64,000 nt of DNA from Cytophagales bacterium (GTDB lineage: Bacteria; Bacteroidota; Bacteroidia; Cytophagales; Spirosomataceae): NCBI GenBank assembly GCA_004292855.1, contig RDXN01000079.1:1-64000 (forward strand), given 5' to 3'. Shown piece after piece: positions 1 through 64,000 of this stretch; the stretch's first letter is position 1, and each line of letters opens with the position of its first letter. A program made the position numbers and the translations under genes. The notes below the pieces were generated by a model. That model searched no databases. It was given only the letters and a program-made list of their open reading frames with translations, and had not been told where the DNA came from.

Positions 1-84
1 AAGATGAGTTTAAAGCGCAAACGAAAAAAAGCGGCCCGTGATGATGTTTATCTAAAAACGCTCTTGGGCCAACTTAACGTTTGA
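1..84 (+). CDS. C-terminal fragment of an unidentified protein (cut by window edge)
   Basis: Frame 1 is open from the first base to a TGA at 82-84 and reads as a lysine/arginine-rich tail ending in DDVYLKTLLGQLNV. It could be the end of a gene that begins left of the window, or a 26-residue reading frame from the ATG at base 4. The stop falls just before the mirror repeat at 97-212, as real gene ends do elsewhere in this window. The product cannot be recognised from so little sequence. Confidence 0.35.
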   Translation, partial: KMSLKRKRKKAARDDVYLKTLLGQLNV

Positions 85-96
85 TGCAATCCCCCT

Positions 97-212
97 GTTT
101 CAACGCTACGCTGTTTCTGTAGTTTCAATGCCTTCGGCGTTTCAATGGTTTCACAATCTTCTCCGGGAACATAAAACTATAGAAACGCCGAAGGCATTGA
201 AACTACAGAAAC
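97..212. repeat. Mirror (inverted-repeat) intergenic element, perfect 31-bp arms
   Basis: Bases 113-143 and 182-212 are perfect reverse complements (31 of 31) around a 38-base loop. The left flank carries GTTTCAA at 97 and again at 139, 42 bases or six heptamers apart. The element fills the gap between the end of the fragment at 1-84 and the thrS stop codon at 221. It could act as a bidirectional terminator or RNA-stabilising hairpin. It resembles the element at 14108-14245, which also uses GTTTC and CTTCGC-type units. Confidence 0.8.
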
Positions 213-220
213 TTGAAACC

Positions 221-2164
221 TCAAACCTTTATCTCCTTTTGAAACAACGCCGTAAATTCTTCTACGCTCATTGCACCAAGGTCGCCTTGCCCTTTACGCC
301 TGACCGACACTTTACCTTCGGCCTGCTCTTTATCGCCCACGATAAGCATAAACGGCACTTTCGACACCTCGGCGTCGCGAATTTTACGGCCAATTTTCTC
401 GTCGCGTAAATCCACGTACCCCCGAATATCACTCTCCTGAAGCGTCAGGAAAAGGTCGTTGGCGTAGTCTTCGTACTTCTCCGAAATAGGCAGAATCGCG
501 ATTTGATCGGGCGAGAGCCACAACGGGAAATTACCCGCCGTGTTTTCGATCAGGATGGCAATAAACCGCTCCATCGACCCGAACGGGGCGCGGTGAATCA
601 TCACAGGTCGGTGCTTTTGGTTGTCGGCACCAACATACTCCAGTTCAAAGCGGTTTGGCAGGTTATAATCGACCTGAATCGTACCCAACTGCCACTTTCG
701 GCCCAGGGCGTCTTTCACCATAAAGTCGAGCTTGGGGCCGTAGAAAGCCGCTTCGCCTTTCTCGGTCACGGTGGGCAGGCCTTTCTCCCGCGCCGACTCG
801 ATAATGGCCGACTCGGCTTTCTCCCACAGGTCATCAGAGCCGATATATTTGGCCCCATTGTCGGGGTCGCGCAACGAAATTTGCGCACTGTAATCATTGA
901 AACCGAGCGAGGTAAATACGTACTGAACCAGGTCGATTACCTTCATAAACTCTTCCTTCACCTGATCGGGGCGGCAGAAAATGTGGGCGTCGTCCTGCGT
1001 GAAGCCCCGCACCCGCGTCAGCCCGTGCAACTCACCCGACTGCTCATACCGGTACACCGTTCCGAACTCAGCCAGTCGCAGCGGCAGGTCTCGGTACGAC
1101 CGGGGCCGCGACTTGTAAATTTCGCAGTGGTGAGGGCAGTTCATTGGTTTCAGCAAAAACTCCTCATTCGGGTCGGGCGTTCTGATGGGCTGAAACGAGT
1201 CTTCGCCGTATTTTTCCCAGTGCCCGGAGGTAACGTACAATTGCTTGCTGCCAATGTGGGGCGTAACAACCGGCGAGTAGCCCGCCCGCACCTGCGCCCG
1301 ACGCAAAAAGTTTTCGAGCCGCTCCCGGATCAGGGCACCTTTGGGCAACCAAAGCGGTAGCCCCTGCCCTACTTTCTCGGAGAACGTGAACAAATCGAGT
1401 TCTTTACCCAGTTTGCGGTGGTCGCGTTTCTTGGCTTCTTCGAGCAAGGTCATGTACTCCTCCAGTTCCTTTTGCTTCGGGAACGTGACGCCGTAAATGC
1501 GGGTGAGCATCTTGTTCTTTTCGTCGCCCCGCCAATACGCTCCAGCCACGTTCATTAGCTTGGCCGCCTTAATAAAACCTGTATTTGGGATGTGTGGCCC
1601 CCGGCAAAGGTCGGTGAATCCACCCTGCGTGTAAAACGTGATGGAGCCATCTTCGAGACCCTGAATCAGTTCAATTTTGTAAGGATCGCCCTTCTCGGTA
1701 AAGTAGGCCATAGCGTCGTCTTTCGCGACGGGCTGCCGGACAAACTCGTTTTTCTGGCGGGCCAGTTCGAGCATTTTGTCTTCGACCTTTTTGAAGTCGT
1801 CCTGCGAGAAGTGTTTCCCCTCAAAATCGACGTCATAGTAAAACCCATTCTCGACGGCGGGGCCAATAGCCAGTTTAACACCGGGGTATAACGCTTCCAG
1901 AGCCTCGGCCATGAGGTGAGCCGACGAGTGCCAGAACGTGGCTTTCCCATCGCGGTCGTTCCAGGTGAGCAGTTGAACTTCGGCATCACCGTCGATGGGC
2001 AGGTTGGCATCCTGCACCTTGCCGTTCACTTTGGCGGCCAATACGTTACGGGCCAGTCCCTCGCTGATACTGAGCGCAACGTCGTGACTGGAACTTCCTT
2101 TAGGATACTCGCGTACGCTACCGTCGGGCAGGGTTACGCGCATGAGTTGGTCTTGAGCAATCAT
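221..2164 (-). CDS. thrS: Threonine--tRNA ligase
   Basis: Class II aminoacyl-tRNA synthetase that charges tRNA-Thr in the cytoplasm. At 647 residues it is full length. An N-terminal TGS domain (about 8-68) is followed by the editing domain with HSSAH (H79, H83) and C187/H191, then the catalytic core with zinc ligands C343 (MNCPHHC), H394 and H524, motif 2 around 372 ([20 protein letters not shown]) and a C-terminal anticodon-binding domain. The stop codon lies against the repeat at 97-212. The upstream TPR gene ends 3 bases before the start, so the two are probably co-transcribed. No infC, rpmI or rplT follows, unlike thrS loci of many bacteria. Confidence 0.98.
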
Positions 2165-2167
2165 AAT

Positions 2168-3370
2168 CTATTTTGTCGAATCCCGCCGGGTTGAGAGTTG
2201 CGTGCGGGGTTGGATGGTCGGAATGTCTACCCGAGTGTCGGTGGGTGGGCTACCCGTTGTGCTGACTGCGGCAGCTTCGTCGGGCAAACCTACGGTATTA
2301 TATCGATACGGATTATACAACCGGCGTTGCGCACGGGCCATGCCTGCATAGGCTTGTCCGTCGTTGGCGTCTAGTTGCGTGCTTTGCGTGTACGACGCAA
2401 TTGCCCCTTCATACTGCCCCAATTGCTCCTGACAAAAGCCGATATAGGTATGAATACGCGGGAACTTAGCATTCAATTGTAGCACCCGGTTGAAGTTGGT
2501 AAGGGCTTGCGTGTAGGCTCTCCAGCGTTGCAGGATCAGCCCAGCCTGAAAATTAGCCTGATAATAGGTGGGGTCAAGTTTTACCGTCTCCTGGTACGAC
2601 GTCAGGGCACTATCTAAACGCCCCGCCGACTGGTAAATCATGCCCCGCCCAAATGTCAGGCGCGGATTATTGGGGAAATACCGGATTGCCTGCTCATTAT
2701 ACGACAAAGCCGCTCCTATATTACCCAATGAGCGGTACACCGACGCCAACTGATTGTAGGTTTCCAGATACCGAGGTTTCAATTTCAGTGACTGCTGATA
2801 CAAGGCCAATGCCTGCGTCGTATCGCCCTGTCGGGCGGTGATGAGTCCGTTAAAAAAATAGGCCTCACCGTCGTACGGGGCCATTTGTAAGGCCTTGGCC
2901 AGGTACAACCGCGCTTTGGCAAACTGATTATTTTGTTGCCATACATCGGCCAGAAGGGTGTATAACTCGGGCGAATCGGCCCCCAGGATTTCGGCTCGTT
3001 GCGCGTTTTCGAGGGCCTTTTGCGGTAGTTTGAGTACACGCAGGACCTGCGCCCGAATCAGGAAATAATTTCCATCGGTATTGTTGCGACTGATGGCCTC
3101 GTCGATGTCGGAGAGAGCTTCTTTGGTGCGGCCCATATCCAGATGTACGGAGGCCCGCTTGGCATAGGCCGATGGTGCCGACGATTGGTTGATGGCTCTC
3201 GTCAGGGCCTGGAGGGCAGCTTCGGTTTGGGCACTATCGCTACCGATGGGCAACGGCGGAATCCGCGTTTGCTGACGTGTATCGGTCCCGCAACTGGTTA
3301 TAAAGAGTGAAAGAGTGAACGGAATAAAGAGTGAAAGAGCGAAGGAGTGAAAGAGTGGTTTGTGGACCAT
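2168..3370 (-). CDS. TPR-repeat lipoprotein
   Basis: About 400 residues. The ATG at 3370 is preferred over the in-frame ATG at 3436 because it places a signal peptide directly before a lipobox (LFITSCGT, Cys about 29). The mature part is a solenoid of about eight to nine tetratricopeptide repeats, visible from recurrent patterns such as AYFFNGLITARQGDTTQALA and ANFQAGLILQRW. It probably sits in the outer or inner membrane as a scaffold; the partner is unknown. The hydrophobic core of the signal peptide is encoded by the octamer repeat at 3302-3357, an unusual origin. It lies 3 bases upstream of thrS. Confidence 0.85.
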   Translation of the reverse strand: MVHKPLFHSFALSLFIPFTLSLFITSCGTDTRQQTRIPPLPIGSDSAQTEAALQALTRAINQSSAPSAYAKRASVHLDMGRTKEALSDIDEAISRNNTDGNYFLIRAQVLRVLKLPQKALENAQRAEILGADSPELYTLLADVWQQNNQFAKARLYLAKALQMAPYDGEAYFFNGLITARQGDTTQALALYQQSLKLKPRYLETYNQLASVYRSLGNIGAALSYNEQAIRYFPNNPRLTFGRGMIYQSAGRLDSALTSYQETVKLDPTYYQANFQAGLILQRWRAYTQALTNFNRVLQLNAKFPRIHTYIGFCQEQLGQYEGAIASYTQSTQLDANDGQAYAGMARAQRRLYNPYRYNTVGLPDEAAAVSTTGSPPTDTRVDIPTIQPRTQLSTRRDSTK

Positions 3371-3474
3371 CTTTCGCTCCGCTTCGGCGGTCCGATTCTG
3401 CCTTTCACTCTCTATCTTTTCGATTCGCTTTTTCACTCTTTATGTCCGTTTCGCCGGTCCGATTCGCTCTTTAT
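3302..3474. repeat. Octamer-built mirror element overlapping a signal peptide
   Basis: From 3302 the plus strand reads as successive 8-base units: AAAGAGTG, AAAGAGTG, AACGGAAT, AAAGAGTG, AAAGAGCG, AAGGAGTG, AAAGAGTG. Bases 3401-3474 carry the reverse-complement type (TTTCACTC, TTCGCTCTTTAT), including two copies of CGGTCCGATTC at about 3388 and 3455. The left part is inside the coding region of the TPR lipoprotein. Read on the minus strand it gives LFHSFALSLFIPFTLSLF, the signal-peptide core. Confidence 0.75.
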
Positions 3475-3484
3475 ACAAAGGTAG

Positions 3485-4375
3485 TTAAAAGCGGTAAAAC
3501 ACGCCCAGAGGGAGCCGTTTTTGGTAATTATCGTCCAGATACAACTCGCCCCACTCGGCCCCAGCGGGTTGCCCAAAGACCTGCCGCATGAGGTTGTCCA
3601 GAATGAGCGACGAGAACCCGAGCGAATACAGATTGATGATAAAGAACCGGTTGTTGCGGTCGAGGAGGTCGGCGCAGGTTTTGAGGAGGTCGAGAAGATG
3701 GTCTTCCAGCACCCATTTTTCGCCATCGGGGCCGCGCCCGTACGCCGGTGGGTCCATAATAATGCCGTTATAGGTGTTTCCCCGCCGTGCTTCCCGCCGA
3801 ACAAACTTGAGCGCGTCTTCGACTATCCACCGGATGTCGGCTAGCCCGCTCGCGTCCATATTCTCCCGCGACCAGGTAATAACGGGTTTCACAGCGTCGA
3901 CGTGGGTTACCTCGGCCCCGGCCTGACAGGCCGCCAACGAGGCCGCGCCCGTATAAGCGAACAGATTTAACACACGTGGACGGGCAACGGCAGCTTTACT
4001 CTGTTGTAGTGCCTTGATGCGGTCGTGAATAAAAGTCCAGTTGGTAGCCTGTTCGGGAAAAATACCCACGTGCTTAAACGACGTCAGGGCCAATTTGAAA
4101 CGTAGGTTCAGCCCTTGTTGATTAAACCCAATCTGCCAGGGGTCGCGCATGGTCGGGGCTTTTTGCCAGTCGCCCCGCTCGGGCGATTGTTTATCACGCC
4201 GGAAGGTGGCCTGCGCACGTCGGGACCATTCATCGGGCGACAGCGACGTGTCCCAGATGGCCTGCGGTTCGGGCCGGGCGAGCACGTACTCGCCAAACCG
4301 TTCGAGTTTCTCGAAATTACCGGAGTCAATTAATTCGTAATCGGGCCAGGGGCCGGGGGTAATCAGTTTCAACAT
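3485..4375 (-). CDS. Class I SAM-dependent methyltransferase (RlmI/RlmK-like)
   Basis: 296 residues. The Rossmann motif I VLNLFAYTGAASLAA (about 134-148) and motif IV MDPPAYGRG (about 206-214) place it with RlmI/RlmK-type 23S rRNA methyltransferases, which methylate a base at C5 or N7. The order FAYTG, then an acidic residue (THVDAVKPV), then DPP is typical. No PUA domain is present at the N-terminus, so it is shorter than E. coli RlmI, and the exact target base cannot be told. Its stop codon is 11 bases from the mirror element at 3302-3474. Confidence 0.8.
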   Translation of the reverse strand: MLKLITPGPWPDYELIDSGNFEKLERFGEYVLARPEPQAIWDTSLSPDEWSRRAQATFRRDKQSPERGDWQKAPTMRDPWQIGFNQQGLNLRFKLALTSFKHVGIFPEQATNWTFIHDRIKALQQSKAAVARPRVLNLFAYTGAASLAACQAGAEVTHVDAVKPVITWSRENMDASGLADIRWIVEDALKFVRREARRGNTYNGIIMDPPAYGRGPDGEKWVLEDHLLDLLKTCADLLDRNNRFFIINLYSLGFSSLILDNLMRQVFGQPAGAEWGELYLDDNYQKRLPLGVFYRF

Positions 4376-4386
4376 TCAGGGGGATT

Positions 4387-5220
4387 TTATTCCAGCCTCC
4401 AGGTGTCGATGGCGATTTTTTCGACAAACCACCACAAATCCCAGCGGTTGAGCAGGACGGTTCCCCGCTTAACAATGGAGTTAGTATCTCCGTTCACCCC
4501 CAACTGTACTTGTAGCGTCACCAGGGCCGACTGGGCTTCGGGGTCGATCTGAATCTGTTGGATCGAAGCTCCTCTGAGCCTGTGGGGCCACCAATTCTCC
4601 GACAACTCATTAAATGCGGCCTGTGTGGCAGGGGCCAGGGTTATTGATCGCCGACCTGTCCAGGTTTCGGTCAAGAAGTGAGCCGACAAACAGCGACACA
4701 GCGATTTCGTCTTACCGTGGATAAGGCCCCTAACCAGCAACTGAGTCTGCCGAACGATATCATACCGGTGGTTGGGATGGAACTCTTCATAAATAAACGT
4801 AATTCCTTCGTCGTCGGTCAGGTCGGGGGACTGGTACGAAAATAATTCGTTTGTTACGAACCGGTAAATGGTTCTGTCGGAATAATCGCCGGGCGACAGG
4901 ATATCAAGTTTAATGCCAAATTTACTCAAACACACGATCATTGCTCCCAGGGCGTGTGTTATTTCGGCATCGGTCAGGTCGGTATCGGGCCGAAAAGGCG
5001 GGCATCCGATGGTCTCGTAGACCGACACGAGCGTTTTCGGCTCAACAGTAGGTTGGATAGCCAACATGCTGTCCAGATAGTTGCTAACTAGTTCTGGAGG
5101 GGTATCTTCACTAAATGGGTCAATCTGAATTTTGTGTTCCAGCTCAAGCTTCAACATCTTAAACTGGTTGTCGGCTCGCAGCCACTCGTCGGGCGTCAAC
5201 AGGTCTAGAGGGGTACGCAT
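4387..5220 (-). CDS. Conserved protein of unknown function
   Basis: 277 residues with no signal peptide or membrane segment, so probably cytoplasmic. An N-terminal half with helical character contains GCPPFRPDTDLTDAEITHAL, and a tryptophan-rich C-terminus reads LLNRWDLWWFVEKIAIDTW. I do not recognise a named domain. The C-terminal strand pattern resembles SnoaL/NTF2-like ends of other Bacteroidota proteins, but this is weak. It sits 11 bases upstream of the methyltransferase gene on the same strand and is likely co-transcribed. Confidence 0.75.
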   Translation of the reverse strand: MRTPLDLLTPDEWLRADNQFKMLKLELEHKIQIDPFSEDTPPELVSNYLDSMLAIQPTVEPKTLVSVYETIGCPPFRPDTDLTDAEITHALGAMIVCLSKFGIKLDILSPGDYSDRTIYRFVTNELFSYQSPDLTDDEGITFIYEEFHPNHRYDIVRQTQLLVRGLIHGKTKSLCRCLSAHFLTETWTGRRSITLAPATQAAFNELSENWWPHRLRGASIQQIQIDPEAQSALVTLQVQLGVNGDTNSIVKRGTVLLNRWDLWWFVEKIAIDTWRLE

Positions 5221-5272
5221 AGGGGTGAATGGTTAACACCGTTCACAGCCAAACGGTGTTACCTTCCAACCA

Positions 5273-5887
5273 CTACAAACTTACTGCCAATCTCTCGTCG
5301 ATCTGTTGAATAATTTTAAATAGGTCAGATTGATAGGCTGAGTAGTCTAAGTCATTTACATTGATTATCAGCAACTCGCCCCCTGTGTAGTTTTGAGCGA
5401 ATTCTTCGTATAGCGTGTTCAAACTTTGCAAGTAATCGTCGCTGATTGATTGCTCGAACGAACGGCCCCGTTTTTGTATCTGCCCTCTGAGTTTTGGCAA
5501 ATCAGCCCGCAGGTAAATCATCAGATCGGGGGCCTGCACCGTACTGACCATATTATTGAACAACGTGCGGTAGGTCTGATAGTCGCGCTCAATCATATTA
5601 CCGCTCTGGTAGAGGTTGGTGGCAAAGATATAGGCGTCTTCGTAAATGGTCCGGTCCTGGATAACACTCCGCCCGCTTTCGCGAATGGTTTTGACCTGCT
5701 CAAATCGGCTGTTCAGAAAATAAATCTGGAGGTTGAACGCCCACCGCTCCATGTCACCGTAGAAATCGGCTAAATACGGGTTTCCTTCAACGGCTTCGTA
5801 CAAAACATCCCAACCATAATGGTTGGCTAATAGCTGCGCGAGGGTGGTTTTTCCCGCACCAATGTTTCCGGTAATGGCAATGTGCAT
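5273..5887 (-). CDS. Deoxynucleoside kinase family protein
   Basis: 204 residues. The P-loop GNIGAGKT is at 7-14, the catalytic acid is in LYEAVEGNP (E31), and the family's DR motif is seen as QDRTIYEDAYIF (77-88). An arginine-rich lid lies near RGRSFEQS. The family phosphorylates deoxynucleosides (dA, dG or dC) in nucleotide salvage; the substrate is not evident. The start at 5887 is only 9 bases from a TAnnTTTG box on the minus strand, suggesting a very short 5' leader. Confidence 0.9.
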   Translation of the reverse strand: MHIAITGNIGAGKTTLAQLLANHYGWDVLYEAVEGNPYLADFYGDMERWAFNLQIYFLNSRFEQVKTIRESGRSVIQDRTIYEDAYIFATNLYQSGNMIERDYQTYRTLFNNMVSTVQAPDLMIYLRADLPKLRGQIQKRGRSFEQSISDDYLQSLNTLYEEFAQNYTGGELLIINVNDLDYSAYQSDLFKIIQQIDERLAVSL

Positions 5888-5896
5888 AGGTTAAAG

Positions 5897-5904
5897 CAAA
5901 AATA
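5897..5904 (-). promoter_or_regulatory. Candidate Bacteroidota -7 box (TATTTTTG) for the deoxynucleoside kinase gene
   Basis: On the minus strand these bases read TATTTTTG, matching TAnnTTTG. They end 9 bases before the start codon at 5887, so transcription would begin almost at the ATG. No good -33 TTG is seen at the expected distance. Confidence 0.45.
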
Positions 5905-6153
5905 ATTGTGGGTTTATAGTTTACGGGGGTGGCCAACCGGCTGCGCCATTCAACTCAACTACGGTGGTCCGTAAAATTGGCGGTTACCAGCCACAAAATC
6001 AATTCGCGATAGGGATGTCATACACAAGAGATTTTTTAGAATCAAGTGTGATTATGCAATCTTCAAAAGTCACTTAACGCCGTATAACAGCCAATTTTTG
6101 AATCTAGATAAGATTTAATTTAACAATTTCAACCTCGTTGCGTTTTGCCTGTG
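5905..6153. other. Intergenic region without recognised gene
   Basis: The 301-base gap between the divergent kinase gene and the TonB receptor gene becomes AT-rich towards the receptor. I see no open frame of note, no tRNA and no riboswitch fold I can name. A long 5' region would leave room for regulation of the receptor. Confidence 0.5.
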
Positions 6154-6161
6154 TAACTTTG
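6154..6161 (+). promoter_or_regulatory. Candidate -7 box (TAACTTTG) for the TonB-dependent receptor gene
   Basis: TAACTTTG matches TAnnTTTG and lies 27 bases upstream of the ATG at 6189. A TTG at 6138-6140 is closer (13 bases) than the usual 19-21, so the -33 element is uncertain. Confidence 0.5.
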
Positions 6162-6188
6162 ACTTAACAAATCAACTTTTATTACACT

Positions 6189-9100
6189 ATGTTAAAAATT
6201 AGTTTATGCTCACTACTTGTACTGTTGACCTTACATTCATGGGCACAGTTTACGGTTACGGGTTCGGTTCGCGACGCGCAGGATCTGGAACTGGCTGGGG
6301 CCAACCTGCAACTAAAAGGCACTAACAAAGGAACCGTAACTGGCCGGGATGGCCGCTATGAGATCAAGGACGTGGCTGCTGGTACGTACACAGTTGTAGC
6401 CAGTTTTGTGGGCTTCGCCACCGTCACTAAAGAAATTACGGTTTCGGCCAACAGCACCCTCAATTTCACCCTCAACGACGATGCTCTTGCCATGAGCGAG
6501 GTGATCGTGACAGGTACGTTTGACCAACGCACGCGTCTGGAGTCGAGCGTGGCCATCTCGACCCTAAATCCCGTGTCGATCCAGCAACGTGCCCCTCGTG
6601 GCACCGGCGATCTGTTGCAGTCGGTGCCGGGTGTTTGGGTCGACAACTCGTCGGGTGAGGTTGGCTCGAAAGTAGTGGCCCGTGGCCTGTCGCCGGTGGG
6701 CAACGATCAGGTGGGTTTCCAGTATGTGAGCTTGCAGGAGGAGGGTTTGCCCGTTATGGGTGCGCAGATGGGCTTTTCGCTTGTCGACATGTATCAGCGG
6801 GCCGACATCACAACGGCACGTATGGAGGCCATTCGGGGCGGTTCGGCGGCTATTACGTCGGCCAACTCGCCAGGGGGTATTTTCAACTTTATCTCGAAAA
6901 CAGGCGGAGCCAAATTTGCAGGCTCGGCCCGGATGACGGGTGGTTTATACGGCAACGGCAACGGCCTGGGCCGGTTCGAGGCTGAGTTTGGTGGCCCACT
7001 AGCCAAAGGCTGGGGCTATCATGTGGGTGGTTTTTACCGGGTTGATCAGGGGGCGCGGACCACGCCGTTCAACGCCAATCAGGGTGGGCAACTTAAGGCC
7101 AACATCAGCAAGCAGTTTGCCAACGGACGGGGTATGTTCAAGGTATACGGTAAATACCTGAACGATCAGAATACGTTTTTCAAGGAGATCGCCCTGACGC
7201 CCGATCTCAAAAAAGGCTATGACCCCGGCAACGGCGATCCGGTCGACATTAACTATTCAACCACGTTTATCGACGTCACGGCGAAGATTCCACTCGCCGA
7301 CGAGTTCCGGGCAGAAAGGCCTTTCAAAGACAATCCGACCCGGCTGTTCGATGCTAAACGGGGCATTCAGAACCGTACAACTGCTGTGGGGCTTGACTTT
7401 AGCTATGACCTGGGCAAAGGCTGGGGGTTGAGTGTGAAAGGCAAACGGTCGACGTTTGATCAGGATTATATTCAGTATCAGGGCAATAGCGTGTTGCCAG
7501 TGTCGCCTGCGGTTGTTGGCTCGGCCTCGCTGGGTGCGCAACAAGGATATTTGCAGTTTGGCGCGGGTGCATTGGCCGCAGCCTCGACCTATGCGACAAC
7601 AGGTGCGCTGGCCCCTCAAATTGCCAATACGCTGGTGCCTTCGGTACTGTCGCCCACGTATATCGACGCCCGTACGAACGAAGTACTGGCCCGGTCGAAC
7701 TTTGCGCTCGTTGGCGGGGTGCCTAGCTCGGTACTCGATCCTAATACCCCCAACAAGTTAGGGCGGTATCTGCTGGCAACGGCCCCCTTGAACATGTTCA
7801 ACAAGACGACCGATCAGATTGCACAGTTGAGCATCAATAAAGAATTGGGTGGGCATCAGCTTACGTTTGGTACCTATTATTCGCGGACGGAGATCGACAC
7901 CCGCTGGTTTGTCGATGGGGTTCTGAGCACGCTGGGGGCTAACCCACGTGCGGTTCGGGTTACGTTCCCGGCACCAGCCGCCTTCCCGGCTGCGGTAGCT
8001 GGTACTTTTGCCGCCGTACCTGCGCTCAATGCCGCCCTGGGTGGTCTGGTGGGTGGTGGCACCTTTATGGCGACCGACTCGAATGGCATTGTTCTCCAGA
8101 GCGGTTTGGCATACACCGTTACCCGTAACGTGCAGCAACTGAATGCGTTCTATCTGAACGATGTGTGGAAAGTAAACGACAAACTGAGCATCGACCTCGG
8201 TGCCCGCTTCGAGACGGTTCGGCACACGGGCGTGAAGCAAGGGTGGCGGGGTGGCACAGCCATCGGGGGCGCGGGAGGCCTGGACCGCAACCTACGTACT
8301 ACTTACGACCTCGGCTCACGGGTTTACAACGGTGATGAGTTTGTGTATGGGGTTGCGTATCAGCCCCAGAGCACCACTTCGGCAACGCTTGCCCGCGATG
8401 CGAGCGGACGTATTATCCCGGCCAATGAAGATGTTGATGGCGACGGTGAGGGCTATCAGTTCAATTATTTGTCGTGGTCAGTGGGGGCTAACTACAAGTT
8501 TACCGACAAAACCGCAGGCTACCTCCGGGTGTCACGGGGTAACAAAGCCCCTGAACTTGACTATTACGCCAACAACTTTGTAAACATTCCCATCGACCGC
8601 AAAGCACCCATCGAGACCGTAACGCAGGCCGAATTGGGCTTTAAGGCCAGCACGCGGAAGCTGTCGTTCTCGGCAACTGGTTTCTACAGTTATCTCGACA
8701 ACGCCTTGTTACAGCTCTTCATCTCCAACGGTTCGTTGAGCTTCTTCACAGACCCGACCTTCAACGCAACGAGGACGGTGGGCCTCGAACTCGAAACGGT
8801 CCTGAAACCCTCTAAATCGTTCGAGGTGCGTGCCCATGCCACGTTGCAAGATGCCAAATATGAGCGGCTCACGTACCAAAATACAGGTGGTAGCACGGAC
8901 CGGGCGTTGTTCTTCAATGAAGATTTCTCAGGCAACCGCGTGAAAGACGTTGCCCCGATTATTCTGGACATCACACCAACGTTCCACGTCGGCAAGTTTA
9001 GCCCTTACCTGAACTACCGCTGGTTTAGCGAGCGGCAGGGCAACCGCCGGAACTCAGTACAACTGGCAGCTTATGGCGTGTTGAGCGCGGGCGTATCGGG

Positions 9101-9383
9101 CGATTTGACGAGCAAATTCAACATTTCGGTACAGACCAGCAACCTGCTCAATAGCGCGGGCATTTTGTTGTTCGGTGGTTACGGTTTGCAGGGTACGTCG
9201 GGCGAGGATATTGCCGTGGGGGGCATTCGCCGACCCGAAGCGCGTTCGAGTACTGGTACGGTTGTGCCAGCGGGCGTGCTAGCCGGCACCGACTTGAACG
9301 TTTTGAACAGCTTAAACTCGCCGGTATTTGCCCGGCCTATCTTGCCCCGTCAGGTGACGGTGTCAGTGTCGTATAAGTTCTAG
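6189..9383 (+). CDS. TonB-dependent outer-membrane receptor
   Basis: 1064 residues. A signal peptide (cleavage after LHSWAQ) is followed by a carboxypeptidase-regulatory-like beta-sandwich (about 21-95; GTVTGRDGRYEIKDVAAGTY), a plug domain (about 120-235; LLQSVPGVWV and MEAIRGGSAAI) and a long 22-strand-type barrel ending in the aromatic-terminal strand VTVSVSYKF. It takes up a ligand across the outer membrane using TonB energy. The SusC signature is absent and no SusD follows, so it is more like siderophore or other nutrient receptors. The barrel segment RVSRGNKAPELDYY is typical. No sigma/anti-sigma pair is adjacent. It stands alone, ending at the hairpin at 9399-9447. Confidence 0.93.
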   Translation: MLKISLCSLLVLLTLHSWAQFTVTGSVRDAQDLELAGANLQLKGTNKGTVTGRDGRYEIKDVAAGTYTVVASFVGFATVTKEITVSANSTLNFTLNDDALAMSEVIVTGTFDQRTRLESSVAISTLNPVSIQQRAPRGTGDLLQSVPGVWVDNSSGEVGSKVVARGLSPVGNDQVGFQYVSLQEEGLPVMGAQMGFSLVDMYQRADITTARMEAIRGGSAAITSANSPGGIFNFISKTGGAKFAGSARMTGGLYGNGNGLGRFEAEFGGPLAKGWGYHVGGFYRVDQGARTTPFNANQGGQLKANISKQFANGRGMFKVYGKYLNDQNTFFKEIALTPDLKKGYDPGNGDPVDINYSTTFIDVTAKIPLADEFRAERPFKDNPTRLFDAKRGIQNRTTAVGLDFSYDLGKGWGLSVKGKRSTFDQDYIQYQGNSVLPVSPAVVGSASLGAQQGYLQFGAGALAAASTYATTGALAPQIANTLVPSVLSPTYIDARTNEVLARSNFALVGGVPSSVLDPNTPNKLGRYLLATAPLNMFNKTTDQIAQLSINKELGGHQLTFGTYYSRTEIDTRWFVDGVLSTLGANPRAVRVTFPAPAAFPAAVAGTFAAVPALNAALGGLVGGGTFMATDSNGIVLQSGLAYTVTRNVQQLNAFYLNDVWKVNDKLSIDLGARFETVRHTGVKQGWRGGTAIGGAGGLDRNLRTTYDLGSRVYNGDEFVYGVAYQPQSTTSATLARDASGRIIPANEDVDGDGEGYQFNYLSWSVGANYKFTDKTAGYLRVSRGNKAPELDYYANNFVNIPIDRKAPIETVTQAELGFKASTRKLSFSATGFYSYLDNALLQLFISNGSLSFFTDPTFNATRTVGLELETVLKPSKSFEVRAHATLQDAKYERLTYQNTGGSTDRALFFNEDFSGNRVKDVAPIILDITPTFHVGKFSPYLNYRWFSERQGNRRNSVQLAAYGVLSAGVSGDLTSKFNISVQTSNLLNSAGILLFGGYGLQGTSGEDIAVGGIRRPEARSSTGTVVPAGVLAGTDLNVLNSLNSPVFARPILPRQVTVSVSYKF

Positions 9384-9398
9384 CTTTTTAACGAAGTG

Positions 9399-9447
9399 TT
9401 TTTTTGTCATGGCTCCGGCCACCCGGCCCGAAGCCATGACAAAAAAA
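9399..9447. terminator. Bidirectional rho-independent terminator
   Basis: Seven T, then GTCATGGCT (9406-9414), pairs with AGCCATGAC (9432-9440) and seven A, with a GC-rich loop. It gives a U-tract on both strands and lies between the convergent receptor and deoxyribonucleotidase genes. Confidence 0.88.
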
Positions 9448-9466
9448 TCGCGCATAAACCACTCTT

Positions 9467-9994
9467 CTACAAAAGTTGCCCCGCCACCTCAGTCCAGTTA
9501 TTCACGCGGGTATAGGCAGTCTCGTCGCGGTTGTGGGGCGCACTGAACAGCAAACCCTTCCCGGCGAAGGTTTTGAGGTTTCGGGGCAGGTCGTCGATCA
9601 GGTAATCGGCTCCCAGAATGCTCTTGTCGCCCAGGAAGATAATGTTCCGCCAGTGAATGTTGGGGAAGTGTTTTGCGAGCCAATCGTACTTTTCGCGCAG
9701 ACTGTTGGGGAACTCCATTGCTGCCGTAGCCACGAAGACCTCGTACTGTTCCATAAGCCGGGCAATAGTGTCCTGTGCGCCCTCCATCACGGCAATATCC
9801 GAGAAGAACCCCGGCTTGTACACGTTTTTGAACAGCGTCTTAAACTCCGTCTCATCAAGCAGTTCGTGGAACGACTTCTCCCGCAATTCCTCTATTGTGT
9901 AGCGCGGAGTCTCGCCTTGTAAATACAGTTGGGCGAATTTGCCGTAGGTGTCGGCCATAACATCATCCATGTCGATGGCTATGCGTTGTTTCAT
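9467..9994 (-). CDS. 5'(3')-deoxyribonucleotidase, HAD superfamily
   Basis: 175 residues. The HAD motif I AIDMDDVMAD gives nucleophile D8 and acid D10. The cap is the short helical type of the NT5C family. Motif II lies near FVATAAMEFP, and motif IV is LIDDLPRN. It removes phosphate from (d)NMPs, or acts on a related small substrate. The ATG overlaps the stop of the upstream E2 gene by four bases (ATGA at 9991-9994), suggesting translational coupling, though no metabolic link between the two is obvious. Confidence 0.88.
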   Translation of the reverse strand: MKQRIAIDMDDVMADTYGKFAQLYLQGETPRYTIEELREKSFHELLDETEFKTLFKNVYKPGFFSDIAVMEGAQDTIARLMEQYEVFVATAAMEFPNSLREKYDWLAKHFPNIHWRNIIFLGDKSILGADYLIDDLPRNLKTFAGKGLLFSAPHNRDETAYTRVNNWTEVAGQLL

Positions 9995-11394
9995 AGTTTC
10001 TGTTCTGTATCGAATCCTTCCAGGTAATCGCTCACTCGCTTCACAAATTGCCCACCCAACGAGCCATCAACCACGCGGTGATCGTAGGAGTGAGAGAGGA
10101 ACATCAGTTGCCGGATGCCGAGGAGGTCGCCTTGCGGGGTTTCGATTACGGCGGGCTTTTTCACAATAGCCCCAAATGCCATAATCGCTACTTGTGGTTG
10201 CAGGATAATAGGCGTTCCCATTACGTTGCCAAACGTGCCGATGTTCGACATGGTGTAGGTGCCATTGGCCAGATCATCAGCGGTTAGTTTGTTCTCACGG
10301 GCGCGTTTCGAGAGGTCGTTTACCTTTTTGGTTAGCCCGACGAGGTTATACTGATCGGCGTTGTGAATGACGGGCACAATGAGGTTGCCCGATGGCAGTG
10401 CGACCGCCATACCGATATTGATGGCTTTTTTTACTAAAATAGTATCGCCCTCCACCGACACGTTGATCATCGGAAAATCCTTGATGGCCTTCACCAACGC
10501 GTCGATCAGGATAGGCGTGTAGGTCAGGTTCTCGCCGGTTTTCTGCTTGAACTCGTCTTTGATTTTCGCACGCCACTGCACAATGGCGGTCATGTCGGTC
10601 TCCACAAACGAGCTTACGTGGGGCGAAATCTGCTTCGACTCCACCATACGTTGCGCGATCATCTTGCGCATCCGGTCCATCTGAATAATATCGGCCTGCC
10701 CGTTTAGGGATTTCGGATTGGGGATTTCGGATTTCGGATTAGATCGGGGTAGCGGGGGCGTGGAGCCTGGAATCTGGGGTGTGGTATCAACTTTTTCCTC
10801 CCTTCTCCCTTCCTCCTTTTCTTCTCCTTTTGCCACATACGCCAGAATATCTGATTTGGTCAGGCGATTGTCGGACCCGGTGCCGGGGATACGGTCGAGT
10901 TCGTCGCGGTGAATGCCTTCTTCTTTGGCAATATTCAGCACAAGGGGCGAATAAAAACGACCCGCGTAGGTGGTTGCCTCGATTAGGTCGGGGCGAGTGC
11001 GCATGGAGGAGATACTTGCTTCGAGGCCACGGGCCGCTTCGAGAACGTCCGGCTCATTGCCATCGGCGGCAACCAACGCTGGTTCGGGTGCAACAGACGC
11101 TACCGAAGTCGGAGGAGCCGCCGGAACCGGCACCTGCTCACTTTCGGCAGTGGCTTCGGTCTCGACGCGGGCAATGGGCGCACCAATGGGCACCACGTCG
11201 CCCTCGTGGACGAGGCATTCTTTCAGGATACCGGCGTAGGTGGCTGGCACTTCAGTGTCAACTTTGTCGGTGGCTACTTCCAGAATGGAATCGTCGGCTT
11301 CGATGCGGTCGCCGGGCTTTTTGAGCCAGCTTATCACCGTGCATTCCATAATACTCTCGCCCATTTTGGGCATTACCATGTCGATGAGTGCCAT
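9991..11394 (-). CDS. Dihydrolipoamide acyltransferase (E2) of a 2-oxoacid dehydrogenase complex
   Basis: 467 residues. There is one lipoyl domain (1-78, lipoylation Lys44 in ATDKVDTE), an E1/E3-binding domain (about 150-190; YSPLVLNIAKEEGI and NRLTKSDILAYV) and a CoA-dependent acyltransferase core ending in SHSYDHRVVDGSLGGQF (H439, D443). It transfers the acyl group to CoA; the substrate could be branched-chain 2-oxoacids, pyruvate or 2-oxoglutarate. E1 and E3 genes are not adjacent. The linker between binding domain and core (about 192-232) is partly encoded by heptamer repeat DNA and is unusual in sequence (EEKEEGRREEK and NPKSEIPNPKS). Confidence 0.93.
   Translation of the reverse strand: MALIDMVMPKMGESIMECTVISWLKKPGDRIEADDSILEVATDKVDTEVPATYAGILKECLVHEGDVVPIGAPIARVETEATAESEQVPVPAAPPTSVASVAPEPALVAADGNEPDVLEAARGLEASISSMRTRPDLIEATTYAGRFYSPLVLNIAKEEGIHRDELDRIPGTGSDNRLTKSDILAYVAKGEEKEEGRREEKVDTTPQIPGSTPPLPRSNPKSEIPNPKSLNGQADIIQMDRMRKMIAQRMVESKQISPHVSSFVETDMTAIVQWRAKIKDEFKQKTGENLTYTPILIDALVKAIKDFPMINVSVEGDTILVKKAINIGMAVALPSGNLIVPVIHNADQYNLVGLTKKVNDLSKRARENKLTADDLANGTYTMSNIGTFGNVMGTPIILQPQVAIMAFGAIVKKPAVIETPQGDLLGIRQLMFLSHSYDHRVVDGSLGGQFVKRVSDYLEGFDTEQKL
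10708..10740. repeat. Heptamer repeat inside the E2 coding region
   Basis: The plus strand reads GGATTTC, GGATTGG, GGATTTC, GGATTTC, GGATT in unbroken 7-base phase. On the coding (minus) strand this gives SNPKSEIPNPKS in the flexible interdomain linker. Purine-rich coding-strand repeats at about 10798-10830 give the neighbouring EEKEEGRREEK. The DNA resembles the intergenic mirror elements elsewhere in the window. Confidence 0.75.
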
Positions 11395-11400
11395 TTTTTT

Positions 11401-11492
11401 GAGGAGTGAGGAGTGAGGAGGTAGAAGTGAGGAGAGCTTGCGCTAGCCTGATAGTGCGTCAGCAACTCCTCACTCCTCGCTCCTCACTCCTT
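11401..11492. repeat. Heptamer mirror element between E2 and cinA
   Basis: The left arm is GAGGAGT, GAGGAGT, GAGGAGG, TAGAAGT, GAGGAGA (11401-11435). The right arm is ACTCCTC, ACTCCTC, GCTCCTC, ACTCCTT (11465-11492). The centre holds GCGTCAGC, the motif also found in the terminator hairpins at 15439, 26962 and 38899. The right arm contains the stop codon of cinA (11484-11486). Confidence 0.8.
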
Positions 11493-12764
11493 ATTACTAA
11501 TTTTTAAGAGTTCTTCCCGAACCAGATTAAGCACGTAGTTCGAGGTCAGTTGAATATTTTGATCGCGGTACTGACCCAGTTTGAGAAGCTTGGCAGCGGT
11601 ACCGTTGTTGGTAGCCACCGCGATCCAGATCGTACCCACGGGCTTTTCAGGCGAGCCGCCTTCTGGACCAGCAATGCCGCTCGTCGCCAGGGCCACATCG
11701 ACGTTGAGCACCCGACGACACCCCTCGGCCATTTGTCGGATGGTCCCCTCGCTAACGGCCCCAAACTGCTCAATAATTTTAGGATCAACGCCCAACACGC
11801 CCGTTTTGATGTCGTTGGAATAGGCCACAATCGACCCCATAAAATGGCTCGATGCGCCGGGGTTCTTCGTAATCTGAGCCGCCACATAACCCCCCGTGCA
11901 ACTTTCGGCGGTCCCCAGCATCAGGCCTTTTTCTTGCAAGAGTTTCCCTACGACGGTTTCGATCTCGTCGTTGTCGAACCCAAATACGTTGGCCTCGATC
12001 AGCGGCATCACGGCGGCAACCTGCTCGGCCAACTCCCGGTCGAGGGTAGCGTGGTCGATGCCGGTGGCCGTGAGTCGCAGTTTTACTCCGCCAAAACTGG
12101 GCAGGTAAGCCAGGCGAATGTGGGGGGGCAGAGCGTCTTCCCAAGCCTCGATCCGCTCGGCCAGGAACGACTCGCCAATACCCACCGTCCGAATCATCTT
12201 GTGCTTGATGATAGGCGGGTTGAAATGCGTTTTCAAGCGCGGTAACACCCGGTTGGTCATCAACGACTTCATCTCGAACGGCACGCCCGGCAAAGACACA
12301 TACACCACTGTTCGCCCATCTCCGAAATCATGGGCGAACCACATGCCGGGGGCCGTCCCCCAATCGTTTTGCACGTACTCGGCGTTGGCGGGCAGGTCGG
12401 CTTGGCCCCGGTTGAGGTCAGTCATTTCGCGGCCCCGTTTTACAAAAAAGCTCGTGACCAAGTCGAGAGCCTGCTGATTGCGCACCATCCCCACACCGAA
12501 ATACTGACACAACGTTTTTTTGGTGATGTCGTCTTTCGTTGGCCCCAATCCGCCCGTAATAATAATGAGGTCGGCGCGGGTATGCGCTTCACGCAGGGCA
12601 TCCAAAATAGCCCCGGCATCGTCGCCCACGGATGTTTTTCGGATGGTCCGAATACCGATGTTGGTTAGCTCGGTGCCAATCCATTGTGTATTCGTATCGG
12701 TTATCTGACCGAATAATATTTCGTCGCCAATGGTCATCACCTCGGCGCGGATAGTTTGAGTCAT
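11484..12764 (-). CDS. cinA: CinA-family protein (nicotinamide-nucleotide amidohydrolase)
   Basis: 426 residues. An N-terminal molybdopterin-binding-like (COG1058) domain has IITGGLGPTKDDITKK at about 69-84. The C-terminal amidase domain has ESCTGGYVAAQITKNPGA and ATSGIAGPEGGSPEKPVGTI. The C-terminal domain of the family deamidates nicotinamide mononucleotide in pyridine nucleotide recycling; the N-terminal part has been linked to ADP-ribose pyrophosphatase activity. The last two codons and the stop (AAG GAG TGA) lie inside the heptamer element at 11465-11492. The start at 12764 follows a minus-strand promoter box at 12821-12828. Confidence 0.95.
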   Translation of the reverse strand: MTQTIRAEVMTIGDEILFGQITDTNTQWIGTELTNIGIRTIRKTSVGDDAGAILDALREAHTRADLIIITGGLGPTKDDITKKTLCQYFGVGMVRNQQALDLVTSFFVKRGREMTDLNRGQADLPANAEYVQNDWGTAPGMWFAHDFGDGRTVVYVSLPGVPFEMKSLMTNRVLPRLKTHFNPPIIKHKMIRTVGIGESFLAERIEAWEDALPPHIRLAYLPSFGGVKLRLTATGIDHATLDRELAEQVAAVMPLIEANVFGFDNDEIETVVGKLLQEKGLMLGTAESCTGGYVAAQITKNPGASSHFMGSIVAYSNDIKTGVLGVDPKIIEQFGAVSEGTIRQMAEGCRRVLNVDVALATSGIAGPEGGSPEKPVGTIWIAVATNNGTAAKLLKLGQYRDQNIQLTSNYVLNLVREELLKISNKE

Positions 12765-12820
12765 TACAAAAACGTTGCAAAAGTCACCAGCAGGCTAAAC
12801 CTTTGGGGATTAATTATGGT

Positions 12821-12828
12821 CAAAAGTA
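12821..12828 (-). promoter_or_regulatory. Candidate -7 box (TACTTTTG) for cinA
   Basis: The minus strand reads TACTTTTG, a TAnnTTTG match, 57 bases upstream of the cinA start in the 79-base divergent gap. The -33 region would fall inside the DUF4197 gene and is not clear. Confidence 0.45.
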
Positions 12829-12843
12829 CAAACGCCTACACGA

Positions 12844-13638
12844 ATGAGAAAGAAAATTTGGTTGACGGCTCTCGCCCTGAGTGCCCTGTTCACAACAACG
12901 AACGCCCAGACGACGACAACAACAACACCCACCGCCCAGACGGTGACGCCAGCCGATACAACAACCCCGAAAAAACCGCGCTCGGTATTCGGGCAAATAT
13001 TTGATGCCGTTACCAAGCCTGCTTCGGGTGCGGGTCTGAGCAATGCCGACGTTGCCAGCGGCCTGCGCGAGGCTCTACAAGTAGGAATCAACAAAGGAGC
13101 CGATCAGGCATCGGCGACGGACGGGTATTTTAAGAACTCACTCATTAAGATTCTGTTTCCGCCCGAAATGCAGCGGGTCGAAACGCGGCTCCGGCAACTA
13201 GGTCTTGGCCCGCAAGTTGACAGGTTTGTGCTGTCGTTGAACCGGGCCGCCGAAGATGCCGCCAAGCAGTCGAAGCCGATTTTTATCAAGGCCATTACGT
13301 CGATGAGTATCCAGGATGCCATCGGGATTTTGCGTGGGCCACAGGATGCCGCCACGCAGTATTTGCGTCGGACATCGGGGCAGGCGTTGGTGGCACAGTT
13401 TACGCCGGAGATCGACAAGGCTCTGAAAAAGAACAACACGACCCGCTACTACAGCGACATCGTGAACACCTACAACCGGTTGCCACTGGTGCAAAAAGCC
13501 AACCCCAACCTGACTGAGTACGCTACCAACAAAGCCGTTGACGGTCTGTTTTTGCTGGTTGCCCAAGAAGAGAAGAACATCCGGGAGAATCCCGTTGCGC
13601 GGGTCTCAGAGTTGCTTCGGCGGGTGTTTGGGAGCTAA
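12844..13638 (+). CDS. Secreted DUF4197-family protein
   Basis: 264 residues with a signal peptide (cleavage after TTTNAQ), then a threonine-rich stretch (about 22-42) encoded by repeated ACA/ACG codons. A helical DUF4197 domain fills the rest (LREALQVGINKGADQAS, SNADVASGL and YYSDIVNTYNRLP). The family occurs widely in Gram-negative bacteria with unknown biochemical role; the protein should be periplasmic or surface-linked. It is transcribed divergently from cinA. Confidence 0.85.
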   Translation: MRKKIWLTALALSALFTTTNAQTTTTTTPTAQTVTPADTTTPKKPRSVFGQIFDAVTKPASGAGLSNADVASGLREALQVGINKGADQASATDGYFKNSLIKILFPPEMQRVETRLRQLGLGPQVDRFVLSLNRAAEDAAKQSKPIFIKAITSMSIQDAIGILRGPQDAATQYLRRTSGQALVAQFTPEIDKALKKNNTTRYYSDIVNTYNRLPLVQKANPNLTEYATNKAVDGLFLLVAQEEKNIRENPVARVSELLRRVFGS

Positions 13639-13640
13639 GA

Positions 13641-13745
13641 TTTTAGACACGGAGAGGCACAGAGAAGGCACGAAGTTACACGGAGATTTTTGTAAAGTTT
13701 TCTCTGTGTATCTCTGTGCCTTCTCCGTGTATCTCCGTGTCTAAA
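13641..13745. repeat. Mirror element upstream of gldC
   Basis: The left arm has ACACGGAGA at 13647 and 13678 with GCACAGAGAAGGCAC between. The right arm (13701-13742) has CTCTGTGTAT, CTCTGTGCC, CTCCGTGTAT and CTCCGTGTC, units of about 10 bases. The arms are reverse complements in blocks. It fills the gap between the DUF4197 gene and the gldC promoter box. Confidence 0.75.
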
Positions 13746-13748
13746 CCT

Positions 13749-13756
13749 TATTTTTG
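13749..13756 (+). promoter_or_regulatory. Candidate -7 box (TATTTTTG) next to gldC start
   Basis: TATTTTTG ends 4 bases before the gldC ATG at 13761. If used, the transcript would be leaderless or nearly so. Any -33 element would lie within the right arm of the preceding mirror element. Confidence 0.4.
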
Positions 13757-13760
13757 CATC

Positions 13761-14108
13761 ATGAAAAAATCAGACATTCATTTTTCCGTTGAACTAGATA
13801 ACCAGAACGTCCCCGACAAAATATATTGGGACGCTACCGATAACCCGAACGAGGGCCTGAGTGATACCCGCGCCATTGCCGTGTCGATTTGGGATCACTA
13901 CCATCAGGGGACGCTCAAAATGGACCTCTGGACCAAAGACATGGAGGTGCTCGACATGAAGCGGTTCGTGATCGAGATTATGGACGGCCTAGCGAGTACG
14001 ATTGAGTCGGCAACGGGCGATGAGCCAATGGCCCGCGACATCATGAGCCTGTGTCAGGTGCTGAGCCGCCGAGTTAAGGAGGAAATGAAACAACAGCAGC
14101 AGAAATAG
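13761..14108 (+). CDS. gldC: Gliding motility protein GldC
   Basis: 115 residues. The start at MKKSDIHFSVELDNQNVP is chosen because homologues begin here; an in-frame extension to 13716 would read through the mirror element. GldC is a small soluble protein needed for efficient gliding in Flavobacterium and found across Bacteroidota, including non-gliders. It is often near gldB, which is not here. The conserved core IYWDATDNPNEGLSDTRA and the helix MKRFVIEIMDGLASTIE are clear. The last base of the TAG stop is the first base of the heptamer run at 14108. Confidence 0.92.
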   Translation: MKKSDIHFSVELDNQNVPDKIYWDATDNPNEGLSDTRAIAVSIWDHYHQGTLKMDLWTKDMEVLDMKRFVIEIMDGLASTIESATGDEPMARDIMSLCQVLSRRVKEEMKQQQQK

Positions 14109-14245
14109 TTTCAGGTTCCATTGGCCGTTGGCCGTTTCAGCGCTTCGCTGTTTCAGATTGTACTCTGATAAAATTTTAAGGCCAAGCGATAAAACAACAG
14201 AAACGGCTATTAGCCAATGAAACGCGAAGCAATGAAACATGAAAC
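14108..14245. repeat. Heptamer mirror element that supplies a start codon
   Basis: From 14108 the DNA is in strict 7-base phase: GTTTCAG, GTTCCAT, TGGCCGT, TGGCCGT, TTCAGCG, CTTCGCT, GTTTCAG. The right arm (about 14199-14245) is of the reverse-complement type and ends ATGAAAC, GCGAAGC, A, ATGAAAC, ATGAAAC. The last ATGAAAC (14239-14245) contains the start codon and second codon of the thioredoxin-like gene. The element fills the whole gap between gldC and that gene. Confidence 0.82.
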
Positions 14246-15429
14246 TAATAATCGTTCTCCTTTTCCTAAGCATAAACGTCGTCTTCGCCCAGAAAGGGGG
14301 CATCACGTTTCGGCCCGACCCGATTGATGCGGTGTTTGCGGCTGCCCGCAAGGCCAACAAGCCGGTGTTTGTCGAAATTTATTCGCCCACCTGCCATGTT
14401 TGCCAGAGCTTTATGCCGACGCTCAACGACCCCCGCGTGGGCAAATTCTACAACGGCAAGTATGTCAGCACCAAGGTCGACCTGATGAGCAAGCCCGTGC
14501 AGGCGTGGCTCACTTCGCGGAAGTTGTACGTGCCATCGTTGCCCCTGTTCCTATATTTTGACCCGCAGCAGAACCTCGTCCACATGGCCATGAGCAACAA
14601 CTCGGTCGAGGAAGTGATTCGGCATGGCACACAAGCTTTAGACCCCAAAACCCGCAGTCAGGCGTTCCGGCAGCGGTTTGCGGGTGGCGACCGTAACCCA
14701 AATTTCCTGATCGACTACGGCATGCTCGCCCGCGTGACTACCGACACCGTGACCAACATTAAGGTAATGGAGGAATACGCCCGGCAGCAGCCCGCCAACC
14801 AGATGAACAGCCAAACGAACTGGCTCGTCCTGCAAAAGCTCATCATCGACATGGATAACCCACTGGCCCAAAACCTGATCAATAACTTGGGGCAGTACAA
14901 GGCATTTGGGGTGCAGGAAACGCGCAACGTGGCCGAAAACATCCTGATGTCGACGCTGTACAGTGGTCGGGGGGCGCAGTTCCCGGCGCAGAAGGTCATG
15001 CAGGTTCGGAATGGTCTGGTGAAGATTGGCACCGACGCGAAAGCAGCCGCCAACCGTACGCTCCTGCCCGAAGTGAATGCCTATTTCCGGGCGCGGCAAA
15101 CCGCCAAAGCCGTTGAGCGGATGGACGCACAGACCAATTCATACCCGCTCTCGGTGCCGGAGTACCTGTATATCTCGCGGTTGTTCAACAAGCAAAGCCC
15201 CGACCCTTCCGACGTTCCGACCGTAACGAAGTGGATCAATAAGGCCCTGGCAAACCCCAAAGCCACCCCCACCGAACAGGCCGATTTGTATTACGAATTA
15301 GCTGTGGCCCAACGCCGTGGAGGCAAGAAAACCGACGCCCAAAAAGCTGCCCAAAAATCGCTCGACCTTGCCAAAGCCGCTAAAATCGACACGAAGCGGA
15401 ACGTCCAGCAGTTGGTGGAGCTGAAGTAG
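14239..15429 (+). CDS. Secreted thioredoxin-fold protein with helical C-terminal region
   Basis: 396 residues. A signal peptide (ending VVFAQ) is followed by a thioredoxin-like domain (about 20-135) with active-site pair C52-H-V-C55 in YSPTCHVCQSFM. The remaining roughly 250 residues are alpha-helical, TPR-like at the end (YYELAVAQRRGGKKTDAQKA). It should act in the periplasm in thiol-disulfide exchange. The gene at 31845 encodes a protein of the same plan with a CGPC motif. The start codon is supplied by the mirror element at 14108-14245. Confidence 0.85.
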   Translation: MKLIIVLLFLSINVVFAQKGGITFRPDPIDAVFAAARKANKPVFVEIYSPTCHVCQSFMPTLNDPRVGKFYNGKYVSTKVDLMSKPVQAWLTSRKLYVPSLPLFLYFDPQQNLVHMAMSNNSVEEVIRHGTQALDPKTRSQAFRQRFAGGDRNPNFLIDYGMLARVTTDTVTNIKVMEEYARQQPANQMNSQTNWLVLQKLIIDMDNPLAQNLINNLGQYKAFGVQETRNVAENILMSTLYSGRGAQFPAQKVMQVRNGLVKIGTDAKAAANRTLLPEVNAYFRARQTAKAVERMDAQTNSYPLSVPEYLYISRLFNKQSPDPSDVPTVTKWINKALANPKATPTEQADLYYELAVAQRRGGKKTDAQKAAQKSLDLAKAAKIDTKRNVQQLVELK

Positions 15430-15438
15430 GGTTGTAGA

Positions 15439-15477
15439 GTTGGCTGACGCGGGCGTATTGCTTTCGCGTCAGCCAAC
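15439..15477. terminator. Hairpin terminator with GCTGACGC core
   Basis: GTTGGCTGACGCG (15439-15451) pairs perfectly with CGCGTCAGCCAAC (15465-15477), followed by T-rich and ACAAC-repeat sequence. It lies between the convergent thioredoxin-like and GH3-like genes. Confidence 0.8.
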
Positions 15478-15494
15478 TTTACAACTTTACAACC

Positions 15495-17042
15495 CTACAA
15501 CTTCTTCCCTAAAAACCCCTGCCAATCGGCAATCAACGCCTTTTTCAAAACGCGGGGAAATTTGTGTTGGCCACCCATTTTGCCTTTCGCGGCCATCCAG
15601 TCGTAGAACGTTTGGGTGGGCACTACCGTCAACTCCAGTTGTTTGAGCGCGTGTTTGCGCTCCACGGCGTAGTCATCATTTAATTCACAAAGCGTTTCGT
15701 CGATACGTTGGCGGAGGGTTTGGGCATCAACGGGGTCGTCGGTGCCGATGTACCAGTGGTGGCCGAATGTTTGGTCAAATCGCAAACCGGCCACCGTAAA
15801 CTCCCGGACGGTGATGCCCAGTTCGTTCGAGACGAGTTCGACGGCCTTGTTCATGTTGTCGACGGAGAGGTGTTCCCCGCACAGGCTCAGGAAGTGCTTC
15901 GTACGGCCCGTAATTACGATTTCGGCGCGACGTTTGCTCGTAAATCGGACAGTATCGCCGATCAGATACCGCCAGGCCCCGGAGCAGGTCGAGATCAGTA
16001 GGGCGTATTCGGGGCCTTCCTGCACCTCGTCGATCATGAGGGTTTCAGGGTTCTCGACCAGGTCGCCGTCGGGGGTAAAGTTCTGCTCGTTGAAGGGGAT
16101 GAATTCAAAAAACAGGCCATTGTTGAGCACCAGTTGCATACCCTCGGCGTCGGGGTCGGCCTGGTAGGCAATGAAGCCTTCGGAGGCCAGATAGGTTTCG
16201 AGATAAGCAATAGGCTTGCCCAGCAGCTTCTCAAATCCTTTTTTGTATGGCTCGAACGACACGCCCCCGTGGCAAAAAACGGCCAAATTCGGCCAGACTT
16301 CGTGGATCGTTTTGACCTTATAATGGGCGATGATCTTCTCCATCAGGAGTTGGAGCCAGGCCGGTACGCCCACGATGAAGCCAATGTCCCATTGCGCGGC
16401 TTGTTCGGTAATTTCATCGAGTTTCAACGCCCAGTCGCGCTCCTGAGCAATGGCCTTACCGGGCTTATAAAATCGCTCGAACCAAAACGGAATCTGACTC
16501 GCCGTGATCCCGCTCAGGTCGCCCACGAGTTTGCCACCTTGTTGGGTGAGGTTTGTGCTGCCACCCAGCATCAGGCACCCTTTCTCGAACGTTTCGGCGG
16601 GGAGTTCGCGGTATTTCGAGAGGGTCAGAATTTGCCGGACGCCCGTTTTCTGGATGGCTTTCACCATCGCTTTCGTTACCGGAATATATTTCGAAGCAGC
16701 CTCCGACGTGCCCGAACTGAGCGCGAAATACTTGGTTTTGCCCGGCCAGGTTATGTTTTTCTCGCCTTCGAGCGAACGATGCCACCAGCCGCTATACATT
16801 TTATTGTAGTCGTGAATGGGCACAGCGGCCTTATATTTCTCGTAGAACTCCCGTTCCGATCCAAACTCCACCGCCCGCAGCAATTCATCGAACCCGTAGG
16901 CCTCTCCGAAGGCCGTGTAGCGGGCCTTGCCGACCAGTTTAGCAAACGTTTTACGCTGCATTTTCAGCGCGTCAATCCGCCGTCGACGAACTACCTCCGT
17001 CAGCCGGATACCCCGCTTTAATACATTTCCTAAGATCGACAT
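15495..17042 (-). CDS. GH3-family acyl-adenylate-forming protein
   Basis: 515 residues with full-length similarity in plan to the GH3 auxin-responsive family: an AMP-binding phosphate loop YFALSSGTSEAASKYIP (about 105-121), a middle region with GVPAWLQLLMEKI and YLASEGFIAY, and a C-terminal domain with YLIGDTVRF and GRTKHFLSLCGEHLS. Plant members join amino acids to jasmonate or auxin through an acyl-adenylate; bacterial substrates are unknown. It stands alone on the minus strand between a terminator and surE. Confidence 0.88.
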   Translation of the reverse strand: MSILGNVLKRGIRLTEVVRRRRIDALKMQRKTFAKLVGKARYTAFGEAYGFDELLRAVEFGSEREFYEKYKAAVPIHDYNKMYSGWWHRSLEGEKNITWPGKTKYFALSSGTSEAASKYIPVTKAMVKAIQKTGVRQILTLSKYRELPAETFEKGCLMLGGSTNLTQQGGKLVGDLSGITASQIPFWFERFYKPGKAIAQERDWALKLDEITEQAAQWDIGFIVGVPAWLQLLMEKIIAHYKVKTIHEVWPNLAVFCHGGVSFEPYKKGFEKLLGKPIAYLETYLASEGFIAYQADPDAEGMQLVLNNGLFFEFIPFNEQNFTPDGDLVENPETLMIDEVQEGPEYALLISTCSGAWRYLIGDTVRFTSKRRAEIVITGRTKHFLSLCGEHLSVDNMNKAVELVSNELGITVREFTVAGLRFDQTFGHHWYIGTDDPVDAQTLRQRIDETLCELNDDYAVERKHALKQLELTVVPTQTFYDWMAAKGKMGGQHKFPRVLKKALIADWQGFLGKKL

Positions 17043-17049
17043 TCTTTTT

Positions 17050-17160
17050 TAGTTAGTGATGGTCAATAGTGGTCATACATTGTCATTGGTAGTCATTTAG
17101 TAGTCATTAGTTGCCAACACTGAACGACGCGAAGCAAATGATCACCAATAACTATGAGTG
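17050..17160. repeat. Mirror element with roughly 10-base units
   Basis: From about 17059 the plus strand reads GGTCAATAGT, GGTCATACAT, TGTCATTGGT, AGTCATTTAG, TAGTCATTAG, a 10-base period. A partial reverse-complement arm (ATGATCACCAATAACTATGAGTGAC) lies at 17136-17160. The element fills the gap between the GH3-like gene and surE. Confidence 0.65.
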
Positions 17161-17166
17161 ACTTAT

Positions 17167-17940
17167 TTAAAACCAACCACGAATGGTTTCGGCAGTTTTG
17201 TAAGCTGTCAAGTCATACTGACAAGGCACAACTGAGGTGTAATTGTTCTCCACGGCATACACATCGGTATCTTCGGCATGGGTGTCGAAATTTACGAAGT
17301 CGCCATCGAGCCAGAAATACCGCCGACCGTGCGGATCGCGCCGTTCGTCAAAAACCTCCTGCCATTTGGCGTTGGCCTGCCGACACACCCGGATGCCCCG
17401 GATGTCCTCAGCCGCACGGGGAGGGAAATTCACGTTCAGAGCTACGCCTTTATCGAGTCCATTTTCCAGAACCTGCCGGACAATCTGCTCCACATGGTCA
17501 CGTACGTGCGAGAAGTCGGGTTGGCGACTGAAATCGCCCAACGAGAAGCCGATGGCCGGAATGCCTTCAATGGCAGCCTCAATAGCCGCCGACATCGTCC
17601 CCGAATACAGCACACTGATGGAGGTGTTATAGCCGTGGTTGATGCCGCTCACAACCAAGTCGGGGGCGCGGTCTTTGAGCACGTGGTGTTTAGCGAGTTT
17701 CACGCAGTCGGCGGGGGTACCGGAGCATTCGTAGGCGATGGTGTCGCCAAAAATGTCGCTCGGATAGAGCCGTAGGGGATTAGCAATCGTGATCGCGTGG
17801 CCCATGCCCGACTGCGGGGCGTTGGGGGCCACCACGACCACTGTGCCCAATTTTTGCATGATTTCGATGAGCGTCCGAATACCGTGCGAGGTAATACCAT
17901 CGTCGTTGGTCACGACAATCAGGGGCTTTTGGTCAGCCAT
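17167..17940 (-). CDS. surE: 5'/3'-nucleotidase SurE
   Basis: 257 residues. The metal-binding N-terminus VVTNDDGITSHG (N12, D13, D14), the serine in APNAPQSGMGHAIT and the SGINHGYNTSISVLYSGTM segment are hallmark SurE motifs. It removes phosphate from nucleoside 5'- and 3'-monophosphates and short polyphosphate in the cytoplasm. The unknown gene at 17955 lies 14 bases upstream on the same strand, so the two may form an operon. Confidence 0.96.
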   Translation of the reverse strand: MADQKPLIVVTNDDGITSHGIRTLIEIMQKLGTVVVVAPNAPQSGMGHAITIANPLRLYPSDIFGDTIAYECSGTPADCVKLAKHHVLKDRAPDLVVSGINHGYNTSISVLYSGTMSAAIEAAIEGIPAIGFSLGDFSRQPDFSHVRDHVEQIVRQVLENGLDKGVALNVNFPPRAAEDIRGIRVCRQANAKWQEVFDERRDPHGRRYFWLDGDFVNFDTHAEDTDVYAVENNYTSVVPCQYDLTAYKTAETIRGWF

Positions 17941-17954
17941 ATAGTGTTTGTAAG

Positions 17955-18605
17955 CTAAACAGACTCGTTCAGAATCAGCTCTTTAAGTTTTCGGATGATA
18001 AATACCATCTGCAACAGGTCGTCACGACGGGTAATGTTGTACTCCCGGCTAACGCAGTAATCATTTCCCACCAGCGTGGCGAAGTTCCAGACGGTTCCAA
18101 ACAAATAGCCCCCGTAAAGTGGCCGACCGTCGGCGTTTTTCTCCTGCGCAATGAGCATGGCAGTCATCAACTGACCCTCTGGGTCATTCTTCTCACCTCG
18201 CTTCTTCTTGAATTCTTGCAGGAAGAAGTACGGGTGGGTCGGCTTATTGAACGGGAGGGGTGTGGCAAGCAGACAATCTGTAATCACGGCTACTTTACGG
18301 CCCCGAACAGTTGCCGATAAAGGTCGTTCATAAAAGACCTTTATTTTCTCTTTGACTTCTACATCAGCGATTCGGAAGAGCGTACCAATCACTTTAATTT
18401 TCAACTCCTCTTCATTCAAATATCCCCCATCTTCGAGAGCATCTTTGTGCAACAGGTCAAAAAGTGACTGCTCAAAAACTGACAGTTCAGACGAAGTATT
18501 TAACCAATCCTGTAAGAGAGTACAGTTTTTATTGACTGTTAACCCGAAGGCTACAGAAACATCGGCGGGGTCATAGCCAATCCGGTCGGGGTCCACGATT
18601 TGCAT
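17955..18605 (-). CDS. Conserved protein of unknown function
   Basis: 216 residues, no signal peptide or membrane segment. The centre reads DPEGQLMTAMLIAQEKN, then RPLYGGYLFGTVWNFATLVG, then a SREYNITRRDDLLQMVFIIRKLKELI helix. The E-x-Q pattern followed by a beta-hairpin and a long helix is reminiscent of PD-(D/E)XK nuclease-like folds seen in cyanobacterial and Bacteroidota conserved proteins, but I cannot confirm it. The gene is more AT-rich than its neighbours, which could mean later arrival. It lies 14 bases upstream of surE. Confidence 0.72.
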   Translation of the reverse strand: MQIVDPDRIGYDPADVSVAFGLTVNKNCTLLQDWLNTSSELSVFEQSLFDLLHKDALEDGGYLNEEELKIKVIGTLFRIADVEVKEKIKVFYERPLSATVRGRKVAVITDCLLATPLPFNKPTHPYFFLQEFKKKRGEKNDPEGQLMTAMLIAQEKNADGRPLYGGYLFGTVWNFATLVGNDYCVSREYNITRRDDLLQMVFIIRKLKELILNESV

Positions 18606-18640
18606 TTTCTTGGAATTTTAGAGTGCTGACGGATAAATTA

Positions 18641-19597
18641 TCACGCCGGTTGGCTCCCGGCGAAGCTCTTGTAGCCCTGCAAGGGGGTGTAGCCCTCAGT
18701 TTTTTTGCTGTAATAGCCCGTGCCGTCGTAGGCCCGCAGTTGGGGGTCGTTCAGGCAATCATCGGTGCAGGTGCCGTTGTGTTCCCAACCGCAGTTCTCG
18801 CACAGGGCCACGTGGTTGTTGCAGGCAGGACTGGCGCAGTTCACCATTCGGTCGGAGGATGTGCCGCAACGGTGGCAGGTTGAGACTACAGTCGGGTTTA
18901 CCTGATTAACCTCAACGGCCACCCGGTTATCGAACACATAGCATTTCCCGTCGAAATCTTCGCCCCCGGCCTCCAAACCGTACTTAATGATGCCGCCGTG
19001 CAGTTGGTACACGTTCTCGAACCCCTGCGACAGCAGATACGCACTCGCCTTTTCGCACTTGATACCGCCGGTGCAATAGGTAATGACTTTCTTATCTTTC
19101 AGGTGTGCGATCTCGCCCATGTGATCGGGCAGGTCGCGCAGGTTTTCCATGTCGAACGTGATGGCTCCTTTGAACCGGCCCACCGAATGTTCGTAGTTCG
19201 ACCGCATGTCGACCAGTACCACATCGGGGTCGTTTTTGAGTTTCTTGAACTCGTCGGGTTCTAGGTGGATGCCCGTTTGGCGGAGCGGGTCAACGGGGAG
19301 GTCCGAATGTACAATTTCGCTTTTCACGCGGACGTGCAGTTTCTGAAACGCGTGAACTTCGTGTTCTTCAATCTTAAACTCCAACGCGTCGAATCGAGGG
19401 TCAGCCTTCACAGCGGTCATGTAGGCGTCGCAATCGGCCGTGAGGCCCGACACGGTTCCGTTCAGGCCCTCCGCCGACACGATAATACGCCCCAGCAGGT
19501 TCAGTTGCAAACACAACAAATGGTGCTCCTCCCGAAACGCTTCGGGGTCGGCAATGGGTGTGTAGCAGTAATATAAAAGAACGCGGTATGGTTTCAT
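18641..19597 (-). CDS. trhO: tRNA uridine(34) hydroxylase (rhodanese family)
   Basis: 318 residues. The N-terminal ferredoxin-like UPF0176 domain (about 1-95; SAEGLNGTVSG) is followed by a rhodanese domain with catalytic C175 in VITYCTGGIKCEKAS. A C-terminal cysteine-rich segment has CHRCG, NCASPACN, CENCG and CTDDC, probably binding zinc. TrhO hydroxylates U34 of tRNAs to ho5U in an oxygen-dependent reaction. The length and motif order match YceA/TrhO. Confidence 0.93.
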   Translation of the reverse strand: MKPYRVLLYYCYTPIADPEAFREEHHLLCLQLNLLGRIIVSAEGLNGTVSGLTADCDAYMTAVKADPRFDALEFKIEEHEVHAFQKLHVRVKSEIVHSDLPVDPLRQTGIHLEPDEFKKLKNDPDVVLVDMRSNYEHSVGRFKGAITFDMENLRDLPDHMGEIAHLKDKKVITYCTGGIKCEKASAYLLSQGFENVYQLHGGIIKYGLEAGGEDFDGKCYVFDNRVAVEVNQVNPTVVSTCHRCGTSSDRMVNCASPACNNHVALCENCGWEHNGTCTDDCLNDPQLRAYDGTGYYSKKTEGYTPLQGYKSFAGSQPA

Positions 19598-19644
19598 TGG
19601 CTCAAACGCTTCGTATCAGGGCCACAAAGATACGCGTTTCAGGC

Positions 19645-20091
19645 CTAACCCTGAAACCCGACGCGCACATGCGAGCCGTCGCAGTAGGGTTTGTTGCTGC
19701 TTGCACCGCACCGGCAGAATGCCGTTACCTTATGTTTGGGCGTCTCGTTGCCTGCGCTGTCTTTCACGATCAGGTTGCCATATACCATCAACGGGCCGTT
19801 TGGCAGTACCTCAACCACGCTCTCGCCCGTGACGTCGGCAGGTTGCGGGGTTTCGTTGTTCCGGTAGTAGCTCAACGCTCCCGACGGACAGCGGTCAACC
19901 TGCTCCATAATTCGGGCGGTGTCGGCACCGTCCATATTCACCCAGGGTCGTTCTCTGGGATTAAATACCTCGCTGAGCTGTGTCCAGCAGATTTTGGAGT
20001 GAACACACATGGCAGGTTTCCAGACCACGGTGATCTCGTCGTTAGGGTAAGTCTTTGTGATGTCGGGGGTAGGTTTTTGTTCAGGTTGCAT
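19645..20091 (-). CDS. Two-domain Fe-S protein: divergent 4Fe-4S domain plus CDGSH domain
   Basis: 148 residues. The N-terminal Fer4_19-type domain has C29, C35 and C68 (MCVHSKIC and DRCPSGAL). The C-terminal CDGSH domain has the 2Fe-2S ligands C126, C128, C137 and H141 in CRCGASSNKPYCDGSH. Such proteins are cytoplasmic redox or Fe-S transfer proteins; no reaction is established. It lies between trhO and ogt on the same strand, 14 bases after ogt. Confidence 0.88.
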   Translation of the reverse strand: MQPEQKPTPDITKTYPNDEITVVWKPAMCVHSKICWTQLSEVFNPRERPWVNMDGADTARIMEQVDRCPSGALSYYRNNETPQPADVTGESVVEVLPNGPLMVYGNLIVKDSAGNETPKHKVTAFCRCGASSNKPYCDGSHVRVGFQG

Positions 20092-20104
20092 TCGTGTTCA
20101 GGTT

Positions 20105-20689
20105 TCAGAAGTTCAATGTCATTTGCGCGGAGGCTTTTCGGCCAAACTCCTTGTTTTCGAGCATCAATAGCGTCCGTTTTGCGGGCAATCCACCCGCGTA
20201 TCCGACCAGTTCGCCCGTGCTGCCGATGATCCGGTGGCAGGGCACCAAAATCGAGATAGAATTGGCTCCGTTGGCACTCGCTACAGCCCGGATGGCGTTC
20301 TTATCGCCCAGCTTTTCCGACAACTGTAAATAGCTCGTTGTGGTGCCGTACTCAACGGTCAGGAGTGCTTCCCAAACGCGCTGTTGGAAAGGCGTACCTA
20401 CCAGTCGGAGGGGCACCGAAAATATTTTTCGTGTACCGGCAAAATAATCGTCAAGCTGCCCCCGGGTTTGTTGTAGCAAATCGGTGTCTTCTTCCACAAA
20501 CCGTGCGTTCAGGCCCTTGCCTATCCGGTCGTCTACGGCGGTGCGCATCTGCCGGTGTCGCCAGTCGCACAAACAAAGTTGCCCGGCAAAGTCGCCCAGG
20601 ATGAGTTCGCCAACTGGCGTTGTATGGTATTGAATAGAAAGTTGATGCACGGAGTTTAGGGCCTGATTTTTAAGCGGATTAATCAGCAA
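20105..20689 (-). CDS. ogt: Methylated-DNA--[protein]-cysteine S-methyltransferase
   Basis: 194 residues. The C-terminal alkyltransferase domain has acceptor C151 in LVPCHRIIGSTG and the DNA-recognition helix TTTSYLQLSEKLGDKNAIRAV. It directly repairs O6-alkylguanine in DNA. The N-terminal domain is the short Ogt type without the Ada zinc site. The start overlaps the end of the OsmC gene by 11 bases; a later in-frame start is possible, since the first dozen residues are not family-like. Confidence 0.93.
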   Translation of the reverse strand: MLINPLKNQALNSVHQLSIQYHTTPVGELILGDFAGQLCLCDWRHRQMRTAVDDRIGKGLNARFVEEDTDLLQQTRGQLDDYFAGTRKIFSVPLRLVGTPFQQRVWEALLTVEYGTTTSYLQLSEKLGDKNAIRAVASANGANSISILVPCHRIIGSTGELVGYAGGLPAKRTLLMLENKEFGRKASAQMTLNF

Positions 20690-21071
20690 GTGTGGTGGTA
20701 AAACCGACAGGATTTTCGAGTAATTTATGAATAGGGCACTTGTCAGCGATTTCGAGCAACCGACCGCGCTGCTCGGTGGTGAGGTCGCCGGTAAGCACCA
20801 AACGCAGGCGAAAATTGGCCCGTCCGGCCTGCCGGTCGTTATCGAGGTCCACGTGGGCTACGGCTGCGGTGAGGGGCCAGCCCTTTCGGTCGGCATACAT
20901 GCGGAGGGTAATCACGGTGCAGGCTCCGAGCGATGCCGCCAACAAGTCGTTCGGTGTCATACCCCGGTCGCCCCCACCCACATCGGTGGGTTCGTCGGCA
21001 ACAATCACTTGGGTATCTGTCGAGATGTGCGTCTCGTAAGGCGTCTGTTCGATTCGGGAAGTAACGGTCAT
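20679..21071 (-). CDS. OsmC-family peroxiredoxin-like protein
   Basis: 130 residues. The two redox cysteines of the family are C51 (ASLGACTVITLRMYADRK) and C112 (EIADKCPIHKLLENP). Members reduce organic hydroperoxides in the cytoplasm. This is the YhfA/OsmC-like short form. It is the first gene of the run OsmC - ogt - CDGSH - trhO, a possible stress-linked operon. Confidence 0.9.
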   Translation of the reverse strand: MTVTSRIEQTPYETHISTDTQVIVADEPTDVGGGDRGMTPNDLLAASLGACTVITLRMYADRKGWPLTAAVAHVDLDNDRQAGRANFRLRLVLTGDLTTEQRGRLLEIADKCPIHKLLENPVGFTTTLAD

Positions 21072-21191
21072 AAGGGTGTTGAGTGCTTACTTGGTAGGGG
21101 GTAAGCAAGAAGCAAAAGCAATTCGGTTTTGTTTAACGGTCATTAAACTTTCGGCAAACAATTCACAAAAATAAAAGTTATTCGAGGTATA

Positions 21192-21199
21192 TACGTTTG
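21192..21199 (+). promoter_or_regulatory. Candidate -7 box (TACGTTTG) for the small RNA
   Basis: TACGTTTG is a full TAnnTTTG match in the gap between the divergent OsmC gene and the lipoprotein gene at 21331. No clear TTG is seen 19-21 bases upstream. The box lies about 5 bases before the folded region at 21204-21308. Confidence 0.5.
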
Positions 21200-21203
21200 C
21201 GAG

Positions 21204-21308
21204 TTTTAAGCGCAAGTGCGCCGACATTCTGTCTGTTTCTCGCTTAAATTGTGTCGAATATACAACTTCATCAGCTAGCCCCTGTCTCTATGACGGGGGC
21301 TTTTTTTG
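21204..21308 (+). ncRNA. Candidate small RNA, about 105 nt, ending in a strong terminator
   Basis: TTTAAGCG (21205-21212) pairs with CGCTTAAA (21241-21248). Inside is an asymmetric bubble and an apical hairpin GACA-TTC-TGTC (21223-21233). Downstream, AGCCCCTGTC pairs with GACGGGGGCT around a 5-base loop (about 21277-21301) followed by seven T, a canonical terminator. No plus-strand gene lies upstream that would need this terminator. The long stem with an open bubble recalls 6S-type RNAs of Bacteroidota, but identity is inference only. Confidence 0.5.
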
Positions 21309-21330
21309 TTTTGACCTGTATATTTACCTC

Positions 21331-22011
21331 ATGCGTTTCCTGCTCTATTTACTTCTATTAGCGTTGACTACCTGTACACCCCCCGACCAATTAGCCGTGC
21401 TGCCCGACACGGATTATGTTCCGGTTCAACCGGGGCAGTATCGCGTGTATACCGTCACCGAGCAACGGTTCGGTCCGGGTGGTGTTTCGGCTACCCGCCA
21501 ATACACCCGGCGCGAAACACTGGGCCTGCCTTTTCGCACCCTCACCGGCAACATGGCCTACCCGCTCACCTACGCGCATCAATCCGCCACAAGCCCCATT
21601 TGGATCACCGATTCGCTTGGCACCGTTGAGCAGACGCCCACCGAATATTGGCTTACGACCGGCAGCCGGACCACGGTTCAGCTTACGTTTCCGCTGTTTG
21701 ACGGGCAACGTTGGGACGGCAACCGCTATAACGCCCTCGGCCCCGACGAATTTCTTCTGCAACGCTGCCACCAACCGTTTCGCACCGACACGAAAACGTA
21801 CGACCGCACCATGACGGTGGTTCAACAAAACGACTCGACGCTGGTTGGGCAGGACAAGCGCATTGCTGTTTACGCCTATCAAATCGGGTTGGTTTATGCC
21901 GAACGGCAACAAGTTCGGTACTGCGCCAACAGCCCCGGCTGCGGGAGACCCACCGCTATTGCGTATGGAATCAGGCAGTTCGTTCGTTTACTTGAACATG
22001 GAAACCAATAG
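21331..22011 (+). CDS. Putative lipoprotein of unknown function
   Basis: 226 residues. A hydrophobic N-terminus ends in LLALTTCTPP, a plausible lipobox with Cys15. The mature part is beta-rich (QYRVYTVTEQRF, TTVQLTFPLFDGQRWDGNRYN and KRIAVYAYQIGLVYAERQQVRYC). I do not recognise a named domain. Its end overlaps the subtilase start by 14 bases, so the two are probably translated together and may act together at the cell envelope. Confidence 0.78.
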   Translation: MRFLLYLLLLALTTCTPPDQLAVLPDTDYVPVQPGQYRVYTVTEQRFGPGGVSATRQYTRRETLGLPFRTLTGNMAYPLTYAHQSATSPIWITDSLGTVEQTPTEYWLTTGSRTTVQLTFPLFDGQRWDGNRYNALGPDEFLLQRCHQPFRTDTKTYDRTMTVVQQNDSTLVGQDKRIAVYAYQIGLVYAERQQVRYCANSPGCGRPTAIAYGIRQFVRLLEHGNQ

Positions 22012-23653
22012 GCAATTTGTGCTTTTTATTGTGGCTTTGTGGCTTTGTGCGCCTGTTCGGGTCGTTGCTCAGGCTCAGCCTGACGGGCGGTATCTGGTGT
22101 TGCTGCGCGACAAGGCCAGCTCACCATTCAGCACGGCCCGACCGGAACAGTTTCTGTCGGCGCGGGCCATTGCCCGGCGTACCAAACAAAACATTGCCGT
22201 TACCGAGCGCGATTTGCCCGTCAATCCGGGGTATTTGAGTCAAATTCGGGCCACGGGGGCTGAGGTTCTGTACAGTTCGCGGTGGCTCAATGCCGCCCTC
22301 ATACGCACCAGTTCGGCCACCTTGCAACGGGTGTTGGCCCTGCCGTTTGTGCGTGGTTTAGAATACAACAGGGCTATGGGCAACGCCCGAATAGCTACCC
22401 CCTCCGAACCAACCTCATCAGCCGCGCAAAAATTCGGCGAAACGGCTGCTACGCCCCTCCCCTACGGCCCTTCGCTGGATCAGTTGAGTCAGTTGGGTCT
22501 CGATCAACTCCACGAGCGCGGTTTCCGGGGCGAAGGCATGTTGGTGGCAATTCTGGATTCGGGGTTTCCGAATACCAACACGCTGCCCTTCTTTGCGCCC
22601 CTCGTGAGCGAAAAACGCATCGTAACGACCTACGACTTTATTACCAACAATGCCAACGTGTACGACGACCATAGCCACGGCCTAAACGTGCTGTCGATTA
22701 TGGCCGCAACCGCCGACAACCGGCTTTATGGGGGTGCTTACAAAGCGAGCTACGCCCTGTTTCGTACCGAAGACGCCTTTTCGGAGTCGCCCATCGAGGA
22801 GGCTTACTGGCTTCTGGGGGCCGAACGCGCCGACAGCACCGGGGCCGACGTGATCAACTCGTCGCTGGGCTATAACGAGTTCGACCCGGAGTTTGCGGCT
22901 CTTGACCACACGCAGGCTGATATGGATGGCCGCACCACGCTCGTGAGCCGGGCGGCTCAATGGGCCGCCGAGACGGGCATAGCCGTTGTGGTTTCGGCAG
23001 GCAACGAGGGCAACAAGCCCTGGCGGTCGATCACGGCCCCTTCCGATGCCGTCGACGTGTTGGCCGTAGCCGCCACAACACCCACCAATGAGCGGGCCGC
23101 ATTCAGCAGTTTTGGCCCAAGTGCCGATGGCCGCGTGAAGCCCGACGTTGCCGCTCGTGGACAAAGCACCCTGATCGGCACGCCTTCGGGGGGTGTAAGT
23201 TCGGGGTCGGGGACGTCGTTTGCGGGGCCGCTGATTGCGAGTTTGGTCACGACGCTCTGGCAGGCTTACCCGCAACTGACCGCCCGCGAGATCCTGGGCG
23301 TGGTGCGTCGGGCGGGCAGTCAGGCGCAAGCTCCCGATGATCAACTGGGCTATGGCATCCCCACGTTTGAGCGGGCCGCCCGCCTGACTGAGCGTTTTTC
23401 GTTTACCCTGGCTTCGCCCAACCCCTTCTCCGATACTGATTTTTTAACAGTCCCCTGGGGCGAAATTCCCGCCGTAAACACCCTGCAAGCCCAACTCACC
23501 GACGTGGCGGGGCGCGTTGTCTGGCAGCAAACTCTGTCCGCCGAACGCACAATTACGCTTTCGTTCCGACAACTGGGCTTGCCATCGGGAATTTACCTGC
23601 TGAGCTTATCGGACGGCAACAAACGAACCACCGTCCGGTTATTGAAACGATGA
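21998..23653 (+). CDS. S8 family serine protease (subtilase) with T9SS sorting domain
   Basis: 551 residues from the ATG at 21998; this start gives a signal peptide [20 protein letters not shown] ending VVAQ, whereas the in-frame ATG at 21845 does not. The catalytic triad is D187 ([10 protein letters not shown]), H227 ([11 protein letters not shown]) and S407 ([13 protein letters not shown]), with oxyanion N336 (SAGNEGN). A propeptide-like region precedes the domain. The C-terminal 75 residues form a type IX sorting domain ([12 protein letters not shown] and [13 protein letters not shown]), so it should be exported to the cell surface. It overlaps the lipoprotein gene by 14 bases and the macrodomain gene by 4. 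Confidence 0.92.
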
Positions 23654-24171
23654 ACGCAATCAATCTACGGGTACATGTCGGCGACATCACGAAACTCGCC
23701 GTCGATGCCATTGTCAATGCCGCCAACAGTAGTTTGCTGGGGGGGGGTGGTGTCGATGGCGCCATTCACCGGGCGGCAGGCCCTGAATTGGTGCATGAGT
23801 GTCGCTTGTTGCATGGCTGCAAAACGGGCGATGCCAAGATTACTAAAGGCTACCGTTTACCAGCACGTACTATTATTCATACCGTTGGGCCGGTGTGGCG
23901 CGGGGGCACAGATAACGAACCCGATTTACTGGCAAGTTGCTACCGACGCTCGCTTGAAATAGCTGCTCAACAAGGACTGACGTCTATTGCCTTTCCGGGC
24001 ATCAGTACGGGTATTTACGGGTATCCAAAAAACGAAGCCTGCACCATTGCTGTTGCTACCGTCCGGGCATTTGCCGAGCGGCCCTCCTCTATTCAGGAGG
24101 TAATTTTTTGCTGTTTCGATAGCGAGAGTGGGCAACTGTATCAGGATAGACTAGCCTACACTGACGTATAA
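23650..24171 (+). CDS. Macrodomain protein, O-acetyl-ADP-ribose deacetylase type
   Basis: 173 residues, a single macrodomain of the YmdB/MacroD type. [20 protein letters not shown], the glycine loop [15 protein letters not shown] and [13 protein letters not shown] form the ADP-ribose pocket. Members hydrolyse O-acetyl-ADP-ribose or ADP-ribose esters on protein and nucleic acid. There is no signal peptide, so it is cytoplasmic. The start overlaps the stop of the secreted subtilase (ATGA, 23650-23653), an odd pairing of compartments. Confidence 0.93.
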
Positions 24172-24260
24172 CTGTTTCTGCACAATATTCAACTAATTTT
24201 TATTATACCAATAATTCTTCATACATTAACAGCCACAAACCCCTAAATCGTCTGTTGATT

Positions 24261-26942
24261 ATGAAGAACTTCTGCAAAACATTACCCTTACTGCTGTTAC
24301 TGCTCGTTGGTTTAAACGGGCTGGCTCAAACCATGCAGTATCACCGGATTCAGGTCAAAATTGACCCGAAGCAACTCGAATACCTGTTTAACAATGGGCT
24401 GGAAATTGACCATTTCAGCTTTGAAAACAAACAGGATTTCGTCGCTGAAGTATCGGACCGGGACGTGGCCCTGTTCCGGCGCAACGGACACAGCGTTACC
24501 TTTCTGATCCGCGATCTGGAAAAAAACTACGGGGCTTATAACGAACAGATCAATCGCGAGATGGCTCGCAAAAACGGCGCGGCCCGTGCGGCTGCGGCCA
24601 CGCCCACCAACTTCAGTCTGGGGTCGCACGCGGGTGGGTACTACACGTTTGCCGAACTCGAAGCCACCCTCGACCGGATGCGTACACGCTTCCCGAACCT
24701 GATTAGCGTGAAAAGCAGCATCGGTAATTCATACGGCGGTCGGCCCCTGTACATGGTCAAAATCAGCGACAACCCCGACGCCGACGAAAACGAGCCGGAA
24801 CTGCTGTTGAACGCCCTGCACCATGCCCGCGAACCCATGAGTCTGAGCCAGTTGATTTATTTCATGTGGCACGTACTCGAAAACTACACGAGCGATAAAG
24901 AGATTCGGACCCTGCTCAACAGTTCCGAAATCTACATTGTGCCCTGCCTGAACCCCGACGGCTACGTGTACAACCAGACAAGCAGCCCCAATGGCGGGGG
25001 CATGTGGCGCAAAAACCGCCGACTCAACGCTGGCGGCACCTATGGCGTTGATCTGAATCGCAACTATTCGTACAACTACGCCCGCGACAACACCGGCTCG
25101 TCGCCCACGCCAAGCTCCGACACGTATCGGGGCACGGGGGCGTTTTCGGAAACCGAAACAGCCGCCCTACGCACGTTCTCGGCAAGTCGGCAGTTTGTGG
25201 CCGCGTTCAATTACCACTCCTACGGGGGTTACTGCATCTATCCGTTCGAGAGTCTAAACCCAAACACGAATACCGAACTGACCACGTTCCGAGCAGCAGC
25301 TACGTATCTGACCGCCGAAAACGGTTTTAGAATTGGTAATGCCTATGAAACCGTTGGCTACACGGCCAACGGCACCGCCCCCGACTGGGAGTTTGGCGAG
25401 CAGGTAGCCAAAAGCAAAATGTACGGCTTTACACCCGAAATTGGCAGTGCGACGGATGGATTCTGGCCAGCCTCCTCGCGTATTATTCCCCTGAGCGAGA
25501 GCATGTTGGCCATGAATCGTAAGATGCTGCGCATTGCCACCATCTATGGGCGGGCAACCGTAACAGGCCCGCTCACCGTGACGCAACCGACGGGTTCGCT
25601 GGCCTATCAGTTTCAGAATTTCGGCATTAAACCGGGCAGTCTGACCGTTACGGCGGCAACCATGAGCAGTGCGGTATCAGGCGTAGCTACGGGTCGGGTG
25701 TTCAGTAATTTAGGGCTATTGGCTACGGCTCCCGGCACATTCTCATTTACGGTTGCGGCCAATACGCCTTCGGGCACGTTACTGCCGTTTGAGATCAGTA
25801 TCGACAACGGCATGGCGGTGATTAAGGACACGGTCACACTCAACTACGCACCCTCGTGTGGAGTGGCAACAGGGCTGACCTCCGGCAGCATCGCCGAAAA
25901 CGGGGCCACGCTGAGTTGGGCGAGCGTGGCGGGGGCCACAAGTTACGCGCTCTCAATAAAACCCAAAAGCGTTACTACCTGGCCCACCGACCTAACCCTC
26001 AACGGCACAACCTACGCGGCTACCGGGTTGTTGCAAAACACGGACTACGATTGGCGTGTACGGCCCGACTGCGGCACTAACGCTACCGCTTCATTCAAAA
26101 CAGTACGGCAAACCTGTTTCCGGGAATCGGGTGGGCAGATTGTGTTTGAGGCCGAGAATTTTGTCCGGGCTGTAACGGGCACCGGTACAGCCGCCGGACG
26201 GGTGTGGTCGCCATTGAGTGTCAGCACGGCATCGGGTAGCGGGGCAATGGCCGCGTCGGGTACGGGGCTGAACCTGCAAAACACCCTGACCGGCCCTCGA
26301 CTCGACTACTCGTTGAACATCACAACTACCGGCACTTACTACGTCTGGGTACGGATGGCGGCAGGTCCGAGCGGCACAAGCGACGACTCATTCCACCTCG
26401 GCCTGAACGGTTCGGCGGTGACGCTCAGCCCCAGCACGAGCAACTACAACAACGGCAACACCGCCTGGACCTGGATCAAAGCCGCCGGCACAACGGCCTT
26501 TCGCGTAGTTATTTCAACACCGGGTTCGTACACGTTCAATCTCTGGATGCGCGAAGATGGTGCCCGTGTCGATAAGTTTGTGCTCACCACCAGCTCAACC
26601 TACACGCCATCGGGCACGGGGCCGGTTTTGAGTAGCGTGTGTGGTGCAGCCCCGGCGAGTTTGGCTGTTCTTGCCCGCACAGCGACCGAGTCGGCTCCTG
26701 AACTGAACGTGACGGCTTATCCAAACCCGTTTGATGGAAGCATTACGGTGAAAACTTCGCCAGGTGAGCAGGACGCCCAACTTCGGTTAATTAGCCTTGA
26801 TGGGCGGGTGCATCATCAGGCCCAACTGCCCGCCCGCGAACAGGAACACGTCATTTCGACACCAACGCTGCCCGCCGGAGCCTACTTCATCGAGGTGGTT
26901 CGGGATCGGCAACGAAAGGTTGTGCCAGTACGGAAATTGTGA
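24261..26942 (+). CDS. Secreted M14 zinc carboxypeptidase with Fn3, CBM-like and T9SS sorting domains
   Basis: 893 residues from the ATG at 24261. After the signal peptide (LLVGLNGLAQ) comes a pro-region, then the peptidase M14 domain with zinc ligands H188 and E191 (NALHHAREPMS), the second His in FNYHSYGGY and the catalytic Glu in GFTPEIGSATDGFWP. Next come a beta-sandwich (about 435-530), a fibronectin III-like module (CGVATGLTSGSIAENGATLSW), a galactose-binding-like module (about 620-775) and a C-terminal sorting domain (AYPNPFDGSITV, LPAGAYFIEVVRD). It cleaves C-terminal residues outside the cell. The gene ends before the hairpin at 26962. Confidence 0.93.
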   Translation: MKNFCKTLPLLLLLLVGLNGLAQTMQYHRIQVKIDPKQLEYLFNNGLEIDHFSFENKQDFVAEVSDRDVALFRRNGHSVTFLIRDLEKNYGAYNEQINREMARKNGAARAAAATPTNFSLGSHAGGYYTFAELEATLDRMRTRFPNLISVKSSIGNSYGGRPLYMVKISDNPDADENEPELLLNALHHAREPMSLSQLIYFMWHVLENYTSDKEIRTLLNSSEIYIVPCLNPDGYVYNQTSSPNGGGMWRKNRRLNAGGTYGVDLNRNYSYNYARDNTGSSPTPSSDTYRGTGAFSETETAALRTFSASRQFVAAFNYHSYGGYCIYPFESLNPNTNTELTTFRAAATYLTAENGFRIGNAYETVGYTANGTAPDWEFGEQVAKSKMYGFTPEIGSATDGFWPASSRIIPLSESMLAMNRKMLRIATIYGRATVTGPLTVTQPTGSLAYQFQNFGIKPGSLTVTAATMSSAVSGVATGRVFSNLGLLATAPGTFSFTVAANTPSGTLLPFEISIDNGMAVIKDTVTLNYAPSCGVATGLTSGSIAENGATLSWASVAGATSYALSIKPKSVTTWPTDLTLNGTTYAATGLLQNTDYDWRVRPDCGTNATASFKTVRQTCFRESGGQIVFEAENFVRAVTGTGTAAGRVWSPLSVSTASGSGAMAASGTGLNLQNTLTGPRLDYSLNITTTGTYYVWVRMAAGPSGTSDDSFHLGLNGSAVTLSPSTSNYNNGNTAWTWIKAAGTTAFRVVISTPGSYTFNLWMREDGARVDKFVLTTSSTYTPSGTGPVLSSVCGAAPASLAVLARTATESAPELNVTAYPNPFDGSITVKTSPGEQDAQLRLISLDGRVHHQAQLPAREQEHVISTPTLPAGAYFIEVVRDRQRKVVPVRKL

Positions 26943-26961
26943 TAACAGGGAGTGTGTGTAA

Positions 26962-27002
26962 AATTGCTGACGCGTGTGGCCTTCGACTACGCGTCAGCAA
27001 TT
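26962..27002. terminator. Hairpin terminator with GCTGACGC core
   Basis: AATTGCTGACGCGT (26962-26975) pairs perfectly with ACGCGTCAGCAATT (26989-27002), with a 13-base loop. It separates the carboxypeptidase gene from the convergent gene at 27018. The core matches the hairpins at 15439 and 38899. Confidence 0.8.
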
Positions 27003-27017
27003 CTAACAAACCATTTT

Positions 27018-27473
27018 TCAGTCATTTCCTGTTGGCGTATCCTCAGCCGGGACAATGACTATCGGCTTCGCCTGCCTCCGCGACTCTTTACGGGCAACCG
27101 ATGTTGGTCGTGGATTTTTGTAGTTGTGACCGGCCAACACTTCCGGGTTTGTCGGCTGTCTCCTACGCCCACTCAGTACGATGACCGACCGGCCCGGCTC
27201 CGCCTGAGCGGTTCGTTTGTAGTCGCCCACGGTAACCCTGCGCCGTTCGTTCCCCCGCCGACCCAGCACAATTTCCGACTCCCAGGCGCGGGCCGCCAGA
27301 GCTTTGTTGGGGTGCTTGTAATTATGGATTGAATAGGTTGGATCGTTCTTCAGCTTGTTATCGGTCATCGACTGCGCTTTCGCTGGTCCGCTAACAGCAC
27401 AAAAAGAAGCTAAGGCACTGCACAATCCGACGAAAACTGTTCTTCGGGTTGACTTAATACGTTGAGAAGTCAT
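27018..27473 (-). CDS. Small secreted basic protein of unknown function
   Basis: 151 residues from the ATG at 27473. MTSQRIKSTRR then a hydrophobic stretch ending GPAKAQS gives a signal peptide; a longer frame to 27554 lacks this arrangement. The mature protein is rich in Arg, Lys and Pro and has two related motifs, IHNYKHPNKA and GHNYKNPRPT, about 75 residues apart. I do not recognise a domain. It could bind nucleic acid or polyanionic surface polymer, but nothing in the sequence proves that. Confidence 0.65.
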   Translation of the reverse strand: MTSQRIKSTRRTVFVGLCSALASFCAVSGPAKAQSMTDNKLKNDPTYSIHNYKHPNKALAARAWESEIVLGRRGNERRRVTVGDYKRTAQAEPGRSVIVLSGRRRQPTNPEVLAGHNYKNPRPTSVARKESRRQAKPIVIVPAEDTPTGND

Positions 27474-27720
27474 AGCGTTGAGTTTTAATGTTTGCTGACG
27501 ATTTCTTGCACAGACAACACTAAAATACACAACTATTCTTTTCGTTTGTAGCAAACGACATTAAATTTTAAGAATTTTCGTCCAAAGTGATCGTTTTGGC
27601 AGTCATTTTTTTATGGATAATTCATCCGAAAAGCTAACGATATTTTCTCGATCTGCTCACTTTGTAGATTTTATTTGGGGCGTTTCAATTTTGTGTTTTG
27701 CGCAACCTTAAAGCAGCCTA

Positions 27721-27817
27721 TATTGGCCTTACGGCCATGCCGGAAAATATCCGGCATTACATGGAGGGGCAACTTTTGTAATGCCGGATACTTTCCGGCA
27801 TGGCCGTAAGGCCAATA
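27721..27817. repeat. Palindromic mirror element, 40-bp arms, family shared with the SCO gene
   Basis: Bases 27721-27760 and 27778-27817 are reverse complements with one mismatch around a 17-base loop. Each arm contains two smaller hairpins, GGCC-TTAC-GGCC and TGCCGGA...TCCGGCA. A related unit in the SCO gene (51713-51746) matches at 28 of 34 positions. The rest of the gap 27474-27843 is AT-rich, and I see no gene in it. Confidence 0.85.
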
Positions 27818-27843
27818 ACACACAAGTTTGGAAATGCACCCCT

Positions 27844-28044
27844 TTATTTGGCAGGTAACTCAGCCCTGTATTTTCGCTGGACTTTCGTAATAAAGACCGT
27901 TGCTAACCTACCTAGTTTTAGAAAACCCTCGTCACTTGTGACTATTGCTAAACCTGCAAGTATGGCTGTGGCAGCAATTATGGAATCCACCAAGTTCATC
28001 CCGGTAGCAAGACGAACTCTGATTGCGGCTAAAACCTGCTCCAT
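27844..28044 (-). pseudogene. Truncated PIN-domain toxin (VapC-like), internally deleted
   Basis: The 66-residue frame starts MEQVL, as VapC proteins often begin, then jumps to the C-terminal half of a PIN domain: GMNLVDSIIAATAILAGLAIVTSDEGFLKL. The conserved third acid (D of VDSIIAAT) and the TSDEGF site are kept, but the N-terminal DxN motif and central acid are missing. Normal length is about 130 residues. The ATG overlaps the antitoxin stop by one base (TAATG), the usual VapBC arrangement, so an in-frame internal deletion is the simplest reading. It should be inactive as an RNase. Confidence 0.6.
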
Positions 28045-28208
28045 TAATCGCCACGAATTTCGCGTTGAAACTCAAGCGGGTCTTGTTCCCACTTCACCGT
28101 ACCAAAGTGCTTGCTGGCATTAAAACCTTTCACTTTGGCTGGTTTTATTTTCTTTAACTGGGTTGCAACTTCTGTTTTAGACGCGTTCTGCTTGATTTTG
28201 ACTGTCAT
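28044..28208 (-). CDS. Small VapB-like antitoxin
   Basis: 54 residues from the ATG at 28208 (MTVKIKQNASKTEV). The C-terminal part, KGFNASKHFGTVKWEQDPLE followed by FQREIRGD, is the type of tail found in short Bacteroidota antitoxins paired with PIN-domain toxins, where it wraps around the toxin. The next gene downstream is the truncated PIN frame, joined by a TAATG overlap. It may now lack its toxin partner, or still act as a repressor. Confidence 0.55.
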   Translation of the reverse strand: MTVKIKQNASKTEVATQLKKIKPAKVKGFNASKHFGTVKWEQDPLEFQREIRGD

Positions 28209-28295
28209 AGTGATCAATTGTGAGGGTCAGCAATTTACCCCTTTTGCCTAAATAATGGGGCATTTATCACGCAACAAAAAAATCCTGATTTGGGA

Positions 28296-28841
28296 CTACA
28301 ATTTACCTGTCATCCGCCGAATAGAGATTTCCTCTGTGAATCGGTCAACATCCGTTAACTGCACCCATCGAATCGCCTTTGTCTCGCCCGACTCTACAAA
28401 CGCTTCGTCCGGGTCAGCTTCGAGCAGAAATCGAATATCGTAATGATAATGAGTCAGGTCGGAGCCGCGAGCCGGAATCAGGTGTACGTCCAGATCGAAG
28501 ATGGGAGGCTCCTCGGTGAAGGAATGAGCGAAGCGCAACCGGGTTAAGCCCGTTTCCTCTTGCGCTTCCTGCATGGCTACGGCGGCCACATCGGGGTTAC
28601 CGTCGGCGTGACCACCGGGCTGAAACCAGCGGTCGAGCTTGCGGTGATGAATCAGTACGACCTGTTGCCGGTCAGGCGAGACGATCCAGGCCGAACCTGT
28701 CACGTGTCCGATTGCGAGCGACCGCTCAAAACAGTCAGGATTTGTTTCCACGAACGTAATCGTGTTGAGCCACATCGACCGTTCTGCGGGGTCGATGGGG
28801 TTGTATTGGTGAAGCAGCGAGAGCAGCGATTGGCGGTGCAT
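28296..28841 (-). CDS. Nudix hydrolase
   Basis: 181 residues from the ATG at 28841 (MHRQSLLSLLHQYNP); a longer frame to 29027 would run into the divergent DUF2911 gene. The Nudix box is GGHADGNPDVAAVAMQEAQE then ETGL. Its EAQEE core is intact, but the usual Arg is Gln and the first Glu is replaced, so it is divergent. The family cleaves X-linked nucleoside diphosphates; the substrate is unknown. The C-terminal FLLEADPDEAFVESGETKAIRWV is typical. Confidence 0.88.
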   Translation of the reverse strand: MHRQSLLSLLHQYNPIDPAERSMWLNTITFVETNPDCFERSLAIGHVTGSAWIVSPDRQQVVLIHHRKLDRWFQPGGHADGNPDVAAVAMQEAQEETGLTRLRFAHSFTEEPPIFDLDVHLIPARGSDLTHYHYDIRFLLEADPDEAFVESGETKAIRWVQLTDVDRFTEEISIRRMTGKL

Positions 28842-28909
28842 GGTACGATTTACGGGAAAAAAACGCAATTTCGCGCCGTAATTGCTGTACTCCAAAACAA
28901 ACACAAACC

Positions 28910-29806
28910 ATGCGTAAACTGCTTCTTTCGGCGGCTGCCCTGTGCCTCGCGGCTCAACTTGCCACCGCTCAGATTCGCCTGCCGCAACCAAGTCCTGCGG
29001 CTTCGGTGATGCAAACCGTTGGTACAACCGACGTAACCGTAAAGTATTCGCGCCCTAGCCTTAAAGGTCGCGAGGTATTCACCAGCGCGCTTGTCCCTTA
29101 CGGCAAAGTGTGGCGCACGGGTGCGAACCAGGCCACCAACTTCACCACCACCACCGACATCATGGTGGGCGGTCAGAAACTTGCTGCCGGTAGCTACGCC
29201 CTGCTGTCGATTCCCGATCAGAGCCAATGGACACTCATTTTCAGCAAAAACCTGAGCACGCAGGAAGCCAACTACAAGCAGGAGGAAGACGCCCTCCGCG
29301 TGAACGTGACGCCGAGCGCAACAGCCCAGAAAGCGGAGTCGTTTGGTATCGATTTCAGCGACGTAACCGACAGTACCGCCAACATGAATATCTCATGGGG
29401 TAGCGTGCGGGCATCGGCTCCGTTGCGTGTTGATGTGAACGCCAACGCTGCCGCCAGTGTGGACAAGGCCGTGGCCGACAAGCCCGAAGACCCTGCTGTG
29501 TTGCAGGCGGCTGCCAACTACAACCTCTCGAAAGGCCGTAACCTCGACCAGTCATTGTCGATGATCGACAAGTCGATTGGGATGAAAGAAACGTTCCGCA
29601 ATGTGTGGACGAAGGCGCAGATTCTGGCTAAAATGGGCAAATTTGCTGATGCTCTTCCCCTCGCCAAGAAAGCCATGAGCCTCGGCGAATCGTCGGGCGA
29701 TGCCTCGTTCCCCTTCTTTAAGGATGCCATTGGCAAAGGCGTAACCGATTACGCATCAAAAATCCCCGTAGCCATGCCTGCTATGCCAGGTAAGAAGAAA
29801 AAGTAA
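28910..29806 (+). CDS. Secreted DUF2911-family protein
   Basis: 298 residues. Signal peptide ending in ATAQ, then DUF2911 (about 25-170) with VKYSRPSLKGREVF, LVPYGKVWRTGANQAT and WTLIFSKN. The C-terminal 110 residues are helical and TPR-like (RNVWTKAQILAKMGKFADAL) and end in a lysine run. The family is common in Bacteroidota and has no known activity. It is divergent from the Nudix gene, with a 68-base gap. Confidence 0.88.
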   Translation: MRKLLLSAAALCLAAQLATAQIRLPQPSPAASVMQTVGTTDVTVKYSRPSLKGREVFTSALVPYGKVWRTGANQATNFTTTTDIMVGGQKLAAGSYALLSIPDQSQWTLIFSKNLSTQEANYKQEEDALRVNVTPSATAQKAESFGIDFSDVTDSTANMNISWGSVRASAPLRVDVNANAAASVDKAVADKPEDPAVLQAAANYNLSKGRNLDQSLSMIDKSIGMKETFRNVWTKAQILAKMGKFADALPLAKKAMSLGESSGDASFPFFKDAIGKGVTDYASKIPVAMPAMPGKKKK

Positions 29807-29810
29807 AATC

Positions 29811-29911
29811 AGATATCAGTGAGCAACGAACAGTGAACAGATTAACAAACAGAAAAACTGTTACTATTCACTATTCGTTGTTCGTTGTTCACTGTTCACT
29901 GTTATCTGTTG
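29811..29911. repeat. Heptamer mirror element overlapping the symporter C-terminus
   Basis: The left arm holds GTGAGCAACGAACAGTGAAC-type sequence (29817-29840). The right arm reads in strict 7-base phase from 29865: TATTCAC, TATTCGT, TGTTCGT, TGTTCAC, TGTTCAC, TGTTATC. The right arm is coding on the minus strand: it encodes the last residues and the TAG stop of the symporter. Confidence 0.82.
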
Positions 29912-31573
29912 TATTCCCCACGCCAACCCCACCACCAGCACGCAGCCGATGACGTTGAGCCAGAGAAAGGCCGTTAATTCGAGTTGCCAGCAGAGAATAA
30001 CGAGGGCTTCGGCCAGTAAGGCCGCGAAGAATGTGGCTCGTGCGCCAATCGTTTTGAAGTAAAAGGCCACCACAAAAATGCCCAGAATGACGCCGTAGAA
30101 CAGCGAACCCAGGATGTTTACGGCCTCGATCATATTGCCCATTCGGTTCGCAAACTGGGCCACTATGATACAGAACACACCCCAACCCGCCGTGGCCCAG
30201 CGCGAAGCGGCCACATAATGCCCATCGCTCGCATCGGGCCGGAAACTCCGCTTGTAAATATCGACAATCGTAGTGGAAGCCAGCGAGTTATACGCGGCTG
30301 CTATCGACCCCATCGACGCGCTGAAGATTACGGCAATCAACAGCCCAATGAGACCATGCGGCAGATAATCGAGCACAAACCGCAAAAATACGTAGTTCGT
30401 ATCGTTGGTATCGGCAGCGGGGTTGTTCTTCTGAATCAGTTTCACCACTGCTCCCCGGTTCTCTTTGATAGCCTCGTCGGCCTGCTGCAGTTGCGTACGA
30501 GCCGCTTCAACCTCGGTTTCGTTATCAGAGTTGAGAGCTTGTTGCAGGTTTACGACCCCCTTTTGGCGTTCGGTAGTTAGCAGGCCGTGCTTGATTTCGA
30601 GCAGATTATAGTCGGTGGCGTAGACACTTTGCTTCAGTTTGTCAGTCTCCTGCGTATTGAAAAACACGGGCGACTCCCGAAACTGGTAAAACACGAAAAC
30701 CAGCACCCCCACCAGTATAATCAGGAACTGCATGGGCACCTTCAACATGCCGTTCATGAGCAAACCCAACCGGCTTTGCCCCACCGACTGCCCCGTTAAG
30801 TACCGCCCCACCTGCGACTGATCGGTTCCGAAATACGACAGTTGCAGGAAAAATCCGCCAATCAATCCCGACCAGATATTATAGCGACTGTTCGGGTCAA
30901 ATTTAAAGTCGAGCAGGTTTAGGCGACCGGCCTTACCAGCCACTTGTAGCGCATCGCCGAAGCCAACGCCGTCGGGCAGCAAGTGAACCGTCATATAGCC
31001 TGCCACGGCCATTGCCCCCGTCACGATGAGCATCTGTTGCAGGTGCGTATGCGAGATGGCTCTGGTCCCGCCCGAAACGGTGTAAACCAGCACAATACCG
31101 CCCATGATGAGGTTGGTCCAATAGATATTCCAGCCGAGAATAGTCGAGAGAATAATGGCCGGCGCGTAGATTGAGATGCCTGTCGAAAGGCCCCGCGAGA
31201 TCAGAAACAGGATGGCCGTAAAGCTACGCACCCGCCCATCGAAACGGCCCTCCAGATATTCGTAGGCGGTATAAACCTTAAGCCGGTGGAAAATCGGCAC
31301 AAACGTGATCGACAGTACGACCATCGCCAGGGGCAGGCCAAAATAGAACTGTACGAACCGCATCCCGTCGGAAAAGCCCTGCCCCGGTGCCGACAAAAAC
31401 GTGATCGCGCTTGCCTGCGTAGCCATCACTGACAGGCACACGTGATACCACGGCAGCGAGTTGCCCGCCAGCAGATAATCGTCCATGCTGCGGCTCCCTC
31501 GACTCCGATAAATGCCGTACAGAATAATGATGGCCAGCGTCAGGCCCAATACGCCCCAATCCAGACCGCTCAT
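29864..31573 (-). CDS. Sodium:solute symporter (SSS family)
   Basis: 569 residues with about 13 predicted transmembrane helices. Family landmarks are SMDDYLLAGNSLPWYHVCLS near the N-terminus, FGLPLAMVVLSITF and YTAYEYLEGRFDGRVRSF. It uses the sodium gradient to bring in an unknown solute (sugar, sialic acid or similar). A hydrophilic insertion of about 90 residues (ETDKLKQ to NTNDTNY region, about 315-400) with coiled-coil character lies between two helices near the middle. The C-terminal residues after IQQ (VNSEQRTTNSE) come from the heptamer element at 29865-29906 and are unlikely to be functional. Confidence 0.9.
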   Translation of the reverse strand: MSGLDWGVLGLTLAIIILYGIYRSRGSRSMDDYLLAGNSLPWYHVCLSVMATQASAITFLSAPGQGFSDGMRFVQFYFGLPLAMVVLSITFVPIFHRLKVYTAYEYLEGRFDGRVRSFTAILFLISRGLSTGISIYAPAIILSTILGWNIYWTNLIMGGIVLVYTVSGGTRAISHTHLQQMLIVTGAMAVAGYMTVHLLPDGVGFGDALQVAGKAGRLNLLDFKFDPNSRYNIWSGLIGGFFLQLSYFGTDQSQVGRYLTGQSVGQSRLGLLMNGMLKVPMQFLIILVGVLVFVFYQFRESPVFFNTQETDKLKQSVYATDYNLLEIKHGLLTTERQKGVVNLQQALNSDNETEVEAARTQLQQADEAIKENRGAVVKLIQKNNPAADTNDTNYVFLRFVLDYLPHGLIGLLIAVIFSASMGSIAAAYNSLASTTIVDIYKRSFRPDASDGHYVAASRWATAGWGVFCIIVAQFANRMGNMIEAVNILGSLFYGVILGIFVVAFYFKTIGARATFFAALLAEALVILCWQLELTAFLWLNVIGCVLVVGLAWGIQQITVNSEQRTTNSE

Positions 31574-31695
31574 GAAAACAGGCGCATTAAGACATAAAAC
31601 AGAACGATTTCGACGACCAATGCGCCTAGTACAACCCCGTAAAGCTGGGGCCAGGTTTTAACAAATGGAGGAAACTCGCGGGGGTTATAATCCAT
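31570..31695 (-). CDS. 41-residue single-pass membrane protein
   Basis: From the ATG at 31695: MDYNPREFPPFVKTWPQLYG, then a hydrophobic helix VVLGALVVEIVLFYVLM, ending RLFS. Its TGA overlaps the symporter ATG (ATGA, 31570-31573), so translation is probably coupled. It could be a small subunit or stabiliser of the symporter. No other evidence of function is visible. Confidence 0.6.
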   Translation of the reverse strand: MDYNPREFPPFVKTWPQLYGVVLGALVVEIVLFYVLMRLFS

Positions 31696-31844
31696 ACGGT
31701 GGAGTTCAGGACAAAGTACGGGGCGAAAATAGGCAAAAGAGGGACGGGAGGAAAGCGGAATAGGAGGAATGGAGATAATTACAAACTAGAAAGTTCGTTA
31801 TATTCGCATAATCCCTCAATCAATCGTAACCAATCTCTATCCTC

Positions 31845-33230
31845 ATGAAAGCCTACCTCCTTCTCCTTTTTTCTTGTCTTACCTTTCTACCTGCTGTAGC
31901 ACAGAACACAACTGGCGTTATGTTTTTCAAAGGCACCTGGCAAGAAGCTCTCGCCGAGGCCCAACGGCAGCAAAAGCCCTTGTTTGTCGATGTGTACACA
32001 ACGTGGTGTGGTCCCTGTAAGCAAATGGACAAAGAGGTTTTCCCGAACCCCAACGTAGCCGCCCGATACAATACCGCATTTGTCAATTACAAGCTGGATG
32101 CCGAGAAAGGCGAAGGGCCTGCGATAGCAAAACAGTATGCCGTTGCGTCCTATCCCAACCTGCTGTACCTATCTGCGGAGGGGTCGTTGATACACCGTGG
32201 AACTGGTTATGGGGGAATAGAGGCCATGCTCAAGGACGCCGACAAGACGCTCGAATTGGCCGTCAACTATACACCCATGAGCCAGTTAGATCGTACTTAC
32301 ACAGATTCAAAAGGCAAAAACACACCTCAATTCCTCCGGCAATATCTGCTCCGACGCGCTCAGCTTCGTTTGCCCAACAATGAAGCACTGGCAGATTACT
32401 TGACCACACTCCCCGCTGACTCGCTTCAAAGGCCTGCCACTATGCAACTAATCGCGGGCAACTTAACCGACGTTCGATCAACGGCTTATGCTTCGTTGCT
32501 GAACTACATCAAGAAACTGCTTTACAGTGATTTGGCCAGTGATAAAGGGTTAGCACACGAGATCAACTATCGGATGCAAAGCTCAATTAAGGGGTTGATG
32601 CGTCAGGCTACACAAGCCAAAAACGAGGTTCTGCTAGAAGAAGCCATTGCCGCTGAAGTAAAGTTAGCGACTATAACAGGCAGGCAGTTTTCCATCAATG
32701 CCCACTCTCCAGAGCGGTTAGCCAGTGACCGCCGACTGTTTTACCTCAAAGACAGCGGACAAATGGAGCGGTTCCGCGAGTTAGCCATAGCAACCGCCAA
32801 CCGACTTATGGCAATATCCGATGATTCACTTCGTGGGCGTGACAAAGAAGGGGCTGTTATCAATAAAAAAATGGTTGAGCGCCTTGTATCATCGCAATCC
32901 ACTAAACCACACATCAAACAAACTATCTTCCTATTGCAACATGAGGCCTCTGCGGAAGTGTCAGAGCGTTTATGGAGTGTCAGTTCTCTTTGCTATCGGC
33001 AATTTACCGAACTAGCTGACAACCAACGTGCTTTGGAGTGGAACACACGCGCTCTGGCCCTCAATCGCACAGGGTCCGTACTCCTGAATCAGTCTAACTA
33101 TTTGTATAAAGTGGGGCGAACGGATGAATCAACCGACGTATTAAAGGAAACGATTGCGGCCATGAAAGAGGAAGGACGCGATGTTAAAATGTTAGAGGAG
33201 ATTTTGGCTAATCGTCCGGCAAAAAAATAG
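31845..33230 (+). CDS. Secreted thioredoxin-fold protein with helical C-terminal region
   Basis: 461 residues. Signal peptide (LPAVAQ), then a thioredoxin-like domain (about 25-140) with a classical WCGPC site in VYTTWCGPCKQMDKEVF. The remaining roughly 300 residues are helical and end in TPR-like units (ALALNRTGSVLLNQSNYLYK). It should act as a periplasmic thiol reductase or carrier. It shares the domain plan of the protein at 14239, which has CHVC instead. Confidence 0.88.
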   Translation: MKAYLLLLFSCLTFLPAVAQNTTGVMFFKGTWQEALAEAQRQQKPLFVDVYTTWCGPCKQMDKEVFPNPNVAARYNTAFVNYKLDAEKGEGPAIAKQYAVASYPNLLYLSAEGSLIHRGTGYGGIEAMLKDADKTLELAVNYTPMSQLDRTYTDSKGKNTPQFLRQYLLRRAQLRLPNNEALADYLTTLPADSLQRPATMQLIAGNLTDVRSTAYASLLNYIKKLLYSDLASDKGLAHEINYRMQSSIKGLMRQATQAKNEVLLEEAIAAEVKLATITGRQFSINAHSPERLASDRRLFYLKDSGQMERFRELAIATANRLMAISDDSLRGRDKEGAVINKKMVERLVSSQSTKPHIKQTIFLLQHEASAEVSERLWSVSSLCYRQFTELADNQRALEWNTRALALNRTGSVLLNQSNYLYKVGRTDESTDVLKETIAAMKEEGRDVKMLEEILANRPAKK

Positions 33231-33306
33231 GATCTTGCTCTATACTGGTCCGCCCCCCTACCCTTTTTGACTTATCTTTCGGGCAAACAAACGAAAACCG
33301 ATTTCA

Positions 33307-34095
33307 ATGAACCCCGAAACAATCAAAGCGGCTGAGAAAAGCCTGTTCGATCTGACCGATAAAGTCGCCATCATCACCGGAGCTAGTAAAGGTATCGGCG
33401 AAGACATGGCCCGCGTATTTGCCCGCTTCGGTGCCAAAGTAATCGTGAGCAGCCGCAAACAAGACGCCTGCGATGCCCTTGCCGCCGACATCAAGGCCGA
33501 GGGTGGTGAGGCCACCGGCATTGCCGCTCACGTGGGCGACATGGACCAGCTCAAAAACCTTGTCGATCAGACAATTGCCGTTTATGGTGGCGTCGATATT
33601 CTGGTGAACAATGCGGCCTCGAACCCCGTGTTTGGACCCTCGCTCGATGCCGACGGAGCCGCGTTCGACAAAATTATGCAGGCCAACGTAAAGGCCCCGT
33701 TCGAGTTGAGCAAGCTATGTTACCCTAGTATGAAAGCGCGCGGGGGTGGCAGCGTTATCATGATTAGCAGTATCGCGGGCCACACGCCCGACCCCGGTTT
33801 GGGTCTCTACAGCGTGAGTAAGGCGAGCCTGAACATGCTCACCAAAGTACTCGCCAAAGAGTGGGGCACCGACGGTATTCGGGTCAACGCGATTTGCCCC
33901 GGTTTAATCAAAACCAAGTTCAGTCAGGCTCTTTGGCAGGACGATAAAACGCTGGCGCACTTCACCAAACGCCTGCCCATTGCCCGTATGGGCACCACCG
34001 ACGAAATTAGCCCGATGGCCCTCTTCCTGGCCTCGTCGGCCTCCTCCTACACCACCGGCAGTTTCTTCTACGCCGACGGGGGAACGGTTATTTAA
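33307..34095 (+). CDS. SDR-family oxidoreductase
   Basis: 262 residues. The NAD(P)-binding loop TGASKGIG is at 24-31, NNAAS at 101-105, catalytic S154/S155, Y168 and K172 (YSVSK), and a typical C-terminus with GSFFYADGGTVI. It is a classical short-chain dehydrogenase/reductase; the substrate cannot be told. The arginine after the first strand (VSSRKQD) suggests NADP preference. The gene ends directly before the heptamer element at 34096. Confidence 0.93.
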   Translation: MNPETIKAAEKSLFDLTDKVAIITGASKGIGEDMARVFARFGAKVIVSSRKQDACDALAADIKAEGGEATGIAAHVGDMDQLKNLVDQTIAVYGGVDILVNNAASNPVFGPSLDADGAAFDKIMQANVKAPFELSKLCYPSMKARGGGSVIMISSIAGHTPDPGLGLYSVSKASLNMLTKVLAKEWGTDGIRVNAICPGLIKTKFSQALWQDDKTLAHFTKRLPIARMGTTDEISPMALFLASSASSYTTGSFFYADGGTVI

Positions 34096-34287
<192 letters not shown>

Positions 34288-34405
34288 ACTGCTTTTCCCT
34301 TTTTCGATAAGTTCTATAAACTTTTAGGTCTGTGGCGTTTTAACCTATTTTAAATAATTACTTCCGCAGTTCGTTTCTTTATTATCTATTTATTCGATCA
34401 ACTTA

Positions 34406-37393
34406 ATGAAAAATATCGTTTTACTTCTGATTGTACTGTGCGTCGGCTTAAGCTCGGCTGCATGGGCACAGGAACGGCGCGTTACCGGGCAGGTAACCGA
34501 CGCTGGCGACCGAACCGGCATTCCGGGAGCAACAGTGCTCGTGAAGGGCACCACACGCGGTACGCAAACCGATGCGTCGGGCAATTACACGCTTCTGGTG
34601 CCTGCTGAGGGCACAACGCTGGTGTTCAGTTTTGTGGGCACAACCACGCAGGAGATCACCATTGGTAACCGGACACAGATCAACGTGGCTCTTTCAAACG
34701 ATGCCCGTTCGCTGAACGAGGTGGTGGTAGTGGGTTACGGAACCCAGCAGGCCCGCGACGTGAAAGGGTCCATAGCGACCATTAAAGCCGCCGAGCTGAA
34801 CAACGTACCGGTGCAGTCGTTTGAGCAGGCTATTGTGGGCCGGGCACCGGGCGTGCAGATCACCCAAAGCAGCGGCAAATTGGGCGCGGGCGTACAGATT
34901 CGGGTTCGCGGGGCCGCGTCGATTTCGGCCGGTAACGATCCACTCTACGTGATCGATGGTATTCCGGTCACCTCCCAGGATGGCAACTCAACCTCCAACG
35001 AGACATACAGCCCGTTGGCCGACATCGACCCCAACGATATCGAGAGCATTGATATCCTGAAAGATGCTTCAGCCTCGGCCATTTACGGTTCACGGGCAAG
35101 TAATGGCGTGGTGCTCGTTACGACCAAGCGGGGCCGCGCCGGGCGCACCAACGTCAACATTGGCTACTTCACGGGTATCTCGAACCCGACCATGTTGCGC
35201 CAGTTTCTGAACCGCGATCAGTATATCGAACTATTTACCGAAGCAGCTACCAATTCGGGTTTAGACCCCACTGAGGAGTTTGATGGGGCAGGAATCGACA
35301 TCAAATCAACTGCCGACGAACGCTGGTCCGAAGCGGCTTTCCGGCAAGGGTCAATCAACCAGTTCAACTTCAACCTGAGCGGGGGCACCGACAAAACGCG
35401 CTTCTACCTGAGCGGCAGCACCAACAAGCAGATCGGCATGATTAAGGCCAACGATTTTGGCCGAAACAACATCCGCCTGAACCTCGACCACACGGCGAGC
35501 GACCGCCTGACGCTGGGGGCTAATTTCTCGATTGCCCGCACCCTCAACAACAAAACCCCCGACGATAATGCGTTCTCGAATCCGGTGCAGTTGAACGCCA
35601 TTCCGCCCCTACAACCGGCCTACGACCCCACAACGGGCGAACTGAACCGCCGGACGCTCTATTACAACGCCCTCATCGAAGTGACCGACGCCCTTAACCG
35701 GGCCGTTACCTATCGTTCGTTGGGAAACATCAATGGCACGTTGCGGGTCGCTAAAGGCCTCTCGTTCCGGTCGGAATTTGGCTACGACCTCCTGAATTTG
35801 CAGGAAGAAGTGTACCGCACCCGCCGGACCGAAGACGGTTCGCCCACGGGTTACGGGTATCAAAATCAGCTTCGTACCATCAACTGGACCACCAACAACC
35901 TGTTTAATTACGAATACAACGCTGGTGAGCATGCTATCGACGCGCTCGCGGGCGTAACGTATCAGGAGTCAAATTCGCAGGGCATTAACGCCACCGGTCG
36001 CGGCTTTCCGAACGACCGATTTACGAAACTGGCGAGTGCAGCCCGCATCACGGGCGGTAGCTCGACCGAAACCGGCTATAGCATCTTGTCGTACATTGCC
36101 CGCATGAACTACCGGTTCCGTGATCGGTATTTGCTCGGTTTGTCGGGGAGGGTAGATGGTAGCAGCCGGTTTGGAAACGAAAACCGCTATGGTTTCTTCC
36201 CATCGGTATCTGCAGGCTGGATCATCAACGAAGAAGCCTTTCTGAAAGAAAATACAACCATCAGTCTGCTCAAATTGCGGGTTAGCTACGGCCTTACGGG
36301 TAACTCCGAAATTGGCAATTTTGCCTCACGGGGTCTGTACACAGCCGTGTTCTACGCCGATCAGGCAGGTATCCGGCCTTCGCAGTTGGCCAACCCCGAT
36401 CTGGGCTGGGAAACTTCGGCGCAGTTTGATTTGGGGCTGGAATTTGGTTTGTTGCGCAACCGCATCAACGGTCAGATCGACTTCTACAACAAAGACACGC
36501 GCAACCTACTCTTGAACCGCCCTCTCCCCGGAATTAGCGGGTTTACGAGCATTGCCCAAAATGTGGGGAGCATTCGTAACCGGGGGGTTGAGTTTAGCGT
36601 GACCTCGCAAAACACGGTGAAGGCGTTGCGTTGGTCAACCAATTTCAACATCTCCGTCAACCGCAACAAGGTGACCCAACTCAACGGCCAACCGATTGAG
36701 CCGGGGGCACGTTTTCTGGGCCGGGTGGCCGTGGGTGAGCCGTTGGGTTATTTCTACGGCAAGAAGTTCCTGGGAGCCGACCCACAAACCGGCGATGCCA
36801 TTTACGAAGGGTCTGATGGCTTACCAACCAACGATTACGATGCGGCTCCCAACCTGAAAGTGGGCGACCCCAACCCCGATTTTATTGCGGGCCTGACCAA
36901 CAATTTCTCGTACAAGAGCTTTGATCTGAGCGTGTTACTACAGGGTGTGTTTGGTAATGATCTTTACAACGTGGCCGGTTTCTACCAGTCGGTGAACGCC
37001 GATTATTTTGACAATCAGACAGTCGACCAAATGAACCGCTGGCGCAACCCCGGCGACATTACGATGGTGCCTCAGGCCCGGCTGTATGGTGAAAACGGCA
37101 ATGGTGTATCGTCGCGGTGGGTGCAGGATGGCACGTTTGTACGGGTGAAAACGGCCCAACTGGGCTACACGCTGCCCACGACGCTGTTGCGCAAAATTTC
37201 GATGCAGTCGGCGCGGGTCTATGTATCGGGCCTCAATCTGTTCACCTTTACCAAATACACGGGTTACGACCCGGAGGTGAACACGCAATACGCGTCGAGT
37301 TCGAGCCAAAACGCCAACGTCACGCTCGGTCACGATTTCTACACGCCCCCGCAGCAGCGGACAATCACGTTTGGTATCAACATCGGGTTTTAA
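34406..37393 (+). CDS. SusC/RagA-family TonB-linked outer-membrane protein
   Basis: 995 residues. A signal peptide (SSAAWAQ) is followed by a carboxypeptidase-regulatory-like domain (about 25-110; GIPGATVLVKGTTRGTQTD), the plug with the family signature DIESIDILKDASASAIYGSR then ASNGVVLVTTKRG (about 213-245), and a large barrel ending in ITFGINIGF. It imports glycan or peptide fragments together with the SusD partner encoded downstream. No glycoside hydrolase, sensor or sigma factor is adjacent, so the substrate cannot be guessed. Confidence 0.95.
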   Translation: MKNIVLLLIVLCVGLSSAAWAQERRVTGQVTDAGDRTGIPGATVLVKGTTRGTQTDASGNYTLLVPAEGTTLVFSFVGTTTQEITIGNRTQINVALSNDARSLNEVVVVGYGTQQARDVKGSIATIKAAELNNVPVQSFEQAIVGRAPGVQITQSSGKLGAGVQIRVRGAASISAGNDPLYVIDGIPVTSQDGNSTSNETYSPLADIDPNDIESIDILKDASASAIYGSRASNGVVLVTTKRGRAGRTNVNIGYFTGISNPTMLRQFLNRDQYIELFTEAATNSGLDPTEEFDGAGIDIKSTADERWSEAAFRQGSINQFNFNLSGGTDKTRFYLSGSTNKQIGMIKANDFGRNNIRLNLDHTASDRLTLGANFSIARTLNNKTPDDNAFSNPVQLNAIPPLQPAYDPTTGELNRRTLYYNALIEVTDALNRAVTYRSLGNINGTLRVAKGLSFRSEFGYDLLNLQEEVYRTRRTEDGSPTGYGYQNQLRTINWTTNNLFNYEYNAGEHAIDALAGVTYQESNSQGINATGRGFPNDRFTKLASAARITGGSSTETGYSILSYIARMNYRFRDRYLLGLSGRVDGSSRFGNENRYGFFPSVSAGWIINEEAFLKENTTISLLKLRVSYGLTGNSEIGNFASRGLYTAVFYADQAGIRPSQLANPDLGWETSAQFDLGLEFGLLRNRINGQIDFYNKDTRNLLLNRPLPGISGFTSIAQNVGSIRNRGVEFSVTSQNTVKALRWSTNFNISVNRNKVTQLNGQPIEPGARFLGRVAVGEPLGYFYGKKFLGADPQTGDAIYEGSDGLPTNDYDAAPNLKVGDPNPDFIAGLTNNFSYKSFDLSVLLQGVFGNDLYNVAGFYQSVNADYFDNQTVDQMNRWRNPGDITMVPQARLYGENGNGVSSRWVQDGTFVRVKTAQLGYTLPTTLLRKISMQSARVYVSGLNLFTFTKYTGYDPEVNTQYASSSSQNANVTLGHDFYTPPQQRTITFGINIGF

Positions 37394-37402
37394 CAAACAA
37401 TA

Positions 37403-37476
37403 GACCGCTGATCGTTACGATTTTTATGATAAATCAAGATCATAACCGATCCTAAAAATCATAACAATCAGCGGTC
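37403..37476. repeat. Hairpin between susC and susD
   Basis: GACCGCTGAT... at 37403-37430 pairs with ...ATCAGCGGTC at 37449-37476, 28-base arms with three mismatches and an 18-base loop. It fills the 92-base gap of the operon. It lacks a long T-tract, so partial termination or mRNA processing is more likely than full termination. Confidence 0.75.
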
Positions 37477-37485
37477 CATCAGACC

Positions 37486-38883
37486 ATGAAAAACACATTT
37501 CTTTACATAGCCATCCTCTTACTGGGTCTAACCAGTTGCGACGACCGGCTAAACATAAATCCCCTGCAAACCATCGACGCAGGCCAAGCGTTGAGTTCTG
37601 AGCAGGATCTGCAAAGCGCGATTATCGGCGCGTACGGGCAACTGGGCAACGCAGCCCTCTATGGCACGAATTTTAATTTGTTGGCGGAGTTGCAGGCAGC
37701 AGAAGATTACATCACCTGGCGGGGCACGTTTCAGGGCTATCGTGAGGTAGCCACCAAAACGATGACGTTTGCCAACAGCGAGGCCAACCGCACCTGGATC
37801 AACGGCTACCAGACGATCAACACGGTTAACAATGTGCTGGCAAACCTCGACAAAACGACGGGCGCAACCACCCGCAGTCAGATTGAGGGAGAGGCTCTGT
37901 TTATTCGGGGTATCCTGTTTTTTGAATTGGTTCGCTACTATGCGCAGCCTTGGGGAGCGACGGCCACCAATAGCCAACCCGGCCTGCCCTTGGTTTTGAC
38001 GCCCTCAACAACCGTCGAGCTAGCCAATACGCAGGTGCCGCGCTCAACGGTGGCCCAAACGTACGCCCAAGCCATCGACGACCTAACCAAAGCGGCCTCG
38101 CTCCTACCCGCCGACAACGGCACCCGTGCTGATAAGTTCTCAGCTCTGGCGTTTTTATCGCGTGTGTATCTGCAACAGGCCGACTACGCGAAAGCACTCG
38201 ATGCGGCTAATCAGGTAATTGCGTCGGGGAGTTACCGGCTCAATCCGGGCGTGTCGGCGGTGTTCCGCAACCGCAATACGGCTGAAAGTATTTTTGAGAT
38301 TCAGCAAAACGATCAGAACAATGCCGGGTCGAGCAACGATGGCCTGACTACATTCTACGGCAGTGTCCCCATCGACGGTTCGCCGTTGGGTCGGGGCGAC
38401 GTGCAGATCAATACCTCGTTTGTGAACTCGTTTTCGGCCACCGACGCCCGCCGAACTGAGTTGCTATACATTGGCTTCAGAGGTACCAACCGCTACTATT
38501 CGGGCAAGTTCACCAACTTCGGCGACAACATTCCGGTGATTCGTTTGGCCGAACTCCTGCTTATCCGGGCCGAGTGTAACCTGCGTCTGAACTCGGCAAC
38601 GGGGGCCACACCTGCCGCTGACCTGAACGCCGTACGGACGCGAGCCAATCTGGCACCGATTGCCACGCCAACCCTCGCCGATGTGTTGCAGGAGCGCGTT
38701 TACGAACTAGCTTTCGAGGGGTTGCGCATCCACGACGTAAAGCGGCTTCGCCAAACGCTCATCCGGCGCAACGCCGATGGCACCGAGGTTCGCTACCCCT
38801 GGACCGACCCTAACCTGGTCTTGCCTATTCCGAAACGCGAGATCGACGTGAACCCGGCCATCACACAGAACGAAGGGTATTAA
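37486..38883 (+). CDS. SusD/RagB-family nutrient-binding lipoprotein
   Basis: 465 residues. The lipobox is LLLGLTSCDD with Cys18. The N-terminal SusD-like domain (SEQDLQSAIIGAYGQLGN, about 38-55; ALFIRGILFFELVRYYAQPW at about 136) and C-terminal RagB/SusD domain (RLAELLLIRAECNLRLN, then ELAFEGLRIHDVKRL) are clear. It sits on the outer-membrane surface as a lid over the SusC barrel. It ends in KREIDVNPAITQNEGY, as family members do. Confidence 0.95.
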   Translation: MKNTFLYIAILLLGLTSCDDRLNINPLQTIDAGQALSSEQDLQSAIIGAYGQLGNAALYGTNFNLLAELQAAEDYITWRGTFQGYREVATKTMTFANSEANRTWINGYQTINTVNNVLANLDKTTGATTRSQIEGEALFIRGILFFELVRYYAQPWGATATNSQPGLPLVLTPSTTVELANTQVPRSTVAQTYAQAIDDLTKAASLLPADNGTRADKFSALAFLSRVYLQQADYAKALDAANQVIASGSYRLNPGVSAVFRNRNTAESIFEIQQNDQNNAGSSNDGLTTFYGSVPIDGSPLGRGDVQINTSFVNSFSATDARRTELLYIGFRGTNRYYSGKFTNFGDNIPVIRLAELLLIRAECNLRLNSATGATPAADLNAVRTRANLAPIATPTLADVLQERVYELAFEGLRIHDVKRLRQTLIRRNADGTEVRYPWTDPNLVLPIPKREIDVNPAITQNEGY

Positions 38884-38898
38884 AAAAGGGGGAAAAGG

Positions 38899-38980
38899 AG
38901 GAAGGAGGAAAGGAGAAAGGGGGTTGCTGACGCATAATCAGTCGTGCGTCAGCAACCCCCTTTCTCCTTTCCTCCTTCCT
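38899..38980. terminator. Long perfect hairpin between convergent genes
   Basis: Bases 38899-38934 and 38945-38980 are perfect reverse complements (36 bp) with a 10-base loop. The stem holds purine-rich AGGAAGG-type units and the core TTGCTGACGCA. It separates susD and the convergent PorE-like gene and could terminate both. Confidence 0.88.
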
Positions 38981-38990
38981 CCCTTTTCTC

Positions 38991-41288
38991 CTACTTAACA
39001 GCTGTAATCTTGAACTCTGTTCGGCGGTTGCGTTGGTGATCGAGGTCCGAACATTCGGTGCCATCTACGCAGTTGTTTAGCAGTTCGCTCTCGCCGTAAC
39101 CACGCGACACGAGCCGGTCGGCTTTAATTCCCCGCGACACAATGTAGTCGAGAGCAGCACGCGCGCGGTTTTCTGACAAGCGCAGGTTGTAGGTATCGCT
39201 GGCTCGTGCGTCGGTGTGCGAGCGCAATTCAACTTTCATTTCGGGGTATTCCTTCAAAATTTTCACGACTCGTTCGAGTTCACGGGCAGCATCGGGCCGA
39301 ATAAAGAACTTGTCGAGATCGTAATAGATGTTTTTGATTTGGAATACATCGCCTTGACCATACAGACCGAGGGAGTCAGTAATAATCTGGTTGACGCCCT
39401 TTTTGGTTTTACCCGACATCTTTTTGGTGGCATAGCGATCTTTGGCTGCCTTGAGCGTAAACGGCGTTCCGGGTTTCACACTGAACTCATAACCACCATC
39501 GGGGCCGGTTTCAACGGTTTTCTCGGTCTTCGTTTTCTCGTCGCGCAGGGTCACCTTCACCCCCGACTCCGGGATTTGGTCGACCTCGCGCTTCACAACG
39601 CCTTTCACAATCGTATTCTCACTCTTTTCCAAGTAGATCGTCACCCCCATCACCGGCTTCGGCGACTGTGTGAGCGTTGAGAACCGAACCGAATTGAGGG
39701 CGTACCCTTCTTTCACGGCCTTAAACTCATATTCCGTGTTGGCATCCAGACACAGCTTCGACGAGCCTTGTGGGTCGGTCAACAGCAGGTCCATGTTCAC
39801 ACCGTTGCGCACAATCCGCACGTCGGCCTGCTCAAGAGGAGCGTTTGTTTTGGCGTCATACACCATGATATTCAGCTCTTTACACGTACGCCGGAAGCTG
39901 TAGATATCGTCGTCGCTCACACCTTTTTTACGGTTGCTGCTGAAATACCCCGATGTCCGGTACTTGTCGGTGATGATACCGAAGTCGTCTTTTTCGGAGT
40001 TGACCGGTGCGCCCACGTTCTCCACGCCTTTGTAGGCCACGCCGTCTTTCAGTTCGGCAAAGAACACGTCGAGACCACCCAGGCCCTCATGCCCGTCAGA
40101 CGAGAAATAAATGTTACCGTTTTCGTCGGCATAAGGGAACATCTCGTTACCCTCGGTATTGATGTCTTTGCCCATGTTTACGGGCGTACCCCACTCGCCG
40201 TTGCGGTATTCCACCACGTAGAGGTCGGTGCCACCAAAGCCGCCGGGCATGTCCGACACGAAATAGAGTTTGCTGTTATCGGGCGCAAACGCCGGGTGAC
40301 CCACCGAGTATTCCTTGTTATTGAAAGGCACCTCGCGCACGTTCGTCCACTTGTTACCCGACTCGTTTACGGCCTGATACAGTTTCAGTTTCCGCACACC
40401 ATCGTTGCTCTTTCCGGTTTTACCCTTGCTGCCGTTGTTCCGCGTAAACACAATCATTTTCTGATCGCGGGTAAACGTCATCGGCCCCTCGTGGTATTTG
40501 GTATTCAGCGTGCGGCTAAATACCTGTGTTTTAGACAGTTTCTTCTCAGTCACAGCGGCTGCAGCCAGATCGGGCGCGGCTGCGGCAGAGGGCTTGCCAC
40601 CACCCAGCACGGCCGTGTTTGGCTGACGCAACATGTCGACTGCCGGGGCGTGAATCTCGTTCGTATCGGCGTGGAAATACAGGTCGAGGAACGGTGTTTG
40701 GTTCCAGGTAAAGACCCGCTTAAACGGCCCCGACTCGTCGCGGGCCGACACGAACACAATGCCGCCCCGGTAATACATCGGGCTAAAGTCGGCCTGCCGC
40801 GAGTTGATGGGCAGGCTATACATTTTGTACGACGACGAGTCCTGATAGAACCGGCCAACATCCATGTACGAGACTGTAAACCGCCGTCCGCGCAGGTCCT
40901 GCGTTTGCTGTTCGCCGTATTTGCTGTACATTTTCTGCGATTCTTTGTACTTGCCATTAGTTGCCAGGGCTTGTGCATAGTACATATAGATTTCGCTGCT
41001 CAAGTCGGTGTACTTGTTCACCAAGTCGCCGTAAACACGCTCGGCATTGCGCGTGTCCTGTAGTTTCCGGTAACTAAAACCCAGATTCGTGAGGGCTTCG
41101 CGTGTTTCGGTGGGATTGCTTTGCTTATCGTTGCGCAGGAACTCTTCGTAGAGTCGCACGGCACTGATAAAGCTGTAATTTTCAAACTGTTTGTTAGCAG
41201 CCCTCAACCGAGTGCTTTGTGCCTGAAGGGAATGCCCGCCGATCAGGAAGCTAATCATCAACAGCAGAATGCGTAGGGGTCGGTTCAT
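38991..41288 (-). CDS. OmpA-family protein with TPR and PD40 propeller (PorE-like)
   Basis: 765 residues. Signal peptide (GHSLQAQ), TPR repeats (about 25-130), a PD40/WD40-like propeller (about 165-455; HPAFAPDNSKLYFVSDMPGG and NIYFSSDGHEGLGGLDVFFA), carboxypeptidase-regulatory-like modules (about 470-630) and a C-terminal OmpA peptidoglycan-binding domain (about 640-765; VELRSHTDARASDTYNLRLS). This order is that of PorE, which anchors the type IX secretion machine to peptidoglycan, but Bacteroidota encode several such proteins, so the PorE role is inference. Confidence 0.85.
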   Translation of the reverse strand: MNRPLRILLLMISFLIGGHSLQAQSTRLRAANKQFENYSFISAVRLYEEFLRNDKQSNPTETREALTNLGFSYRKLQDTRNAERVYGDLVNKYTDLSSEIYMYYAQALATNGKYKESQKMYSKYGEQQTQDLRGRRFTVSYMDVGRFYQDSSSYKMYSLPINSRQADFSPMYYRGGIVFVSARDESGPFKRVFTWNQTPFLDLYFHADTNEIHAPAVDMLRQPNTAVLGGGKPSAAAAPDLAAAAVTEKKLSKTQVFSRTLNTKYHEGPMTFTRDQKMIVFTRNNGSKGKTGKSNDGVRKLKLYQAVNESGNKWTNVREVPFNNKEYSVGHPAFAPDNSKLYFVSDMPGGFGGTDLYVVEYRNGEWGTPVNMGKDINTEGNEMFPYADENGNIYFSSDGHEGLGGLDVFFAELKDGVAYKGVENVGAPVNSEKDDFGIITDKYRTSGYFSSNRKKGVSDDDIYSFRRTCKELNIMVYDAKTNAPLEQADVRIVRNGVNMDLLLTDPQGSSKLCLDANTEYEFKAVKEGYALNSVRFSTLTQSPKPVMGVTIYLEKSENTIVKGVVKREVDQIPESGVKVTLRDEKTKTEKTVETGPDGGYEFSVKPGTPFTLKAAKDRYATKKMSGKTKKGVNQIITDSLGLYGQGDVFQIKNIYYDLDKFFIRPDAARELERVVKILKEYPEMKVELRSHTDARASDTYNLRLSENRARAALDYIVSRGIKADRLVSRGYGESELLNNCVDGTECSDLDHQRNRRTEFKITAVK

Positions 41289-41503
41289 GACGTATCGAAT
41301 TACCGTTATAGTATTTGGGCTACACGACCTTTATCAAATACAATGCCAAGTTTGAATAAACAATTATTCATGTTTGGGAATTGCCGTTTGGAGCCAAAAA
41401 GAGGTCATTTTAAGCAAAAAATGCTTTACAAGATTTATTCTATAGCCAAACCCGTTAAATCCGAAATTTACGCGAAAACAACGGGAGGTCCAAGGCCAAC
41501 CTT

Positions 41504-42838
41504 TCATTCTAATCGACATTCAAACACACGCCGGGTTTCGTCGGTTACCCGTGCCGAATGCGCCAACCTGTGCCCCACCACCCAGGCAATGCCCTCTGCC
41601 GATTCGAACACAGCCGTTCGGGCACGTTCGGGCATCGACACTTTTCGGTCGTTGAGCAGATTACTAACCATTTTGTGTCCGGTCATATTAAGCGGTTGGA
41701 ACCGGTCGCCTTCCTGCCAGCGTCGGATACGAAGCGGGCAGGTCAGTTGGTCGGCATCGAGCAGGGCCACGGTAGGGTCGGTATGCAGGGTCAGGTTGGG
41801 CGGGCGGTCGTAGGTTTGCCACACGAATTGCCGACCGTCGGGCAGAGTCAGGGTTCCGGCTTGTGGGTCGGGCAAGGGCAGGGTAAAGTCCAGTTCAACT
41901 ACCAGTGGGGCTACTACCAGACCATTGCGGTCGTGCCAAACCCCGTGTGTGGATGAGCGGAACACCTGCCCCCGGTCGGGTTTACCCACAACTTGAGCGA
42001 CCTCGCGGCTTTGGGCGTACGAAAATCCGAATGGTTTGAGCCACTCGCTCAACCGGAACGCCCATTCCGATTCCCTATGGAGCTTGTCAAGATCAATGTT
42101 CCAGAACAAGCCCTCCTGCCGGACACACGCCTGTCCCGATACCCGAACGGATTCATCAACCAGGCTATCAGCCGCCCGCAGCCGCTCCAGGGTATGGGCC
42201 AAGGTCTGAAGCAGATTAGGATTCAACTTCTCTAAAACCGGTACGATATGATGCCGGATTTTATTCCGGTTGTATTTATCTTCATCGTTGGACCGGTCGT
42301 CACGCCAGGTCAGGTCGCCATCGACGGCGTAATCCTTAATGGCCATCCGGCTCAGGCCCCACATGGGCCTGATAATGTTGCCCTGCCGGACCGGAATACT
42401 CCGCAGACCCGTCAGGCCCGTGCCTCGCGCCAGGTTGAGCAATAGGGTTTCCAGCACATCGTTCTGATGGTGGGCCGTGGCAATGAGCGAGTAACCCTGT
42501 TCGCGGGCCACCTTATCAAACCAGGCATAGCGGAGTTCGCGGGCTAGTACCTGGATAGATTTCCGTTGTTCGGCAGCCAGTCGGTCGGTATCAAACTGAA
42601 CGGAATGGAATGGTACATCGAATTGCTCGGCGAGTTCCCGAACCAGTTGTTCGTCGGCGTCGGACTCGGCCCCGCGCAAACCGAAGTTGACGTGCGCAAT
42701 GCCAAACGCGAACCCAGCCCGGAAAAACAGATGCGTCATCACGACGGAATCCAGGCCCCCACTTACGGCCAACACTACCCGGTCGGTCGGTTGGATGAGT
42801 TGGTGTTCGTTAATAAACTTTAAAAACGAATTATACAT
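41504..42838 (-). CDS. tilS: tRNA(Ile)-lysidine synthase
   Basis: 444 residues from the ATG at 42838 (MYNSFLKFINEHQLI); the frame upstream to 42892 would overlap the divergent gene and its promoter. The PP-loop SGGLDS is at 26-31, followed by ATAHHQNDVLETLLLNLARG, the family's typical motif. The C-terminal TilS domain has LRIRRWQEGDRFQPLNMTG. It converts C34 of the CAU-anticodon isoleucine tRNA to lysidine and is essential in most bacteria. Confidence 0.95.
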   Translation of the reverse strand: MYNSFLKFINEHQLIQPTDRVVLAVSGGLDSVVMTHLFFRAGFAFGIAHVNFGLRGAESDADEQLVRELAEQFDVPFHSVQFDTDRLAAEQRKSIQVLARELRYAWFDKVAREQGYSLIATAHHQNDVLETLLLNLARGTGLTGLRSIPVRQGNIIRPMWGLSRMAIKDYAVDGDLTWRDDRSNDEDKYNRNKIRHHIVPVLEKLNPNLLQTLAHTLERLRAADSLVDESVRVSGQACVRQEGLFWNIDLDKLHRESEWAFRLSEWLKPFGFSYAQSREVAQVVGKPDRGQVFRSSTHGVWHDRNGLVVAPLVVELDFTLPLPDPQAGTLTLPDGRQFVWQTYDRPPNLTLHTDPTVALLDADQLTCPLRIRRWQEGDRFQPLNMTGHKMVSNLLNDRKVSMPERARTAVFESAEGIAWVVGHRLAHSARVTDETRRVFECRLE

Positions 42839-42860
42839 GGCCGATGCACGTTTACTAACG

Positions 42861-42881
42861 TAGTTTTGGACCACAAACATA
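42861..42881. promoter_or_regulatory. Back-to-back -7 boxes for tilS and the OstA-like gene
   Basis: The plus strand has TAGTTTTG at 42861-42868 (17 bases before the ATG at 42886). The minus strand has TATGTTTG at 42874-42881 (35 bases before the tilS start). Both match TAnnTTTG and are only 5 bases apart, so the two divergent promoters would compete. The -33 elements are not clear. Confidence 0.5.
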
Positions 42882-42885
42882 GCGA

Positions 42886-44757
42886 ATGACAACCGGCCCT
42901 ACCCGCATAAAACTCCTGTTTAGCCTTAAAAAGAATGTTCTCTGGATATTCCTGATGCTCTTTTTGCTGCTCACGGCTACCATGCCCGTTTGGGCGCAGG
43001 GCGGGCGACCATCAGGGCCGCCGATGGGCTTGATGACACCAACTGGGCCGACCGAACAAGTCGAGATTTTGCCACCGGGAGCCGACAGCCTCGTTGTTGT
43101 GCAAAACCCCACGCAGTTGATCCGGCAGTTGTACGGAAAAAACCTGAAGTTCCGGCATAAGGGCGTCTTGATGTACTGTAACTACGCCATTCAGAATGCT
43201 ACCACCAACGTGCTTGAAGCCTACGGTAATGTGCGTATTGTGCAGGGCGATACGATCTCGGTGCGGTCCGATACCATGTATTATTACGGCAACACACGCT
43301 TCGCCAACCTGCGCGGTCGGGTGGTGATGAAAGACCGCAAAATGACCCTCACCACGGGCCTGCTCGACTACGACATGGCAATGGGTGTGGCCCACTACCC
43401 CAACAAGGGCCGCATTGTCGACCGTGAGAACATTCTCACTTCGCAGGAGGGTTTTTACGATACGCGCACCAAACAGTTCACCTACCGACAAAACGTGCGG
43501 CTGGTGAATCCGCAATACGTGCTCACCGCCGACAACCTGCTCTACAACTCGCTTTCCAAGATTGCCGACTTTCAGGGGCCGACCAAAATTGTGAACAAAG
43601 ACGGCACGCTCGTAGCCACGCAGGGGCAGTATAACACCGTGACGAGGGTGTCGAATTTCCAGCAGCGGGCCACCGTCGAAACGCCCAAATACACCCTCAC
43701 CGGCGACTCGCTGTTTTACGACAACAACACCGATTTGGGTATTGCTCGCGGCAACGTGGTCATGGTGGCCAAAGAAGACAAAACGATCATCACCGGCGAC
43801 CATACGCGCTACAACGGGCGCGTGGGCATTTCCCGCGTAACAGGCAACGCCGTCGTACGCAGCGTCGTAAGCGACCGCGATACCTTGTTTATGCGGGCCG
43901 ACACCCTGTTTTCGTATGATACGCCCCGCAAAAACCCGCGCGATACGGTTAAAGTGGTCCCCAAGCCGGGCGAGAAGCCCGTACGAAAACTAGTAGGCCA
44001 AAAAAACGTGGTTTTGTTCAAGTCAGACTTGCAAAGCCGCTGCGACTCGCTCGTGTACGATGTGGCCGATTCGACGATTTATTTCTTCAAGAAGCCAATC
44101 ATCTGGAGCAGTCAGTATCAACTGGAGGCCGACTCGATTATCACCAAAATGAAGCGCAACCGCATTGAACGAATGTACTTAAAAACACGCTCGTTTGTGA
44201 TTGCCCGCGACACACTCCAGAACTTCAATCAGATCAAAGGGCGGCAGATTACGGCCCTGTTCCAAACCCGAATCGACACGGTGCGGGTGGTGTCAACGAC
44301 CGTGCCAAAATCGGTTTCGGCACAAAAAACAGGCCGACAACCCTATCCGGTTTCGGGGTCTACACAGCCGGTAGCGACCTCAGCGGTTACGCGCCGGGAA
44401 AACACCGTACTCGACCGCGTCATTGTGGAAGGTAACGGTCAGAGCGTCTATTTCGCCGTCGACGACAAGAACAAGCTCGTGGGTATGAATCGGGTGGAAA
44501 GTAGTCGTATGAACATTGATTTTGAGGCAAATAAGGTGGGGCAAATACGGTTCTATGGCCAACCCGATGCGCAGTTTGTGCCCCCGCAGGAGATCACCGC
44601 CCCCAAGCGTGAACTAGACGGGTTCCGGTGGCGCACCGACGAGAAACCAACCAAAGATGCAGTGATCCACTATAAACCGTTCGTTAAAAAAACAGAGAAA
44701 GCAACGGTCTCGACTAAACCTTTGTCTGTAGATACAGTTCTAAATGGCAAAAAGTAG
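42886..44757 (+). CDS. OstA/LptA-like periplasmic protein
   Basis: 623 residues. A membrane-spanning or signal segment (about 14-37; FLMLFLLLTATMPVWAQ) is followed by repeated LptA-type beta-jellyroll units, for example GNVRIVQGDTISVRSDTMYY and GNVVMVAKEDKTIITGDHTR. OstA-like domains shuttle lipopolysaccharide across the periplasm; this long form is specific to Bacteroidota. The C-terminal third (KNVVLFKSDLQSRCDSLVYD) continues the pattern. It is divergent from tilS. Confidence 0.85.
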   Translation: MTTGPTRIKLLFSLKKNVLWIFLMLFLLLTATMPVWAQGGRPSGPPMGLMTPTGPTEQVEILPPGADSLVVVQNPTQLIRQLYGKNLKFRHKGVLMYCNYAIQNATTNVLEAYGNVRIVQGDTISVRSDTMYYYGNTRFANLRGRVVMKDRKMTLTTGLLDYDMAMGVAHYPNKGRIVDRENILTSQEGFYDTRTKQFTYRQNVRLVNPQYVLTADNLLYNSLSKIADFQGPTKIVNKDGTLVATQGQYNTVTRVSNFQQRATVETPKYTLTGDSLFYDNNTDLGIARGNVVMVAKEDKTIITGDHTRYNGRVGISRVTGNAVVRSVVSDRDTLFMRADTLFSYDTPRKNPRDTVKVVPKPGEKPVRKLVGQKNVVLFKSDLQSRCDSLVYDVADSTIYFFKKPIIWSSQYQLEADSIITKMKRNRIERMYLKTRSFVIARDTLQNFNQIKGRQITALFQTRIDTVRVVSTTVPKSVSAQKTGRQPYPVSGSTQPVATSAVTRRENTVLDRVIVEGNGQSVYFAVDDKNKLVGMNRVESSRMNIDFEANKVGQIRFYGQPDAQFVPPQEITAPKRELDGFRWRTDEKPTKDAVIHYKPFVKKTEKATVSTKPLSVDTVLNGKK

Positions 44758-44799
44758 TACGATTTTTGCCTGTTTAACAATTTTTCACACACAGACGCG

Positions 44800-44830
44800 T
44801 TGACTTTTTCAATTTTTGGTCATACGTTTG
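44800..44830 (+). promoter_or_regulatory. Bacteroidota promoter for the T9SS cargo gene at 44883
   Basis: TTG at 44800-44802 and TACGTTTG at 44823-44830 with a 20-base spacer match the Bacteroidota -33/-7 consensus. It lies 52 bases upstream of the start. This is the best full promoter in the window. Confidence 0.65.
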
Positions 44831-44882
44831 CAACAATGCGTTTTTAACCGACGTATTTCTTAGTATTGACAGAAGCTTTTAC

Positions 44883-45572
44883 ATGAAACGATATATACTT
44901 TGTTGGGCGTTTTTAACGGGCCTTTTGCTGTCGGCACCCGTTTCGCTCCAGGCGCAATCGGACGCCCGGACGCGAAGCCGACTCGAAATGGGACGCGCTG
45001 CACCCAACACAATCGCCACTAACCGCAGCACCGGCTCGTCGTTTTCGACAGCCCGGAAGTTGCCGTTCTTAAGTGCCCCCGCATCGACGGGTCTCGACCG
45101 GACCGTTTCGCTGAACAAGACTTCGGCGATCAATGCCTATTATCGGTCTTTGTTGTTGGCTCCTGCTCCGTCTGCGCCTGTTGTTAAAGTTGCTTCACGC
45201 ACGGTACAGCCCGAAACAACTGCCGTTACAACCCCTGCCGAAACACGCCCCGCCGTTGAAGAAAGCCTTCGCACCGAGCGTATGCAGGAAGATCGATTAT
45301 TTGCCAACGACCGTATTGTAGTATCAAACGTGTATCCCAACCCCGCAAGCGAATACGCCGAGATCGACTATCAAATTACGGCCCCTGTAGGCGAAGCCCG
45401 CATTATCGTTTCCGACATTTTGGGTTCGCCCATTGCCGAATACACGCTCGAAGCTAACGACCGGAAAGTACGGATCACGACCCGCGATTTTGCCACGGGT
45501 ATGTACTTCTATCGGCTCTCGCTCGACGGCAAAAAGGTAGCCACCAAGAAACTGCTCGTGCAGCACCGATAA
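44883..45572 (+). CDS. T9SS cargo protein of unknown function
   Basis: 229 residues. Signal peptide (PVSLQAQ), a low-complexity middle region rich in Ala, Thr and Val (about 95-125), and a type A sorting domain (about 145-229; NVYPNPASEYAEIDYQI and FATGMYFYRLSLDG, then KKLLVQHR). The middle has no recognisable catalytic domain, so it may be a short structural or adhesive surface protein. It has its own promoter and a terminator at 45625-45659. Confidence 0.85.
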   Translation: MKRYILCWAFLTGLLLSAPVSLQAQSDARTRSRLEMGRAAPNTIATNRSTGSSFSTARKLPFLSAPASTGLDRTVSLNKTSAINAYYRSLLLAPAPSAPVVKVASRTVQPETTAVTTPAETRPAVEESLRTERMQEDRLFANDRIVVSNVYPNPASEYAEIDYQITAPVGEARIIVSDILGSPIAEYTLEANDRKVRITTRDFATGMYFYRLSLDGKKVATKKLLVQHR

Positions 45573-45624
45573 CAACGTTTAACGTCTTTTAACGGTAGCA
45601 ATCTGGTTTACGCAAGCACTTTTC

Positions 45625-45659
45625 AAACCACTCCATCGTTACAGAGGGAGTGGTTTTTT
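45625..45659 (+). terminator. Rho-independent terminator
   Basis: AAACCACTCC (45625-45634) pairs with GGAGTGGTTT (45647-45656), with a 12-base loop and a run of T to 45659. It ends the transcript of the T9SS cargo gene just before the bamD promoter box. Confidence 0.85.
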
Positions 45660-45662
45660 CAT

Positions 45663-45670
45663 TATCTTTG
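45663..45670 (+). promoter_or_regulatory. Candidate -7 box (TATCTTTG) next to bamD start
   Basis: TATCTTTG ends 7 bases before the bamD ATG at 45678, so the transcript would be leaderless or nearly so. It directly follows the terminator at 45625-45659, leaving no room for other signals. Confidence 0.5.
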
Positions 45671-45677
45671 CGTCCTT

Positions 45678-46574
45678 ATGCAGCAACGTCAGATAGTTCG
45701 TGTGTTTTGGAGTGTGGTGTTTGTAGGTCTGCTTGGTTCGTGCAGTCCGTTTTCTAAGTTACAGAAAAACGGCACACAAGAGGAGAAATATAAAGGGGCC
45801 GTTGAATATTATAAAAAGAAAGACTGGTATCGGGCCGGGATGCTGTTTGAAGAACTGATCCCGGTGTTGAAAGGCAGTAATGAGTCGGAGATGGCTCAGT
45901 TTTATTACGCCTACACCCAGTACAATCAGCAACTGTATTCGGTCAGTGCGCAGTTGTTCCAGCGGTTTTACGAGACATTTGCCCGGAGCGATAAGGCTCA
46001 CGAAGCGCAGTACATGTATGCCCTGTCGCAATATAAAGATACGCCCAAGTATAACCTCGATCAGTCGAACACAGTGGTGGCTACCTCGGCGTTGCAGGAT
46101 TTCGTAAATGCCTACCCTCAAAGCGAATTCCGCGACGAGTGTACGAACATGATTCTGGAACTTCGGCGTCGACTGGAACAGAAAGCATACGAAAAGGCTA
46201 AATTGTACCACAAAACGAGCGGGTTCAATATTGCTTCGCTGAAATCGTCGGTGGTCAGTATCGACAATTTTCAGAAGGAGTTTCCCGACTCGCAGTACAA
46301 CGAAGAGCTAGCGTATCTGAAGGTTGATGCACAATACAACTACGCGCTCAACAGTCTTGAAATAAAGCAAAAGGAACGTTTTGCGGAGGCAGTGGCGTTC
46401 TACCAGGCGTTGATCGACAAGTATCCGCAGAGCAAGTATTTGAAGCAGGCCGAGAAGATGTACGAGACCAGCGTGAAGGAAGTGGAGCGGATTACGAAGC
46501 TCGAAAAAGAAAAAGAACAACAGAAACAAAACGACGCTAACCGCCCTGCGAAGGTAACGGCAGCGTCAAATTAG
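45678..46574 (+). CDS. bamD: Outer-membrane protein assembly factor BamD
   Basis: 298 residues. The lipobox is FVGLLGSCSP with Cys22. Five TPR-like repeats form the YfiO/BamD fold (YKKKDWYRAGMLFEELIPVL, YYAYTQYNQQLYSVSAQLFQ and KYLKQAEKMYETSVKEVERI). It is the lipoprotein partner of BamA in inserting beta-barrel proteins, including the TonB receptors encoded here. The C-terminus is a charged helix. The TAG stop runs into the heptamer element at 46574. Confidence 0.93.
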   Translation: MQQRQIVRVFWSVVFVGLLGSCSPFSKLQKNGTQEEKYKGAVEYYKKKDWYRAGMLFEELIPVLKGSNESEMAQFYYAYTQYNQQLYSVSAQLFQRFYETFARSDKAHEAQYMYALSQYKDTPKYNLDQSNTVVATSALQDFVNAYPQSEFRDECTNMILELRRRLEQKAYEKAKLYHKTSGFNIASLKSSVVSIDNFQKEFPDSQYNEELAYLKVDAQYNYALNSLEIKQKERFAEAVAFYQALIDKYPQSKYLKQAEKMYETSVKEVERITKLEKEKEQQKQNDANRPAKVTAASN

Positions 46575-46650
46575 TGAGCAGTGAGCAGTAAGCAGCCAAC
46601 AAATTGTGTTGTTTGCTTATTGTTAGCTGTTGACTGCTAATTGATAACTG
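46574..46650. repeat. Heptamer mirror element between bamD and rpoZ
   Basis: The left arm reads GTGAGCA, GTGAGCA, GTAAGCA, GCCAACA from 46574. The right arm (46608-46650) reads TTGTTTGCTTATTGTTAGCT then GTTGACTGC, the reverse-complement type. It starts on the last base of the bamD stop codon and ends about 5 bases before the rpoZ ATG. Confidence 0.78.
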
Positions 46651-46654
46651 AACT

Positions 46655-46963
46655 ATGGCAACTAATCCTTCTATTATTACTCGCGACACCGACAAGATCG
46701 CCATCCAAACGGGCAACCTGTACGAATCGGTTTCGATTATCTCGAAGCGGGCACGTCAGATTGCCGCTAAAAACAAGGAAGAACTGAGCAACAAACTCTC
46801 AGAGTTTGTGTCGGCGGTTGACAACCTTGAGGAGGTATTTGAGAACCGCGAGCAGATCGAAATCTCGAAGTTCTACGAGCGCATGCCCAAACCAACCTCG
46901 GTCGCTACCGATGAGTTTCTGGATCACAAAATCTACTTCCGGTATCCTGAAGAGGAGGTGTAG
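46655..46963 (+). CDS. rpoZ: DNA-directed RNA polymerase omega subunit
   Basis: 102 residues. MATNPSIITRDTDKIAIQTG and NLYESVSIISKRARQIAAKN match the Bacteroidota form of omega, which is divergent from E. coli RpoZ. It stabilises the beta' subunit and aids polymerase assembly. The place between bamD and coaBC agrees with conserved gene order in the phylum. Confidence 0.88.
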   Translation: MATNPSIITRDTDKIAIQTGNLYESVSIISKRARQIAAKNKEELSNKLSEFVSAVDNLEEVFENREQIEISKFYERMPKPTSVATDEFLDHKIYFRYPEEEV

Positions 46964-46988
46964 GGAGGTTTTTCATCTCTGTTAGCGG

Positions 46989-47091
46989 GCGCGGATTTGT
47001 CATTCCGAGGTACGAGGAATCTAGTTTATGTTCACTCAAATTGACTGAGCGCAACGTGGATTCCTCGTACCTCGGAATGACAAATCCGCGC
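46989..47091. repeat. Palindromic mirror element, GTCAT family, perfect 33-bp arms
   Basis: Bases 46989-47021 and 47059-47091 are perfect reverse complements with a 37-base loop. The arm contains TTTGTCATTCCGAGG then TACGAGGAATCTAG. A related element at 51061-51153 shares the arm pattern and part of the loop (GTTTAT and AATTGA), with matched changes in both arms. Confidence 0.9.
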
Positions 47092-47128
47092 TTCAGTTTT
47101 CCTATAATCCCATTCGCCTTACCCCTCC

Positions 47129-48337
47129 ATGCTCCAGCACAAAAGAATCCTTCTCGGCGTAACGGGTAGCATTGCAGCTTATAAATCGGCTTTGCTAGTG
47201 CGCTTACTGGTGAAAGCTGGGGCCGACGTGCAGGTGGTGATGACCGAAGCTGCGAAGGATTTTATCACGCCCCTGACGCTCTCGACCCTCTCGAAAAAAC
47301 CGGTGCTTTCGGCGTTTGTGGCGAACAAAGCCGAGGGCGTCTGGAACAACCATGTTGACCTGGGGCTGTGGGCCGATGCGCTCGTGATCGCCCCGGCATC
47401 GGCGCATACACTGGCGCGTTGTGCCGGTGGGTTCTGCGATGATCTGCTGTCGGCGGTGTATTTGTCGGCTAAGTGTCCGGTGTTTTTTGCCCCGGCAATG
47501 GACCTCGACATGTATCGTCACCCCAGTACGCTCGACAACCTGCGTCGGCTCGAATCATTCGGGAATCACCTGATCCGGGCCGAACACGGCGAGTTGGCCA
47601 GCGGGCTGGTGGGTGAGGGGCGTTTGGCTGAACCCGAAACGATTCTGGCCCATCTGGAAGGCTTTTTTGCCCAACGTCCGGCCTTTATTGGCAAGCACGT
47701 GCTTATTACGGCAGGTCCTACGCAGGAACCTATTGACCCGGTGCGGTATATCAGCAACCACTCGACGGGTAAGATGGGCTACGCCATCGCGCGGGCATTC
47801 GCGCAGGCTGGGGCCGAGGTTACACTTGTGAGCGGCCCTACGCACCTGCCCCTACCCCACCCGACCGTCCGACGGGTGATGGTCCGCTCGGCCCAGGACA
47901 TGTACGTGGCTACCGCCGAAGCCTTCCCCACCGCCGACCTGACAATCCTGAATGCGGCCGTTGCCGATTATACGCCAGCCCACCCCGCCAACCAGAAAAT
48001 CAAGAAAAGCGATTCGGTGTTTGCGCTCGAACTCACCAAAACCACCGACATTGCCGCAACGTTGGGCACGCAAAAACGGCCCGGCCAGTTGATGATGGGT
48101 TTCGCGCTCGAAACAAACAACGAACATGAAAACGCCCTCGGCAAACTACATCGCAAGAACTTAGACTGGATTGTGCTGAACTCCCTGCGCGATTCGGGGG
48201 CAGGTTTCGGACACGATACCAACAAAATCACCGTTATGGACAGGGAAGGGCAGGTCCGGTCGTTCGACCTCAAAACGAAGGAGGAAGTAGCCGAAGATTT
48301 GCGTATCTTAGTCGAAGAAAAATGGAACAAAGCATGA
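47129..48337 (+). CDS. coaBC: Bifunctional CoaBC (phosphopantothenoylcysteine decarboxylase/synthase)
   Basis: 402 residues. The N-terminal flavoprotein CoaC domain (about 1-185) has the active-site His in VWNNHVDLGLWAD and Cys in CAGGFCDDLL. The C-terminal CoaB domain has VLITAGPTQEPIDPVRYISN and SDSVFALELTKTTDI with the Lys-rich NQKIKKS loop. It makes 4'-phosphopantetheine from phosphopantothenate and cysteine in CoA synthesis. The TGA overlaps the start of porD. Confidence 0.97.
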   Translation: MLQHKRILLGVTGSIAAYKSALLVRLLVKAGADVQVVMTEAAKDFITPLTLSTLSKKPVLSAFVANKAEGVWNNHVDLGLWADALVIAPASAHTLARCAGGFCDDLLSAVYLSAKCPVFFAPAMDLDMYRHPSTLDNLRRLESFGNHLIRAEHGELASGLVGEGRLAEPETILAHLEGFFAQRPAFIGKHVLITAGPTQEPIDPVRYISNHSTGKMGYAIARAFAQAGAEVTLVSGPTHLPLPHPTVRRVMVRSAQDMYVATAEAFPTADLTILNAAVADYTPAHPANQKIKKSDSVFALELTKTTDIAATLGTQKRPGQLMMGFALETNNEHENALGKLHRKNLDWIVLNSLRDSGAGFGHDTNKITVMDREGQVRSFDLKTKEEVAEDLRILVEEKWNKA

Positions 48338-49236
48338 CCCGAATCATCGGCCTTGTGTGTGGGTGCCTGCTGGCCCTGACGGTGCAGGCACAGGAAATAA
48401 ACTGCCAGGTAAACGTGAATTACGACCAATTGGCCGCTCAACAACGAACCGACATCTCGTACTTCGGTCAGTTGAAAGGCGTAATTACTGAGTTGTTGAA
48501 CAACCGCCGGTGGACCAACGATCAGTATCAGCCGGCAGAGCGAATTAATTGTACGCTTAATATAAACCTGCTCAAATCAACACAGCAAGGGGCTTTTGAA
48601 GGAAATGCTCAGTTGATTTTGCGTCGGCCTGTGTATGGCACCAGTCTCGAAACAAACGTGATCACGTACGTCGACCGGAGCTTTAACATTATCTATCTGC
48701 CTACGCAACCCGTTTTTTTTCGCGATAATGTCTATACCGACGAGTTAACGGCCATTGTCGGGTTTTATGCCTACATGATTCTGGCCCTGGACCACGACAC
48801 GTTCAAATCGCAGGGCGGTACACAATACATGCAGCGGGCCTTTACCATCATGAATCTTGCCCAAACCGGGCGGCAATCGGGGTGGTTGGTCGAAGGCGAT
48901 AAACGAAATCGGTATTACCTGATCGAGAATTACCAGGCTCCGCAGTTTTTGCCGTTTCGCGAGGGTTTGTATAACTACCACCGCGTAGGGCTGGATGGTT
49001 TCTCGGCTAATCCCGTACAGTCGCGCAAGATTCTGCTTGATTTGTTGACTACGATGCGAAAGATTCAGTCACAGGTCTCCATTTCGGCCCTGTTCATTGG
49101 CTTCATGGACGCCAAAGTCGAAGAGTTTACCAACGTCATGTACGAGGGTCCTCTCGCCGAACGCAAACGCGCCTTCGATCTGCTGGCTCAAATTGACCCC
49201 GGCCACACCGAAACCTACCGGAAGTTGTTGTATTAA
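48334..49236 (+). CDS. porD: T9SS-associated protein PorD (DUF4835 family)
   Basis: 300 residues from the ATG at 48334, which overlaps the coaBC stop (ATGA); an ATG 12 bases earlier is also possible. Signal peptide MTRIIGLVCGCLLALTVQAQ. Conserved segments include CQVNVNYDQL, ELLNNRRWTNDQY, NIIYLPTQPVFFRDNVYTDE and MILALDHDTFKSQGG. DUF4835 proteins correspond to PorD, an accessory part of type IX secretion in Porphyromonas. Gene order between coaBC and recN is conserved in the phylum. Confidence 0.88.
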   Translation: MTRIIGLVCGCLLALTVQAQEINCQVNVNYDQLAAQQRTDISYFGQLKGVITELLNNRRWTNDQYQPAERINCTLNINLLKSTQQGAFEGNAQLILRRPVYGTSLETNVITYVDRSFNIIYLPTQPVFFRDNVYTDELTAIVGFYAYMILALDHDTFKSQGGTQYMQRAFTIMNLAQTGRQSGWLVEGDKRNRYYLIENYQAPQFLPFREGLYNYHRVGLDGFSANPVQSRKILLDLLTTMRKIQSQVSISALFIGFMDAKVEEFTNVMYEGPLAERKRAFDLLAQIDPGHTETYRKLLY

Positions 49237-49239
49237 CAG

Positions 49240-49366
49240 ATAACAGTGAACAGCCAAGAGTGAACAGTTTCCTGCAAACTTATCGCAACGACTTTGTTTC
49301 TTTTGTTGTTATTTCACTGTCAGCTATTGATCGCTGTTCGTTGATCGCTGTTCACTGTCCGTTGCT
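49240..49366. repeat. Heptamer mirror element between porD and recN
   Basis: The left arm is CAGATAACAGTGAACAGCC and AGAGTGAACAG (49240-49269). The right arm is in 7-base phase: TGATCGC, TGTTCGT, TGATCGC, TGTTCAC, TGTCCGT (49328-49362), then TGCT directly before the recN ATG at 49367. The element fills the whole gap. Confidence 0.82.
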
Positions 49367-51037
49367 ATGCTGTCGCACTTACTGATTAAGAACTACGCCC
49401 TGATTGAGCAACTTGAATTCACGCCCGACGTTGAGTTGAACATCGTAACGGGCGAAACGGGGGCGGGTAAATCCATTATGCTGGGGGCCATTGGTCTGTT
49501 GTTGGGGCACCGGGCCGATACCAAAGTACTTTATAATCCCGATCTGAAGTGCGTGATCGAAGGCACGTTCGATGTGTCGGGTTACTTTATCGAGCAGCTT
49601 TTTGAGGACGAGGAACTTGATTATTCAACCACCTGTGTGGTTCGTCGGGAGATCAGTCCCAGCGGGAAAAGTCGGGCGTTTGTCAACGACACCCCTGTCA
49701 ATCTGGAAGCTCTCCGGCGCGTGACGAGTCAGTTGATGGATATTCACTCACAGCACGACTCGGTGCTGCTTGGGTCCAACGAATATCAGCTTCAATTGGT
49801 TGATGTATACGCACAGGACGAGCAGTTGTTGCGCGAGTATAGCCTTGACTATGCGGAGTATCGCGCCAAAAAATCGGCCTTCGATACGCTGAAATCCGAA
49901 GCCTCGGCCATGCGTAAAGAGTTCGACTACAACAATTTTCTGTATCGCGAATTGGCTAAAGTACAGCTACAGGCAGGTGAACAGGAGCAGTTGGAAGACG
50001 AACTGAATACGCTCGAAAACGCCGAAGAGATTCGTGAGAAATTACAACTGGCCTACGAATACATCGACAACCCCGAACAATCGGTAATATCATTGCTTAA
50101 AGGAGCCGTGAGTAATTTATCGGCGGTGGGTAAGTTGTCGGGGCAGTACGCGGGCCTGCACGAACGCGCCCAGAGTGCGTTGATCGAGTTGCGCGATTTA
50201 GCGGGAGAGGTAAGCACCGAGCAGGAGTCTATCGACACCGACGACAAACGCGCCGACACCGTGCGCGAACGCCTGAATGTAATTTACCAGTTGTTTAAGA
50301 AGCACACCGTTTCGTCGGTCGATGCGTTGTTGGCCTTGCAAGCCGAACTGGGGCAGAAGGTGAACAAGGTGGAAAATATGGACGAGGAGATGGCTGCTGC
50401 CGAACAGGCCGCCAATGAAGCCCGCGCCCGTATGATGCACCGAGCCGAGTTGCTTTCTGAAGCCCGCCGGGCGGTGCTTGGCCCTATCGAGGCCGAAATT
50501 ACCACGCTGTTGCACGATCTAGGAATGCCCAACGCGTCGATCCGAATCGACGCCGAAACGGGAAAGCCTTCATCAACGGGGATCGACACGGTCACGTTTA
50601 TGTTCAGTGCCAACAAAGGTATCAAGCCACAGCAGTTGAAAAACGTGGCATCGGGCGGAGAGTTCTCGCGGTTGATGATGGCCCTCAAGTACATTCTGGC
50701 TAGTAAACGCTCGTTGCCAACGATCATTTTCGACGAGATCGACACGGGCGTTTCGGGAGAGATTGCCATTCGGATGGGTAACATGATGCGCGACATGGCC
50801 CACAGCCATCAGATTATCGCCATTACCCACCTGCCGCAGATTGCCGCTCAAGGCACCCGCCATTATTTTGTGTATAAAGACCACTCTGCCGACCGAACCG
50901 TGAGCCGCATTCGCCAGTTAACGGTTGACGAGCGGGTTCACGAAATTGCCCAGATGATTGGGGGTAAAAACCCCTCGGCCAACACGGTTAAAAACGCCCG
51001 CGAGATTTTGAAACAGGGCAAAATGGCCGTAAAATGA
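49367..51037 (+). CDS. recN: DNA repair protein RecN
   Basis: 556 residues, SMC-like ATPase. Walker A is GETGAGKSIMLGAIGLLLG (about 28-46). A central coiled coil spans about 150-380. The ABC signature lies in LKNVASGGEFSRLMMALKYI, and Walker B in LPTIIFDEIDTGVSGE. It acts in the cytoplasm in double-strand break repair, holding DNA ends together for RecA. The start is flush against the heptamer element. Confidence 0.97.
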   Translation: MLSHLLIKNYALIEQLEFTPDVELNIVTGETGAGKSIMLGAIGLLLGHRADTKVLYNPDLKCVIEGTFDVSGYFIEQLFEDEELDYSTTCVVRREISPSGKSRAFVNDTPVNLEALRRVTSQLMDIHSQHDSVLLGSNEYQLQLVDVYAQDEQLLREYSLDYAEYRAKKSAFDTLKSEASAMRKEFDYNNFLYRELAKVQLQAGEQEQLEDELNTLENAEEIREKLQLAYEYIDNPEQSVISLLKGAVSNLSAVGKLSGQYAGLHERAQSALIELRDLAGEVSTEQESIDTDDKRADTVRERLNVIYQLFKKHTVSSVDALLALQAELGQKVNKVENMDEEMAAAEQAANEARARMMHRAELLSEARRAVLGPIEAEITTLLHDLGMPNASIRIDAETGKPSSTGIDTVTFMFSANKGIKPQQLKNVASGGEFSRLMMALKYILASKRSLPTIIFDEIDTGVSGEIAIRMGNMMRDMAHSHQIIAITHLPQIAAQGTRHYFVYKDHSADRTVSRIRQLTVDERVHEIAQMIGGKNPSANTVKNAREILKQGKMAVK

Positions 51038-51060
51038 TTGCTCCTTAGTTTGGGAGACGG

Positions 51061-51153
51061 TTTTTGTCATCCCGACGCAGGAGGGATCTACTCTGTTTAT
51101 AATTGAGTTGCTCGTGCGGAAAGTAGATCCCTCCTGTGTCGGGATGACAAAAA
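51061..51153. repeat. Palindromic mirror element, GTCAT family, 32-bp arms
   Basis: Bases 51061-51092 and 51122-51153 are reverse complements with one G-T type mismatch and a 29-base loop. The arm reads TTTTTGTCATCCCGACGCAG then GAGGGATCTACT. It belongs with the element at 46989-47091. The T-run and A-run at the outer ends would let it terminate transcription both ways. Confidence 0.9.
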
Positions 51154-51181
51154 ATACAATACAACGCTGAAACCATCATTA

Positions 51182-51637
51182 ATGAGAACACTTTCATTTT
51201 TTTTCGCAGCCAGTCTGCTCTCCATTTCCCTGTCCTGCCAAAACAATGGGCAGGGCGACGCCGTGAAAACCACCGAAGCGGAGGTTTTCAAAATCCACGA
51301 CGAGGTGATGCCACGCATCAGCGACATTATGAAGCTTCGTAAGGAGTTGAGTACACGCATTGCGGCCACCGACAGTGCGGCCACAACATCGGGCACGCCC
51401 TCGATGGCCCTCCGGTCGGACGAAGAGAAAGAGCAGGCTATGCTCCTGAACCGCCGGTTGGCCGAAGCCGACAGCCTGATGATGAGCTGGATGGAGAACT
51501 ACAAAGGCGACACGCTGACGGTTTTGAAACCCGAGCAGGCTATACAATATCTCGATGCCGAGAAGGAGAAAATCACCAATGTTCAACAAAAAATCAATAG
51601 CAGCATCGCTGATGCAAAGAAGTTTCTGGGGCAGTAG
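51182..51637 (+). CDS. Helical lipoprotein of unknown function
   Basis: 151 residues. The lipobox is LLSISLSCQN with Cys19. The mature part is two long helices with coiled-coil character (EVFKIHDEVMPRISDIMKLR, then YLDAEKEKITNVQQKINSSI). Similar proteins in Bacteroidota are sometimes annotated 'viral A-type inclusion protein', which has no functional meaning. It precedes the SCO and cytochrome c genes and may share their transcript; the SCO frame overlaps its end. Confidence 0.75.
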   Translation: MRTLSFFFAASLLSISLSCQNNGQGDAVKTTEAEVFKIHDEVMPRISDIMKLRKELSTRIAATDSAATTSGTPSMALRSDEEKEQAMLLNRRLAEADSLMMSWMENYKGDTLTVLKPEQAIQYLDAEKEKITNVQQKINSSIADAKKFLGQ

Positions 51638-52349
51638 TGTTGTGCCGGCGGTCCGTCGCCACGGAATTTTCCGGCACAGCCGAAAGGCTAAAAAATTGCT
51701 CTCCGGCTCAGGTTGGCCTTTCGGCCATACCGGATGGTATCCGGTACTACTCTTGTTTCTGGTCGGTTGCCAAACCGAAGACAAACTTCCCATTTTGGGT
51801 CAGAAGGAGGTCGTAACCCGAACCCAAAACGGTAAAACCGTAACTGACTCGGTAGAACACACCATCCCTGATTTCCGGTTTGTGAGTCAGTATGGTGACA
51901 CCGTTTCGGCCCAAACGCTGGACGGAAAAATCTACGTGGCTGACTTCTTTTTCACCACCTGCCCGACCATCTGCCCCAAAATGAAAACCCAGTTGAAGCG
52001 GGTTTACGACCGGTTTAAGGGTAATCCGAAGGTCATGCTGCTCTCGCATACCATCGACCCTCGGCATGATTCGGTGGCCGTTTTGCGCGAGTTTGCGCAG
52101 AGTCTGGGGGTAGAGGGGCGGCAATGGTTGTTCGTGACCGGAGATCGCGAAACGATTTACGAGATCGGCGAGAAAAGCTACATGGTCACGGCTGCCGAGG
52201 ATGCGTCGGCACCGGGGGGCGTGGTACACAGCGGGGCGTTTATTCTGGTTGATACCAAAAAACGTATTCGGGGGATCTACGATGGCACTACCCAAGATGG
52301 CGTTGACCGACTCATGACCGATATGGACAAATTACTGAATGAAAAATAA
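51612..52349 (+). CDS. SCO-family copper-binding thioredoxin-fold lipoprotein
   Basis: About 245 residues if it starts at the ATG at 51612; in-frame ATGs at 51555 and 51579 are also possible. A lipobox (LLLFLVGCQ) is followed by a thioredoxin fold with copper ligands in FTTCPTICPKM (CxxxC) and the distant His in GGVVHSGAF. SCO proteins carry copper to the CuA site of cytochrome c oxidase. The segment before the lipobox is unusually long (about 45-50 residues) and basic, and is encoded by the palindromic repeat at 51662-51746. A cytochrome c gene overlaps the end. Confidence 0.88.
   Translation: MQRSFWGSSVVPAVRRHGIFRHSRKAKKLLSGSGWPFGHTGWYPVLLLFLVGCQTEDKLPILGQKEVVTRTQNGKTVTDSVEHTIPDFRFVSQYGDTVSAQTLDGKIYVADFFFTTCPTICPKMKTQLKRVYDRFKGNPKVMLLSHTIDPRHDSVAVLREFAQSLGVEGRQWLFVTGDRETIYEIGEKSYMVTAAEDASAPGGVVHSGAFILVDTKKRIRGIYDGTTQDGVDRLMTDMDKLLNEK
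51662..51746. repeat. Palindromic repeat units inside the SCO gene's leader region
   Basis: Two inverted units lie at 51662-51690 and 51713-51746. The second holds GGCC-TTTC-GGCC and TACCGGAT...ATCCGGTA; the first holds AGCC/GGCT and a GCCGG/CCGGC pair in the opposite direction. They match the intergenic element at 27721-27817 in layout. Here the DNA is coding and gives residues such as SGWPFGHTGWYP just before the lipobox. Confidence 0.78.
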
Positions 52350-52764
52350 GCTCATTGCCGCCGTTACGGTCGTTGTCACCTCCTTTCTGTTTTTCTCTTC
52401 TTGCCAAAGTCAGGAGGAAATTAAGCGGCAGAAGTACATCACAGAAGGCATTTTGCAGTATCAGAACAACTGTGCTAACTGTCATGGGCGCGATGGTAAG
52501 GGTCTGGCGGCCTTGTACCCGCCGATTGCCGGTTCGGAGTATCTGGCCAAAAAAGATAGCATCATTCACATCATCAAATACGGTCAACAGGGTCCCATTA
52601 TGGTGCGGGGCAAACGATATAACCGCCCCATGCCTGCCCAAACACACCTGAGTGATCTGGAAATTGCCGAGATCGTTACCTACATCGATGCGGAGTGGAA
52701 CAACAGCAAGGAGATCACCGATATGAAGTATGTTCGGAAGCTCCTGCAAAACAATAGTCGGTAG
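52339..52764 (+). CDS. Class I cytochrome c lipoprotein
   Basis: 141 residues. The lipobox is FLFFSSCQS with Cys22. The haem site is NNCANCHGRDGKG (C45, C48, H49), and the likely axial Met is in YNRPMPAQTHLSD. Helix LSDLEIAEIVTYI completes the fold. It carries electrons on the outer face of the membrane. The start overlaps the SCO gene by 11 bases; together they suggest a link to terminal oxidase function. Confidence 0.92.
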   Translation: MKNKLIAAVTVVVTSFLFFSSCQSQEEIKRQKYITEGILQYQNNCANCHGRDGKGLAALYPPIAGSEYLAKKDSIIHIIKYGQQGPIMVRGKRYNRPMPAQTHLSDLEIAEIVTYIDAEWNNSKEITDMKYVRKLLQNNSR

Positions 52765-52825
52765 GTAGAACTTTAGGGTAGAAGCGGGTAAGTTGCTCGT
52801 TTTCATTCTATAAACGCTTCCGGCT

Positions 52826-54091
52826 ATGAAACGCTCTCTTGTTTCGGTATTGCTCGCCCTGCTGTTTTGCGCATGCTCATTGACTGGTTGGGCGCGGTCG
52901 ATCCTGATTCCGATGGACGAGCAACAGGCTAATCACCTCAAAGCGTATGGCGTGGCCTATTTTGTGCTTAAAGCCGACTCCGAGGTGGAGTGGCTGCTCA
53001 ACTATCGCGGGGGCAGTTTTATGCTTCCTTACACAGCAGCCTTTGACACGGAATGCCGGGTGCGGGGCGTCACGACAACGGTTATCTCCGACGCCGAAGC
53101 CGCCCAAATCCGCCAGCAACTCGCCAACCCCGATCTAAACGCCGATGTGGTGAAACTGGTTAAAGCCGCCAAAATTGTCGTTTACTCGCCCATCAAAGTA
53201 AGCGCAGCGGAGTTTGAGAATACCGACGCCGTATTGCTCGTACTCAACTACGCCGAGATTCCTTACGAGGTAGTTTATGACGAGGAAATTCTGAAAGGCG
53301 ACCTACCTAAATACGATTGGCTGCACCTGCACCACGAAGATTTTACGGGACAATTTGGGCGGAACATGCACCGCATGAGCGTCGACGATATTAAGGCGCA
53401 GGAGACTATTGCGAGCAAATACGGCTTTGGCAAGGTGTCGCAGATGAAACTGGCCGTTGCCAGGCGAATCAAAGATTTTTTGGCGGGTGGCGGCTATTTG
53501 TTCGCGATGTGTTCGGGGGCCGAAACGTTCGACATTGCGTTGGCTGCCGAGGGCGTCGACATTGTGAGCAGTCAGTTCGATGGCGATGCTGCTGATGCCG
53601 ACGCTCAATCGAAGCTAGATTTCAACAAGACGGTGGCCTTTCACAACTTCGTGCTTGAAGGTGAAGGTGGTTATCGGGGAAATTCAAGTTTCTCGGACAT
53701 TAACTCAACGGTGAGCCGGGGGTGGGATTCGCCATCGGGATTTTTCGAGTTGTTCGGCTTCTCGGCCAAGTGGGACGTGATTCCGGCCATGCTCACGCAG
53801 AATCACGAACACATTATCAAAGAATTTCACGGGCAAACGACGGCCTTCCGCAAAACGGCGGTGAAATCTAATGTGCTCGTCATGGGTGAAAGCAAAACCT
53901 CCGACCGCTACATTTACGGCGAGTTGGGCCGGGGTCAGTGGACGTTCTACGGGGGCCACGATCCCGAAGGCATTCGCGGCAACTTCCGCACTCCCACCGA
54001 CCTCAACCTGCATCCCCACTCGCCCGGTTATCGGCTCATTCTGAACAACGTGCTGTTTCCGTCGGCCCGGAAAAAGAAGCGCAAAACGTAG
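52826..54091 (+). CDS. Secreted protein of unknown function (often labelled asparagine synthetase B)
   Basis: 421 residues with a signal peptide (about 1-24; LTGWARS). Homologues in Bacteroidota often carry the label 'asparagine synthetase B', but there is no N-terminal Cys2 glutaminase and no SGGxDS synthetase motif. Instead it shows a class I amidotransferase/ThuA-like pattern: FLAGGGYLFAMCSGAETFDI with Cys at a nucleophile-elbow position, preceded by WLHLHHEDF. The C-terminus is GQWTFYGGHDPEG and HPHSPGYRLILNNVLF. A hydrolase role on a surface or periplasmic substrate is possible but unproven. Confidence 0.78.
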   Translation: MKRSLVSVLLALLFCACSLTGWARSILIPMDEQQANHLKAYGVAYFVLKADSEVEWLLNYRGGSFMLPYTAAFDTECRVRGVTTTVISDAEAAQIRQQLANPDLNADVVKLVKAAKIVVYSPIKVSAAEFENTDAVLLVLNYAEIPYEVVYDEEILKGDLPKYDWLHLHHEDFTGQFGRNMHRMSVDDIKAQETIASKYGFGKVSQMKLAVARRIKDFLAGGGYLFAMCSGAETFDIALAAEGVDIVSSQFDGDAADADAQSKLDFNKTVAFHNFVLEGEGGYRGNSSFSDINSTVSRGWDSPSGFFELFGFSAKWDVIPAMLTQNHEHIIKEFHGQTTAFRKTAVKSNVLVMGESKTSDRYIYGELGRGQWTFYGGHDPEGIRGNFRTPTDLNLHPHSPGYRLILNNVLFPSARKKKRKT

Positions 54092-54100
54092 TTACAGATT

Positions 54101-54175
54101 AAAATACCCCAACCCCCTAAAGGGGGCTTTGCTTACTCCCGGACAAAGCCCCTTTTAGGGGGTTGGGGGTATTTT
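54101..54175. terminator. Strong bidirectional hairpin terminator
   Basis: Bases 54101-54131 and 54144-54175 are near-perfect reverse complements (31-32 bases) with a 12-base loop. The outer ends are AAAATACC and GGTATTTT. It lies between the convergent gene at 52826 and the DUF427 gene. Confidence 0.88.
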
Positions 54176-54207
54176 CAATTAGCGTTTCTGGCTACTCCTA
54201 TGGTTTC

Positions 54208-54489
54208 TCATTTCACCACCTGCACGCCTTTCCAGAACGCGACGTGACCGTTGATTTGACTTGCGGCTGCCTTAGGTTCGGGGTAGTACCAGGCGGCATC
54301 AGGGTTGGTTTTTCCGTCGACAGTTAGCGAGTAGTACGAAGCCACTCCTTTCCAGGGACAGGTGGTGTGGGTTGTGCTGTCGGTCAAAAATTCCCGTTTC
54401 AGTGAGTCGGCGGGAAAGTAATGGTTATTCTCAACCACTACGGTGTTATCGCTTTCGGCAATGGTTTGTCCGTTCCAAATGGCTTTCAT
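54208..54489 (-). CDS. DUF427-family protein
   Basis: 93 residues from the ATG at 54489 (MKAIWNGQTIAESDNTVVVE); the longer frame to 54609 overlaps the divergent gene region and is not family-like. Conserved motifs are NNHYFPADSL, HTTCPWKGVASYYSL and DAAWYYPEPKAAASQINGHV. The domain is a small beta barrel of unknown biochemical function, cytoplasmic here. Confidence 0.9.
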   Translation of the reverse strand: MKAIWNGQTIAESDNTVVVENNHYFPADSLKREFLTDSTTHTTCPWKGVASYYSLTVDGKTNPDAAWYYPEPKAAASQINGHVAFWKGVQVVK

Positions 54490-54611
54490 CGTGTTTGGGG
54501 TGTTTTGTGTCCATATAACTAGCGTAGGGGGTGTTTCGTTTATCCTAACGGGCACAGTAGCAAACCCGCATAGGGGACTTTTGCCCCAAACGACCTCGCC
54601 CCGACCCACGT

Positions 54612-55508
54612 ATGATAAAGCCGTTTGCCTTCCTCTTTGCTCTGTATTGTTTGGTTGGATTTTCGGCCCTCGCCCAGCCCGACAAACGCGAGTGGACGCA
54701 ACTCTTCAACGGCAAAGATCTGACTGGCTGGGATATAAAAATTGCCGGGCATACCGTAGGCGACAATTACAAAAACACGTTTCGGGTCGAAAACGGCATG
54801 ATTCGGATTGCGTACGATCAGTACCAAACGTTCGACAAGAAATACGGCCACATGTACTTTAACAAGCCGTTTTCGCATTACATCCTGCGGTTTACGTATC
54901 GGTTTGTGGGGGAGCAAACGCCCGGCGGAGCCACCTGGAACGTACGAAACAGTGGTATCATGTTTCACTCGCAATCGGCACAAAGCAACTCGCTCAATCA
55001 GGATTTCCCGATCTCGCTCGAAATCCAAACATTGGGTGGATTGAAAAAGGGCGAACGACACACGGCCAACCTCTGCACCCCTGGCACGCAGGTGTTTATG
55101 AAGGGCAAGTTGAACCCCGCCCACTGCATCGAGTCCAAATCCAAAACCTACGATGGCGATGGCTGGGTGACGATTGAGGCCGTTATTTTGGGCGACTCTA
55201 TTGTGCATCACGTTATGGAGGGCGACACCGTGCTGAGCTACGAACGGTTACAGGTTGGGGGCGGTTTCGTGAGTAAGGAATATGACCTGAAAGCCGCCGG
55301 GATCGACGAAGCGGGCGTGGCCTACTGGACCAAACGCCAAAATACGCCCCTCGGCAGCGGTTATATTGCTCTACAAGCCGAAAGCCACCCCATTGATTTC
55401 CGGCGTGTGGAGGTGCTTAACCTGGTCGGCTGCATGGACCCGAAGGCGTTGAATTACAAATCGTATTTTGTGAAGTCGGCTAAAGGCCAGTGCCGGTACA
55501 AAAAATGA
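54612..55508 (+). CDS. DUF1080-domain secreted protein
   Basis: 298 residues. Signal peptide (VGFSALAQ), then a DUF1080 domain (about 25-270) with WTQLFNGKDLTGWDIKI, ENGMIRIAYDQ and RNSGIMFHSQ. The fold is a concanavalin-like beta-sandwich; some members hydrolyse 3-keto-disaccharides or bind glycans. The C-terminal VGCMDPKALNYKSYFVKS is typical of Bacteroidota members. Its TGA overlaps the start of the next gene (ATGA). Confidence 0.88.
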   Translation: MIKPFAFLFALYCLVGFSALAQPDKREWTQLFNGKDLTGWDIKIAGHTVGDNYKNTFRVENGMIRIAYDQYQTFDKKYGHMYFNKPFSHYILRFTYRFVGEQTPGGATWNVRNSGIMFHSQSAQSNSLNQDFPISLEIQTLGGLKKGERHTANLCTPGTQVFMKGKLNPAHCIESKSKTYDGDGWVTIEAVILGDSIVHHVMEGDTVLSYERLQVGGGFVSKEYDLKAAGIDEAGVAYWTKRQNTPLGSGYIALQAESHPIDFRRVEVLNLVGCMDPKALNYKSYFVKSAKGQCRYKK

Positions 55509-56677
55509 CCCGTGTTACCTCCATTGACGTCACGCGGGGGTTGGTCATGGTTGTTATGGCCCTCGACCACGTCCGCGATCTGCTCCACATAACGGCAGCC
55601 GAGCAGGACCCCACCGACCTTACCACAACAACGCCCGTCCTGTTTCTAACACGCTGGATAACGCACCTCTGTGCGCCCACGTTTGTGTTTTTATCGGGCA
55701 CCTCGGCTTATCTGTCGTTGCAAAAACAGGCGCAAAACGGGCAGGATGTGGAAGCAGGTCGGCGGTTTTTGCGGCAACGGGGCCTGGTGCTGGTTGTGCT
55801 GGAGCTAACGCTGATCAACTTCGCGTTCTGGTTCGAGTTTCCGTATCGGGTGTTGCTGTTGCAGGTGATCTGGGCGATTGGCTTCGGCCTGATCGGGCTG
55901 TCGTTTCTGTCGCGGCTCCGGGTGCAGACGGTGGGCATCATCGGGCTGCTCATTATGTTTGGGCATAACCTGTTGCAGTTTCTACCGCCCATTTCGGGCA
56001 ACGCGCCCCGCTTTATCTCTTCGCTGTTTTTCCGCACCGACCTCTTCCAAATCACGCCCAAGTTCGCTATTCTGGTGGGTTATCCGCTTATTCCGTGGTT
56101 GGGTATTATGCTCCTCGGATATGCCATCGGTCCGCTGTTTCAGAAATCGTTAGCAAACCGAAGGCTATGGCTTGCCCAATTGGGGTTAGGTTCATTGGCC
56201 GTGTTTACCCTGCTTCGCTACAGCAACCTTTACGGTGATCCTGCTCTCTGGTCCGGGCAAAAAGATGCCGTGTTTACGGTTCTGTCGTTCATCAACGTCA
56301 GCAAATACCCGCCCTCGCTGTTGTATTGCCTGCTTATGCTGGGCATCGCCCTGCTGATTTTGACCCTGACCGATGGACTGTCGAACGCGTTTACCCGTAT
56401 TCTGACCGTGTACGGGGCCGTTCCCATGTTCTACTACATCCTGCATTGGTACCTGATTCATCTGCTCATGTTGGCGGTATCCGTTGGGCAGGGGGCGTCT
56501 TTAAGCGAGCAAAACCCTAATCCATTCACGTTTGGGCGTCCGGTCGGCATTGGCGTTTCGCTGGAGTGGGTTTATCTGATCTGGATTGGCCTAGTGGTGG
56601 CCCTGTACCCGCTGTGCCGTTGGTATGGGCGGTATAAATCGGCACACCCCGAAAAAGTTTGGCTACGCTATGTGTAA
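55505..56677 (+). CDS. DUF1624-type acyltransferase-like membrane protein
   Basis: 390 residues from the ATG at 55505, which overlaps the DUF1080 stop; an in-frame ATG at 55490 is less likely. About ten hydrophobic helices. The N-terminus [20 protein letters not shown] and [20 protein letters not shown] match the heparan-alpha-glucosaminide N-acetyltransferase catalytic domain (DUF1624), which transfers acyl groups to glycans across the membrane. The substrate is unknown. The pterin dehydratase gene starts 16 bases after its end. Confidence 0.87.
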
Positions 56678-56693
56678 CTTTGTCGAAAAGACC

Positions 56694-56933
56694 ATGTGGC
56701 AGGAAACAGATAACAAGCTCGTTCGCGATTTTCAATTTGCCGATTTTTCGGAAGCTTTCGCCTTCATAACCCGCGTCGCGATTCTGGCCGAAAAAATGGA
56801 CCATCACCCCTGGTGGTCGAACGTGTATAACAAAGTCCGCATCGAACTCACCACCCACGACGCGGGTAATGTGGTGACCGATAAAGACTGGAAACTGGCC
56901 GAAGCCATAAGTCAGTTAACAACGACCAGCTAA
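56694..56933 (+). CDS. 4a-hydroxytetrahydrobiopterin dehydratase (PCD/DCoH)
   Basis: 79 residues from the ATG at 56694 ([20 protein letters not shown]), the usual start of the short Bacteroidota form. The active-site motif is [16 protein letters not shown], with [12 protein letters not shown] at the C-terminus. It dehydrates 4a-hydroxytetrahydropterin to recycle the cofactor of aromatic amino acid hydroxylases. The last residues (LTTTS and stop) run into AACAACGACC repeat-like DNA. Confidence 0.92.
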
Positions 56934-56960
56934 CAGTTAATTTGCCTTATCGTTAACTAT

Positions 56961-56990
56961 TGTTCGCTGTTCACTGCTCACTGTTCTCTG
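56961..56990. repeat. Heptamer repeat directly before rsmI
   Basis: TGTTCGC, TGTTCAC, TGCTCAC, TGTTCTC, TG, in 7-base phase, ends on the base before the rsmI ATG at 56991. A weak opposite arm (ACAACGACCAGCTAACAG) covers the end of the preceding gene at 56920-56938. Confidence 0.8.
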
Positions 56991-57722
56991 ATGAAACTTT
57001 ACCTTGTTCCTACCCCTATCGGCAATCTGGAAGACATCACGCTTCGGGCGGTTAATGTGCTCAAAGCTGCCGATGTGATCCTGGCCGAAGACACCCGTAC
57101 TTCGGGCGTGTTGATGAAGCATTTGGGCATCAGCAAACCCTTGCAGAGTTACCACATCCACAACGAGCATCAGACGGTGCAACGGGTAGTGGAGCAGATC
57201 AGCAAGGGAAAAACCTACGCGCTCGTGTCCGATGCGGGTACACCGGCCATCTCAGACCCCGGTTTTCTGCTGGTGCGCGAGTGTTTGCGGCAGGGCATTG
57301 CGGTAGAGTGCTTGCCCGGCCCCACGGCCTTCGTGCCCGCGTTGGTCAACTCCGGGCTTCCGGCAGACCGGTTTACGTTCGAGGGGTTTTTGCCCCACAA
57401 AAAGGGGCGGCAAACGCGCCTGCAACAGTTGGTGGAGGAAGAACGCACCATGATTTTCTACGAATCGCCCCACCGATTGCTGAAAACATTGGAGCAGTTG
57501 GCCGAGGTGTTTGGGCCGGACCGGCCAGCAAGCGTGAGCCGGGAATTGACCAAGCTGTTTGAAGAAACGGTACGAGGTACGCTCACAGAAATTAAGGCGT
57601 ATTTTGCCGAGAAACCCATCAAGGGCGAAATCGTGTTGTGTGTGGCAGGAGCCGAACGCAGAAAAGAAAGCAAAAAGAAGTACTCAAACGATGATACGGA
57701 CCAAGAGGATGAAGACGAATAA
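56991..57722 (+). CDS. rsmI: 16S rRNA (cytidine(1402)-2'-O)-methyltransferase
   Basis: 243 residues. The TP-methylase fold is shown by LYLVPTPIGNLEDITLRAVN at the N-terminus, AEDTRTSGVLMKHLGI, SDAGTPAISDPGFLLVREC and PGPTAFVPALVNSGLP. It methylates the ribose of C1402 in 16S rRNA using SAM. The C-terminus is a charged tail ending in DQEDEDE. Its end overlaps the Lnb-like gene by 14 bases. Confidence 0.97.
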   Translation: MKLYLVPTPIGNLEDITLRAVNVLKAADVILAEDTRTSGVLMKHLGISKPLQSYHIHNEHQTVQRVVEQISKGKTYALVSDAGTPAISDPGFLLVRECLRQGIAVECLPGPTAFVPALVNSGLPADRFTFEGFLPHKKGRQTRLQQLVEEERTMIFYESPHRLLKTLEQLAEVFGPDRPASVSRELTKLFEETVRGTLTEIKAYFAEKPIKGEIVLCVAGAERRKESKKKYSNDDTDQEDEDE

Positions 57723-58923
57723 ACTGCTCAAATTTTTCTTTCTACTGTTCGCTGTTCACTGTTCGCTGTTCACTGCTCACGGTCAAACCCTTTCGCCCGA
57801 GGCCCGCGTGAGCCTGATTACCTACGGACCGGGCGATGATGATATTTCGTCGTCGTTTGGGCATACCGAAATCCGCATTGTCGACCCCGTGCAGGGCCTC
57901 GACCGCGATTACAGCTACGGTGGTTTCAATTACCGCGCCCCTTATTTTATCCTGAAATTTCTGCGTGGAACCCTCCCCTACTTCGTATCGACACACTCGC
58001 TGTTTCAGGCTGCCTATTACTACCAACAGCACAACCGCAGTATTCGTGAGCAGATGCTAAACCTCTCGCCCACCCAACGCCAGAAATTATATGCGGCTTT
58101 GGAGCAAAATAGCCTGCCGCAAAACCGCGAGTACCGCTACAAATTCTACTACGACAACTGCGCTACCCGCCCCCGCGACATGATCGTAGCCGCTTGTGGC
58201 GACAGCCTGCAAATCCCCAACGTACAGCAACCCACCAAGTCGTACCGCGACTGGATGAACGACTACCTGGGTAATAAACCCTGGGAGCAGTTGGGTATGA
58301 ACATCGCTATCGGTCGCCCGTCGGATGTTGTTACGACCAACTGGGGGTCGATGTACCTACCCGACAACGTGTTTACCTTGTTTGCTGCGGCCACCATCCG
58401 GCAACCGAACGGGCAAGTGGTGCCTCTGGTAAGCAACACCCAAACTCTGTTTGCCCCCCAAAATCTACCCAAACAAAACCTGCCTTTGCCGCTCTTTCCG
58501 GCCTTTGTGTTTGCCATTTTGGGCGTTGCGATAGGCGTGGTCACCTACCGCCAATACGCACACGGTAAAGTCAGCCGCCTGCTCGACCGGGTGCTATTTA
58601 CGTTTGTAGGGCTTTGCGGGTGGCTTCTGCTCTTTTTGTGGATCGCCCGCGACGACAACGTAACAGCCTGGAACCCTTCGCTACTCTGGCTCATGCCCTT
58701 TCATTTGCCTTTGATCTTCAAGGCTACCAACGGTAAGAATACGCGGTTCACGAACATCTATTTCGGCATCACGGCCCTGTTGCTCATTATCAGCCTATTC
58801 GTGTCGAACGTGCCGGGCGGAGCCGACCAATTGTTCATCCTGACGCTGCTGATTCGTTGTGTGGCCAACCTGCAACAAGTTCGGCGGGAGAGCCGGGAGA
58901 TGACAGTAGTGGCAAAAGGCTGA
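57709..58923 (+). CDS. Lnb-like membrane protein (DUF4105/Lnb N-terminal domain)
   Basis: 404 residues from the ATG at 57709 (MKTNKLLKFFFLLFAVHCSL). The N-terminal periplasmic domain (about 25-240) has LITYGPGDDDISSSFGHTEI, YSYGGFNYRAPYFILKFL and YKFYYDNCATRPRDM with a conserved His and Cys. About five C-terminal membrane helices follow. Related Bacteroides proteins (Lnb) have been reported as lipoprotein N-acyltransferases, so this may finish lipoprotein maturation; that is from family knowledge. The signal peptide core is encoded by heptamer repeat DNA at 57746-57780. Confidence 0.82.
   Translation: MKTNKLLKFFFLLFAVHCSLFTAHGQTLSPEARVSLITYGPGDDDISSSFGHTEIRIVDPVQGLDRDYSYGGFNYRAPYFILKFLRGTLPYFVSTHSLFQAAYYYQQHNRSIREQMLNLSPTQRQKLYAALEQNSLPQNREYRYKFYYDNCATRPRDMIVAACGDSLQIPNVQQPTKSYRDWMNDYLGNKPWEQLGMNIAIGRPSDVVTTNWGSMYLPDNVFTLFAAATIRQPNGQVVPLVSNTQTLFAPQNLPKQNLPLPLFPAFVFAILGVAIGVVTYRQYAHGKVSRLLDRVLFTFVGLCGWLLLFLWIARDDNVTAWNPSLLWLMPFHLPLIFKATNGKNTRFTNIYFGITALLLIISLFVSNVPGGADQLFILTLLIRCVANLQQVRRESREMTVVAKG
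57746..57780 (+). repeat. Five heptamers that encode a signal peptide core
   Basis: TGTTCGC, TGTTCAC, TGTTCGC, TGTTCAC, TGCTCAC lie in unbroken phase inside the Lnb-like gene. In frame they read FAVHCSLFTAHG. Three heptamers make 21 bases, so the peptide repeats every seven residues. The same heptamers are intergenic at 29865, 49328 and 56961. Confidence 0.9.
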
Positions 58924-58955
58924 GGGGATACCTGCAAATTCTGCCCCGGTCGCCG

Positions 58956-58963
58956 TATCTTTG
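58956..58963 (+). promoter_or_regulatory. Candidate -7 box (TATCTTTG) for hisG
   Basis: TATCTTTG matches TAnnTTTG, 25 bases before the hisG ATG at 58989 and 32 bases after the end of the Lnb-like gene. No clear -33 TTG is seen. No his attenuator-like run of histidine codons is present in the short leader. Confidence 0.5.
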
Positions 58964-58988
58964 CAGCCTATTTTTCGCTTGCAACCTG

Positions 58989-59852
58989 ATGACGACAACC
59001 ACGCTTCGCATTGCCCTCCAAAAATCGGGGCGATTGAGTGAAGACTCCTACCAATTGTTCAAAGAGTGCGGTATCCGTTTCGATTACGGCACCGGCAAAC
59101 TTAAATCTGTTTCCTCCAATTTTCCCGCTGAGTTCCTGTTTCTGCGCGACGACGATATTCCCGGCTACGTGGAAGATGGCGTGGCCGACCTCGGTATTGT
59201 GGGCGAAAACGTGGCCGTCGAGACGGGCCGCGCCGTACAAACGGTTCATAAGCTGGGCTTTTCCAAGTGCCGTTTGTCGATTGCCATTCCGCGTGGCGAA
59301 GTCTACAACGGCTTGGGCGACCTGGAAGGCAAAAACATTGCCACCTCGTACCCGCGTCTGTTGAACAACTATCTGGCGGGCGAGGGCGTCCGGGCACACA
59401 TTCACGAAATTAGCGGCTCGGTTGAAATTGCCCCGAGCATTGGGCTGGCCGAGGCCGTGTGCGACATTGTAAGTTCGGGAAGTACGCTGCTGAGCAACGG
59501 CTTGAAAGAGGTAGAGACCATTTTCCGTTCCGAGGCCATTATGATTGCGAGCCAATCGCTGTCGTCAGAGAAGCAAACACTGCTCGGCAAGTTGCTGTTT
59601 CGGATCAAGTCGGTGCAGGCGGCCAAGAACAACAAGTACATCGTGTTGAACGCGCCCAATGCTGCCCTCGAACAGATCACGGCCCTACTGCCCGGCATGA
59701 AAAGCCCGACCGTTACGCCCTTGGCCACGGAGGGCTGGAGTTCGGTGCATTCGGTGCTGAACGAAAACGATTTCTGGGAAAACATTGAAGCCATCCGCGC
59801 AGCCGGTGCGCAGGGTATTTTGGTGATCCCGATAGAGAAGATGATCTATTAA
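58989..59852 (+). CDS. hisG: ATP phosphoribosyltransferase, long form
   Basis: 287 residues from the ATG at 58989 (MTTTTLRIALQKSGRLSEDS); an upstream in-frame ATG at 58857 would overlap the previous gene. The catalytic domain has DDDIPGYVEDGVADLGIVGE and the PRPP loop in EAVCDIVSSGSTLLSNGLKE. The C-terminal HisG_C regulatory domain (about 213-287) means the long form, inhibited by histidine and needing no HisZ. It catalyses the first step of histidine synthesis. hisD follows after one base. Confidence 0.96.
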   Translation: MTTTTLRIALQKSGRLSEDSYQLFKECGIRFDYGTGKLKSVSSNFPAEFLFLRDDDIPGYVEDGVADLGIVGENVAVETGRAVQTVHKLGFSKCRLSIAIPRGEVYNGLGDLEGKNIATSYPRLLNNYLAGEGVRAHIHEISGSVEIAPSIGLAEAVCDIVSSGSTLLSNGLKEVETIFRSEAIMIASQSLSSEKQTLLGKLLFRIKSVQAAKNNKYIVLNAPNAALEQITALLPGMKSPTVTPLATEGWSSVHSVLNENDFWENIEAIRAAGAQGILVIPIEKMIY

Positions 59853-59853
59853 A

Positions 59854-61131
59854 ATGCAAATTATCCCCTTCCCCACCCGTTCAGAGTGGCCCGCCCTGTT
59901 GGCACGGCCCGTGCAAAAAAGCGAGCAAATTGAAGCCATCGTGGCCCCCATCATGCGGCAAGTTCGCGAGCAGGGCGACACGGCTCTGATCGAGTTGAGC
60001 GCACGCTTCGACAAGGTCGATCTGCACACGATTGGCCTGGAGGTAACGCCCGATGAACTTGCAGCCGCCGAAGAGCAACTCTCCGACGAGTTGAAAGCGG
60101 CCATTCGGCAGGCGTATGCTAACATTCGTACGTTTCACGAGGCCCAAAAACAACCGATTCAGAAAATCGAAACCATGCCGGGCGTAACCTGCTGGCGTCG
60201 GAGTGTAGGCATTGATAAGGTAGGGCTGTATGTGCCGGGGGGAACGGCCCCGCTGTTTAGCACGGTGCTGATGTTGGGCGTTCCGGCGCAGTTGGCCGGT
60301 TGTCGCGAGGTGGTCTTGTGTACGCCCGCCACGCACCCCGCCGTGTTGTTTGCGGCCAGGCTCGTGGGCGTTACGCGGGTGTTCCGGGTGGGGGGCGCGC
60401 AGGCCATTGCCGCTATGGCTTACGGGACCGAAACCGTCCCGCAAGTCTATAAGCTCTTCGGGCCGGGCAATCAGTACGTGACGGCGGCTAAAATGTTGGC
60501 GGCCAAAGAGGGCATCGCCATCGACATGCCCGCCGGACCAAGCGAGGTCGCCGTGTATGCCGACGATTCGGCGATTCCGGCGTTTGTGGCCGCTGACCTA
60601 CTATCGCAAGCCGAACACGGGGCCGACAGTCAGGTGTTGTTGGTCTCGACCAGCAAAAAGCTCGTTACGGCGGTCAATCTCGTATTGGCTACCCAGATGA
60701 GCCGCCTTCCCCGGCGCGATTTGGCCGCAAAAGCCATCGAAAACAGCAAAGCGATTCTGGTCGACACCCAAGCCGACGCCATTGACTTGCTCAACCAATA
60801 CGCTGCCGAACACCTGATTCTGAGCGTCGAAAACGCTGAAGCCGTGGCCGAGCGCATTACCAACGCTGGGTCTATTTTCCTGGGCAACTACACCCCCGAA
60901 TCGGCGGGCGATTACGCATCGGGCACGAACCACACCTTACCCACCAACGGGTTCGCCCGCGCCTACAGTGGGGTTTCTCTCGACAGTTTTGTGAAGAAAA
61001 TAACGGTTCAGCACATCACTCCCGACGGTCTTCGTGTGCTGGGTCCGGTGGTCGAGGCAATGGCCGAGGCCGAGTCGCTCGATGCGCACAAACGGGCCGT
61101 GAGTATTCGATTGGGGCAGTTGGCGGGGTAA
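59854..61131 (+). CDS. hisD: Histidinol dehydrogenase
   Basis: 425 residues. Conserved motifs are VPGGTAPLFSTVLMLGVPAQ, FGPGNQYVTAAKML, DMPAGPSEVAVYADD, the zinc-site LLSQAEHGADSQ and EHLILSVENAE, and GTNHTLPTNG. It oxidises L-histidinol to histidine in two NAD-dependent steps. It starts one base after hisG. The next gene is a glycoside hydrolase, so hisC and hisB are not in this operon here. Confidence 0.97.
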   Translation: MQIIPFPTRSEWPALLARPVQKSEQIEAIVAPIMRQVREQGDTALIELSARFDKVDLHTIGLEVTPDELAAAEEQLSDELKAAIRQAYANIRTFHEAQKQPIQKIETMPGVTCWRRSVGIDKVGLYVPGGTAPLFSTVLMLGVPAQLAGCREVVLCTPATHPAVLFAARLVGVTRVFRVGGAQAIAAMAYGTETVPQVYKLFGPGNQYVTAAKMLAAKEGIAIDMPAGPSEVAVYADDSAIPAFVAADLLSQAEHGADSQVLLVSTSKKLVTAVNLVLATQMSRLPRRDLAAKAIENSKAILVDTQADAIDLLNQYAAEHLILSVENAEAVAERITNAGSIFLGNYTPESAGDYASGTNHTLPTNGFARAYSGVSLDSFVKKITVQHITPDGLRVLGPVVEAMAEAESLDAHKRAVSIRLGQLAG

Positions 61132-61160
61132 AATTGCTCTAACCGGCAACATCGAACGAC

Positions 61161-62696
61161 ATGAAAACCCTTCTCCTAATCCTCCTGACCATAACGGCGA
61201 AAGCCCAACTCACAACCCTCGGCGCGGTAACACCGGGGTTGGCAAACGCTACGACCCAGGTGATTGGGTTGGGGGATGAGTCGCCCGAAGCGTCGACCCG
61301 GCCCGGTCGTCCGTCGAGGCCGTTGCCGCGATTGAAGGTGAGCGACAATAAGCGATTTCTGGTAACAGCTTCTAATCGTCCGTTTTTCTGGCTGGCCGAT
61401 ACGGGGTGGATGATGTTCCACAAGCTCGACCGGAAAGAGATCGACACCTATCTCGAAAAACGGGCCGCACAGCAATTTTCGGTCATTATGGGTATGCTGC
61501 TGCCCTGGCTCCCCGGCGAAACGAATGTGTATGGCGAAGCCGCTTTCGAGAACGGCGACTACACTAAACCGAACAAAAAATACTGGCAGCATGTCGATTA
61601 TATTGTAGAGCAATCGGCAGCTAAGGGGCTGTATCTGTGTATGGTACCTGCCTGGGCGATCAACTATGTGGAACCACCCAGGCGCACCACCGATACCACC
61701 AATCGGCTCGATGCGAGGACCGCCTACGCCTACGGTAAATTCATTGGCGACCGTTACCACAACAACACCAACCTGATCTGGATGCTGGGGGGCGACATTC
61801 GGCCCACGCGCTACGCCGTATATGACGCACTCGCCAAAGGAATCACCGACGGTAACGGCAACGATCCCGAAACGACCCTCTTTACCTTTCACCCGCCCTC
61901 TGGCCAACCCTCTTCGGTTGGGTTCTGCCATGATCGCCCTTGGCTCGATTTCAACCTTGTGCAAACGGGCCACGATTACTGGCGACTGGGCTACAACATC
62001 ATTGCGGCCAATTATGCCCTGGTGCCCGCCAAACCCACCGTTGATGGTGAACCTTGTTACGAGAATCACCCCGTTCGACACAACTTTACCAATGGTGTCT
62101 TTACCGATTGGCACATGCGCATGCGGGCCTACTGGTCGCTGTTTGCAGGGGCATTTGGCTACACATATGGCGGTAACGGCGTGTGGCAAATGGACAAAAA
62201 AGGGAAGGAGCCGTTCCTGAAAACGCACGCCAACCTGTCGTGGGACGAAGCCCTGACCTTGCCCGGAGCCGAACAAATGCGCCACGTTCGCGCCCTGATG
62301 GAGTCGCGCCCATTTCTGAGTCGCCTTCCCGACGATGGCTCCATGTTACGCTCACCTACGGGCGAAAAAGCCGAACGTACCCAGGCGACTTTCGGAGCCG
62401 ACCGAAGTTGGGCGATGATCTACCTCACAAGCGGGCAGAACGTGACCCCTAATTTGACCAACCTTCGCGGAAAAGTGTTCAACGGCTGGTGGTTCAACCC
62501 ACGCACGGGGCAGGTCTGCAATGAAGCCGGGCAACCAACCGGTAAACCCTTCCGTCAATTTACCCACGCTGACGACGGCTTGGAACTGAACCCACCCGGC
62601 CACCCCGGCGAGGGCAACGACTGGGTACTGGTGCTCGACGACGTCAGCAAGCAGTATGTTGTGCCGGGAAGCGCGCCGAGAAAACGCGTTAGATGA
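61161..62696 (+). CDS. GH140-like secreted glycoside hydrolase (DUF4038)
   Basis: 511 residues. Signal peptide MKTLLLILLTITAKAQ, then a TIM-barrel DUF4038 domain (about 58-395): FFWLADTGWMMFHKLDRKEI, LIWMLGGDIRPTRYA, DFNLVQTGHDY and DGEPCYENHPV. A C-terminal collagen-binding-like beta-sandwich (about 405-495; NGWWFNPRTGQV) completes the usual plan. GH140 members include apiosidases acting on rhamnogalacturonan II; the real substrate is unknown here. It follows hisD by 29 bases and may be read from the same transcript. Confidence 0.88.
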   Translation: MKTLLLILLTITAKAQLTTLGAVTPGLANATTQVIGLGDESPEASTRPGRPSRPLPRLKVSDNKRFLVTASNRPFFWLADTGWMMFHKLDRKEIDTYLEKRAAQQFSVIMGMLLPWLPGETNVYGEAAFENGDYTKPNKKYWQHVDYIVEQSAAKGLYLCMVPAWAINYVEPPRRTTDTTNRLDARTAYAYGKFIGDRYHNNTNLIWMLGGDIRPTRYAVYDALAKGITDGNGNDPETTLFTFHPPSGQPSSVGFCHDRPWLDFNLVQTGHDYWRLGYNIIAANYALVPAKPTVDGEPCYENHPVRHNFTNGVFTDWHMRMRAYWSLFAGAFGYTYGGNGVWQMDKKGKEPFLKTHANLSWDEALTLPGAEQMRHVRALMESRPFLSRLPDDGSMLRSPTGEKAERTQATFGADRSWAMIYLTSGQNVTPNLTNLRGKVFNGWWFNPRTGQVCNEAGQPTGKPFRQFTHADDGLELNPPGHPGEGNDWVLVLDDVSKQYVVPGSAPRKRVR

Positions 62697-62749
62697 AAGG
62701 TCATTAAGTAGTTGAGGTTGATACATCAATAGCTCAAAACCGAAGTGGC

Positions 62750-63214
62750 ATGCCCAATACCTATACCCAAATCTATATTCAAACCGTCTTTGCGGTCAAG
62801 CACCGGCATGGTCTCATTCGGTCCGAGTGGAAAGAGGATTTGTACCGCTACATGACGGGTATCATTCAAAAGCAAGGGCACAAGTTGATCGCCATCAATG
62901 GCATGTCCGATCACGTCCATGTTTTTATTGGACTCAACCCGAAGCAATCCATTTCAGAGCTACTCCAATACCTCAAAATGGACTCGTCAAAATGGATTAA
63001 TGAAAACCGATTGGTTCAGGGTCGTTTTGAGTGGCAAACAGGCTACGGCGCATTTTCGTACGGACACTCGCAAATAGATGACGTCGTCAAATACATTCAA
63101 AATCAAGAAGAGCACCACCGCAAACGGACGTTTTTGGAGGAGTACACGCTGTTTCTAGACAAGTTCAACGTGCCGTATGATGAACGATACGTCTTCAAAC
63201 CAGTTGAAGAATAA
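62750..63214 (+). CDS. IS200/IS605-type Y1 transposase (possibly REP-associated)
   Basis: 154 residues, full length for TnpA. The HUH motif is DHVHVFIGLNP (H-V-H) and the catalytic Tyr is in DDVVKYIQNQEEHH. Such enzymes cut and join single-stranded DNA at hairpins. There is no TnpB gene and no clear insertion-sequence ends. Downstream (63244-63598) lies an array of hairpin repeats, the arrangement expected of a transposase that acts on repeated palindromes rather than on its own element. Confidence 0.88.
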   Translation: MPNTYTQIYIQTVFAVKHRHGLIRSEWKEDLYRYMTGIIQKQGHKLIAINGMSDHVHVFIGLNPKQSISELLQYLKMDSSKWINENRLVQGRFEWQTGYGAFSYGHSQIDDVVKYIQNQEEHHRKRTFLEEYTLFLDKFNVPYDERYVFKPVEE

Positions 63215-63243
63215 CGCGTACGAAATTTAGGCGTTGTCGTAAT

Positions 63244-63598
63244 CGTCGCGTTAGCCGGAACGCCGGACCGGACCTAATGTTTGTAGAAACCCCTTTAGAT
63301 TGCACCCGCATATCCGTCGCGTAGCGACGACCTAATGTTTGTAGAAACCCATTGTACAATACACGTCCCCCCGTCGCGTAGCGACCTAATGTTTGTAGAA
63401 ACCCCGTTTGAAACCACACGCCCCCCCGTCGCATAGCAACCTAAAGTTTGTAGAAACCCATTAATTGCGACATGTCATTTTCCGTCGCGTAGCGACCAAA
63501 CCAAAGACAACCCTACGGTTTGGTCGCTACGCGACGGGGGTTGGGCGCGGGGGGCAATCGGATGCTACAAACATTAGGTCGCTAACGCGACGGGAGGG
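63244..63598. repeat. Array of double-hairpin repeats, 54-57 base period, last copy inverted
   Basis: The unit is GTCGCGTAGCGAC followed by CTAATGTTTGTAGAAACCC, about 32 bases. It holds two small palindromes, GTCGC-GTA-GCGAC and GTTT-GTAG-AAAC. Clear copies begin at 63316, 63373 and 63428 (degenerate), with a variant ending at 63293 and a partial copy at 63484; spacers are 22-24 bases and unrelated. At 63484-63535 a 19-base perfect inverted repeat (GTCGCGTAGCGACCAAACC) forms a hairpin. The final copy (63564-63593) is inverted. There is no cas gene. The gap from 63215 holds no gene. Confidence 0.85.
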
Positions 63599-63599
63599 G

Positions 63600-64000
63600 T
63601 TAATTGCTCTTGAAGGTAATTAGGTGTTGGTTATTAAGAACCCATTCATCACCGGCATTTAGTAATTTACATGCTGAATAATTTGTTTGGGCGTATTGAT
63701 CATAAGATGTCAACATCTCAATCATCTTCTTGCTTGCCAACATCCTTAAACCAACACTAACAGCAATCTTAGTATAACCTATTTTAACCATTTCTTGACT
63801 CAACGTGTACACCGACATATCATCATCAGGCACTAATTGATGACTCATTAGTATTATCAGAATAGCTATTTCGTGACTACTAAGTCCATCTAAATCTTTG
63901 ATGGGAGCTTTATCAATCATTTCGACAATTTTTGCCTTCCCCAGATAGGCATTAATTCTTTCAACCAACTTCTGTTCAAGATTCTCAAAATCGCTTTTTG
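63600..64000 (-). CDS. Winged-helix DNA-binding-like protein, N-terminus cut by window edge
   Basis: The frame runs to the window edge (KSDFENLEQKLVERINAYLG at the visible N-terminal end) and ends at TAA 63600-63602, giving 133 visible residues. SSHEIAILIILMSHQL, then VYTLSQEMVKIGYTKIAVSV then GLRMLASKKMIEM, is a helix-turn-helix plus wing pattern. It could be a transcription regulator or the end of a replication or plasmid-type protein. It is clearly more AT-rich than the rest of the window, which together with the neighbouring transposase suggests horizontally acquired DNA. Confidence 0.65.
   Translation of the reverse strand, partial: KSDFENLEQKLVERINAYLGKAKIVEMIDKAPIKDLDGLSSHEIAILIILMSHQLVPDDDMSVYTLSQEMVKIGYTKIAVSVGLRMLASKKMIEMLTSYDQYAQTNYSACKLLNAGDEWVLNNQHLITFKSN

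Follow-up and report, generated by a model that had tools for sequence, protein, structure and literature searches.

The locus described here raises a simple question: how does a gene for an SCO1/SenC-family lipoprotein come to carry, in frame within its leader, a palindromic repeat that is also found between genes? The window (the whole stretch of DNA analyzed here, 64,000 nucleotides) lies on contig C30 of a 6.25-Mb Rudanella-type draft genome (108 contigs, 96.5% complete). We consider it very probable that the repeat is a RAYT-type mobile REPIN that inserted past the upstream gene's stop codon, and thus into the SCO leader, with the reading frame kept. REPINs are non-autonomous elements built from two REP hairpins in inverted orientation, thought to be copied via a single-stranded hairpin by a RAYT (TnpA_REP) transposase. 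In the SCO case it would have inserted just past the upstream stop codon, a frequent location of REPINs in the source genome, and because SCO overlaps that stop, beginning 59 nt before the upstream gene ends, the insertion would have fallen in the lipoprotein signal peptide, at the boundary of n-region and h-region. It presumably survived because a REP is nearly free of stop codons in one forward frame and because the net length keeps the frame.

The original prediction had placed a palindromic repeat at 51662-51746, whose right-hand unit (51713-51746) resembles an intergenic unit at 27723-27756. A recount gave exactly 28 identities in 34 positions between these two units, and the paired differences that had been pointed out, TACCGG/CCGGTA in the SCO copy against TGCCGG/CCGGCA in the intergenic one and AGCC/GGCT in place of GGCC/GGCC in the inverted partner, are present in the sequence as claimed. 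The palindromic repeat is real as well, but its extent had been drawn too narrowly: the left half begins before 51662, its long-form hairpin occupying 51643-51676, and the full element reaches from 51639 to 51750 (Table 1). The right unit has the foot GTAG and the left unit GTTG. The fold of the SCO segment has a z of -5.9 and that of the intergenic segment a z of -14.5, with 0 of 200 shuffles equally stable.

Table 1. Features of the SCO locus and of related elements; positions are those of the window unless a contig is named
Feature	Position	Strand	Remarks
SCO1/SenC-family lipoprotein gene	51579..52349	+	256 aa from ATG 51579; Pfam SCO1-SenC E 7.4e-25
Upstream 151-aa ORF	51182..51637	+	stop TAG 51635-51637 inside SCO leader
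REPIN, inverted pair of REP units	51639..51750	+	112 bp, in frame inside SCO leader; ends GTTG...CTAC
Left REP, long form	51639..51691	+	covariance-model match 40.0 bits
Left REP, hairpin	51643-51648/51671-51676		after GTTG; nested hairpin (CCGTCGCCACGG)
Left REP, second hairpin	51678-51681/51686-51689		AGCC/GGCT
Right REP, short form	51713..51750	-	covariance-model match 60.8 bits
Right REP, hairpin	51728-51735/51739-51746		GTAG + TACCGGAT/ATCCGGTA
Right REP, second hairpin	51715-51718/51723-51726		GGCC/GGCC
Intergenic REPIN, same family	27723..27815		two REP units
Larger element enclosing the intergenic REPIN	27676..27841		terminal inverted repeats like GGGTGCATTTCAATCTTGTG; ends approximate (fuzzy match)
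RAYT gene	C70:96794-97279		over NCBIfam cut-off

The SCO repeat belongs to a family that is dispersed in its own genome. A DNA search with the SCO segment returned 41 pieces at E<0.001 (SCO itself included) and 63 at E<=10, and a covariance model gave at least 142 matches at E<=0.01 (150 of 4073 first-look candidates scored), some of them opposite-strand matches of one hairpin. The 64 spans that we read (36 + 28) were drawn from both searches and place the family at over 60 sites. As is typical of REPINs and GTAG REPs, the repeated unit is an imperfect palindrome, about 20-60 nt long; units form inverted doublets, and some stand singly (e.g. L283, L291, L296). The commonest unit consists of GTAR, a first hairpin (TGCCGGAT..ATCCGGCA), a second hairpin (RGCC-N4-GGCY) and AA. 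The 5' foot, read in 81 units, is GTAG in 34, GTAA in 31, GTTG in 9, GTTA in 4, GTCA in 2 and GTGG in 1. With at most 150 candidates scored per genome, the covariance model found no match at E<=0.01 in 28 other genomes, three congeners included. A widespread family was rejected, the congeners having short matches only (best E 0.002-0.07); the genome of L085, the relative with the nearest SCO, gave three weak matches at E<=1 (best 0.004). Pieces of GGTCCGTCGCCACGG (L070, L074-L077, L198, L202) lack a surrounding REP and were judged by eye to be chance matches, probably coding.

The existence of further genomic copies, on which the original prediction had been made to depend, allowed its claim of paired stem changes to be examined in two alignments. 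A fuzzy search gave 237 matches, most of them false by eye, from which 42 short and 25 long units were kept, one of the long ones (window 34746) being false; the 42 short units, 37 of them distinct, form alignment A1. Alignment A2 holds 39 ungapped units (35 distinct) from 23 of 27 loci fetched after the covariance-model search, leaving out L291, L298, L301, L303, the second matches of L286 and L302 and the second span of L288; its units are absent from A1, but the model that retrieved them was derived from A1, so that A2 leans to the A1 structure. In both, 97.1% of the cells are paired (481 cells in A1, 455 in A2), with double-sided changes at 5 and 7 of the 13 pairs, respectively, and sliding the partner by 1-3 columns lowers pairing to 14-40%. 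None of 500 shuffles, which take no account of the copies' shared descent, equaled A1 in its percentage of paired cells or in its covariation score, and none reached any of five measures in A2. One A1 measure of the five, further standard pair types, was at chance level (10 against 10.3, with 459 of 500 shuffles as high). Counted by cell, double-sided changes (38 in A1 and 37 in A2) are more frequent than standard changes of one side only (17 and 24) or cells left unpaired (14 and 13). The fourth base of the foot can also pair, in 35 of 37 distinct units of A1 and 32 of 35 of A2, and the second hairpin may, by eye, diverge widely and yet still pair (L298, L301, L302).

What such covariation means for SCO had been left between two readings, a fold under selection and a repeat copied as a hairpin. 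The latter is supported by the dispersed inverted-doublet family, its co-varying stems and the RAYT-like genes flanked by REP-like palindromes. Selection on the fold inside SCO was rejected, since the TACCGG/CCGGTA variant is carried by 6 of 81 units, namely the SCO unit and five others; those other units that come closest to the SCO right unit depart from it at 4 of 38 positions. Most likely, therefore, the double change predates the insertion and arrived with the mobile element, in which case it says nothing of selection inside SCO; the co-varying stems would reflect a need of the mobile element for its hairpin and no need of SCO. It is very unlikely that the SCO gene or mRNA uses the hairpin as a functional element, such as a regulator, an attenuator or a control of translation at the overlap, whose fold is kept by selection. 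Its strong fold, its intact stems and its location exactly at a gene junction would all fit such a role, but L086, L087 and other relatives whose genes overlap in much the same way lack the insert, its paired variants are common to the mobile family, and the fold in L085 is unrelated. A known structured RNA was rejected on the lack of any Rfam match at E<=1 in 51400-51900, and a terminator or promoter role on a scan of 51100-52500, which gave no match on the + strand and four on the - strand, all outside the element. The intergenic copy suggests a different kind of mobility. The larger element that encloses it is flanked on both sides by TTTATTTG, an 8-bp direct repeat (read by eye), and might be taken for a conventional MITE moved by a DDE transposase. 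At least one GGGTGCATTTCAATCTTGTG-like terminal repeat lies nearby in 15 of 62 REPIN loci tested, the 27723 copy among them, and at L049 a terminal-repeat element with TTTGCAAC on both sides (read by eye) sits inside another REPIN. However, 47 of the 62 loci, including the SCO copy, have no such repeat nearby, and the bare copies end at GTAR-like tetranucleotides, often beside stop codons; as an account of the SCO repeat itself, we give the MITE hardly any chance.

The comparison with the same gene in relatives is unusually clear. The SCO1-SenC domain (Pfam) covers residues 98-229 of the window protein, placing it in the family, and the upstream 151-aa ORF has no Pfam match. The REPIN starts 1 nt past the stop codon of this ORF, in frame with SCO, and separates the n-region from the h-region and lipobox (LVGC), so that the leader reads MFNKKSIAASLMQRSFWG-SS-(REP-coded)-LLLFLVGC. 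Congeners of this genome include Rudanella paleaurantiibacter (G001), a Rudanella MAG (G003, which carries L086) and G002 (which carries L012). The odd leader that had been remarked on is real, as the insert is absent from the SCO leaders of all three congeners in the comparison (L086, L087 and L012). The leader of L086 runs MFKKKSPVALPMRNSFWG-LSNAQLILAFVLMVGSASC. Counted up to the lipobox Cys, the window has 63 residues, L086 36 and L085 59; the window leader is thus 27 residues longer than that of L086, and a gain of 81 nt for an element of 112 bp points to a loss of some 31 nt from the host sequence. The start position and the MFxKKS opening are common to SCO, L085 and L086, and a similar overlap is seen in further relatives. 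In a census of 79 leaders (78 relatives and the window, two relatives having too little upstream sequence), perfect inverted arms measured 20 bp in L085, 13 in L121, 12 in L122, 11 in L139 and 10 in the window.

The REP sequence is presumably translated as part of the leader. The sole common start codon between element and lipobox is a TTG, and the 5 codons that separate it from the Cys leave no room for a signal peptide; provided that genes here start only with ATG, GTG or TTG, at least part of the REP sequence must therefore be translated. How much of it is translated depends on TTG 51696, inside the element, from which the left REP would be a 5' leader only and few residues would be gained. 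We regard a start there as unlikely, even though AAAAAA precedes this TTG and REPs at annotated N-termini may, according to PMC3733652, often be untranslated: ATG 51579 and the basic n-region are common to L085 and L086, the shorter product would have no Lys or Arg before its h-region, and the REPIN of a GH13 gene lies mid-protein. The insert would probably be near-neutral for SCO. L085 (deposited as Flavobacterium sp. SUN052), whose SCO is nearest to that of the window (84%), provides what looks like an independent, parallel insertion. Its leader contains, in frame, the palindrome GTATGGTGGATTTGTAATCC with 20-bp perfect arms, a REPIN that sits 4 nt past the same upstream stop and differs from that of the window; the L085-type family is dispersed in the L085 genome and flanks its RAYT (over cut-off) on both sides. 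Two insertions at one site are proposed because the window and L085 sequences are unrelated. A single ancestral insertion that later diverged would account for near relatives having inserts that start 1 nt and 4 nt past one shared stop codon, and the window, L085 and L086 branch in no clear order within a group of five rows that has 93/94 support, below the 95/80 mark of the tool. We nevertheless find common ancestry quite improbable, as the sequences are unrelated by eye, each insert matches the dispersed family of its own genome and L086 has none.

The position just past a stop codon is not peculiar to SCO. Of 41 bare REPIN loci, 14 lie 0-20 nt from the end of an outside ORF of at least 120 codons, against 1.8 expected from random placement, where the 41 loci exclude the SCO copy, most terminal-repeat loci and single-unit loci and the ORFs are long open frames, not annotated genes. 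A looser count, an ORF 3' end within 20 nt, gives 28 of 41 against 2.0 expected and is partly built in; in 19 of those 28 the stop codon of the ORF is the TAG/TAA that the REP itself supplies in its GTAR. At a further 16 loci the only ORF ends are at the REP's own GTAR, which may reflect gene-end insertion or a cut gene; beyond 14 of 21 ORF ends of this type the frame is then open for at least 80 codons, and some of these may be insertion-cut genes. Only 3 of the 41 bare loci lie inside an ORF, against 32.2 by random placement, a difference that cannot be counted as depletion because an out-of-frame insertion itself ends the ORF. Forward frames 1, 2 and 3 are open in 41, 7 and 4 of 42 units, respectively, and the reverse frames in 39, 20 and 42. 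Survivors read forward would use one frame because only frame 1 is nearly stop-free. Frame 1 (VVP/VVS) is also the one used for the first REP of each of the four REPINs noted inside genes, those of SCO, a glycosyltransferase, an alpha-amylase and a membrane ORF.

In-frame copies are found in at least 5 of the 64 spans, SCO included, the other read-through ORFs having been judged by eye. In a GT2 glycosyltransferase (C5; Pfam Glycos_transf_2) the REPIN stands in place of the linker that joins the membrane helix to FSVIIPVRNE, and it is absent from the 13 homologues examined (17 other genomes had a match). In an alpha-amylase family protein (C39, GH13; Pfam) a 140-bp REPIN occupies a length-variable loop and is absent from 10 aligned relatives, among them L314 with a longer, different loop. 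A 567-aa membrane ORF without a Pfam match (C57) carries an in-frame REPIN as well. The fifth case, a 137-aa secreted CxxCH protein (C47; L296:1457-1867), has a single REP after its signal peptide, and its orthologues in G059 and G003 (L186, L305) have degenerate REP-like pieces at about the same place. Other spans were taken by eye as non-genes or pre-gene leaders: L039, L041, L049, L056, L058, L060, L061, L062, L067, L068, L278, L282, L284, L291, L292, L294, L295 and L300, plus shorter ones.

The mobile reading calls for an enzyme, and the source genome has two RAYT-like genes, on C70 (over the NCBIfam cut-off) and on C101 (below it), both of which are flanked by palindromes. On both sides of the C70 gene lie inverted pairs that end in AGCC-GNRA-GGCT-AA, which is the end hairpin (hairpin 2) of the SCO family, and the C101 gene is flanked by GTAG palindromes of another sequence. 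No RAYT flanked by an exact SCO-family REP was found in this draft genome; the nearest flank shares only the end hairpin. Movement of the SCO family in particular would probably be driven by a RAYT, for which these genes are candidates. G002 has a RAYT-like gene, scoring below the cut-off, with an inverted pair of the same two-hairpin plan (GGCCGCAAGGCCAA) ahead of it.

The SCO REPIN is ordinary in kind, with unusually clear comparative evidence. Like the REPINs and GTAG REPs described with RAYTs, the family forms inverted hairpin doublets, is dispersed and is limited to few species, and it shares with them REP termini that serve as TAG stops and RAYTs flanked by REPs (PMC3116915, PMC3733652). 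The GTAG-type end of those systems is seen in part of the units, and their frequent location near ORF 3' ends may apply here too. The family differs in having two hairpins per unit (a variable one and usually RGCC-N4-GGCY), in GTAA being about as common as GTAG, in the fourth base pairing with the stem foot in most units and in having only candidates for its cognate RAYT. REPs and REP dimers inside ORFs have been described, including a case in recB, where two Xanthomonas species carry different REPs at roughly one position (PMC3733652); the SCO case differs by its occurrence in Bacteroidota, in a lipoprotein signal peptide and at a gene overlap, and by the comparison with insert-free congeners. 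The Rickettsia palindromic elements, palindromes of about 150 bp of which nearly half of those first reported lie inside ORFs, many in frame (PMC10969869), are likened here by description, not by sequence; in the present family the in-frame share is at least 5 of 64 spans. Among TnpA_REP proteins, subclasses 2.4 and 2.6 are Bacteroidetes RAYTs; REPs may occur in frame inside tnpA_REP in 2.4, and 2.6 has atypical flanking structures and motifs that, by motif reading alone, resemble those of the C70 protein (NHIH, FWQ, YIHENP) (PMC6006769). Intragenic REPs, in-frame palindromic elements and REP-supplied stops are thus in print (PMC3733652, PMC6006769, PMC3116915, PMC8266576, PMC10969869), and in the open-licence PMC literature we found no paper on the SCO case.

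The locus offers a clean case of a supposedly extragenic mobile repeat turning protein-coding, with insert-free congeners for comparison and with a simple proposed cause, a stop-codon preference at a site that the next gene downstream overlaps. Double-hairpin REPs with strong covariation are documented here in Bacteroidota as well. A wider proposal, which we regard as doubtful, is that the REPINs of this genus target stop-codon sites and are thereby repeatedly written into the N-termini of overlapping downstream genes, RAYT-linked REPs being a recurrent, lineage-specific source of leader and linker peptides with the single open frame as a filter. If it were true, REP-derived peptides would include those of SCO (twice), the glycosyltransferase linker, the amylase loop and the secreted CxxCH protein.

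Several further observations concern the transposases and elements of these genomes. The genome has eight Y1 matches, one of which lies in the window itself, an IS200-like Y1 transposase gene at 62762-63106 (Pfam Y1_Tnp, 103.9 bits). As carriers of the REPs these IS200-like loci were rejected: a loose pattern gave scattered one- or two-mismatch matches at L001, L002, L003, L005, L007 and L008 and none at L004, and by eye there are no SCO-family REP pairs. At L062:1306-1533 a REPIN is apparently split, a terminal-repeat element having inserted between its two units. Both flanks of the RAYT at L006:1224-2246 are inverted pairs of long multi-hairpin REPs with an AGCC-GNRA-GGCT-AA end. At L204 (G003:C511), an array of ATGGTGGATTTGCAATCC repeats that codes for MVDLQSA four times lies ahead of a RAYT gene and shares its open frame.
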